In this document: positions 1 through 32,033 of the stretch, one piece after another
Layout: each line of letters begins with the position of its first letter
Numbering within the stretch: position 1 is the first letter of the stretch
Origin: an uncultured Chitinophagaceae bacterium
GTDB lineage: Bacteria > Bacteroidota > Bacteroidia > Chitinophagales > Chitinophagaceae
Direction of reading: 5' to 3'
NCBI GenBank assembly: GCA_903884185.1
Contig: CAISDV010000047.1
Span: forward strand, 1 to 32,033
DNA: 32,033 nucleotides
Notes under the pieces: model-generated
Told to the model about the DNA's origin: nothing
What the model saw: the letters and a program-made list of their open reading frames with translations, nothing else
Databases searched by the model: none
Program-made: the position numbers and the translations under genes

Positions 1-22
1 CGGGATACGGGATGCGGGATTA
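1..22. repeat. Degenerate heptamer array 1 (cut by window edge)
   Basis: Three heptamers, GGGATAC, GGGATGC and GGGATTA, run in phase from base 2 and are preceded by a C that fits the end of another unit. They match the unit of the longer arrays near 4.6 and 6.6 kb. The array continues beyond the window, so its length is unknown. It lies downstream of the glycoside hydrolase stop codon. Bases 23-161 hold no gene that I can see. Confidence 0.7.
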
Positions 23-161
23 AACTGCCATATCAGATGAAGCCATTGTTGGTTCCGGCAGTTATCAACCCCGTGTTTTAAAAATTGATATCAAATCGAG
101 CCTAGCTTCATGTAAGAAATAAAAAAGTCAAAACGGTAACACGATAAAGAGGGTATATAAC

Positions 162-1844
162 TTACTTCTCAACAACGGTAAGTGTTTGCTTCAACCACAA
201 TTCTCTTGAAGAAGATCCGATCATAATACGAAAATCACCCGGCTCTATCACGGTTTGCAATTTTTCGTTCAGCATTTGCAACATGGAAGGAGTGATATTG
301 AATGATACTGTTTTAGTTTCACCGGCATTCAAATGAATGCGTTGAAATCCCTTGAGCTCCAGTACCGGCCTCGCAACGGAAGACAATATATCCCTGATAT
401 ATAACTGCACCACTTCATCTCCTTCCCTGTTCCCGGTATTGGTAATGGAGCAATACACTTTCACAGTTTCATTTGAATGAATTTGTTGTTTATCAAGACG
501 AATAGCGCTGTATGCAAATTTTGTATAACTCAGCCCATATCCAAAAGGGAAAAGAGGCAAACCGCTTAAGTTGTTATAATCATCTCCCCGCCCGGTTGGT
601 TTGTGATTATAAACAAGCGGCAATTGAGCTTCTGATAATGGAAAAGTAACAGGCAATCTACCAGCGGGATTATAATCGCCAAACAATACATCGGCCACTG
701 CTCTCCCGCCCTCTTCGCCAGGATACCATACATCTATCAATCCGTTGATATTATATAGCCAGTTCTGTATCGTTACCGCGCTTCCGCCAACCAATACTAC
801 TACAACAGGCTTGCCTGTAGCTGAGATTTGTTTTATCAATTCTTCCTGGTGACCGGGCAATGAGAGCATGGCTCTGTCACGAAACTCGCCTTCTTCAATT
901 CCGGCTACGATAATTGCTACATCAGCATTTTTTGCAGTGGCAACAGCGTCTTTTATTTTTTTATCCCAATCATTCACCACACCCATGTTCCATATTAAAC
1001 GAATATGTGCATTGCCCATCGGTTCATAAAATTCAACACGGATATCATATTGTTTGTCTTTCTCAAAAACAAAATTGGCTAACTGTGTGCTATACGTTTG
1101 TTTGCGCCAGTTGTTGATCAATAGTTGATCATTGATGAACAGGCGATATCCATCATTTCCATCCAACCCAATTCTAAACATACCTGATTCGGGCGCCTTT
1201 AGTTTACCTGTCCACCTAACAGAATACTGATCGGCACTTAATAAAGTGTCGGGTGAATATAATGTCCAGTGAAAATCTATCAACTTATCAATTCTTGTCA
1301 TGACAGGATCTGTTCCGGGGGTTAGCGTGGTAAAATATTCACCCTTCAGTCCACTCACTGCTTCTCCGTTAACAGATGTGCTCAAACAATTTCCCGGAAT
1401 GGTTTTCCATTCATTCATCTTTCTGCCGCAACCTTCGGCATAATTTACGATGACATCTTTGCCCAGTTTTTCGCGGATCCCTTCCAGTATATTGATCTTG
1501 CCATTGCCCGGGCCACTGTATCCACCCAATCTTGCTTCCATTGCATCTATTCCGATCACTGCAAGGGAATGTATTTTTTTATCGATAGGTAAAATATTTT
1601 TTTCATTCTTCAGTAGAACGATCGATTCCAATGCGGCTGTTTTGGCAAGTGATTTATACTTTGCATTATTTACCCATTGCTCTGCTGTTTGCTCTGAAAT
1701 GTATGGCTGATCAAATAATCCTAATTCAAATTTGGCCCTCAAGACCCTTGTTACCGCATCATCTATTCTTTCCTGATCAATTCCTCTATTTAAAAAAGGT
1801 GCAATGAATAATTTATTATGTGCATATGCCGTTTGAAAGATCAC
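162..1844 (-). CDS. GH3 beta-glucosidase, C-terminal part (PA14 and Fn3-like), split by frameshift
   Basis: This is the downstream portion of a family 3 glycoside hydrolase. It holds the end of the catalytic barrel, a PA14 insert (about residues 165-285, with GLKGEYF, WTGKLKAPESG and FRIGLDGNDGYRLFI), the alpha/beta sandwich (VVVVLVGGSAV, WYPGEEGG, GRLPVTFP, FPFGYGLSYT) and a C-terminal Fn3-like domain (TGNREGDEVVQLYI, ELKGFQRI). The nominal start is a GTG in the middle of the expected domain (DVIFQTAYA), so it is not a natural start. Reading back one frame gives A-I-S-N-G-L-D-V, which joins directly to the upstream half at 1865-1871. Expected substrates are beta-glucosides or xylosides of plant polysaccharides. 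The whole enzyme would be close to 890 residues, a normal length for PA14-containing GH3 enzymes. Confidence 0.87.
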   Translation of the reverse strand: MIFQTAYAHNKLFIAPFLNRGIDQERIDDAVTRVLRAKFELGLFDQPYISEQTAEQWVNNAKYKSLAKTAALESIVLLKNEKNILPIDKKIHSLAVIGIDAMEARLGGYSGPGNGKINILEGIREKLGKDVIVNYAEGCGRKMNEWKTIPGNCLSTSVNGEAVSGLKGEYFTTLTPGTDPVMTRIDKLIDFHWTLYSPDTLLSADQYSVRWTGKLKAPESGMFRIGLDGNDGYRLFINDQLLINNWRKQTYSTQLANFVFEKDKQYDIRVEFYEPMGNAHIRLIWNMGVVNDWDKKIKDAVATAKNADVAIIVAGIEEGEFRDRAMLSLPGHQEELIKQISATGKPVVVVLVGGSAVTIQNWLYNINGLIDVWYPGEEGGRAVADVLFGDYNPAGRLPVTFPLSEAQLPLVYNHKPTGRGDDYNNLSGLPLFPFGYGLSYTKFAYSAIRLDKQQIHSNETVKVYCSITNTGNREGDEVVQLYIRDILSSVARPVLELKGFQRIHLNAGETKTVSFNITPSMLQMLNEKLQTVIEPGDFRIMIGSSSRELWLKQTLTVVEK

Positions 1845-1846
1845 GT

Positions 1847-2848
1847 CTAATCCGTTGCTAATGGCTTTTTTCCTGCATCAGCATAATCTTTCGCTGTAAA
1901 GTGTAATACATTGGCGCCACCTACTGCACTTGCATCAGAGATCACGAATCCTTTAAAATGCCAGTCGCCCTTTAATTTTTTATTAAGCAACCAATCATTC
2001 GCAGTACTCGGGCTTCCATCCAGCGAATTATACGCTGTCATAATAGAACGCGAGCCACCTCTTTCAATAGCTGCTTTGAACGGAGGAAGAAATATTTCGT
2101 CAAGCAATCTTTCATTATAATGAATAGGGTAACTGTCGCGGCCACCATCACCTACATTGGCGATAAAATGTTTGGGTGTGGTAATGATACCTGATCTTTC
2201 AAAAGGCGAAACATAAGCAACGGCCATTTCGGAAGCAAGAAAAGGGTCTTCGCCATACGTTTCTTCCGTTCTACCCCAGCGAACATCGCTGGCAATATTG
2301 ATCACCGGCGTTAGTACCTGCCTGATGCCCCGGACTTTTGTTTCTGTTGCAATGGCCAATGCCACTTTCCGCATCAGCACTGTATCCCAGCTTGCTGCCA
2401 AACCAATGGCCTGAGGGAATGAAGTGGCGCCACTGCGAACCAATCCGTGCAGCGACTCATCAAAAGCAATGATCGGGATCCCCAACCTCGACCGCTCAAT
2501 AAAATATTTTTGAATGGTGTTGATCTTTTTAGCCAAACTCAATGCATTTTCTGAAGCACCATATTTTAATAGCTGGGCAGAAGCATCTGTGCCCTGGGGT
2601 GCTGCACTTACCTGGAAACCGAAAATGCCGTTTGCATATTTTGTTTCTTCTGCACCAGGTTCGCCCGGGATCATGAACAGTTGCCAGAATTTTTCTTCGG
2701 GGGTCATCCTTTTCAACAGATCTTTCACCCGTTCCTGTATTGGTAAATGAGCATTTTTATATGGCGCTACTGTTTGGGCACGTACAGTTGATACCACAAT
2801 AAGCAACAGGCAAAGGATCAAATAGTATTTATTTCGGTTGATGGCCAT
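1847..2848 (-). CDS. GH3 beta-glucosidase, N-terminal part (signal peptide and catalytic barrel)
   Basis: This is a secreted glycoside hydrolase family 3 N-terminal domain. A signal peptide (about residues 1-25, ending VRAQ) is followed by the (beta/alpha)8 barrel with GIPIIAFDESLHG, ATSFPQAIGLAASWD, RWGRTEETYGEDPFL, TTPKHFIANV and GFVISDASAVGG. The Asp of the last motif (about residue 305) is the expected nucleophile. The frame ends early, right after DAGKKPLATD, because one base is missing relative to the frame that continues downstream. The rest of the enzyme lies in the next frame (162-1844). The start is the ATG at the signal peptide, 53 bases from the divergent sialidase-like gene, so the two may share a promoter region. 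The gene is either a recent pseudogene, a sequencing error in an A6 run, or uses programmed frameshifting. Confidence 0.87.
   Translation of the reverse strand: MAINRNKYYLILCLLLIVVSTVRAQTVAPYKNAHLPIQERVKDLLKRMTPEEKFWQLFMIPGEPGAEETKYANGIFGFQVSAAPQGTDASAQLLKYGASENALSLAKKINTIQKYFIERSRLGIPIIAFDESLHGLVRSGATSFPQAIGLAASWDTVLMRKVALAIATETKVRGIRQVLTPVINIASDVRWGRTEETYGEDPFLASEMAVAYVSPFERSGIITTPKHFIANVGDGGRDSYPIHYNERLLDEIFLPPFKAAIERGGSRSIMTAYNSLDGSPSTANDWLLNKKLKGDWHFKGFVISDASAVGGANVLHFTAKDYADAGKKPLATD
1865..1871 (-). other. Frameshift point in GH3 gene, slippery heptamer A AAA AAG
   Basis: On the minus strand the two GH3 frames meet at G-GA AAA AAG. The zero frame reads GGA AAA AAG CCA and stops 18 bases after the heptamer. 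A -1 slip gives GGA AAA AAA/G GCC ATT AGC AAC GGA TTA GAC GTG, which restores the expected GH3 sequence. The heptamer A AAA AAG in this register is the canonical bacterial -1 slippery sequence known from dnaX and several insertion sequences. The same result would come from loss of one A in an A7 run. Confidence 0.75.
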
Positions 2849-2901
2849 TCGTGATGGGAAAGATAATGATCATTCTTTATCTTCAACAAAAGAACAGGAT
2901 C

Positions 2902-4062
2902 ATGCGAAACCTGCAAAAACTTTTCTTCCTTTTTTCTGCTGGCATGATCGTATTAGCTGCTGTCATGCCGTGTAATGCGCAGGAGAAAAGTATCCGCAAT
3001 CATTATATAACAGATGCAGGAATTACGCATCTCAAGGTAACACGCAGCATGATCTATGTTCCGAATAATGAGTGGATGTATTCGCATCATCCTTCCATCA
3101 CCCACTTTAAAAACAAGTTCATTGCTATCTGGTCCAATGGAATGAAGGATGAAGACGCTCCAGGGCAAAGAGTGGTATTTTCTTCTTCAACTGATTTTGT
3201 GCATTGGTCGGCTCCTCTAGCATTGGCCCATCCTTCTGTTTATCATAATGATACATTAAATGTTTTAACTGCCGCCGGCTTTCACCAGTTTCATGATACG
3301 CTGGTTGCTTATTATGGCGAATATTCTCCCAAAAAAACCAACACACATCTCTGGGCAAAGATCACAACTGATGGATCGCATTGGAGTGATGCCATGGATA
3401 TGCATGTTCCCGTAAATCCCAATCATGGCCCACAAGCCATCAGTAACGGGCGTTTGATCATCAGTGGTAATTTTACGTTTCCTTATACGGATGATTACCG
3501 GGGGTTAAGCGGATGGAAGATGAGCAGTTTTTATGATGCCTCGTTATTTAAAGAAGATAACCCCGCCACTTTTTATTCACCTGCGGAAAAAAATAATTTA
3601 CCACCACTCTGCGAAGGATCATTTTATGAAACCAACGATGGCATGTTGCATGCTTTATTAAGGGTTACGGGCAAGGGTTGGAAAGGAAAACTTTGGTTAA
3701 CAGAAAGCAATGACAAAGGAATTCATTGGTCGGTACCCATTGAGACTGCCTTTACCGATAACGACAGTAAGTTTCATTTTGGCAGATTACCTGATAAGCG
3801 CTTTTACTATACTGGCATTCCCGATACCGCACATCATTATGCACGAACACCTTTGGTGCTGGCTATTTCAAGGGATGGGCTTTCTTTTGACCAGCAATAT
3901 ATTATTGCAGATGAGCCTTACCAGTTAAAAAAAGAAGGTTTATGGAAAGGAGGGCAATATGGCTACCCGCATACCTTCATTTACAAAGATTTTTTTTATG
4001 TGATCATTTCAAGGCAAAAAGAAGCAGTGGAAGTGATCAGGTTTTCATTAAAGCAATTATAA
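2902..4062 (+). CDS. Secreted sialidase-fold (BNR/Asp-box) protein
   Basis: This is a putative exported glycosidase of the sialidase superfamily. It is 386 residues from the ATG at 2902, chosen because it starts a good signal peptide (MRNLQKLFFLFSAGM to CNAQ); an upstream ATG at 2851 would add 17 residues in front of that signal. Asp-box-like repeats typical of six-bladed propellers are visible: SSSTDFVHWSAP, TTDGSHWSDAM, SNDKGIHWSVP and SRDGLSFDQQY. I could not assign the catalytic Arg triad or Tyr/Glu pair, so the substrate (sialic acid or another exo-linked sugar) is open. The gene is divergent from the GH3 enzyme, which suggests joint use in glycan degradation. No susC/susD pair is adjacent, so this is not a standard PUL. 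Confidence 0.72.
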   Translation: MRNLQKLFFLFSAGMIVLAAVMPCNAQEKSIRNHYITDAGITHLKVTRSMIYVPNNEWMYSHHPSITHFKNKFIAIWSNGMKDEDAPGQRVVFSSSTDFVHWSAPLALAHPSVYHNDTLNVLTAAGFHQFHDTLVAYYGEYSPKKTNTHLWAKITTDGSHWSDAMDMHVPVNPNHGPQAISNGRLIISGNFTFPYTDDYRGLSGWKMSSFYDASLFKEDNPATFYSPAEKNNLPPLCEGSFYETNDGMLHALLRVTGKGWKGKLWLTESNDKGIHWSVPIETAFTDNDSKFHFGRLPDKRFYYTGIPDTAHHYARTPLVLAISRDGLSFDQQYIIADEPYQLKKEGLWKGGQYGYPHTFIYKDFFYVIISRQKEAVEVIRFSLKQL

Positions 4063-4178
4063 AATTTAGTCCAGATCTGCAAAATCAAATCGCATTGACC
4101 ACTTCATTTCAACAAAATAGCAGGTGCTTATTAGCAGCATGTGATTGCGATTTGCACAGCTTCAAATAAATGCATAGC

Positions 4179-4206
4179 TTTAATGATTGCCTAATGAATC
4201 ATTAAA
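4179..4206. promoter_or_regulatory. Perfect 9-bp inverted repeat just upstream of DoxX gene
   Basis: TTTAATGAT (4179-4187) and ATCATTAAA (4198-4206) are perfect reverse complements separated by ten bases. The repeat ends ten bases before the DoxX ATG. A 28-bp dyad in this position suggests an operator for a dimeric repressor or an RNA hairpin near the start codon. No regulator gene lies next to it, and no U-run follows, so a terminator is unlikely. Confidence 0.45.
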
Positions 4207-4216
4207 ATTTATCAAC

Positions 4217-4603
4217 ATGAAAAATTCAGCAAAAAATATAATACTGTTTGTGGTTTCTCTCCTGTTCGGGCTTATGTTCATTAATGCGGGACTTAATAAA
4301 TTCTTTAACTATATGCCGGCCCCTAAAGACATGCCGGAAAATGTAATGGCAATGTTTGGAGCCATGATGCAGATCAAGTGGTTGATGCCTCTTATTGGAG
4401 TTGCCGAAATTGCCGGAGGCATTTTAATTATTATTCCAAGGTACAGGGCACTCGGGGCTATCATTATTTTCCCTGTAATGACAGGCATACTTCTAACCAG
4501 TTTATCTTTATCGTCAGGGTTTGTTTTATCTCTTGTTCTATCAGTAATACTTATCTGGATAATTATTGAGAACCGGGAAAAGTATCTTCCAATGATTAAA
4601 TAA
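4217..4603 (+). CDS. DoxX-family membrane protein
   Basis: A 128-residue inner-membrane protein with four predicted helices: LFVVSLLFGLMFINAGLNKF, the segment around WLMPLIGVAEIAGGILIII, AIIIFPVMTGILLTSL and VLSLVLSVILIWIII. The helix 1 pattern G-L-N-K-F and the helix 2 pattern GVAEIAGG are characteristic of the DoxX/DoxD-like family. Members are associated with redox and thiol stress, but their biochemical role is mostly unknown. The ATG at 4217 begins MKNSAKN and is preferred to an upstream in-frame start at 4187 that would fall inside the dyad described at 4179. The gene stands alone and is followed by a heptamer array. Confidence 0.82.
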   Translation: MKNSAKNIILFVVSLLFGLMFINAGLNKFFNYMPAPKDMPENVMAMFGAMMQIKWLMPLIGVAEIAGGILIIIPRYRALGAIIIFPVMTGILLTSLSLSSGFVLSLVLSVILIWIIIENREKYLPMIK

Positions 4604-4622
4604 TAGCACTACAGCGAAACCT

Positions 4623-4738
4623 GAGATGGGGGATGGGGGATGCGGGATTCGGGATGTGAGATGTGAGATGCGAGATGCGGGATACGGGATGTGAGATGCG
4701 GAATTAAATACATCGTAAATCCGACATCTAACATCGTA
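4623..4738. repeat. Degenerate heptamer array 2, with opposite-strand heptamers behind it
   Basis: Eleven contiguous 7-base units (4623-4699) follow G-R-G-A-T-N-N: for example GAGATGG, GGGATGG, GGGATGC, GGGATTC, GGGATGT, GAGATGT, GAGATGC, GGGATAC. A degenerate GGAATTA ends the array, much as GGGATTA ends array 1. Further on, 4711-4738 hold four 7-base units on the other strand (CATCGTA, AATCCGA, CATCTAA, CATCGTA), which read as GATG-type units in reverse. The array fills the space between two convergent genes (stops at 4603 and 4747). Confidence 0.85.
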
Positions 4739-4746
4739 CATTTTTA

Positions 4747-5196
4747 TTATATCTCTTTCATCATACATACACTATTCTCCACATTTTCATATTGCCCATA
4801 ATTTTTAGTCATAGTGTATCCCGCTTTTTGATAGAGTGCAATAGCCTCGGGTTGTTTTTTGCCGGTTTCTAAAACGCTAATTGAATAATTTAATTCTGTC
4901 GCCCAAAGCTCCAGTTCTTTTAAAATTTTAAAGCCGATGCCTTGCCCGCGGTATTGGGGTTGTACGAACATTCTTTTTATTTCAACTTTTTGCGGGTCAT
5001 ATTCTTTAAATGCACCGCAACCAATGGGTGTGTCATCAATGTAACAAACAATTACGTTGCGGATATTTTGGATCTTATTGAATTGAGAGTAGAACGTATG
5101 TTCTTCTCCATCACGTTTTTGCAGGTCTGCATCCAGCAAAGCAACAAGGCTTTGAAAGTCTGTATTATCGGAATTGGTTCGGGTGAAGATTGTCAT
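4747..5196 (-). CDS. GNAT-family N-acetyltransferase
   Basis: A cytosolic acetyl-CoA-dependent N-acetyltransferase of 149 residues, a normal GNAT length. The acetyl-CoA binding motif A is clear: VEIKRMFVQPQYRGQGIGFKIL, carrying the Q/R-x-x-G-x-G signature (QYRGQGIG) at about residues 81-88. It is preceded by the beta-4 strand (GCGAFKEYD) and followed by the motif B-like ALYQKAGYTMTKNYG. The substrate cannot be read from sequence. It lies 40 bases downstream of the MFS transporter on the same strand, so they may be co-transcribed, possibly as a detoxification pair. Confidence 0.85.
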   Translation of the reverse strand: MTIFTRTNSDNTDFQSLVALLDADLQKRDGEEHTFYSQFNKIQNIRNVIVCYIDDTPIGCGAFKEYDPQKVEIKRMFVQPQYRGQGIGFKILKELELWATELNYSISVLETGKKQPEAIALYQKAGYTMTKNYGQYENVENSVCMMKEI

Positions 5197-5236
5197 TTGT
5201 CGTATGGCAATAACTGTTTAGTTTGCCTTGAATGGT

Positions 5237-6514
5237 TTATACTTGTTTATCCTGGATGTTCTCATTTGCAGCTGCTGCTATTTTCTTTTTCACCATCCTG
5301 TTTACCCGGCCTAATAAAACAATACAGATCATAGATACCACTACTATCACGTATCCGAGATAGTCATAATGTTCCAGCGGACTGGTCTTTGTTTTTTGTA
5401 TAACAATTGCGCCCGCAAAGGCTGCTGCAATCCCCCCTGCGATCTGTTGCACCGAAGAATTGATACTCATAAAAGCGCCCCGGTCTGCCATATTGGGAAC
5501 AGAGCTCATTAACGCACCTGAAGGGATCATCCTGCTCATGATCCCCATCATCATAAGTATGTTCATGATCATAACGATCCATAAAGGTGTAACACCGAGA
5601 TGGGTATATACCAATACCATGATCATCATCCATACAGATGCAGCCACAAATATTTTAAACTTATCAATTTTGTCACTCATCTTTCCGATCAAAGGCATAA
5701 TTACGAGCGAGCTAAGTCCCGATATCATAAACAACAATGGTAACTGGTACGTAGTGATATGAAGATTATTAATGGCAAAAGCACTTCCAAAAGGCATCAT
5801 CATAAACCCACCTATTGACAAAAGACAAGTGGCAGTAAAGCCAATCCTGTAGTTTGCGTTAGAGACGGTATGCCATAGATGACGGAAGGCGCTTCTGTCT
5901 TTCTGAACCGCAAGGTGTGCTGTAACTGGCTGCATTTTCCAAATGATCAACAGGGCAACGATCAAAGAAATGCATCCTACCATTAGAAATGGTGATTGCC
6001 AGCCCCACATATTTGCCAGTGCAATGCCAATGGGCACGCCCAATACCTGGCTTGCACCAAAACCCATTTGAATAAAACCCATCACGCGCCCACGATGATG
6101 CAATGGGAATATATCCGTCATGATCGCCATGGAAATAGATCCTATTACGCCCCCGAAAAGACCTGTAATGATTCGCGCTGTGATCATTAAGGCGTAAGTA
6201 TTGGCCATCCCGCAGAAAAAAGTACCGGCAATAAACCCGGTATAGAAAAATAGCAACAATTTTTTTCTGTCGAACCTGTCGGCAAACCCGGCTGTCATTA
6301 AACCCGACAAACCTGCGCTGAATGCGTAAGCAGATACAGCAAAACCGAATTGACGCGTCGTTAGCTGCATCGATTTCATCATCATATCACCCAGTGGGGA
6401 CATCACCATAAAATCAAGAATAACAGAAAACATGGTGAATGCCAGGATAAATATCAAGAATTTCTCGTAGCCTGTAAACGGCTGTTTTTCGGTATGCTCC
6501 GGTTTCTGAGTCAT
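5237..6514 (-). CDS. MFS transporter (DHA1-like efflux)
   Basis: A 425-residue major facilitator with about 12 membrane helices. The loop 2-3 motif is GFADRFDRKKLL, and helix 5 has the antiporter-type GFGASQVLGVPIG (motif C-like), which favours proton-driven export. A second GKMSDKIDKFK occurs between helices 8 and 9, as expected for a duplicated six-helix half. It likely exports a drug or metabolite, but the substrate is unknown. The N-terminus is a short polar tail (MTQKPEHTEKQ). The 187 bases upstream are mostly heptamer array 3, so the promoter must sit within or just after the array unless the gene is read through from the carbonic anhydrase gene. Confidence 0.87.
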   Translation of the reverse strand: MTQKPEHTEKQPFTGYEKFLIFILAFTMFSVILDFMVMSPLGDMMMKSMQLTTRQFGFAVSAYAFSAGLSGLMTAGFADRFDRKKLLLFFYTGFIAGTFFCGMANTYALMITARIITGLFGGVIGSISMAIMTDIFPLHHRGRVMGFIQMGFGASQVLGVPIGIALANMWGWQSPFLMVGCISLIVALLIIWKMQPVTAHLAVQKDRSAFRHLWHTVSNANYRIGFTATCLLSIGGFMMMPFGSAFAINNLHITTYQLPLLFMISGLSSLVIMPLIGKMSDKIDKFKIFVAASVWMMIMVLVYTHLGVTPLWIVMIMNILMMMGIMSRMIPSGALMSSVPNMADRGAFMSINSSVQQIAGGIAAAFAGAIVIQKTKTSPLEHYDYLGYVIVVVSMICIVLLGRVNRMVKKKIAAAANENIQDKQV

Positions 6515-6583
6515 AAGGGCAGTTGTTCATCAAAAATACGTATGGATGATTATATCATGCATATTAATTGGCTTGATAGATGG

Positions 6584-6702
6584 GGGATACGGGATACGGG
6601 ATGCGAGATGGGGGATACGGGATACGGGATGCGGGATGCGAGATATGGGATGGGGGATATGAGATGCGGGATGCGAGATACGAGATGGGAGATGTGAGAT
6701 AC
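6584..6702. repeat. Degenerate heptamer array 3: 17 uninterrupted units
   Basis: Exactly 17 contiguous 7-base units (119 bases) fit G-R-G-A-T-R-N without any insertion or deletion: GGGATAC, GGGATAC, GGGATGC, GAGATGG, GGGATAC, GGGATAC, GGGATGC, GGGATGC, GAGATAT, GGGATGG, GGGATAT, GAGATGC, GGGATGC, GAGATAC, GAGATGG, GAGATGT, GAGATAC. Variation is confined to unit positions 2, 6 and 7. The final C of the last unit is also a base of the carbonic anhydrase stop codon. Short open frames here (RISHP/RIPHP peptides on the minus strand) are products of the repeat and not genes. Confidence 0.9.
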
Positions 6703-7325
6703 TATTCGTAAAAAGTAACCTTACCAGTATCCAGGTCATACAATCCACCAACGATCTTGATCTGTTTGGTTTGTTCCATTTCTGATAATAGCTGGCTCTG
6801 AATTTTGATCTGCTGGACAGTGTTGAAGATATTATTGGTGGTGACATTGTCAACAAATTCTTTATTAGTACTGTCCCTGTTGGATGCGGTCTTTGTTTCC
6901 TTTGCTATGGCGGGTTTTATTTTGCTGAGTAGTGCTGTGATATTTCCCATCTCAATATTATCACAGGCGCCCTGTATGGCTCCGCATTTTGTATGGCCTA
7001 ACACTACCACGAGTTTTGAGCCGGCTATCTTGCAGGCATATTCCATGCTGCCGAGAATATCTTCATTCAAAATATTACCTGCAATACGGATACTAAATAT
7101 ATCTCCCAGGCCCTGGTCGAAGATGAGTTCTGCTGATGTTCTTGAATCTATACAACTTAATACACAGGCAAAAGGAAATTGCCCCGCCGATGTTTCATTC
7201 ACCTGCTGCAGGAGGTTGCGGTGTGTGTTTATATTGTTGACAAACCGCTCGTTGCCTTGCTTTAATATATTAAGCGCCGTTTCCGGGTTTAACTTGTCGC
7301 GCGATTCCTTGGTAGCTGTTTTCAT
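6702..7325 (-). CDS. Beta-class carbonic anhydrase
   Basis: Reversible hydration of CO2 to bicarbonate in the cytosol, supplying carboxylases and pH balance. The 207-residue protein carries the beta-class zinc site: C58 and D60 with R62 in [13 protein letters not shown], and H111 and C114 in [16 protein letters not shown]. The D-x-R dyad and both zinc Cys are intact. The N-terminal [19 protein letters not shown] is the usual helix of this family. The ATG start follows a hairpin-forming leader (7350-7378). The stop codon abuts heptamer array 3. Good identity, ordinary length. Confidence 0.93.
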
Positions 7326-7349
7326 CGAATGAGTTCAGTGGATTTTGTA

Positions 7350-7378
7350 CTGCCGGGATAACTACTATCCACCGGCAG
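7350..7378. promoter_or_regulatory. Hairpin in carbonic anhydrase leader
   Basis: CTGCCGG (7350-7356) pairs with CCGGCAG (7372-7378), and inside it GATA (7357-7360) pairs with TATC (7366-7369) around a five-base loop, with two unpaired bases. The stem lies 25-53 bases before the carbonic anhydrase start codon. No U-run follows on either strand, so it is probably not a terminator. A third CCGGCAG occurs at 7475-7481. Confidence 0.4.
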
Positions 7379-7550
7379 ATAAATATATGTGCAAGTAAGC
7401 AAATAGGGCCCAATCCTGCTAAAAGTTTTGTTGCGATTGACGGAAGAATTACCTGCGGGTATATATTTATTTAGCCGGCAGTCCCAAAAAACAAAAGGGA
7501 ATCAAGGGTGAGTGAAAATAAATCTCCTACCAGGCGGAAGGATACTTTTC

Positions 7551-8024
7551 TTATTTTTCGTAGGAAGATGCCCCTTCATTTCTTTCAAACCGCCCGGTCA
7601 TTTTAGTGAGGCGGATACGGAAAACGATCCCTTCGATATCTAAATGCTCAATATTATAAAATGGCCAGGCGGCAGATAGCTGCAATGTTTTACTGGTAAT
7701 AAACGGAGTTTTACGGTCAAGTAGTTTTTGAAATCCTTTGTTTCGCTCTGTTTCATCCTTGATCTCTTCAAATTCTCCCCAGGCTATCACGGTTTTCCAG
7801 TTAGCCATATTTTCCATCTGCTCTACTTCAAAACATACCTGGCGGTTCTGGCGCATGATATCCAGCTTCAGCCCTTCATAGGTATGCCCGTAAATGTATT
7901 CGCCGTCATAGGCATAGCTAATGGGTACTATATATGTAAGGTCGCCGGAATGACAACCAATACGTCCCAATACCTGGTGTACCAGTACTTCTTTTATTTC
8001 TACACTGTTCAGGTTTCCGAACAT
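7551..8024 (-). CDS. Pyridoxamine 5'-phosphate oxidase-fold FMN-binding protein
   Basis: A 157-residue protein of the split-barrel flavin-binding type (PNPOx-like, COG3467 group). Recognisable features are the N-terminal helix and strand LVHQVLGRIGCHSGDLTYIVPISY, then YDGEYIYGHTYEGLKLDIMRQNRQVCFEVEQME and the central NWKTVIAWGEFEEI. These follow the order of small flavin reductases or stress-induced PNPOx proteins, not true PdxH. The start at 8024 (MFGNLNSVEI) is preferred over 8045, whose extra residues look like a repeat of the same MFG coding segment. A role in redox stress is inferred from family and neighbours only. Confidence 0.8.
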   Translation of the reverse strand: MFGNLNSVEIKEVLVHQVLGRIGCHSGDLTYIVPISYAYDGEYIYGHTYEGLKLDIMRQNRQVCFEVEQMENMANWKTVIAWGEFEEIKDETERNKGFQKLLDRKTPFITSKTLQLSAAWPFYNIEHLDIEGIVFRIRLTKMTGRFERNEGASSYEK

Positions 8025-8160
8025 AACAACAAGTTTGCCGAACATAATAATGATTTTAGCTCCATATAAAATATTGTATATTTTATTGGCTTATCCATGT
8101 TCAATCCCCAAAAATAATATTCTCCTTACCCGGAAAGGCTGACCCTGCTCAGCAGGCAGG

Positions 8161-8174
8161 CTGATTGATATCAG
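8161..8174. promoter_or_regulatory. FNR-type palindrome CTGAT-N4-ATCAG, distal site before usp gene
   Basis: CTGATTGATATCAG is a perfect 5-4-5 dyad matching the layout of the FNR box (TTGAT-N4-ATCAA). It sits in the gene-poor stretch 8025-8321, its centre about 154 bases before the usp start codon. A separate 13-bp palindrome (CCTGCT-C-AGCAGG, 8144-8156) lies directly upstream of it. Confidence 0.5.
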
Positions 8175-8195
8175 TGAACCCTGTTTTGATGAATA

Positions 8196-8209
8196 CTGAT
8201 GACAATCAG
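8196..8209. promoter_or_regulatory. FNR-type palindrome CTGAT-N4-ATCAG, proximal site before usp gene
   Basis: CTGATGACAATCAG has the same arms as the site at 8161, with a different spacer, 35 bases downstream and about 120 bases before the usp start codon. Two copies with conserved arms and varied centre are what a pair of CRP/FNR-family binding sites would look like. Confidence 0.52.
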
Positions 8210-8321
8210 GCGGCATTATTATCCCCGTCAGTATAGATCGGATGCAATGACACTACTTTCATTTTAATTATTGTCATTCTATGTTAAGCAAATTGTATCC
8301 TCTCTCATTAAAACTATGTAT

Positions 8322-9146
8322 ATGAAGAGATTCATCTGCCCTACCGATTTTTCGGCCGTTTCACAAAACGCCGTTATGTATGCAGCCGATATGGCCATGG
8401 CAACCAATGCAGAGTTGCTTTTGCAGCATACTGTAGAAATACCCATCATTGCTTCGGAGTACACGGCAATGCCCGAATTGCTGGATGATCTGGTGAAAGA
8501 AGCCGAACAGGAGATGTGCACACTGAGTAAAAAAGTAGTGGCCCGCACCGGCAATAAGATCACTATTCACACAAATGTAAAAATAGGGAGCCTGGAATAT
8601 GAATTAGAGGAGTTGTGCAAGCAGGAGCCTCCCTTCGCTATAGTCATGGGTACACATAGTCCCGGGGCAGCGGAGCGTTTTATAGTAGGAAGCAATACTC
8701 TCCATATTGTTCATTCTGCATATATCCCTGTATTGGTTGTTCCGCAGGGGGTTTCATTTTCAGGGATCAAAAGGATAGCACTGGCATTTGATGCGAAAAA
8801 TGAGGATATTGAAACTGCTACAGTGGAAATAATTAAAAAATGGGTTTTGACTTTTGGCGCAGAGATAGATATGGTATATGTGGCGCCAGATAACAATATA
8901 GAGTCAACCGCAGTATCCGGCTCTGTGGCTTTAGAGAAAGCATTATCTCAACTAAAGCCGCATTTTCATTTTGTGAATAAGGAACGCGTAGAAGAGGGAT
9001 TGAAGGAATTTATCAGTGAACATCATCCCGACCTGCTGATCGTTATACCACAGAGGCATCATTTCTTTTCGTCTCTTTTTCATAGAAGCGAATCAAAACA
9101 TTTGATCCTTCACCCCGGTTTACCATTGCTGGCAATCAAAGAATAA
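8322..9146 (+). CDS. Tandem-domain universal stress protein
   Basis: A 274-residue cytosolic protein with two UspA domains in a row. The first (about 1-145) begins MKRFICPTDFSAVSQNAV and ends with the nucleotide-binding signature G-T-H-S-P-G...VGSNT, then VPVLVVP-type strand (YIPVLVVPQG). The second (about 148-272) starts FSGIKRIALAFDAKNED and ends GLPLLAIKE but lacks the Gly-rich ATP motif, so probably only the first domain binds ATP. The start at ATG 8322 is chosen from the typical MKR-x-x-x-PTDFS opening; ATG 8316 would add two residues. Two FNR-type palindromes upstream suggest induction under oxygen limitation, as known for USP genes in other bacteria. A small conserved gene follows closely. 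Confidence 0.9.
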   Translation: MKRFICPTDFSAVSQNAVMYAADMAMATNAELLLQHTVEIPIIASEYTAMPELLDDLVKEAEQEMCTLSKKVVARTGNKITIHTNVKIGSLEYELEELCKQEPPFAIVMGTHSPGAAERFIVGSNTLHIVHSAYIPVLVVPQGVSFSGIKRIALAFDAKNEDIETATVEIIKKWVLTFGAEIDMVYVAPDNNIESTAVSGSVALEKALSQLKPHFHFVNKERVEEGLKEFISEHHPDLLIVIPQRHHFFSSLFHRSESKHLILHPGLPLLAIKE

Positions 9147-9185
9147 TTAATAAAATATTGTATGGAAGAATGTATCCCTGACATT

Positions 9186-9554
9186 ATGAAAAAAATAGAA
9201 ATAGAAATAGGCAATTCAATCAAATCGGTGCAGGAACAATTTAGTTCCCTGTTTCCATTTTTGAAGATCAATTTCTTATATGATGTGCTACCGCGAAAGG
9301 AGTTTTCTCATAATGGAGGAAAAAGTGAGCCTATTGCCCGCACCATGCAACATTTTGGTGGCTTCCGTGAAAACGGAGTGATCTATATGGATTGCAACAA
9401 AACGGTGTCGGAACTGGAAAAGGATTTCGAGAAAATGTTTGGCTTACACGTGGAGGTTTTAAGAAAATCCGGGACACTCTGGATCGAAACCTCATTAACC
9501 GACGACTGGACGCTGGAGCAACAGAACAGGGAGGGAGAATTATTAAGTGGTTAA
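9186..9554 (+). CDS. Small conserved protein of unknown function
   Basis: A 122-residue soluble protein. I do not recognise a named domain. It starts MKKIEIEIGNSIKSVQEQFSS, has a hydrophobic stretch FPFLKINFLYDVLPR and ends with a conserved-looking TLWIETSLTDDWTLEQQNREG. The rest is a mix of basic and acidic residues without membrane segments. It lies 39 bases after the usp gene on the same strand and is probably co-transcribed with it, which ties it to the same stress regulon. An ATG at 9162 would add eight residues; the later start gives a cleaner N-terminal strand. Confidence 0.7.
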   Translation: MKKIEIEIGNSIKSVQEQFSSLFPFLKINFLYDVLPRKEFSHNGGKSEPIARTMQHFGGFRENGVIYMDCNKTVSELEKDFEKMFGLHVEVLRKSGTLWIETSLTDDWTLEQQNREGELLSG

Positions 9555-9571
9555 ATGACTCCGCATTTAGA

Positions 9572-10612
9572 TCACTCGTTTGTCAATATCACTTTTAATG
9601 CCTTTTCTCTTCCTGCATGCTGAAAAGTATCATATGCCTGTACGATCTCTGACAGCTTAAAATGATGTGTGATAAGTTTTTTTGAATCCAGTTTTCCTGA
9701 TTGCACTGTCTTCAGCAACATAGGTGTGGTAACTGTATCTACCAAACGCGTAGTGATGGTAATATTCTGCGCCCATAAAGTTTCCATGTGAAGAGTAACG
9801 CTTTTGCCGTGTACTCCTATATTGGCTATTCTGCCACCAGGTGCTACCAACGACTGGCATAGTTCGAATGTTTCAGGTATCCCTACTGCCTCTATCACTG
9901 CATCAGCACCTCTTTTGCCGGTAAGCTGCATGAGTTTTTCAATTGCATTTTCTTTCGCGTTATTAATGATCTGTGTTGCACCGAATTTTTTTGCCACGGC
10001 CAGGCGGTTATCATCGGGGTCTATCATAATGATCTCTGAAGGTGAATAAAATTGCGCAGTCAGCAATGCCGCTAATCCAATGGGGCCTGATCCAATAATA
10101 GCCACAATATCTCCAGGCTTCACTTGCCCGTTCAACACTCCGCATTCAAATCCTGTAGGTAGTATATCACTTAGCATCACCAATGCTTCTTCATCGCTTC
10201 CTGCGGGAATATGATAGAGGCTGGTATCTGCAAAAGGTATCCTTGTATATTCAGCCTGTGTTCCATCTATCAGGTGGCCTAATATCCATCCTCCATTTTC
10301 ACAATGAGAATACATTCCCCGCCTGCAATAATCGCACTTGCCACAGGAAGTAATACAGGATATGAGAACATGGTCGCCTTTTTTGAAATTGGTAACTGCT
10401 GTGCCCGCTTCTTCTATCACACCCACGCCTTCATGCCCAAGTATCCTTCCAACAGTAACTTCAGGAACATCTCCTTTCATGATATGCAAATCTGTTCCGC
10501 AAATGGTTGTTTTAAGGATCTTCACGATAGCATCTGTAGGTTGCAGAATAGATGGTTTAGGCTTTTCTTCCCATAATTTTTCACCTGGACCGTGATACAC
10601 TAATGCTTTCAT
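9572..10612 (-). CDS. Zinc-dependent alcohol dehydrogenase (secondary ADH type)
   Basis: A medium-chain dehydrogenase of 346 residues, oxidising or reducing alcohol/carbonyl with NAD(P). Catalytic zinc ligands are C38 (TTICGTDLH), H60-E61 (LGHEGVG) and the Asp of LSDILPTG. The structural zinc loop has C90, C93, C96 and C104 (CGKCDYCRRGMYSHC). The Rossmann motif is AIIGSGPIGLAALL, with IMIDPDDNRL at the cofactor-ribose strand. The SDILPTG motif resembles the secondary alcohol dehydrogenases of anaerobes more than the horse-liver type. A role in fermentative redox balance is inferred. It converges with the small gene at 9186, 17 bases apart. Confidence 0.9.
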   Translation of the reverse strand: MKALVYHGPGEKLWEEKPKPSILQPTDAIVKILKTTICGTDLHIMKGDVPEVTVGRILGHEGVGVIEEAGTAVTNFKKGDHVLISCITSCGKCDYCRRGMYSHCENGGWILGHLIDGTQAEYTRIPFADTSLYHIPAGSDEEALVMLSDILPTGFECGVLNGQVKPGDIVAIIGSGPIGLAALLTAQFYSPSEIIMIDPDDNRLAVAKKFGATQIINNAKENAIEKLMQLTGKRGADAVIEAVGIPETFELCQSLVAPGGRIANIGVHGKSVTLHMETLWAQNITITTRLVDTVTTPMLLKTVQSGKLDSKKLITHHFKLSEIVQAYDTFQHAGREKALKVILTNE

Positions 10613-10685
10613 ATTGGATATTCTTTAAGCGTTCGCTGAGGAAATATATTACGCACGTATGTCAACTATCATGCCCACTATTGAG

Positions 10686-11072
10686 TTAATACACAAACTT
10701 GTAAAGCGTAGTGTCGCAAATAACTTTTACAATGGTGGCATCCATGACCATACCTACTCTTTCAGTATCGAAGATTGTGGGGGCAGAGCCTTGGTTTGAT
10801 CCATTAATGGATACGGTATCTGAATATTCATAATTGGTAGTATTATAGGGGTCACTGTATTTCCATGCCACTACAAAAGTGGCAGCACTCACCACCTGGT
10901 CTGTTTGCACTGAGATCCACCATTTATAATTATATGGGCCGTAAGGGGCTTTGTAAGCAGTAGCATACGCAGTAACGATCATTGGTGCATTTTCCTGTGG
11001 CGAAACAGTCATCATGGATACCTCTTTTGTGCAACCAGCGAGCAAAAGAAGGATGGGAATTATTTTTTTCAT
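10686..11072 (-). CDS. Small exported lipoprotein, unknown function
   Basis: A 128-residue lipoprotein. The start MKKIIPILLLLAGCTKE gives a lipoprotein signal peptide with lipobox LAGC; an upstream ATG at 11096 would place eight extra residues before the signal and is disfavoured. The mature part is rich in Tyr, Thr and Val, and looks like a single beta-sandwich domain (YNYKWWISVQTDQVV, ATFVVAWKYSD, ATIVKVICDTTLYKF). No known family is recognised. It is divergent from the small Cys-rich gene at 11225. Confidence 0.7.
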   Translation of the reverse strand: MKKIIPILLLLAGCTKEVSMMTVSPQENAPMIVTAYATAYKAPYGPYNYKWWISVQTDQVVSAATFVVAWKYSDPYNTTNYEYSDTVSINGSNQGSAPTIFDTERVGMVMDATIVKVICDTTLYKFVY

Positions 11073-11132
11073 GGCCAGAGTTTTCTGTATGATCACTTAT
11101 GTAAAATTCCTGCAATAGATGATCATAAGGGG

Positions 11133-11144
11133 TGACCGGAATCA
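11133..11144. promoter_or_regulatory. FNR-type half-degenerate site TGAC-N4-ATCA
   Basis: TGACCGGAATCA differs by one base from the TGAT-N4-ATCA palindromes found before the usp gene and the redox cluster. Its centre is about 86 bases before the Cys-rich gene and 66 before the divergent lipoprotein gene. Low information on its own. Confidence 0.25.
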
Positions 11145-11224
11145 GCAGGCTGGTTGACAAGCATCAATTCCCGGCAATGCATCCCTGCCTACTTTGTGGT
11201 AAGTTCAAACCAAACCTTTTTTTT

Positions 11225-11419
11225 ATGAAAAATGATACAAATATTACAGAACCAACACATTCCTGTGAAATACCCAAAGCCACAAGTTGTGCTGTACCTG
11301 CACCTAAAACTAAAAACGCAGATATCGTTAAACCAATAGCCGATTCTGCCGGCAAATTGAATGAGAAAAAAGAAAAATGCACCTGCGGAGGCAACTGCAG
11401 CCAAAAGAAACCGGGCTAA
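11225..11419 (+). CDS. Small Cys-rich protein with CxCxxxC tail
   Basis: A 64-residue, Lys- and Pro-rich protein with five cysteines: C14 and C22 in the N-terminal half and C52, C54 and C58 in the tail KCTCGGNCSQKK. The tail could bind a metal or take part in thiol chemistry. No membrane segment or signal peptide is seen. The start at 11225 (MKNDTNITEP) is chosen because the longer frame from 11132 runs through low-quality N-terminal sequence. The next gene starts 35 bases downstream on the same strand. Whether it is expressed is uncertain; the reading frame is short. Confidence 0.5.
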   Translation: MKNDTNITEPTHSCEIPKATSCAVPAPKTKNADIVKPIADSAGKLNEKKEKCTCGGNCSQKKPG

Positions 11420-11454
11420 AAAGACTTTTATCATTTTCACTAATTCATCATGTT

Positions 11455-11835
11455 ATGGCTACCACTCAAATTTCAAATTTTCACAAAGAGTTAAAGAGTT
11501 GGATCAGATCGCTTTCCTTCTATAAAGAAGAAGCTGAGGTATTTGAAAACAGGCTCGAAGAAGTTGTTACTAAGAATACTAAAAAAGCACTATTGGCTGA
11601 AGCGGAGCATTTCCAAAACCAGTTTATCCTGCAAAAAGAAGAATTCGACATCTTAAAACATGATATAGTGAAACAGGAAAAAACATTGGTAAAAAGCAGC
11701 AAGATGGGAGAGCTTGCTCTTCCCAGGTCGGTGAAACAAAACCAACCTCTTTTGAGAGACAGGATGCAATCTGCAGAAAAAATATTCATTGAGACGAAAC
11801 ATGATTTTCATCGTTTCGTAGCAAGAGTGTTGTAG
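11455..11835 (+). CDS. Coiled-coil protein, unknown function
   Basis: A 126-residue charged, almost entirely helical protein. Heptad-like spacing of hydrophobic residues runs from ELKSWIRSLSFYKEEAEVF through FILQKEEFDILKHDIVKQE, and a final helix ends FHRFVARVL. There are no Cys, signal peptide or membrane segments. I do not recognise a family. The ATG at 11455 is the first one that leaves a clean soluble N-terminus; the frame is open back to 11377 across the end of the preceding gene. It converges with the response regulator, 19 bases away. Confidence 0.7.
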   Translation: MATTQISNFHKELKSWIRSLSFYKEEAEVFENRLEEVVTKNTKKALLAEAEHFQNQFILQKEEFDILKHDIVKQEKTLVKSSKMGELALPRSVKQNQPLLRDRMQSAEKIFIETKHDFHRFVARVL

Positions 11836-11854
11836 GAACTAACCTGGAATATAT

Positions 11855-12913
11855 TTAATAAGGCAGGCTGGCCAGCTTCTTCTCATCAAGGATAATGATC
11901 TTACTGCTTTCTATCTCAATCAGGCCTTCTTCTTTAAAATCGGATAAAGTGCGTATAAGAGATTCGGTGGCCACTCCTATTGACTGGGCAATATTGTTGC
12001 GGCTAATATTTAATACGGTTTCTTTTTTCCCCTCTTCTTTGTATTTATCAGCAAGCTGGATAAGTCCGTAAGCAACTTTCTTTCGCAACGAATTATAGGC
12101 AAGGTTCAGCAAAGCTTCTTCCTTTTCTAATATATCTTTTGTAATGATCCTTATAAATTGCTTCGATATTTTGGGGTCGTTGGTGATCAGCTGCAAAAAA
12201 TCCTGCTTTGGGATCAGCATCAATTCCGCCTCTTCCAGAACTTCGGCATTGTCTTTATAATTAGATTCTTCCAGGATGGCTGAGTATCCCAAAAAATCAC
12301 CTGGCCCTAATATTCCTGTGATCAATTCTTTTCCGTCGGAATTTATCCTGTACATTTTTATCTTCCCGCTCACAATAAAATATACTGCTTTTGGGTGCTG
12401 CCCTTCTGCATATAAAGCATGTTTTTTCTTATATTGGTATACTTCCCTTTCTTCAGAAACAAGTTGTATGGCTTCTGATTGTCCGGCCTCTTTAAGAAAA
12501 TGATTGACCGATGCCGCATTCACCAGCAGGAACTGTTTCAATGACTCTGCTTTTTTAAGCCTGATATCCACAGCGTTCAATAGCTCAATGCCATCAAATG
12601 GTTTGGTCAAATAATCATCCGCTCCCATCTCCATTCCCTTCCTGAAATCGGCTTTCTCTGATTTGGCTGTAAGGAACAGAAATGGGATGTTCGCCGTTTC
12701 TTCATGCTTTCCCAATAAATGCAAAACACCAAACCCGTCGAGTACAGGCATCATGATATCGCATACCACCAGGTCGGGCTTTTCCTGTAAGGCAAGTTCC
12801 ACACCGGTCTTCCCATTTTCTGCTGTAAAGACCTTGTAACCCGAAAGTTCCAGTATCTCTGAAACATTCTCTCTTACTTCAAAATTATCTTCAATGACGA
12901 GGATCTTTTTCAT
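11855..12913 (-). CDS. Response regulator with receiver and CRP/FNR-type DNA-binding domains
   Basis: A 352-residue transcription factor. Residues 1-120 are a receiver domain (VIEDN acidic pocket, phospho-acceptor D52 in VVCDIMMPVLDG, Thr in FLFLTAKSE, Lys in LTKPFDG). About 150-240 is a cyclic-nucleotide-binding fold (ALYAEGQHPKAVYFIVSGKIKMY, LGPGDFLGYSAIL). About 275-340 is a CRP-type winged helix. In its recognition helix (GVATESLIRTLSDF) the Glu and Arg that contact the G and A of TGA in CRP and FNR are kept; FNR's Ser is Ile. No N-terminal Fe-S cysteines are present, so oxygen sensing would come via phosphorylation or another ligand. It is 11 bases downstream of its likely kinase. Confidence 0.92.
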   Translation of the reverse strand: MKKILVIEDNFEVRENVSEILELSGYKVFTAENGKTGVELALQEKPDLVVCDIMMPVLDGFGVLHLLGKHEETANIPFLFLTAKSEKADFRKGMEMGADDYLTKPFDGIELLNAVDIRLKKAESLKQFLLVNAASVNHFLKEAGQSEAIQLVSEEREVYQYKKKHALYAEGQHPKAVYFIVSGKIKMYRINSDGKELITGILGPGDFLGYSAILEESNYKDNAEVLEEAELMLIPKQDFLQLITNDPKISKQFIRIITKDILEKEEALLNLAYNSLRKKVAYGLIQLADKYKEEGKKETVLNISRNNIAQSIGVATESLIRTLSDFKEEGLIEIESSKIIILDEKKLASLPY

Positions 12914-12924
12914 AACTATGGTAA

Positions 12925-14184
12925 TTAACTTGATTGTGGTATGCTGATAATAAAAGTAGTGCCCTCATTCAGTTTACTTTGCATACTGATATTTCCATTC
13001 ATGAGTTCCAAGTATTTAGTCACGATATGAAGGCCAAGTCCTGTTCCCTGTATATTGGCTGCATTCTTTGCACGGAAAAACCGCTGGAACAAATGCTGCT
13101 GGTCTTCCTCTGAAATACCGATACCACTGTCTTTAACTGTAACAGACATTAGTTCATTTGTAATGCTGCAAATAATTTGTATTTCGGAGCCTTCGGGTGA
13201 AAACTTGATGGCATTAGATATGAGATTGATCAATATATTTTTTAGAAGGTGTTTATCTATCCGAACATTGGCATTGCCATTATGCTGAGAATGTATCCGC
13301 TGCCCCGGTTTCAGCAACTGCTCCATTTCATTGATCGTTTCTTCCATCTCGGTAAAACATTCACCTGCACTAAGTGTTTCAATGACAGCCTTAATAGAGC
13401 CTTCTTCCAATTTGCCGAGTGAAAGGAAATCTTCGAGGATACTCTTCATCCCATCAACGGCTGTTTTTATTCTCTGTATATGTTTGCCTGATTTTTTTTC
13501 AGTACTTGTTTCATTATATTTTTCTAACAAAAAAGCCGACGACAAAATAGTGCTCAATGGTGTGCGGAATTCGTGCGATGCCATGGTCACAAACCGCGAT
13601 TTGAGTTCGTTCAGCTCTTTCTCTTTTTCCAGTGCATCGCTCAATTCATCTTTTGATTTTTCTAATTGTGCAAGGGTCTCGCGCAGCATTTTGGTGCGGT
13701 CACCTACTTTCTGTTCCAATTCAATATTCATCTGTTTCACTTGTGTTGCAACTTTTTCAAGTTCCTGTTTTTGGCGCAGCACTTCCACTTCTCCTTTTTT
13801 TCTCACGGTGATATCGATCACAAAGGCAATCACAAGGGTTTCCTTACCCATATGATAATAGGTGAGACTGATCTCTACGGGAAATTCATCGCCATTTTTT
13901 TTACGGGCAAACAGGTCCCTCCCCTCACCCATTCTTTTTTGTTCGGGGTGGTGATAAAACCCTTCGCGATGATGATTGTGGCTGGTGTGCACCCTGGTGG
14001 GTATCAATATTTCAACCGGCTGGCCCAATACTTCTTCCTTTGTATAACCAAACTGTATCTCAGCATATTTGTTAAAGTTGATGATCTTTCCAGTGTTGCC
14101 TGTTACCACGATCCCGATGGTTGCGTAATTGAACAATGCCTCAAATTGCCGGATATTATCACCATGTTTCTGATCTGTGCTCAT
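12925..14184 (-). CDS. Soluble PAS-domain sensor histidine kinase
   Basis: A 419-residue kinase without membrane helices, hence cytosolic sensing. Order: PAS domain (about 12-130; GIVVTGNTGKIINFNKYAE, FGYTKEEVLGQPVEILIP, DLFARKKNGDEFPVEISL), a coiled coil (about 130-195), HisKA with the phospho-acceptor H204 in MASHEFRTPLSTIL, then the HATPase domain (N box LLKNILINLISNAIKFSP, G1 VKDSGIGISEED, G2 GTGLGLHIVTKYLEL). The PAS ligand (haem, flavin or small molecule) cannot be read. The PAS domain has several His (HTSHNHHREGFYHH), compatible with haem or metal binding but not proof. It forms an apparent two-gene unit with the receiver-CRP regulator and lies directly downstream of the redox cluster. 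Confidence 0.92.
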   Translation of the reverse strand: MSTDQKHGDNIRQFEALFNYATIGIVVTGNTGKIINFNKYAEIQFGYTKEEVLGQPVEILIPTRVHTSHNHHREGFYHHPEQKRMGEGRDLFARKKNGDEFPVEISLTYYHMGKETLVIAFVIDITVRKKGEVEVLRQKQELEKVATQVKQMNIELEQKVGDRTKMLRETLAQLEKSKDELSDALEKEKELNELKSRFVTMASHEFRTPLSTILSSAFLLEKYNETSTEKKSGKHIQRIKTAVDGMKSILEDFLSLGKLEEGSIKAVIETLSAGECFTEMEETINEMEQLLKPGQRIHSQHNGNANVRIDKHLLKNILINLISNAIKFSPEGSEIQIICSITNELMSVTVKDSGIGISEEDQQHLFQRFFRAKNAANIQGTGLGLHIVTKYLELMNGNISMQSKLNEGTTFIISIPQSS

Positions 14185-14313
14185 ATCATTTTCATTTGAG
14201 GAGTAACCTGCCTGTTGTGGTAAGCTAAGATAATTCTTTCACTCTTGAATGAAGGAGTTTCATCAAAAGAAATGCGATTTTTTCAAAGGCAATGAAAGCA
14301 GCAATATATTGGC

Positions 14314-15204
14314 CTATGTTGAAGATGAAATTTCCTGTCCTAATTTTCTGATCCTAAAAAGGCCGATCACCAGGAAGACAAGGATACCCCAAACAGTGAT
14401 CACAATAGAGTATGCCATCAATAACAGCCATAGAGGCGTTTTATTTCTTGTGGCAAAAAGTGTTCTCCTGTTGAATGTGTTTTCATGTAAATAAGTAGTT
14501 CCCCAGGGGACAGTTTGCTCTATCGATAAATTCCCATACTGGTCATTGTCTTCTACTTTTGCAACAAGGATAATATTTCCTTTTGCATCTCCCGGTATAC
14601 TATCTCTTTTAAAATCTGCCGAAGCCTGTCCCAAAGAGTCAGTAGTAAAACTTGGTTTTTCATTTACAGAGAGGTCGGCATCTAATCGCCTGATCGCAAT
14701 TTTTAGTTCTACACCTTTCACAGGTTTCCAGCTTGCATCTTTCATTTCCCATACTGTGGCAGTGATCTTTTTGTCGGCAGAAGTGTCCAGCAATATCTTC
14801 GCCCTGCTCATTGCCAGGTCTGCCTTTGCAGGTTCATATTTTTTATTCCCTTCAAATACAGCAAGAAAACTGTGCTTGACAGAAGCCTTCCAGCGGTCTT
14901 TCAAAGAAGGGGGTATCAAAGCGGTTGCTTCACCTTTCCCGTTTGTTGTCATATTAGCTATCAGTGCCCCTGCAGTATCTTTTTCCAAAAACAATTTGAT
15001 GTTTATATCACCAACAGGCTTGAACCTGCCATCTACCTTGGATTTTGTTTTTACCAACAAGTGTGGTACCTGGTTGTTATCAATAAAATAATTGATGGCA
15101 ATGCTCACATCATTTTTGGGCGCCTCTTGTGAAAAAGTGGCGTAGCACGATAAGAGAAAAATAAGTGATAAAAGTCCTGCTAATTTTTTATTGCTCGGTT
15201 TCAT
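14314..15204 (-). CDS. Exported Ig-like protein with C-terminal membrane anchor
   Basis: A 296-residue protein with an N-terminal signal (MKPSNKKLAGLLSLIFLLSC), two extracytoplasmic beta-sandwich repeats (about 30-120 and 130-235) and one C-terminal membrane helix (PLWLLLMAYSIVITVWGILVF) with a short basic tail RIRKLGQEI. Both repeats share a pattern like TTNGKGEATALIP and TTDSLGQASADFK, typical of Ig-like or Big-type linkers. No haem or metal motif is seen. Its start codon lies inside the last 17 bases of the NrfD gene, so the two are translationally linked. I infer a periplasmic scaffold or accessory subunit of the NrfD complex; no function is established. Confidence 0.75.
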   Translation of the reverse strand: MKPSNKKLAGLLSLIFLLSCYATFSQEAPKNDVSIAINYFIDNNQVPHLLVKTKSKVDGRFKPVGDINIKLFLEKDTAGALIANMTTNGKGEATALIPPSLKDRWKASVKHSFLAVFEGNKKYEPAKADLAMSRAKILLDTSADKKITATVWEMKDASWKPVKGVELKIAIRRLDADLSVNEKPSFTTDSLGQASADFKRDSIPGDAKGNIILVAKVEDNDQYGNLSIEQTVPWGTTYLHENTFNRRTLFATRNKTPLWLLLMAYSIVITVWGILVFLVIGLFRIRKLGQEISSST

Positions 15205-16495
15205 GTTGTTCAGTTATAGTTTCCTGGATAGGGATAATGGGAAATATCCTTGAAAAAATAGTGATCACTAACATCGCGCCAGCCAATGACCCCAGTGCAA
15301 TGGCCCATTCTTCCCAGCTTGGGAAATAATGACGATAACTATTGGGAACATTACTCATGGGAAGAAAGGGATGTAACAAAGTGGGTGTCACGATCAGGTA
15401 TCGTTTGAACCATGCACCCACCACTACCATCACGCCCACAATAAAAACGGGTAAAGGTTTTCTTCCTTTTTTAAATAAAAGAATAATGATGGGTAATAAC
15501 ATACCTACAATGATGGCAAACCAGAATAGAGGAGCAAATTCACCGGAAAAAAGATCATTCAAATGTGCTTCTTCGGGTTTCTTCATTTTAAATGCCGGCA
15601 CCAGGTATTCATTGATATTAAAATAAAGATATAAGAGTGCAAGGAGCACCACTATCCTTGCCATCTTTTCAAAATGAAGCGGCGTAATATATTTTTCGAG
15701 ATGATACGCTTTTCTGAAAACGTACATCGCTACCACTACTCCCCCTGCACCTACCAAAAAGGCTCCTGATATAAAATATGCCCCAAAATTGGTGCTGTCC
15801 CAACCGGGTCTGTATGTTGTTGCAAACAGCCAGGAAGTAACTGTATGAATACAAAATGCAACAGGTATAATGGTGATACAAAGTATATTGATCGCTCTCT
15901 CGCTTATTTTAAACTGTTCAGGAGTGCCCTTCCAGAAAGAACCCAGGAAACTATAAAATTTATACATAGCCGTTCCTGCTTTTGCTTTAAAGCGAAGTAA
16001 TATTTTAATATCAGGCAACAAGGGAAAATATAAAAGCAGAATGCTGATAAAAAAATAAGTGGTAATAACAATTACATCCCAAATGATGGGTGATTGAAGG
16101 CGCCCATGTGTAAATAAATTATAGAACCTTTCAGGGCTACCCATATCAACGATAATAATAACAGAAGCAAAAAAGATAGCCGAAACTGCAATGATCTCTG
16201 CGATCCTGGTAAGTGGCGTACTCCAATGAACATCAGCCAGCCTGAAAATGGCTGTGATCAATGATCCAACGAGGCTGATGGCTACAAAGAATACGAAATT
16301 CGAAATGTAGATGCCCCAGGATGCATAATCTCTCATAGAAGTAACTACCAGGCCATATCGTAACTGGCGATAATAGGCAAACATACCTACGAGACAAAAA
16401 GCGATCAAAACACCCGTCCATATTTTACCACTTTTGCCAAACTTTTGCGGAAGAAGGTCCTGTATTATTTTTTGTGTAGGTATTGAGTTCTCCAC
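15188..16495 (-). CDS. NrfD/PsrC-type quinol-oxidising membrane subunit
   Basis: A 435-residue polytopic inner-membrane protein with about ten helices, the usual NrfD/PsrC/ActC architecture. N-terminal polar segment, then helices such as WTGVLIAFCLVGMFAYY, followed by the conserved-looking YASWGIYISNFVFF and RIAEIIAVSAIFFASVIIIVDMGSPERF. It ends in FSRIFPIIPIQ. In this family the subunit exchanges electrons between quinone and a periplasmic four-cluster Fe-S protein, which here is the gene 16 bases upstream. Length matches the ten-helix ActC-like branch more than the eight-helix PsrC. No molybdopterin subunit is encoded nearby. Confidence 0.9.
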   Translation of the reverse strand: MENSIPTQKIIQDLLPQKFGKSGKIWTGVLIAFCLVGMFAYYRQLRYGLVVTSMRDYASWGIYISNFVFFVAISLVGSLITAIFRLADVHWSTPLTRIAEIIAVSAIFFASVIIIVDMGSPERFYNLFTHGRLQSPIIWDVIVITTYFFISILLLYFPLLPDIKILLRFKAKAGTAMYKFYSFLGSFWKGTPEQFKISERAINILCITIIPVAFCIHTVTSWLFATTYRPGWDSTNFGAYFISGAFLVGAGGVVVAMYVFRKAYHLEKYITPLHFEKMARIVVLLALLYLYFNINEYLVPAFKMKKPEEAHLNDLFSGEFAPLFWFAIIVGMLLPIIILLFKKGRKPLPVFIVGVMVVVGAWFKRYLIVTPTLLHPFLPMSNVPNSYRHYFPSWEEWAIALGSLAGAMLVITIFSRIFPIIPIQETITEQHETEQ

Positions 16496-16511
16496 GTTGA
16501 ATTATTTTAGG

Positions 16512-17441
16512 TCATTTTTTTTCTTTAGTATCAGTTTCTATTCCCGATTCAAATGGGAAGTTCCTGTTAACCGGTGGCAGGTAATAAACATTGGGTCTGG
16601 TGCCAAGGTCTTCCATCAGCCTGTAACCTCCTTTATCTTTGATCAGTTCACTGAAGCGGAATGTTTCTGCACCATTGCTAATGGTATCCTCGTTCATGTC
16701 ACCAAAAAAGAAGGTTCCATTAGGGCAGGCCTGTACACAATGTGGCAACTCACCTTTTCTCGCCATATCGGGACAAAAATCACATTTGCTTACTGTTCCT
16801 TTTTTCTGTGGCATACTGGTTTCACAGGAATAGGGTTTGCTGGCAGCTTCATCAGAGATCTCAGGTTTACCCCAGTTGAAGACCCTTGTAGAATATGGGC
16901 AGGCAGCCATACAAAACCTGCAACCGATACAACGGTCACTATCAATTAGAACAATCCCATCCTGTCTTTTAAATGTTGCATCTACCGGGCAAACCTTTAC
17001 ACAGGGTGGCTCATCGCATTGCATACAGGTAGTAGGTTGCCAGTAGGGTGCGGTGTATTCTGCATCTTTCATAGCATCTACTTTGATCCAGTTTTGCCCG
17101 GGGCTTAAACCATGTGCATGATCACAGGCTTCCTCGCATTTTTTTAAATTCTTACATCTTGAAAGATCGATCACCATCACAAATTTTTTACCTTCAATAC
17201 CTAATCTTTGTTCTGCATTCGTGAGCGGTGGGACCACAGAAACGGGCTTAAGGAATGCTTCATCTACTTCTATTATTTCACCATCAACAGATAACAGCTT
17301 CACTTTTTTCCCGGAGGCTTTTACTACTTCATCCGCTCCCGCTTCAAAAGGGTCTTTGGGTGAACATCCTACAGCCATTGCTGCAGCAGCCGTGAAGCCG
17401 GTTAAAAGGAAATCTCTTCTCGAACTGTTTTCTTGTTTCAT
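16512..17441 (-). CDS. Tat-exported four-cluster Fe-S lipoprotein (NrfC/HybA type)
   Basis: A 309-residue periplasmic electron carrier. The signal has twin Arg (SSRRDFLLTG) and a lipobox (AVGC, C26), so it is a Tat-exported lipoprotein. Cysteines form four cluster motifs: a first, irregular one (C-x5-C-x3-C in SRCKNLKKCEEAC), then CMQCDEPPCVKVCP, CIGCRFCMAACP, and CDFC with the C-x3-CP in HCVQACPNG. This is the organisation of the Fe-S subunits that pair with NrfD proteins, usually taking electrons to or from a molybdoenzyme or cytochrome. Residues 44-64 (GKKVKLLSVDGEIIEVDEAF) form a linker that is repeated in the small protein upstream. The NrfD gene begins 16 bases after its stop. Confidence 0.92.
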   Translation of the reverse strand: MKQENSSRRDFLLTGFTAAAAMAVGCSPKDPFEAGADEVVKASGKKVKLLSVDGEIIEVDEAFLKPVSVVPPLTNAEQRLGIEGKKFVMVIDLSRCKNLKKCEEACDHAHGLSPGQNWIKVDAMKDAEYTAPYWQPTTCMQCDEPPCVKVCPVDATFKRQDGIVLIDSDRCIGCRFCMAACPYSTRVFNWGKPEISDEAASKPYSCETSMPQKKGTVSKCDFCPDMARKGELPHCVQACPNGTFFFGDMNEDTISNGAETFRFSELIKDKGGYRLMEDLGTRPNVYYLPPVNRNFPFESGIETDTKEKK

Positions 17442-17463
17442 TGAAATTTATTTTGCTTGAAGC

Positions 17464-17751
17464 TTAAGCGCTTGTTTTGTTGATCCAGTTTTGAAGTTCC
17501 TTATCGGTTATTTTTTTCCTTTCTGTTGTCATCAATGACTCATCGATCTCTACCAGCTTACCGTCTTGCGTAAGCATCTTAATGGTTTTTCCTTTGCTTT
17601 CCGGCTTGCAGGCAATCACGTTTTTTTTGTTTGAAAAAGGGAACCTGGTTGCAGCCTTAATAGCTGCAAAGGCCGATAGGATGCCTATTCCCCAAACAAT
17701 TTTTCTTCTTGACGGGAGTTTTTTTTGCTCTATCTCTTTCTTGTTTTCCAT
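17464..17751 (-). CDS. Small twin-Arg membrane/exported protein sharing a module with the Fe-S subunit
   Basis: A 95-residue protein. It has a charged N-terminus with S-R-R-K (residues 14-17) followed by a hydrophobic helix (IVWGIGILSAFAAIKAA), so it is either Tat-exported or anchored by one helix. The C-terminal half carries GKTIKMLTQDGKLVEIDES, which aligns without gaps to the segment just after the signal in the Fe-S protein encoded 22 bases downstream. There are no cluster cysteines (only C48). It looks like a partial copy or a paired chaperone/anchor of the Fe-S subunit. I know no named family for it. Confidence 0.7.
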   Translation of the reverse strand: MENKKEIEQKKLPSRRKIVWGIGILSAFAAIKAATRFPFSNKKNVIACKPESKGKTIKMLTQDGKLVEIDESLMTTERKKITDKELQNWINKTSA

Positions 17752-17825
17752 ATTAATATCTTTAACCCGGCGTAAAACTATAACAGCATAGGAGCATGAA
17801 ACATGACATTAGTTAACCAAAAAAC

Positions 17826-17837
17826 TGATTTAAGTCA
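17826..17837. promoter_or_regulatory. FNR-type near-match TGAT-N4-GTCA
   Basis: TGATTTAAGTCA differs by one base from the TGAT-N4-ATCA palindrome. Its centre is about 80 bases before the start codon at 17751. The nearer palindrome before the first gene of the cluster lies about 81 bases from its start codon, so the placement is nearly the same. It sits between the terminator at 17855-17879 and the second half of the cluster. Confidence 0.35.
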
Positions 17838-17854
17838 TATTAATTTTAAAACCC

Positions 17855-17879
17855 AAAAAGGCCCGGGAATTCCGAGCCT
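17855..17879 (-). terminator. Rho-independent terminator after cytochrome c gene
   Basis: On the minus strand AGGCTCGG pairs with CCGGGCCT (eight pairs, one G-U) around a five-base loop, followed by a run of five T. It lies 25 bases after the cytochrome c stop codon and 104 bases before the next gene on the strand. It likely divides the redox cluster into two transcripts. Confidence 0.65.
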
Positions 17880-17903
17880 GCTCTTTTTCACATATTCTAT
17901 ATT

Positions 17904-18311
17904 TTATTTTTTCAATGTACGGCAGTACACTACAAGGCTCCAGATATCTTCAGCATCAGGGAGTTTCTTTTTAAACGAAGGCATATCTTCTCTTCCCTCC
18001 GATATTTTATAAAACAACGAACCATCTGATTGTGATTGGGCAACAGCTTTCGACAGATCATTGGGTTGTGTTTTTAATTGAGCTGCTTTCGGTCCATCGC
18101 CGAGGCCACCTTTTCCATGACATGAGGAGCAATGCACACTCCATAATGCTTTGCCTGCTGCAATGGATTCTGCGTTTGATTTTACCGGGTTGGGTGTCTT
18201 CGCATTTTTATCAGGAACAGGCCATGGCTTTGGTTGCTGCGTGGCCACAAAAGCAGCGCAAAAAAAACTTATCGTTAGAATTGAAACAACTGCCGTTAAT
18301 TTACTTTTCAT
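17904..18311 (-). CDS. Periplasmic monohaem cytochrome c
   Basis: A 135-residue class I cytochrome c. Signal peptide (residues 1-about 25), a Pro-rich linker (PKPWPVPDKNAKTPNPVK), then the haem site C61-S-S-C64-H65 in HCSSCHGKGGLGDGPKA and the axial Met M110 in SEGREDMPSF. The C-terminal helix DIWSLVVYCRTLKK is typical. The short Pro-rich start resembles cytochromes that dock with membrane oxidoreductases. It sits between the barrel gene and the Fe-S/NrfD genes and would be the soluble carrier between the inner-membrane complex and the outer cytochrome proteins. A terminator follows it. Confidence 0.93.
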   Translation of the reverse strand: MKSKLTAVVSILTISFFCAAFVATQQPKPWPVPDKNAKTPNPVKSNAESIAAGKALWSVHCSSCHGKGGLGDGPKAAQLKTQPNDLSKAVAQSQSDGSLFYKISEGREDMPSFKKKLPDAEDIWSLVVYCRTLKK

Positions 18312-18382
18312 ATATGTGATTTAATTAGTGAACAATTTTGTTAATATCCATGCCAACATAGCTATTTAGCATTTCGTTCCAT

Positions 18383-19324
18383 TTAGAAATTCCATAATCT
18401 CGTAATATTGAACCCTATCAGGAACTGCCCCCTTGTAAAATCATTTTGATTAAAAAGATTATTATTCTGTGGAAGGATATCGCTATAATTACCTGCAAAT
18501 ACTTCAAAATCATGCCCGCTTGATTTCATTTCCAGTCCAAAGCTGATATTCGGCCTTGGATTATTGGTAGGATGTTGAGAAAGTGGCTGGTCATAGTTAA
18601 AAATGATCGCCGATTTTGGAGAGAATTTATACCTGCCTGAAAACGAGATGGCATAATGATCATTGTTCCATTTTTCCATCACTTTCCCTGAAGCATCTGT
18701 ATATCCTTCTAAATTATTGAAGTGTGTGAGGCTGGGGCTTACTTGTAATGAGAATTTTTCGGAGAACTTTCTTGCAAAAATGATCTGGTTAAAGAAGCTG
18801 AGCCTGTCCGAAAACGTCACGAATAAAGTGGTATTATCTTTTATCCTGGTATCCATCACTAAATTTCCATAATAAGTGATACTCAAAGGTATCTTCCCGT
18901 CTTTGGTTTGTTTTAATAAAGCATACTTCAGGTTCCAGTCAACCTGCATCCTGTCGTTCGTTACACCAAATCCAACTTGCAGGTTGTTCCTTGGCGTATA
19001 GCTAAAGCCAAGCCTCATTTTGGCACCTGCAAACAAACCAAATAAGTCTGTAAAACTATGATCCGTTGTTCCAAATCTGTGCTGTATAACAAATTCGAAG
19101 GTTCCTTTAATGGGCACCATGACAGTTTGGTTATCTATCAGGAAGTTGCCTTCAAATGTATTTTTTACAAATGATTTTTTCTTTACCACAGGTGCTGCAG
19201 AATCCTGCGCCTTGTTTGCAGAATCTTGCGCTACCAGTGAACCCAGGCTAAAACAGAACGCCACCATAAGGCATATACGCACAGCCCCTTTAATTGATAG
19301 CAAATGAATATTTATTTTTTTCAT
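18383..19324 (-). CDS. DUF5777-like outer-membrane beta-barrel
   Basis: A 313-residue protein with a signal peptide (MKKINIHLLSIKGAVRICLM to LVAQ) and a string of alternating-pattern amphipathic strands (FEFVIQHRFG, RLGFSYTPRNNLQVGFGVTN, DWNLKYALL, LSITYYGNLVMDT, FSGRYKFSPKSAIIFNYDQP) ending in an aromatic C-terminus (FLIGFNITRLWNF), the hallmark of an outer-membrane barrel. The opening QHRFGTTDHSFTDLFGL is what I associate with DUF5777. The function of the family is not known. Its place between two cytochrome-type genes suggests it acts with them, for example as a porin partner for electron transfer or a haem-protein platform. Confidence 0.8.
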   Translation of the reverse strand: MKKINIHLLSIKGAVRICLMVAFCFSLGSLVAQDSANKAQDSAAPVVKKKSFVKNTFEGNFLIDNQTVMVPIKGTFEFVIQHRFGTTDHSFTDLFGLFAGAKMRLGFSYTPRNNLQVGFGVTNDRMQVDWNLKYALLKQTKDGKIPLSITYYGNLVMDTRIKDNTTLFVTFSDRLSFFNQIIFARKFSEKFSLQVSPSLTHFNNLEGYTDASGKVMEKWNNDHYAISFSGRYKFSPKSAIIFNYDQPLSQHPTNNPRPNISFGLEMKSSGHDFEVFAGNYSDILPQNNNLFNQNDFTRGQFLIGFNITRLWNF

Positions 19325-19336
19325 AGCCAGTTTTTT

Positions 19337-19735
19337 TTAATTGTTTTTAGCCCCCTGTTTGATCCATGCCAGTATGAGGCCATTAATATTGGATGGATTG
19401 TTTGTGCTTCCTGCGGGCATTGTAACGGAACGTTTACCTGTGAGCCATAAATACACTTCGCTGTTTGCCGGGTTTGCAGTACTGACAAAGTTTCCATTTA
19501 CTAAAGCAGTATAAGCTGTTGCAGAAGATAAATTAGGAGCAACCGTTCCGCCATGACATCCGCTAATACTGCAGCTTTTGGTTAAGAGTGGTACAATGTC
19601 TTTTGAAAAGCTAACAGTAGTAGTCACCGCAACCGAGTTATCTACGATCACAGTTGTTGTTTTACTGCAACCTTGCATTACAAGTAGTGAAGCCATGAAC
19701 AGTAACAATCCTATTCCAAATATTTTCTTTGACAT
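19337..19735 (-). CDS. Lipoprotein with C-x4-C-H haem-like motif
   Basis: A 132-residue lipoprotein (lipobox MQGC, C23). Residues 55-61 are C-S-I-S-G-C-H, a CX4CH spacing instead of the usual CX2CH. A downstream Met (M106, SVTMPAGS) could be the axial ligand. The fold order (FSKDIVPLLTKSC...GCHGG, then MPAGS and a last helix INGLILAWIKQGA) is that of small cytochrome c-like domains common in Bacteroidota. Covalent haem is therefore likely but not proven, as CX4CH is attached only by some maturation systems. It lies 12 bases before the barrel gene and would be co-expressed. Confidence 0.78.
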   Translation of the reverse strand: MSKKIFGIGLLLFMASLLVMQGCSKTTTVIVDNSVAVTTTVSFSKDIVPLLTKSCSISGCHGGTVAPNLSSATAYTALVNGNFVSTANPANSEVYLWLTGKRSVTMPAGSTNNPSNINGLILAWIKQGAKNN

Positions 19736-19772
19736 GGTCTTTATTTTTAATGATTGAAAGAACAGCCAAATA

Positions 19773-21119
19773 TTATTTCTTGAATGTCAATAGCAAATTG
19801 GGTTGGATACCATGCTGGTTATTTGATTTGTTCCAAATAGCCAGGCCAAAAGGCTGATCCTGTAACCCTGTAAAATCGATATCCTGTTTCAGTACATCTG
19901 CTGTTTTCAAAGCACGTGTATATTCAATCACCCAACCTGAACCGGTATAAACAGCCTGGCATGAAATATCCGCGCGACCGCCAATCAATGGAGAAGCGAT
20001 ATAGCTTGGGAAACATTTAGGACCATCGCCACCTGTAACAGGATTACCTGCTCTTTGATAGTCGGTTCCAACATTTGGATCTATAGTTCCTCCATTATAA
20101 GTTAATACACCAGTTGAACTTACGCCTGTAATTTTTGCAGCTTTGCCACCTGCCAGTGTATCTTTTGCTAAAACATAATAATAATTGGTTGCATTGGGCA
20201 TGATCCACATTGGAACGGTTACTGAAGCACCTGTTCCATCTAATTTTAAAGTTTGCCTGTTATTAGATGCTCCCTGAGCAGCAGCAGTTGTATAAGTTGG
20301 TGCAAATGGCCAGGTTGCAGAAGCCCCTGTTACTACAAGATCATCCACATGGCGCCCATTACCCGAACCACCAGTTAGATTAGTAACTGCCGGACCGCCG
20401 GCCCAATCCTGGTAATTATCATCCATTTGGCCAAACACAAGGTCCCTGCTCAAATGCGCCCACCACATATCAATTTTTTCACTTGCTCCATTTGTATAAT
20501 GGTTTCCACTATTAGAATTTGATTTCATGACTGCGGGTGTTACAGAATAATCCAGGTAAGGAATAAATACATGGCAGGTTGCATAACATGTTTGTGTTAT
20601 GAATTTGGGCGTGGAGTTATCGACATTCCACAACATGGCAAATTTATCTTCGCCAAAACCATCTCTTGTTAATACTCCATTAGCGTCAAAGGTTTTACTG
20701 GTGGGTTCTTGGGCCCAGCCTGTTTTACCAGCCACATTAGCAGACGGATCAAAATACCATGTTGCTACATACACACTTTTATCTGCATCAGCATATTCCA
20801 ATAAGAAGTAAATGTTTTTGTCGTCGTACATAGAACGGATAGTTGCCGGATAAGTTTGCCCGTTATATCCTGTGAAGAGGCCATTACCCGGATCGGGCAC
20901 TGTTGGCACAATACTTAGTTTCGTAGCATTGCTCCACATAGCGTCCACTACTCCATCAATCACTGGCGGAGTGGTTGTTTTTACAGATACCAATGTTGTT
21001 GAACCGGTTCCGGAATCCGGGATGATCACCTGGTCGTTTTTTGTACAACTTACTGCGTATCCTACTATGCAGATCAGTGTAGACATCACCCAGAATTTAA
21101 TACTTTGAAAAGGTTTCAT
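19773..21119 (-). CDS. EB_dh-type haem-binding lipoprotein
   Basis: A 448-residue lipoprotein (lipobox AVSC, C25), the first gene of the redox cluster. The body resembles the ethylbenzene-dehydrogenase gamma/cytochrome-binding (EB_dh) domain: TPPVIDGVVDAMWSNATKL at the start, IRSMYDDKNIYFLLEYAD, then DKFAMLWNV and, at the end, SGWVIEYTRAL and PFGLAIWN. Known members bind haem b with Met and Lys ligands in molybdoenzyme complexes. In addition C178-Y-A-T-C182-H183 is a CX3CH motif, a non-standard spacing for covalent haem. No molybdoenzyme alpha subunit is present. Two FNR-type palindromes precede the gene (21195 and 21216). Confidence 0.82.
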   Translation of the reverse strand: MKPFQSIKFWVMSTLICIVGYAVSCTKNDQVIIPDSGTGSTTLVSVKTTTPPVIDGVVDAMWSNATKLSIVPTVPDPGNGLFTGYNGQTYPATIRSMYDDKNIYFLLEYADADKSVYVATWYFDPSANVAGKTGWAQEPTSKTFDANGVLTRDGFGEDKFAMLWNVDNSTPKFITQTCYATCHVFIPYLDYSVTPAVMKSNSNSGNHYTNGASEKIDMWWAHLSRDLVFGQMDDNYQDWAGGPAVTNLTGGSGNGRHVDDLVVTGASATWPFAPTYTTAAAQGASNNRQTLKLDGTGASVTVPMWIMPNATNYYYVLAKDTLAGGKAAKITGVSSTGVLTYNGGTIDPNVGTDYQRAGNPVTGGDGPKCFPSYIASPLIGGRADISCQAVYTGSGWVIEYTRALKTADVLKQDIDFTGLQDQPFGLAIWNKSNNQHGIQPNLLLTFKK

Positions 21120-21194
21120 AGCCCAAAATTTATTATTGTTATCAAATCATCATTTTCAAAGCGCTAAATTACTTTGACCTTGTTGGCATGAATA

Positions 21195-21206
21195 TGATAC
21201 ACATCA
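21195..21206. promoter_or_regulatory. FNR-type palindrome TGAT-N4-ATCA, proximal site before redox cluster
   Basis: TGATACACATCA, with flanking A and A, has the layout of an FNR/CRP-family box. The centre is about 81 bases before the cluster's first start codon. A TAATTTAG (minus strand, about 45-52 bases before the ATG) could be a Bacteroidota -7 element, which would put the site near -40. Confidence 0.5.
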
Positions 21207-21215
21207 ATCGTGAAA

Positions 21216-21229
21216 TTGATGCTAATCAG
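21216..21229. promoter_or_regulatory. FNR-type palindrome TTGAT-N4-ATCAG, distal site before redox cluster
   Basis: TTGATGCTAATCAG lies 22 bases (two helical turns) centre to centre from the site at 21195, away from the cluster. It is closer to the classical TTGAT-N4-ATCAA than the other copies. CATCAAT and ATTGATG between them also form a seven-base inverted repeat (21202-21221). Confidence 0.5.
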
Positions 21230-21363
21230 TTTTTGAAAATTATTTTGTGGAATGCTTGTGTTTTCATAGGTCGGCCTATGGAAGCACGAATAGTGCCAAA
21301 CACTGATGGAACGGGGGATGTGTGGTATAATGCTTAACTACCTGGTGTCATTACAGATCATAA

Positions 21364-22260
21364 GGGATAAAATTCATAGAAATTATTGAGATATCAAGGG
21401 ATACGGCTGAGAAAGGATACAAGCATTTAAAAAAGATCGGGGTATTGGGATCGGTGCCGGGAAAGGGATATTTTGTAAAGAACATTGAAGTAAAACAGCA
21501 GTTGAAGATCTTTCTTCTCTTTAATAAACTCAGCTATCATAAAAAGATCATTTATGATGCATTCGTTTCCTACCTGGGCGATATGGCATCTGTTGATTTT
21601 TATATTTATAATAATGATTTTGATTTTTTTAAGCGGCTCATCCTGAATAAAAAAGACGACTATACACATTATGTCATCATCCCGCATTTTCTTGATGGAG
21701 GTGAAAGTGCGCATGAGATCATTAATACCATTCCAAAAAACAGGCTGATATTATTAGACAAACTTGTGAATGGCGTTGACGGTGAATATGGTGCTGTCTA
21801 TGAAAATTTTGAAAAAGATATTTATGATGCCCTGGAGCAGGCACTTTCACGCCTGGAAAAATACCATACGCTGAAAATTATTTTTCCGGAGTATACTTAT
21901 CACCCGCAGGAGATATTAAAGGGGTTCTACCGGTTTTGCCGGCAGTATGCTTTTAATTATAAAGTGGTACATGATATTGCCAATGAGACCATACTGGAAG
22001 GGGTAGCTTATATCAACCTCATGGAGAACGACCTGGTGATACTGATAGAAAAAATACTGGCCACCAAACTAAAAGTGGGAAAGAATGTGGGCGTGGTTTC
22101 TTATAATGAAACACCCCTGAAAAAGATCATCCTCAATGGTATCACCAACATTTCTACAGACTTTCATATGATGGGCGAAAAAACCGCCAAGCTAATACTT
22201 GAACAATCTGCAGAACATGTGGAAATTCCTTTTTCACTGACCATCCGCTCCTCTTTATAG
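21364..22260 (+). pseudogene. GntR-type regulator lacking most of its winged-helix domain
   Basis: The sequence matches the Bacteroidota regulators that fuse a GntR winged helix to a LacI-like ligand domain. The open frame begins after a TAA at 21361. It contains only the last part of the winged helix (ISRDTAEKGYKHLKKIGVLG, then the wing SVPGKGYFV), and no ATG or GTG occurs before a TTG at 21445, past the recognition helix. The ligand domain (about 240 residues; YDAFVSYLGDMASVDF, HYVIIPHFLDGG, NRLILLDKLVNGV, NVGVVSYNETPLKKI) is intact to its natural end. It probably no longer binds DNA. From the TTG it would make a 271-residue protein. A short frame from 21194 (MIHINRE) resembles the usual opening of this family and may be a remnant of the missing head. 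Confidence 0.65.
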
Positions 22261-22353
22261 CATAGAACAGCGGTATGTCCTGATAATCAGGCCCTTCTTT
22301 CCATGAAAACGGCATAAATCAGCATAAAATAAAGCAAAAAGGTGCAATATTTT

Positions 22354-22372
22354 CCACCGTTAAACCACCGTT
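22354..22372. promoter_or_regulatory. Direct repeat CCACCGTT before TonB-dependent receptor gene
   Basis: CCACCGTT occurs at 22354-22361 and again at 22365-22372, an 11-base period close to one helical turn. It is 75-93 bases before the receptor start codon. A regulator that binds direct repeats is possible. The rest of 22261-22446 holds nothing else that I can name. Confidence 0.3.
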
Positions 22373-22446
22373 GAAAGTATGATTTTGATAGATGAATTAT
22401 TTTTTTTCTACATTAGCCGCTTAGCAATTACCAACCCAACTGCGGC

Positions 22447-24924
22447 ATGAGAATTCTGTTCTGGCTCTGTGTAATCACTTTGCCGTCCACTTATGTTTTT
22501 TCACAGCAATCTGCTTTTCCCAACAACACCGGGAAAATAACGGGGAGGGTATTGGATTCCCTTTCTAAAAAGCCTGTTGAATATTCAACCATCACAGTTT
22601 TTTTGAATGGGAATGCAAAACCTGTTGGGGGAACCATTGCCAACGATAAAGGGAGTTTTGAGATCGACAGCCTGGCACCGGGCAATTATACAATGACCAT
22701 AAGTTTTATTGGTTATGCTACTATTACTAAAAAAAATATTCTCATATCATCACCCGACAAAAGGATCAGCCTTGGGAATATTCTCATCAGCAATAGTCTT
22801 CAAAATCTTTCTCCTGTAACCGTCAACGCAGCACAAGGCCTGATAGAAAATAAAATTGACAAACTGGTATACAATGCAGAAAAAGATATCACCTCACAGG
22901 GAGGCGTGGCAATAGATGTGCTGAGAAAAGTGCCCTTATTGTCGGTTGATGTGAATGGCAATGTTGAATTAAATGGTTCTACAGGAGTGCGGATACTGAT
23001 CAATGGAAAACCTAGCGCCATTTTTGGCAACAAGGTATCGGATGCATTACGATCCATTCCTGCCAGCCAGATAAGTTATGTAGAAGTGATCAGCAGCCCT
23101 GGTGCCAAGTATGATGCAGAAGGTGTTGCAGGTATCGTTAATATCGTTCTCAAACAAAATAAGATACAGGGGATCAATGGGAGTGTAAATCTTTCTGCAG
23201 GTTCACAACTTGAATTAGGTGCTTTCAACTTAAATGCGCGCAAAGGTTCCTTTGGAGTAAATGCCGCTGTGAATGGCAATATGATCCTTTCAAGCAGCAC
23301 TGTTAATACTTTGGACCGGACATCTTTTGACATATATGGAAATCAAAAAAGATTACTCCAGGATGGTATGGGATCTTATGACAGAACCGGCTACTCACTG
23401 CAAACCGGGTTCGACTGGGATATCTCTAAAAAAGATAATCTCAGTGGCGCTATCAGCTATAATACTTTTACTTATTCTGACATGGGGCTTACCAACCAGG
23501 AATCAAAAAGTACTTATGGAGCAACAATATCGGATACCCTTTCACTCAGGAACAGCATGAACAAAGTGATATTCAGTTCTGTTGACTGGAATATAGATTA
23601 CAGGAAAACATTTCAGAAACCAGGGCAGGAATTATATATCTCTGTTCAATCTGGCAATGGCAACAATAATGTGGATTATGACCAGGAACAAAAATATACT
23701 TCCGCCAGCACTGCTTTTTCGGGAAGTAAAAACAATAATACATGGAGGAATACAGAGACCATTTTCAAGATCGATTATTCACAGCCACTTGACAAAACAA
23801 CCAGCCTCGAATTTGGTGCAAAAACTGCGCTTACACGCATCAACAGTAATTCTGATTATTATGGTTTGAGATCTTTGACACAATCCTATGTATTTGATCC
23901 CTCACAACTTAACAATATCATTTATAATAAGAACATCTATGCTGTATATGCATCGGTCACAGCAAGGCTTTTTAATTTCTTTGACATAAAGGCTGGAGTG
24001 CGTTATGAAAGAACAGATGCCAGCGCCAATTTCTCAAGCATGGATGTGACCTCGCTTCCAGGATACAATACTTTTGCCCCATCTGGCGTGATCTCACGTT
24101 CATACAAAAAAAATCAAACGATCAAGCTAAGTTATTCGCGCAGGATATTGCGGCCTGGATATCAGTCACTGAACCCTTTTGTAAATGCCAGCGACCCAAC
24201 AAATATCACCACCGGTAATCCTTACCTGAACCCGGAAATGATACATTATTTTGAGTTGGCCTATAACAGGTCTTACAAAAAAGGATATTCACTTTTTGTG
24301 TCATTGTATTACCGCTATTCAACAGATGATATACAGCCATATCTCTATTATTATCCATCACTCACTATCGGGGATTCTGTTTATAGAAATGTTGCGGTTA
24401 CCACTACAAAAAATGTTGGCACACAACAGGTAGCCGGGGTAAATATGTTAGGTGTACTTCCCTTCAGCCCCAAATTAAGTATGCGGGTAAATGTAGTGGT
24501 AGCGGGCAAGTATATTGAGAGCACATTAGTGCCTGGAAATACGGCCAGTAGTATTAATTACAAATTTAATATCAACACCACATACCGGCTTAGCGATGAT
24601 GTAGTGTTTGAGTTTTTTGGCGATTTTAATTCTCCCAGGCATGAGATACAAGGCATCACTCCTTCCTTCACCAGTTATAGCTTTGCCTGCAGAAAATATC
24701 TATGGAAGAAAAGAGGTAGTATCGCCTTCACCACAACTAATCCGTTAAACAGGTATGTTGACCAGCCCACAGAATTAAGCGGATATAACTTTAACAGCAT
24801 CGCATTAAAGCGCATCCCTTATCAATCTTTTGGGATCAATTTCTCTTATAGGTTTGGTAAACTCCAGTTCAGGAGAACAAAAAGAGAATTTAATGAGGAT
24901 ACAGTTCCAACAGATAACCAATAA
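22447..24924 (+). CDS. TonB-dependent outer-membrane receptor
   Basis: An 825-residue outer-membrane beta-barrel transporter. A signal peptide (MRILFWLCVITLPS to FSQ) is followed by a carboxypeptidase-regulatory-like domain (about 28-115: GKITGRVLDSLSKKPVEYST, GSFEIDSLAPGNYTMTISFIGY), a plug (about 130-235: VLRKVPLLSVDVNGNVELNG, VRILINGKPSA, YVEVISSPGAKYDAEGVAGIVNIVL) and the barrel with many alternating strands. The plug-barrel arrangement is that of the PF14905-like family of receptors without a SusD partner. The substrate is unknown. It follows the broken GntR regulator but need not depend on it. Confidence 0.9.
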   Translation: MRILFWLCVITLPSTYVFSQQSAFPNNTGKITGRVLDSLSKKPVEYSTITVFLNGNAKPVGGTIANDKGSFEIDSLAPGNYTMTISFIGYATITKKNILISSPDKRISLGNILISNSLQNLSPVTVNAAQGLIENKIDKLVYNAEKDITSQGGVAIDVLRKVPLLSVDVNGNVELNGSTGVRILINGKPSAIFGNKVSDALRSIPASQISYVEVISSPGAKYDAEGVAGIVNIVLKQNKIQGINGSVNLSAGSQLELGAFNLNARKGSFGVNAAVNGNMILSSSTVNTLDRTSFDIYGNQKRLLQDGMGSYDRTGYSLQTGFDWDISKKDNLSGAISYNTFTYSDMGLTNQESKSTYGATISDTLSLRNSMNKVIFSSVDWNIDYRKTFQKPGQELYISVQSGNGNNNVDYDQEQKYTSASTAFSGSKNNNTWRNTETIFKIDYSQPLDKTTSLEFGAKTALTRINSNSDYYGLRSLTQSYVFDPSQLNNIIYNKNIYAVYASVTARLFNFFDIKAGVRYERTDASANFSSMDVTSLPGYNTFAPSGVISRSYKKNQTIKLSYSRRILRPGYQSLNPFVNASDPTNITTGNPYLNPEMIHYFELAYNRSYKKGYSLFVSLYYRYSTDDIQPYLYYYPSLTIGDSVYRNVAVTTTKNVGTQQVAGVNMLGVLPFSPKLSMRVNVVVAGKYIESTLVPGNTASSINYKFNINTTYRLSDDVVFEFFGDFNSPRHEIQGITPSFTSYSFACRKYLWKKRGSIAFTTTNPLNRYVDQPTELSGYNFNSIALKRIPYQSFGINFSYRFGKLQFRRTKREFNEDTVPTDNQ

Positions 24925-24941
24925 TTAAAGCAAGGCGCCCA

Positions 24942-26345
24942 TCACCCCAGGTCAAATTCTTCATGCAGGTGTGGCACTTCAACACTGGCAAAACCATTTT
25001 GCAATAATCGCTGCTGAAAATCCAATTGTACTTTTTCTTCTCCGTGTACAATAAATACTTTTTTTATCAATGAAGGATTTTGGCAAGCAAGAAAATGAAG
25101 AAGGTCTTTGTAATCGCCATGAGCGCTCATACTGCGCATGGAACCTACTTCTGCCACTACATCATAAAATTCACCATAGATACGTACCTGCTTGGCGCCA
25201 TTCATTAGCCTGCCGCCAAGGGAATGCGGCTCGCAATATCCTACTAATAAAATTGTATTCTTCTGATCACCAATATTATTTGCAATATGATGTTTGATAC
25301 GCCCTGCATCTGCCATCCCGCTTGCTGAAATAATGACCATCGGCTGATGCATATCATTAATGGCCTTACTATCATCCACTGTCTTTGTAAATTTCAACCC
25401 AGGGAAATCAAACGGGTCCTGGTCTGTCTTTAATAATTCCCTGATCTTCTCGTTGAAATTTTCAGGGTGAGATTTTACAACCTCGGTTGCTTCAAGGCTA
25501 AGTGGACTATCAACAAATACGGGAACTTGCGGCAACTTGTTCTCTAATTGTAACTGGTTTAAGAAATACAATAATTCCTGTGTACGCCCCACGCTAAAAG
25601 AAGGAATGATCAGTTTTCCTTTTTTATCTACACAGGTCTTCACGATCCAGTCGTGCAAAATATCTTTCGTGTTCAAAACCTCTTCATGTAAGCTGTTACC
25701 ATATGTGCTTTCGATCAAAATATAATCTGCCTGCGGAAATTCAGAAGGCGAACACAATATCACATCTCCATACCTTCCTACATCACCACTAAAAGTAAGA
25801 TGTGTGGTTTTACCATTCTCCAGTAACCGAACATGAACTGCTGCGCTGCCAATGATATGCCCTGCATCAGTGAACATTACTTCGCCCTCATCACAAAAAC
25901 GAAACCATTGTCCATAAGTTGCCGTTTGCATCAGCGGTATCACGTCTTTTGCATCTTCAATGCCATACAACGGTTGGTACGGTGGCAATCCAAGCCTTGC
26001 CCTTTTTTTATTGATGAATTTGGTGTCGTCCCTTTGTATCTCTGCAGAATCTTCCAATAAAATAGAAGTGAGGTCTTTGGTAGCTGGTGTACAGCATATT
26101 GTTCCTTTAAAACCTTCCTTCACCAGTTTTGGCACTAATCCCGAATGATCAATATGTGCATGAGAAAGAAGCAGGTAATTTACTGTAGCAGCATCAAACC
26201 CAAGTGTCATATTCAGGTTGTCTGTTTCTTTTCCCAGTCCCTGGAACATACCGCAATCCAATAATATTTTTGTGCCGCTGTTAAGTGTGATCAAATGTTT
26301 GGAGCCGGTAACAGTTCTTGCGGCTCCATGAAAAGCGATCTTCAT
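24942..26345 (-). CDS. MBL-fold beta-CASP hydrolase (RNA-processing exonuclease type)
   Basis: A 467-residue metallo-beta-lactamase/beta-CASP enzyme, the YSH1/CPSF-like group. Motif 2 is H62-A-H64-I-D66-H67 (LLLSHAHIDHSGLVPKL), with GHIIGSAAVHVR and LTFSGDVGRYGD later in the MBL part. The beta-CASP part has VFVDSPLSLEATEVV, VIISASGMADAGRIKHHI, SAHGDYKDLLHFL and the final FIVHGEE. All of the metal-binding residues of the two-zinc site appear present. Likely a cytosolic RNase acting on RNA 3' or 5' ends; the substrate is unknown. It lies 45 bases after the hotdog gene on the same strand. Confidence 0.92.
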   Translation of the reverse strand: MKIAFHGAARTVTGSKHLITLNSGTKILLDCGMFQGLGKETDNLNMTLGFDAATVNYLLLSHAHIDHSGLVPKLVKEGFKGTICCTPATKDLTSILLEDSAEIQRDDTKFINKKRARLGLPPYQPLYGIEDAKDVIPLMQTATYGQWFRFCDEGEVMFTDAGHIIGSAAVHVRLLENGKTTHLTFSGDVGRYGDVILCSPSEFPQADYILIESTYGNSLHEEVLNTKDILHDWIVKTCVDKKGKLIIPSFSVGRTQELLYFLNQLQLENKLPQVPVFVDSPLSLEATEVVKSHPENFNEKIRELLKTDQDPFDFPGLKFTKTVDDSKAINDMHQPMVIISASGMADAGRIKHHIANNIGDQKNTILLVGYCEPHSLGGRLMNGAKQVRIYGEFYDVVAEVGSMRSMSAHGDYKDLLHFLACQNPSLIKKVFIVHGEEKVQLDFQQRLLQNGFASVEVPHLHEEFDLG

Positions 26346-26390
26346 CTTGGGAAATTTAATCGTTAAGGATATGGTTTAAATAAATCACTA

Positions 26391-26888
26391 TTATTTCTGT
26401 GCAGAGGCTTTGGCTTTATAACTCCAGCTAAAAACAAATTTTGCCACTTCTTCTCCCTGTTCATTTACTCCAATACTTGTACAATGTACGCTTGTTACTT
26501 CGCCTGTTTCTCTTGTTTTTGCGATCGCCTCTTCAATTTCTTTACCCTGGTTGCAGGTAAATATGATCTTGCCAATTGCCTTTTTATAAAACTCACCTTC
26601 CATTTTCACCACTAACATACTTACGCCGGGTTTCAGTTGATAGGTTTGCCCGAATGCCAGGATACCTGTACTCAATTCTGCAGCCATTGAGAGTACAGCA
26701 AAATAAACAGAGCGGAAAGGATTTTTATTTACCCAGCTAAAACGCACACTCACGGAGCTTGCTCCCGCAGTAAGTGATTGGATCCTCAGCCCCGAAATAA
26801 ATCCCATAGGTAATTTCTGCAAAAGGAATAGCCGGTACTTTACCGGGTTGGTGACCTGGTTTTTGAAAAGTTCGAAACGGGAGTTCAT
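26391..26888 (-). CDS. DUF4442-like hotdog-fold protein
   Basis: A 165-residue cytosolic protein with the features of the DUF4442/thioesterase-like hotdog family: an N-terminal helix (KYRLFLLQKLPMGFISGLRIQSLTAGASS), then a long helix AVLSMAAELSTGILAFGQ flanked by beta strands (VSVRFSWVNKN, SMLVVKMEGEFYKKAIGKIIF) and the end strand AKFVFSWSYKAK. No catalytic residue can be assigned with certainty. Its ATG overlaps the TAA of the thioredoxin-like gene by one base (TAATG), so the two are translationally coupled. Confidence 0.82.
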   Translation of the reverse strand: MNSRFELFKNQVTNPVKYRLFLLQKLPMGFISGLRIQSLTAGASSVSVRFSWVNKNPFRSVYFAVLSMAAELSTGILAFGQTYQLKPGVSMLVVKMEGEFYKKAIGKIIFTCNQGKEIEEAIAKTRETGEVTSVHCTSIGVNEQGEEVAKFVFSWSYKAKASAQK

Positions 26889-27409
26889 TATAGGTTCTTA
26901 TAGTTGGCCGGGTTAAGTGCCACTGGCGACCAGTCGTGCAAAAAATCCAATACTTTGGTCTTATTATACCCATTCCCCTGTTCCAGGTAAGAAGAATTTT
27001 GTGTGTGCAGGCGATTGCCCGCTTCATCCAGTATAATAAATACAGGGAAGCCAAAACGCTGGGCAAATCCGTATTTGGAAAATGTTTCCGAGTTTTTATT
27101 CTCAGGACTCCAGTTCAGGTGATAGACTATATAGCCTGCTTTCATAGCAGAATCCATTTGCTTGTCCTCTGTTGTGAATTTATTAAAGCGCAGGCACCAT
27201 ACACACCAGTTGCCACCCGCCTGGATCAGCACATGTTTACCTTCTTTTTTAGCTTGCATCACTGCTGCTTTAATACCTGCTTCTGCATTTGCCGTTGGGT
27301 CATATAGTTTAACTGCCTCTGTTTTAATGGTATCTGTAACTGCAGCACTGACCTGCCCGGCAGAAAAAATCAAAAGGAAGAGAATGATGATGAATACTGG
27401 CTTTTTCAT
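26888..27409 (-). CDS. Periplasmic thioredoxin-like protein
   Basis: A 173-residue exported thioredoxin-fold protein. Signal peptide MKKPVFIIILFLLIFSAGQV to SAA, then a fold of the thioredoxin_7/DUF255-like type with the active site C69-V-W-C72 in AGGNWCVWCLRF and the cis-Pro loop FGFPVFIILDEAGN. The ATG at 27409 is used because it begins the signal peptide; the in-frame ATG at 27439 would bury it. Likely a periplasmic disulfide reductase or cytochrome-maturation helper; the partner is not known. It is followed by the hotdog gene with an overlapping stop and start. Confidence 0.88.
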   Translation of the reverse strand: MKKPVFIIILFLLIFSAGQVSAAVTDTIKTEAVKLYDPTANAEAGIKAAVMQAKKEGKHVLIQAGGNWCVWCLRFNKFTTEDKQMDSAMKAGYIVYHLNWSPENKNSETFSKYGFAQRFGFPVFIILDEAGNRLHTQNSSYLEQGNGYNKTKVLDFLHDWSPVALNPANYKNL

Positions 27410-27560
27410 ATAAGGAGTTTGATTATTTGCGTTATGCAATCTACTGTATTCTGCTGAAAGATTTCTGATGCCTTAACAAAAATTTCGCTTTGAAATATGA
27501 AAACTATTGTAGTAACTTTCTGTCACAATTTTCCACCTCTTCAGACAATCTCAAAATCAT

Positions 27561-28052
27561 ATGCATACCACACTCCGCTTGCCATCTGTCAGGCTGGCCT
27601 GTCTTTTTTTGCTCGCCACCCTCGGACTGTTTACTTCCTGTAAACACAAAAGAAAACTGATCGATGTAAATCCTGAATTCAGCCGGTATATAGATGCGTA
27701 TACATCGGGTACCATTTCCAAAAAGAATACTATCCGTATTCAATTGGCCGGTGATGCAAATACCGAAGATGCTGCAAAAGTTCTCGAGATCATTTACCCT
27801 GAGAATGATGCAAAGATCTATGTGCCTTTGGAATTAAGTGGTGAGAAAGGGCGTACTGTTTTCACTGCCACTCATCGAAACCCCAATGCCAAATTATTCT
27901 GGCATATAGATGATGAATTTGCCGGCACTACAGAACGGTTTCATCAACTGGGACTCAATCCTCCGCCTGGCAAACACATCCTTACAGTTGTAGACCAGGA
28001 TGGCAACAGTGTGAGCAGGAGGTTTGAGATATTGCAGAAAGAGAAGAATTGA
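27561..28052 (+). CDS. Chimaeric lipoprotein: alpha-2-macroglobulin head joined to PBP1C C-terminal domain
   Basis: A 163-residue protein that looks like the two ends of two larger genes. Residues 1-about 70 (lipobox FTSC, C27; then LIDVNPEFSRYIDAYTSG and TIRIQLAGDANTE) match my memory of the N-terminus of Bacteroidota alpha-2-macroglobulins (about 1,800 residues). Residues about 74-160 (IIYPENDAKIYVPLELSGEK, TATHRNPNAKLFWHIDDEF, PPPGKHILTVVDQDGNSVS) match the BiPBP_C domain at the end of penicillin-binding protein 1C. These genes are commonly neighbours in Bacteroidota. An internal deletion joining them in frame explains the sequence. Whether the product is functional is unknown. Confidence 0.6.
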   Translation: MHTTLRLPSVRLACLFLLATLGLFTSCKHKRKLIDVNPEFSRYIDAYTSGTISKKNTIRIQLAGDANTEDAAKVLEIIYPENDAKIYVPLELSGEKGRTVFTATHRNPNAKLFWHIDDEFAGTTERFHQLGLNPPPGKHILTVVDQDGNSVSRRFEILQKEKN

Positions 28053-28063
28053 TCCAGGCATTT

Positions 28064-28801
28064 CTACAACAACAATGCCGCCAACGCATAATCAGCAAAG
28101 AGTATCAGGATACAACTTACCACTACCGCACTGGTACTGGCACGGCCAATCTCCAGCGCACCTCCTTTTACATGGTATCCATAATAGGCAGGAATACTAC
28201 TTACAATAAAAGCAAAAGTGTAGGATTTATATAAAGCGAAAGTGATATTATATAAGTTGAGGTTCTGCCTCAGCCCCATATCAAAAATATCTGTTGCAAG
28301 AATACCTGTAAAACTTCCCGCCATGCGGCCTCCCCAAATTCCGAGCACCGCCGAAATAACTATCAAACAAGGTATCACCAGTAACGATGCCAGTATTCTT
28401 GGCATTACGAGATAACTTTTTGTATTGATACCCATGATCTCCAATGCGTCGATCTGTTCGCTGATGCGCATGTTACCCAATTCACTGGCGATTTTACTTC
28501 CCACCACTCCTGCCAACACAATACTGACTACCGTGGGAGAAAGTTCCAGTATCATACTGTCGCGCACAATTTGTGCAATAGTGGATGCAGGAACCAGCGG
28601 ACTCACCAACTGGTATGCAGTTTGCACGGTTGTTACCGCACCCAGGAATAAAGAGATGATGATAACAATGGGCAATGCACCCACCCCGATCTCCACGCAC
28701 TGGTGCATGAATTCCTTCCAGTACATCTTATAATTTTCGGGCCGCTTGAACATGCCTTTGAGCATGATCAGGTAAGCGCCTAAATGGGTGAAAAAGGTCA
28801 T
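28064..28801 (-). CDS. MlaE-family ABC transporter permease
   Basis: A 245-residue inner-membrane permease with about five or six helices. The family's segments are visible: an amphipathic N-terminal interfacial helix (YLIMLKGMFKRPENYKMYWKEF), LPIVIIISLFLGAVTTVQTAYQL, the loop VGSKIASELGNMRISEQIDALEIMG that contacts the ATPase, and LVMPRILASLLVIPCL. In Mla-type systems it works with an MlaF ATPase and an MlaD (MCE) protein to move phospholipids between the membranes. Neither partner is in the window; they may lie elsewhere. It starts 17 bases after the malic enzyme stop and may be in the same transcript. Confidence 0.92.
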   Translation of the reverse strand: MTFFTHLGAYLIMLKGMFKRPENYKMYWKEFMHQCVEIGVGALPIVIIISLFLGAVTTVQTAYQLVSPLVPASTIAQIVRDSMILELSPTVVSIVLAGVVGSKIASELGNMRISEQIDALEIMGINTKSYLVMPRILASLLVIPCLIVISAVLGIWGGRMAGSFTGILATDIFDMGLRQNLNLYNITFALYKSYTFAFIVSSIPAYYGYHVKGGALEIGRASTSAVVVSCILILFADYALAALLL

Positions 28802-28818
28802 ATCCGGGTTTTACGAAA

Positions 28819-31164
28819 TTATTTTTTTCTTTTCTTCAGCCTTTGCCACCACTTGCTTTTCTGCACTTCTTCATTGATATCGCCTTTGCATTTTAATTGC
28901 GCATCTACTACCGCAACCAATGCCATGTTGATGATATTGCGTACCGAACTTCCCAATTGCAATACGTGGACGGGTTTTTTCAATCCCAACAAAATAGGGC
29001 CAATGGCATCAGCGCCACCTATTTCTTTCAGCAGGTTATAAGCAATATTGCCCGCAGTTAAATTAGGGAAGATGAGCACATTCACATTCTCATTCACCAG
29101 GTCACTGAACGGATAATTGTCTTTCAATATTTCTTTATTGAATGCCATACTGCCCTGCATCTCGCCATCAACGATCAATGAAGGGTTATCGCGCTTCAAG
29201 ATCTTCACTGCATCAGAAACCATTTTCGCTTCGGGCGAATCACTGCTTCCGAAATTGCTATAACTGAGCATGGCAATTCGCGGCATCAAATTAAAGTTGC
29301 GTACTTCTTGTGCTACCAACATCGTAATATCTGCCAGTTCCTGCGCCGTTGGATTAAAGTTGACAGTTGTATCTGCCAAAAACAACGGGCCTCTCTTGGT
29401 CAATAACAAATACATCCCAGCAATTTTTTTCACGCCCTCTTCCGTACCAATGATATGCAATGCCGGGCGTATCGCATCTGCATAATTTTTTGTCAGGCCA
29501 GAAAGCATGGCATCTGCATCACCTGTTTCCACCATCATGCAGCCAAAATTATTCCTATCCTTCATCACCTTCAAGCTCTCATATTGATTGAATCCTTTGC
29601 GCTGGCGTTTCTTAAAGAACAATTCACTGTAAAACTCACGCTTCGCTTCCATTTCATCGCTTCTTGGATCGATGATAGGAATATCAGTAAGGTCAATATT
29701 GTTTTCTTCTGCTATCTTCCTGATCTTGATCTCATTCCCTAATAATATTGGGTAAGCAATGCCATCATCATACGCAATACTTGCCGCTTTTAAGATCTTC
29801 TGGTTATCCGCTTCGGCAAAAACTAATCTCTTTGGATTGCGCCTGGCTTTATTACCGATCACACGCATTAACTGGTTATCAAGACCTAATCGTTTATTCA
29901 GTTCCACTGTGTATGTATCCCAGTTACCGATTTGCTTTTGCGCTACACCACTTTCCATGGCAGCTCTTGCAACAGCGGGAGCAACCGTAGATAATAATCT
30001 TGGATCAACCGGTTTGGGAATAATGTATTCAGGGCCAAAGGACATATTCTTCTGGCTGTATGCAAGGTTCACAATATCCGGTACGGCTGTTCTTGCCAAC
30101 TCTGCCAATGCTTTTACAGCAGCCAGTTTCATCGCTTCATTAATGGTTGTGGCGCGAACATCCAATGCACCACGGAAGATGTAAGGGAAACCCAACACAT
30201 TATTTACCTGGTTAGGATAATCGCTTCTTCCTGTTGCCATGATCACATCCTTTCTTGCAGCGATCGCTTCTTCATAAGGAATTTCAGGATCGGGATTCGC
30301 CATGGCAAATACGATCGGGTTCTTCGCCATCGCTTTTATCATGTCTCCATTTACCACATTGCCAACGCTTAAGCCTATAAATACATCGGCATCTTTAAAT
30401 GCTTTTTCAAAAGTGATATCGCTTTTCTTTGCACTTACGGCAAACCTCTTTTTTATTTCATCAAGGCCTTCTCTTCCCTGGTGAACAACTCCTTTCCTGT
30501 CGAACAACATAAAGTTTTCATACTTCGCTCCCAATGCCACATACAACTGGCAACAAGCCATCGCTGCAGCACCTGCACCATTTACCAAAAAACTTACTTT
30601 ATCTATTCTTTTCTTTTGAATTTCCAGTGCATTCAATAATGCTGCACCACTAATGATCGCTGGTCCATGCTGATCGTCGTGCATCACAGGTATCTTCAAT
30701 TCTGCACGAAGCTTTTGTTCGATATAAAAACATTCAGGCGCTTTTATATCTTCAAGATTGATACCGCCGAATGTAGGTTCCAGCGCTTTCACGATCTGTA
30801 CAAACTTCTCAGGATCGGTCTCATTAATCTCAATATCAAACACATCAATATCAGCAAATATTTTAAAAAGTACGCCCTTGCCTTCCATCACAGGCTTACT
30901 GGCTTCTGGACCGATATTGCCCAGTCCTAACACAGCAGTACCATTACTGATCACTGCTACCAGGTTTCCTTTAGCGGTGTATTTATAAACATCTTCGGGA
31001 TTCTTTGCTATCTCGAGACAGGGCGCAGCCACACCGGGACTATAAGCCAGGCTCAAATCTTTCTGCGTCTTGGCCTCTTTGGTAGGCACCACTTCTATCT
31101 TGCCGGGACGGCCAGATGAATGATACTCCAGTGCCTGCTCTTTGCGTATGTCCTTTTTTTCCAT
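28819..31164 (-). CDS. maeB: NADP-dependent malic enzyme with phosphotransacetylase-like domain
   Basis: A 781-residue cytosolic enzyme converting malate to pyruvate and CO2 with reduction of NAD(P). The malic domain (about 1-430) has [48 protein letters not shown] and the NAD-binding [16 protein letters not shown], then [16 protein letters not shown]. The C-terminal domain (about 440-770; [26 protein letters not shown]-independent repeats, [15 protein letters not shown]) belongs to the phosphate acetyl/butyryltransferase family and is the normal MaeB fusion, usually regulatory. Full-length and ordinary. Confidence 0.95.
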
Positions 31165-31269
31165 AATAGTTTTTTTGGTGTCTCAACAAAAATGCTTCCT
31201 TCTTACTCTCCGACAGTCGTGCAAAATACGAAAATGCAAAAGAATCAATATCAAACAGCCGTTAGGGGT

Positions 31270-32033
31270 TTATGGCAGTAATGATAATTGTATATGCGAA
31301 GGAAACTGTGCGGAACGAAAAATGGATTGTGTTGCGATCCGGAAGTCAGCTTCCTTTGCTTCAAAAATATTTGGTACAAATGTTTGCGGGTTACGATCTA
31401 TGATCGGGAACCATGAACTCTGTACCTGTACCATAATACGATGACCTTTTTTAAATACATGATTGAGGCTGTGAAGATCAATGGTATATTCTTCAGTTTT
31501 ACCAGGCTTTATTGCTTCAGGAATTTCAAAACTCTTTCTGAATCTTCCGCGAAAAACATCATTTGCCACCATAAATTGATAACCCGCCATCTTTGGTTCT
31601 TTTGAATAATGCTCAGGATACACATCAATTAATTTTACAACCCAATCTGCATCGCTACCTGTAGATGCAGCAAATAATTTCGCCAATATATTTCCCGTAA
31701 CAGTTACATCCTGTTGCAAAGTATCCGTTTGCCAACTTAATACATCGGGCCTGTTATTCACAAAGCGCTGGTCTTCGGTCAACCATGTGTACCAACGGGA
31801 GCCGGGCCCATACGTTTCTTCTATCGGGCGCGTACGGTATGGTACGGGGTGAGCGGGGTCAGACACATAGTTATCAAAACCTTTCGCATCAGTGTCAGCA
31901 GGTTTGTCAAAAGATAATTTTCCATCTGCATGAAAATAGAGGTTTGTCTTCACTGCCTCTTTTGGCGGCCAGCTATTATAAGTCTTCCAGGTGTTTGTTC
32001 CTGTTTGAAAAGTAGTGGCCTCAGCAAAATTGC
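31270..32033 (-). CDS. CocE/NonD-family hydrolase, C-terminal part (5' end outside window)
   Basis: The reading frame is open from 31270 to the window edge, so at least 254 residues are visible and the start lies beyond. The visible part ends the alpha/beta-hydrolase (TNTWKTYNSWPPK) and carries the C-terminal jelly-roll domain of the CocE/X-Pro dipeptidyl-peptidase S15 family (RPDVLSWQTDTLQQDVTVTG, AASTGSDADWVVKLIDVYPE, YTIDLHSLNHVFKKGHRIMVQ, SSWFPIIDRNPQT). The catalytic Ser would be upstream of the window. A GTG at 31953 is an internal codon and not a plausible start. Such enzymes hydrolyse esters, amides or X-Pro peptides. Confidence 0.85.
   Translation of the reverse strand, partial: NFAEATTFQTGTNTWKTYNSWPPKEAVKTNLYFHADGKLSFDKPADTDAKGFDNYVSDPAHPVPYRTRPIEETYGPGSRWYTWLTEDQRFVNNRPDVLSWQTDTLQQDVTVTGNILAKLFAASTGSDADWVVKLIDVYPEHYSKEPKMAGYQFMVANDVFRGRFRKSFEIPEAIKPGKTEEYTIDLHSLNHVFKKGHRIMVQVQSSWFPIIDRNPQTFVPNIFEAKEADFRIATQSIFRSAQFPSHIQLSLLP

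Follow-up and report, generated by a model that had tools for sequence, protein, structure and literature searches.

A conserved NrfD redox cluster of Bacteroidota, putatively a molybdenum-free quinol dehydrogenase with an outer-membrane haem-lipoprotein module

In the Mtr and Pcc porin-cytochrome conduits, a wide barrel of 20 strands or more is combined with multihaem cytochromes. Pairs of an NrfD subunit and an Fe-S protein that lack a molybdenum partner are well known from the Nrf, Nhc, Dsr and Mcc complexes (available part of PMC8076601) and from SirCD (available part of PMC11434368), so the initial annotation overstated the case in placing such pairs mostly in molybdoenzyme or alternative complex III (ACIII) systems. 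The Cbc4 complex (CbcSTU) of Geobacter is described as an Fe-S protein homologous to DsrO (CbcT), a c-type cytochrome and a membrane subunit, CbcU, termed a b-type cytochrome (available part of PMC11434368). Putative genes for extracellular electron transfer, including new porin-cytochrome and Cyc2 types, are reported for Bacteroidetes MAGs of a bog lake (available part of PMC6344600). The available parts of PMC6295460 and PMC7894505 held nothing on the cluster analysed here, and literature searches with DUF5777, with NrfD, YceI and Bacteroidetes, and with ethylbenzene dehydrogenase, Bacteroidetes, NrfD and cytochrome c returned no paper; on these searches, no published description of the cluster was found.

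The window analysed was a stretch of 32,033 nucleotides from an uncultured Chitinophagaceae bacterium, in which ORF calls and profile matches located eight open reading frames on the minus strand at exactly 14314-21119. Both the coordinates and the families named for this redox cluster in the initial annotation were confirmed, the second cytochrome-like lipoprotein (B) by its motif, and no molybdopterin gene was detected among the eight genes with Pfam and NCBIfam profiles. The genes, two neighbouring regulators and the associated boxes are as follows.

19773..21119, minus strand: A, EB_dh/NxrC-fold lipoprotein, 448 aa (PF09459, 69.3 bits, cut-off 33.3)
19337..19735, minus strand: B, small lipoprotein cytochrome, 132 aa, CX4CH (by motif; no Pfam match)
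18383..19324, minus strand: C, DUF5777 outer-membrane beta-barrel, 313 aa (PF19089, 246.3 bits, cut-off 23.1)
17904..18311, minus strand: D, periplasmic cytochrome c, 135 aa, CXXCH (PF13442, 46.9 bits, cut-off 27)
17464..17751, minus strand: E, 95-aa protein related to the N-terminal segment of F
16512..17441, minus strand: F, Tat-type [4Fe-4S] lipoprotein, 309 aa (Fer4_11, 73.6 bits, 1.6e-20)
15188..16495, minus strand: G, NrfD-type integral membrane subunit, 435 aa (PF03916, 108.3 bits, cut-off 25.8)
14314..15204, minus strand: H, exported Ig-like protein with C-terminal TM helix, 296 aa (Big_1, 22.1 bits, below the cut-off of 34.9)
12925..14184, minus strand: I, PAS histidine kinase directly downstream of the cluster (Pfam)
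11855..12913, minus strand: J, response regulator fused to a CRP/FNR-type DNA-binding protein (Response_reg, cNMP_binding, HTH_Crp_2)
21195-21206 and 21217-21228, no strand assigned: two CRP/FNR-type boxes TGAY-N4-RTCA upstream of A (motif count)
17826..17837, no strand assigned: CRP/FNR-type box upstream of E (motif count)

The first 17 bases of H are also the last 17 of G. Among the NCBIfam models shown, none named any of the eight genes above its cut-off and, therefore, the route would be invisible in routine annotation.

The cluster recurs in other genomes far above chance. Related loci were sampled with the Fe-S gene F as query, and in the 54 that had 5 kb on both sides of it (F being present in 54/54 by construction) D and G were found in 54/54, H in 52/54, E in 51/54 and the barrel C in 47/54; in the other seven, neither the 5.5 kb upstream nor the 6.5 kb downstream contained a barrel on the same strand. 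The barrel was accompanied by a CX4CH mini-cytochrome and by one partner, either an EB_dh lipoprotein (26 loci) or a YceI lipoprotein (18). In an even draw of 296 genomes across the phylum, only seven, the source genome included, had a close Fe-S homologue, so the set is patchy, and the barrel lay beside the redox genes in 7/7 of them. A barrel not conserved with the redox genes, which the initial annotation had named as a case against its reading, was thus not what either sample revealed. All eight genes were present in identical order in the cultured Emticicia aquatica CECT 8858, which makes the function testable; a strong PF00384 match was also present in that genome. At another locus (L155), A-B-C-D occurred without E-H, D being kept with A-B-C and the core lying elsewhere. 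The regulators I (49-53% identity) and J (47-57%) were found in 4/86 and 5/86 loci, respectively.

In a tree of the barrels, which covered those of at least 37% identity in rows with exactly one of the two partners, the type of module changed twice, compared to 19.6 times in shuffled labels. The barrels of the A-type and YceI-type modules thus form separate lineages, the pattern that co-evolution of a barrel with its lipoprotein partner would produce, and free interchange of EB_dh and YceI was rejected. As for other neighbours, a COX1-family gene and a small cytochrome were found a few kb behind B-C-F-G-H-D in L118, a similar pair, judged by its N-terminus, followed A-B-C in L156, and a ScdA/hemerythrin protein lay downstream of H in L049.

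The search for a molybdenum enzyme was extended to the whole source genome, with an estimated completeness of 100%, where PF00384 and MoeA (MoeA_N) each gave 0 matches, 11 of 14 control genomes being positive for each. The sole other NrfD of this genome was part of ACIII. Because neither a PF00384 protein nor MoeA was found, the cluster appears independent of a molybdoenzyme; the self-contained set proposed at first was borne out beyond the cluster itself, and no molybdoenzyme partner was found elsewhere in the source genome. Among 56 other genomes carrying the Fe-S gene (50 from 80 named loci plus six further genomes), 24 had a strong PF00384 match (E <= 1e-10), 20 had weaker matches only and 12 had none; therefore, co-occurrence with a molybdoenzyme is not obligatory. 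The initial annotation would have been contradicted by a molybdopterin subunit always co-occurring elsewhere in the genome, which did not happen, despite the 24 strong carriers. These may themselves include proteins other than molybdoenzymes, as the best match in G086, just past the E <= 1e-10 line, was in an ORF read as NuoG (L165). Many weak matches were in frames of ~1000-1070 aa, which would be the size expected of ActB. When three ORFs under strong PF00384 matches, in L166, L167 and L168, were used as probes against 86 loci, none of them gave a match at E <= 1e-10; the matches that were listed belonged to unrelated ORFs next to them.

Within the core, residues C61, C64, H65 and M110 of D were invariant in 83 aligned rows, and its PDB relatives were cytochrome c552 and 6f0k_E, the monohaem subunit of a quinol:cytochrome c oxidoreductase. 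This His/Met haem site and the match to that subunit would favour quinol oxidation over quinone reduction. E was related to the N-terminal segment of F by hhalign of the families (probability 96.9, E 1.4e-10), of which it is a stand-alone relative. F had 15 invariant cysteines, not counting that of the lipobox, scored 183.4 bits with the NCBIfam DsrO model (cut-off 200) and had 2vpw_B as its best PDB match, whereas G scored 135.5 bits with DsrP (cut-off 350). The four PDB matches of G were all NrfD/ActC subunits of what we take, for three of them, to be the ACIII type. The TM helix of H was read from the sequence, and comparison of H with solved structures yielded no usable relative, only one weak match (E 0.011).

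Lipoprotein A has its lipobox cysteine at position 25 and a CX3CH motif at 178-183, present in 37/39 homologues (fragments included), with C178, C182, H183 and H436 invariant in 37 aligned rows, which suggests covalent haem. Its single-chain model (pLDDT 81.9) matched EbdC (2ivf_C, Z 19.3) and NxrC (7b04_C, Z 19.1), so that both family match and fold place A with EB_dh/EbdC. Among 70 homologues of B, CX4CH was found in 66, CX2CH in three and no motif in one, and the B profile matched FoxE, a 1-haem cytochrome c and hydrazine synthase alpha, all weakly. A, B and D had one haem motif each in nearly all homologues, and C had none. A lysine at +3 past the lipid cysteine was found in 36/37 sequences of A and 58/67 of B, in contrast to 1/84 of F, and an acidic residue at +4 or +5 in 30/37, 33/67 and 12/84, respectively. 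The surface-export signal of Capnocytophaga is C-X-K-(D/E)2-X (available part of PMC5080379). As the full K-(D/E)2 signal was rare in A and B, their surface exposure is uncertain.

The single-chain model of barrel C had 12 long strands (mean pLDDT 87.8), its nearest folds being KdgM (4pr7_A, Z 17.9) and FapF (5o68_D, Z 17.9), with the NanC porin also among the nearest, so that the modelled barrel resembles narrow porins and autotransporter barrels. Conserved R83, K133, Q180, K186 and Q194 were predicted to face the lumen and H82, Y109, R185, Y244 and H271 to face outwards, the inside/outside call being weak for strand 175-186. With a modelled barrel of 12 strands and monohaem cytochromes, an Mtr-style conduit is unsupported, and so is the analogy to porin-cytochrome conduits drawn in the initial annotation.

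A CRP/FNR-type box, TGAY-N4-RTCA, precedes both types of module and the NrfD operon far above chance. It was found upstream of A in 26/36 loci (0.9 expected), D in 27/82 (1.4), E in 20/76 (1.0) and YceI in 21/25 (0.6), and counts were close to expectation for the internal genes B, C, F, G and H. The box was chosen from an unbiased dyad count and then counted on the same loci, which ties the count for A, D and E to the choice of motif, whereas the YceI upstream regions had no part in the choice. The textbook FNR consensus TTGAY-N4-RTCAA was not clearly enriched in the related loci. Across the source genome, the W-flanked box occurred 101 times, compared to 47 for a reversed control.

Gene content, conservation, predicted folds, haem motifs, the shared box and the failure to find a molybdenum enzyme are directly supported, and on them we tentatively propose, as the reading we favour, a menaquinol dehydrogenase that works without molybdenum and has an outer-membrane module of its own to accept the electrons. 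G would oxidise menaquinol at the inner membrane, and the multi-cluster Fe-S lipoprotein F would relay the electrons to D, a periplasmic monohaem cytochrome with a His/Met site, with E and H as putative accessory subunits of the inner-membrane complex. D would then reduce the putative monohaem lipoproteins B and A, which may share the outer membrane with the narrow barrel C; from B and A, electrons could reach an acceptor at or beyond that membrane. In relatives, a second, paralogous module of YceI lipoprotein, B and C would work on the same core. Core and module would be turned on together, probably when oxygen is scarce, by a CRP/FNR-type regulator, for which the adjacent pair I/J is a possible candidate. 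In favour of the proposal are the conservation of core and barrel in the 54 loci, the box shared by core and modules, the haem site of D, the lysine pattern of A and B unlike that of F, and the separate barrel lineages by partner. Against it, no acceptor gene was found among the eight, no route for electrons across the outer membrane is apparent from three monohaem proteins and a barrel of 12 strands, the full K-(D/E)2 signal is seldom seen in A and B, the barrel is missing nearby in some loci and the set is patchy in the phylum. Moreover, ACIII and aa3 already provide for quinol oxidation in the source genome, the box regulator could respond to a signal other than oxygen, and I/J lie near the cluster in few other loci.

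The barrel-less loci, in which the core keeps D, and the separable module of L155 would also fit a stripped-down ACIII made of E-F-G-H and D, in which menaquinol is oxidised and D feeds aa3 under another growth condition, A-B-C being a separate small-molecule module with only the regulator in common. The ActC-type solved relatives of G, the likeness of D to an ACIII-type monohaem subunit and the single haem-copper oxidase match in the source genome agree with this; nevertheless, we consider it unlikely, as ActA, the large domain of ActB, ActD and ActF are missing, a complete ACIII is present in the same genome and D remains with A-B-C where the core is elsewhere. It is improbable that A instead acts at the outer membrane as the terminal reductase or oxidase of some small, soluble substrate (e.g. 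a nitrogen oxide), with C as its pore and the NrfD core as electron source. The porin folds among those nearest to C, namely KdgM and NanC, which pass anionic sugars (oligogalacturonate is named in the KdgM title), the conserved lumen-facing residues and the COX1-family and ScdA/hemerythrin neighbours of L118, L156 and L049 speak for it. However, other conserved residues of C are predicted to face outwards (subject to the weak call for strand 175-186), YceI, with no haem motif in the sequences looked at, takes the place of A in paralogous modules, and EB_dh relatives of known function are, to our knowledge, electron carriers and not catalytic. Furthermore, the only COX1-family match of the source genome was its aa3 oxidase, so a COX1-family nitric oxide reductase was not seen there.

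FoxE, which has a role in Fe(II) oxidation, was the best solved relative of B by profile (E 4.9e-5), as would fit an inward flow in which A/B oxidise an external donor (e.g. Fe(II)), D delivers to an oxidase and the NrfD core balances with the quinone pool. This is very unlikely, as the match is weak, covers a generic small-cytochrome domain and lies close to those of hydrazine synthase and another monohaem cytochrome, and a His/Met cytochrome would be a poor donor to menaquinone. A minimal outer-membrane conduit built of monohaem parts only, in which B docks on or in C, as if a Cyc2 had been divided between two genes, and A, exposed at the surface and sharing descent with the gamma subunits of molybdoenzymes, receives the electrons from B, is a doubtful extension; if true, these Bacteroidota would have molybdenum-free, switchable electron dumping outside the cell. 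Should the favoured menaquinol dehydrogenase with its acceptor module be correct, environmental Bacteroidota scattered patchily across the whole phylum would have a dedicated, switchable electron exit route, and the haem-subunit fold of a molybdoenzyme family is present in a genome in which the enzyme was not found.

Compared to described systems, A shares the fold and EB_dh family of the gamma subunits EbdC and NxrC, but it is a lipoprotein with a conserved CX3CH and no molybdoenzyme partner. Operons of Bacteroidota with DUF5777 and YceI-like genes share the barrel family and often a small lipoprotein cytochrome, but have YceI-like genes instead of EB_dh and no NrfD core within 4.5 kb around; this arrangement was seen in 8/11 individually inspected barrel loci (YceI-like judged by eye). 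As in Mtr/Pcc, the barrel gene adjoins cytochrome genes, although neither a wide barrel nor a multihaem cytochrome is predicted. G is ~30% identical to the genome's own ActC and D resembles the ActE-type subunit 6f0k_E, whereas the cluster lacks ActA, the large molybdopterin-like domain of ActB, ActD and ActF; a complete ACIII (G000:C29) was recognised elsewhere in the source genome by ORF order and sequence, from what we take to be its Act subunits. DsrO and DsrP of DsrMKJOP, likewise an Fe-S/NrfD pair without molybdenum, gave the best NCBIfam scores of F and G, but both were below cut-off, the cytochromes differ and none of the eight genes is DsrM, DsrK or DsrJ. With respect to SirCD of Shewanella and CbcSTU, compared by description and taking CbcU to be NrfD-like, the cytochromes of the cluster are all monohaem, and an Ig/TM subunit, the small E and the barrel module are extra. 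With an NrfD subunit, a [4Fe-4S] protein and a c-type cytochrome but no molybdopterin subunit, as in SirCD, the cluster joins the known molybdenum-free NrfD/Fe-S modules (DsrOP, SirCD) as a variant, its likeliest role being that of a quinol dehydrogenase served by a dedicated module of haem lipoproteins at the outer membrane.

The initial annotation proposed eight genes at 14314-21119; all are confirmed, share a single strand and run 5' to 3' as follows:

A, 19773-21119, minus strand, EB_dh lipoprotein
B, 19337-19735, minus strand, small lipoprotein cytochrome
C, 18383-19324, minus strand, DUF5777 barrel
D, 17904-18311, minus strand, cytochrome c
E, 17464-17751, minus strand, protein of 95 aa
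F, 16512-17441, minus strand, Tat Fe-S lipoprotein
G, 15188-16495, minus strand, NrfD
H, 14314-15204, minus strand, Ig-like part plus TM helix

D and E are 152 bases apart, with a regulatory box in between, which points to two operons, A-B-C-D and E-F-G-H; A-B-C-D also stands alone at a second place in a related genome, G033 (locus L155). Downstream of the cluster, on the same strand, a PAS histidine kinase is followed by a fusion of a response regulator with a CRP/FNR-type protein. Upstream of A, an ORF at 21445-22260 encodes a LacI-type sensor domain (Peripla_BP_3, 20.2 bits, below the cut-off of 26.5) without a visible DNA-binding part.

The claimed lack of a molybdopterin partner extends to the whole source genome (2.95 Mb, 188 contigs, 100% complete by the tool's estimate), in which the molybdopterin enzyme profile PF00384 had no match, 11 of 14 control genomes being positive. 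The MoeA_N profile was likewise matched in 11 of 14 controls and absent from this genome; therefore, the genome probably lacks molybdenum cofactor synthesis. Its sole other NrfD match lies within a complete alternative complex III with an aa3 oxidase behind it, the genome's only PF00115 match. Among 56 further genomes that carry the Fe-S gene, PF00384 was found at E <= 1e-10 in 24, more weakly in 20 and not in 12, an absence that is weak evidence because many of these genomes are titled as draft MAGs.

A pattern scan across the genome collection yielded 421 relatives of F at a loose threshold, and the best 80 were retained; with six more, the set comprised 86 loci, 54 of them with at least 5 kb on either side. 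Among same-strand genes from 5.5 kb upstream to 6.5 kb downstream in these 54 loci, D and G were counted in 54, H in 52, E in 51 and B in 46 (F, the query, in 54 by construction). Retention of the barrel with the redox genes had been set as a test of the proposal, and C was indeed present in 47 of 54. The module of lipoprotein, small cytochrome and barrel took the form A-B-C in 26 loci and YceI-B-C in 18, with B-C in two, C alone in one and none in seven. These counts are not independent, since L087/L094 and L097/L105 each share one genome and the sample favours the closest F relatives. As for the seven module-less loci, B and C lie 8 kb upstream in L042 and on the opposite strand in L110; in L074, L082 and L107 the only barrel is a distant one (26-31% identity) on the opposite strand, in L075 the first cluster is followed by a second, and no barrel was seen in L057. 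In a draw of 296 phylum genomes, 58 had an F match at E <= 1e-30; seven genomes, the source included, had one at E <= 1e-90, and in all seven a barrel homologue lay within a few kb.

Some loci carry additional genes. Second, diverged F-G-H copies with A lie behind the first cluster in L062 (15024-20900) and L075 (15625-20839), their F copies at about 50% identity. A six-haem cytochrome lipoprotein (L117 3518-4600, genome G103) stands beside a cluster with doubled F-G-H-D, and at L118 15560-17306 and L156 11815-13606 the module is followed by a small cytochrome c and a member of the COX1 family (by Pfam in L118, by a similar N-terminus in L156). A 130-aa protein without a Pfam match (window 9162-9554) is also found near the cluster in L049, L067 and L073 (37% identity), and relatives of a DUF4442 protein (26391-26888), itself encoded 5 kb from the cluster in the window, occur in 11 of 86 loci (46-53% identity).

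The barrel family is far wider in spread than the NrfD/Fe-S core, with relatives at E <= 1e-15 in 96 of the 296 genomes. Of the eleven barrel loci inspected outside the core, two held A-B-C (L155, L156) and one B-C-D (L157), and in L158, L160, L161, L162, L163, L164, L169 and L170 the barrel lay beside short proteins judged YceI-like by eye, the YceI Pfam match having been checked in L064 only (27.0 bits, cut-off 23.7). A tree of 61 barrels (36 A-type, 25 YceI-type) required 2 partner changes versus 19.6 in shuffles, and none of 500 shuffles was that low.

The CRP/FNR-type box TGAY-N4-RTCA was found upstream of A in 26/36 loci (0.9 expected), of the YceI lipoprotein in 21/25 (0.6), of D in 27/82 (1.4) and of E in 20/76 (1.0), and was near expectation upstream of B (1/66), C (1/76), F (2/93), G (0/88) and H (0/74). 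The window holds 11 occurrences versus 2.75 expected, including 17826 upstream of E and 21195 and 21217 upstream of A; D is not preceded by one. Judging by the kind of box and of regulator, low oxygen would be the signal for this candidate box. As two boxes of this type (8162-8208) also precede a universal stress protein gene (8316-9146), the cluster neighbourhood may belong to one regulon.

CX3CH was present in 37 of 39 A homologues; the two others most likely correspond to the C-terminal fragments seen in L063 and L080, since all 37 aligned full-length rows share C178, C182, H183 and His436. The model of A (all structures being single-chain predictions) matches EbdC (Z 19.3) and NxrC (Z 19.1), followed by CBM9 sugar-binding domains (Z <= 14.6). 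EbdC holds haem b non-covalently; the CX3CH motif suggests covalent attachment in A. B carries CX4CH in 66 of 70 homologues, CX2CH in three and neither in one, and its profile weakly matches FoxE, a 1-haem cytochrome and hydrazine synthase alpha, while D is a cytochrome c of the ordinary His/Met type. Apart from the lipobox cysteine, F has 15 invariant ones, which would be enough for several Fe-S clusters. E is homologous to the N-terminal part of F (hhalign probability 96.9), of which it represents a stand-alone copy without the clusters.

The model of C has 12 long strands (pLDDT 87.8) whose polar and hydrophobic faces alternate, only weakly in strand 175-186, and the folds closest to it are KdgM, FapF, the COG4313 channel, NalP and NanC (Z 16.8-17.9). 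Conserved residues predicted to point inward are R83, K133, Q180, K186 and Q194; those predicted to point outward are H82, Y109, R185, Y244 and H271. The suggested analogy to porin-cytochrome conduits is not supported, as a barrel of 12 strands is, by known barrel sizes, too narrow to hold a folded multihaem cytochrome and the eight-gene cluster has no multihaem gene.

Lysine occupies position +3 after the lipid cysteine in 36/37 A, 58/67 B and 1/84 F sequences, and an acidic residue +4 or +5 in 30/37, 33/67 and 12/84, respectively, rows without the cysteine being set aside (B 1/68, F 6/90). A crude rule located the cysteine in 23/25 YceI lipoproteins, 16 of these 23 having at least two acidic residues at +2 to +6. 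The Capnocytophaga surface-export signal is described as C-X-K-(D/E)2-X (PMC5080379), which the signals here resemble but do not fully match. For the cluster, we infer the direction of electron flow, the haem content, the location and the acceptor.

NrfD/Fe-S pairs without molybdenum are described for the Nrf, Dsr, Nhc and Mcc complexes (PMC8076601) and for SirCD (PMC11434368), the latter source terming the CbcSTU membrane subunit a b-type cytochrome. DsrO and DsrP were the best-scoring models for F and G, yet below their cut-offs; the DsrP score was 135.5 bits for G versus 49.6 for the genome's own ActC, and ActC-type subunits are nearest to G among solved structures. Therefore, the core probably belongs to an established type of quinol dehydrogenase, and what is new is that it is linked, through a shared box, to an EB_dh/YceI-cytochrome-barrel module.
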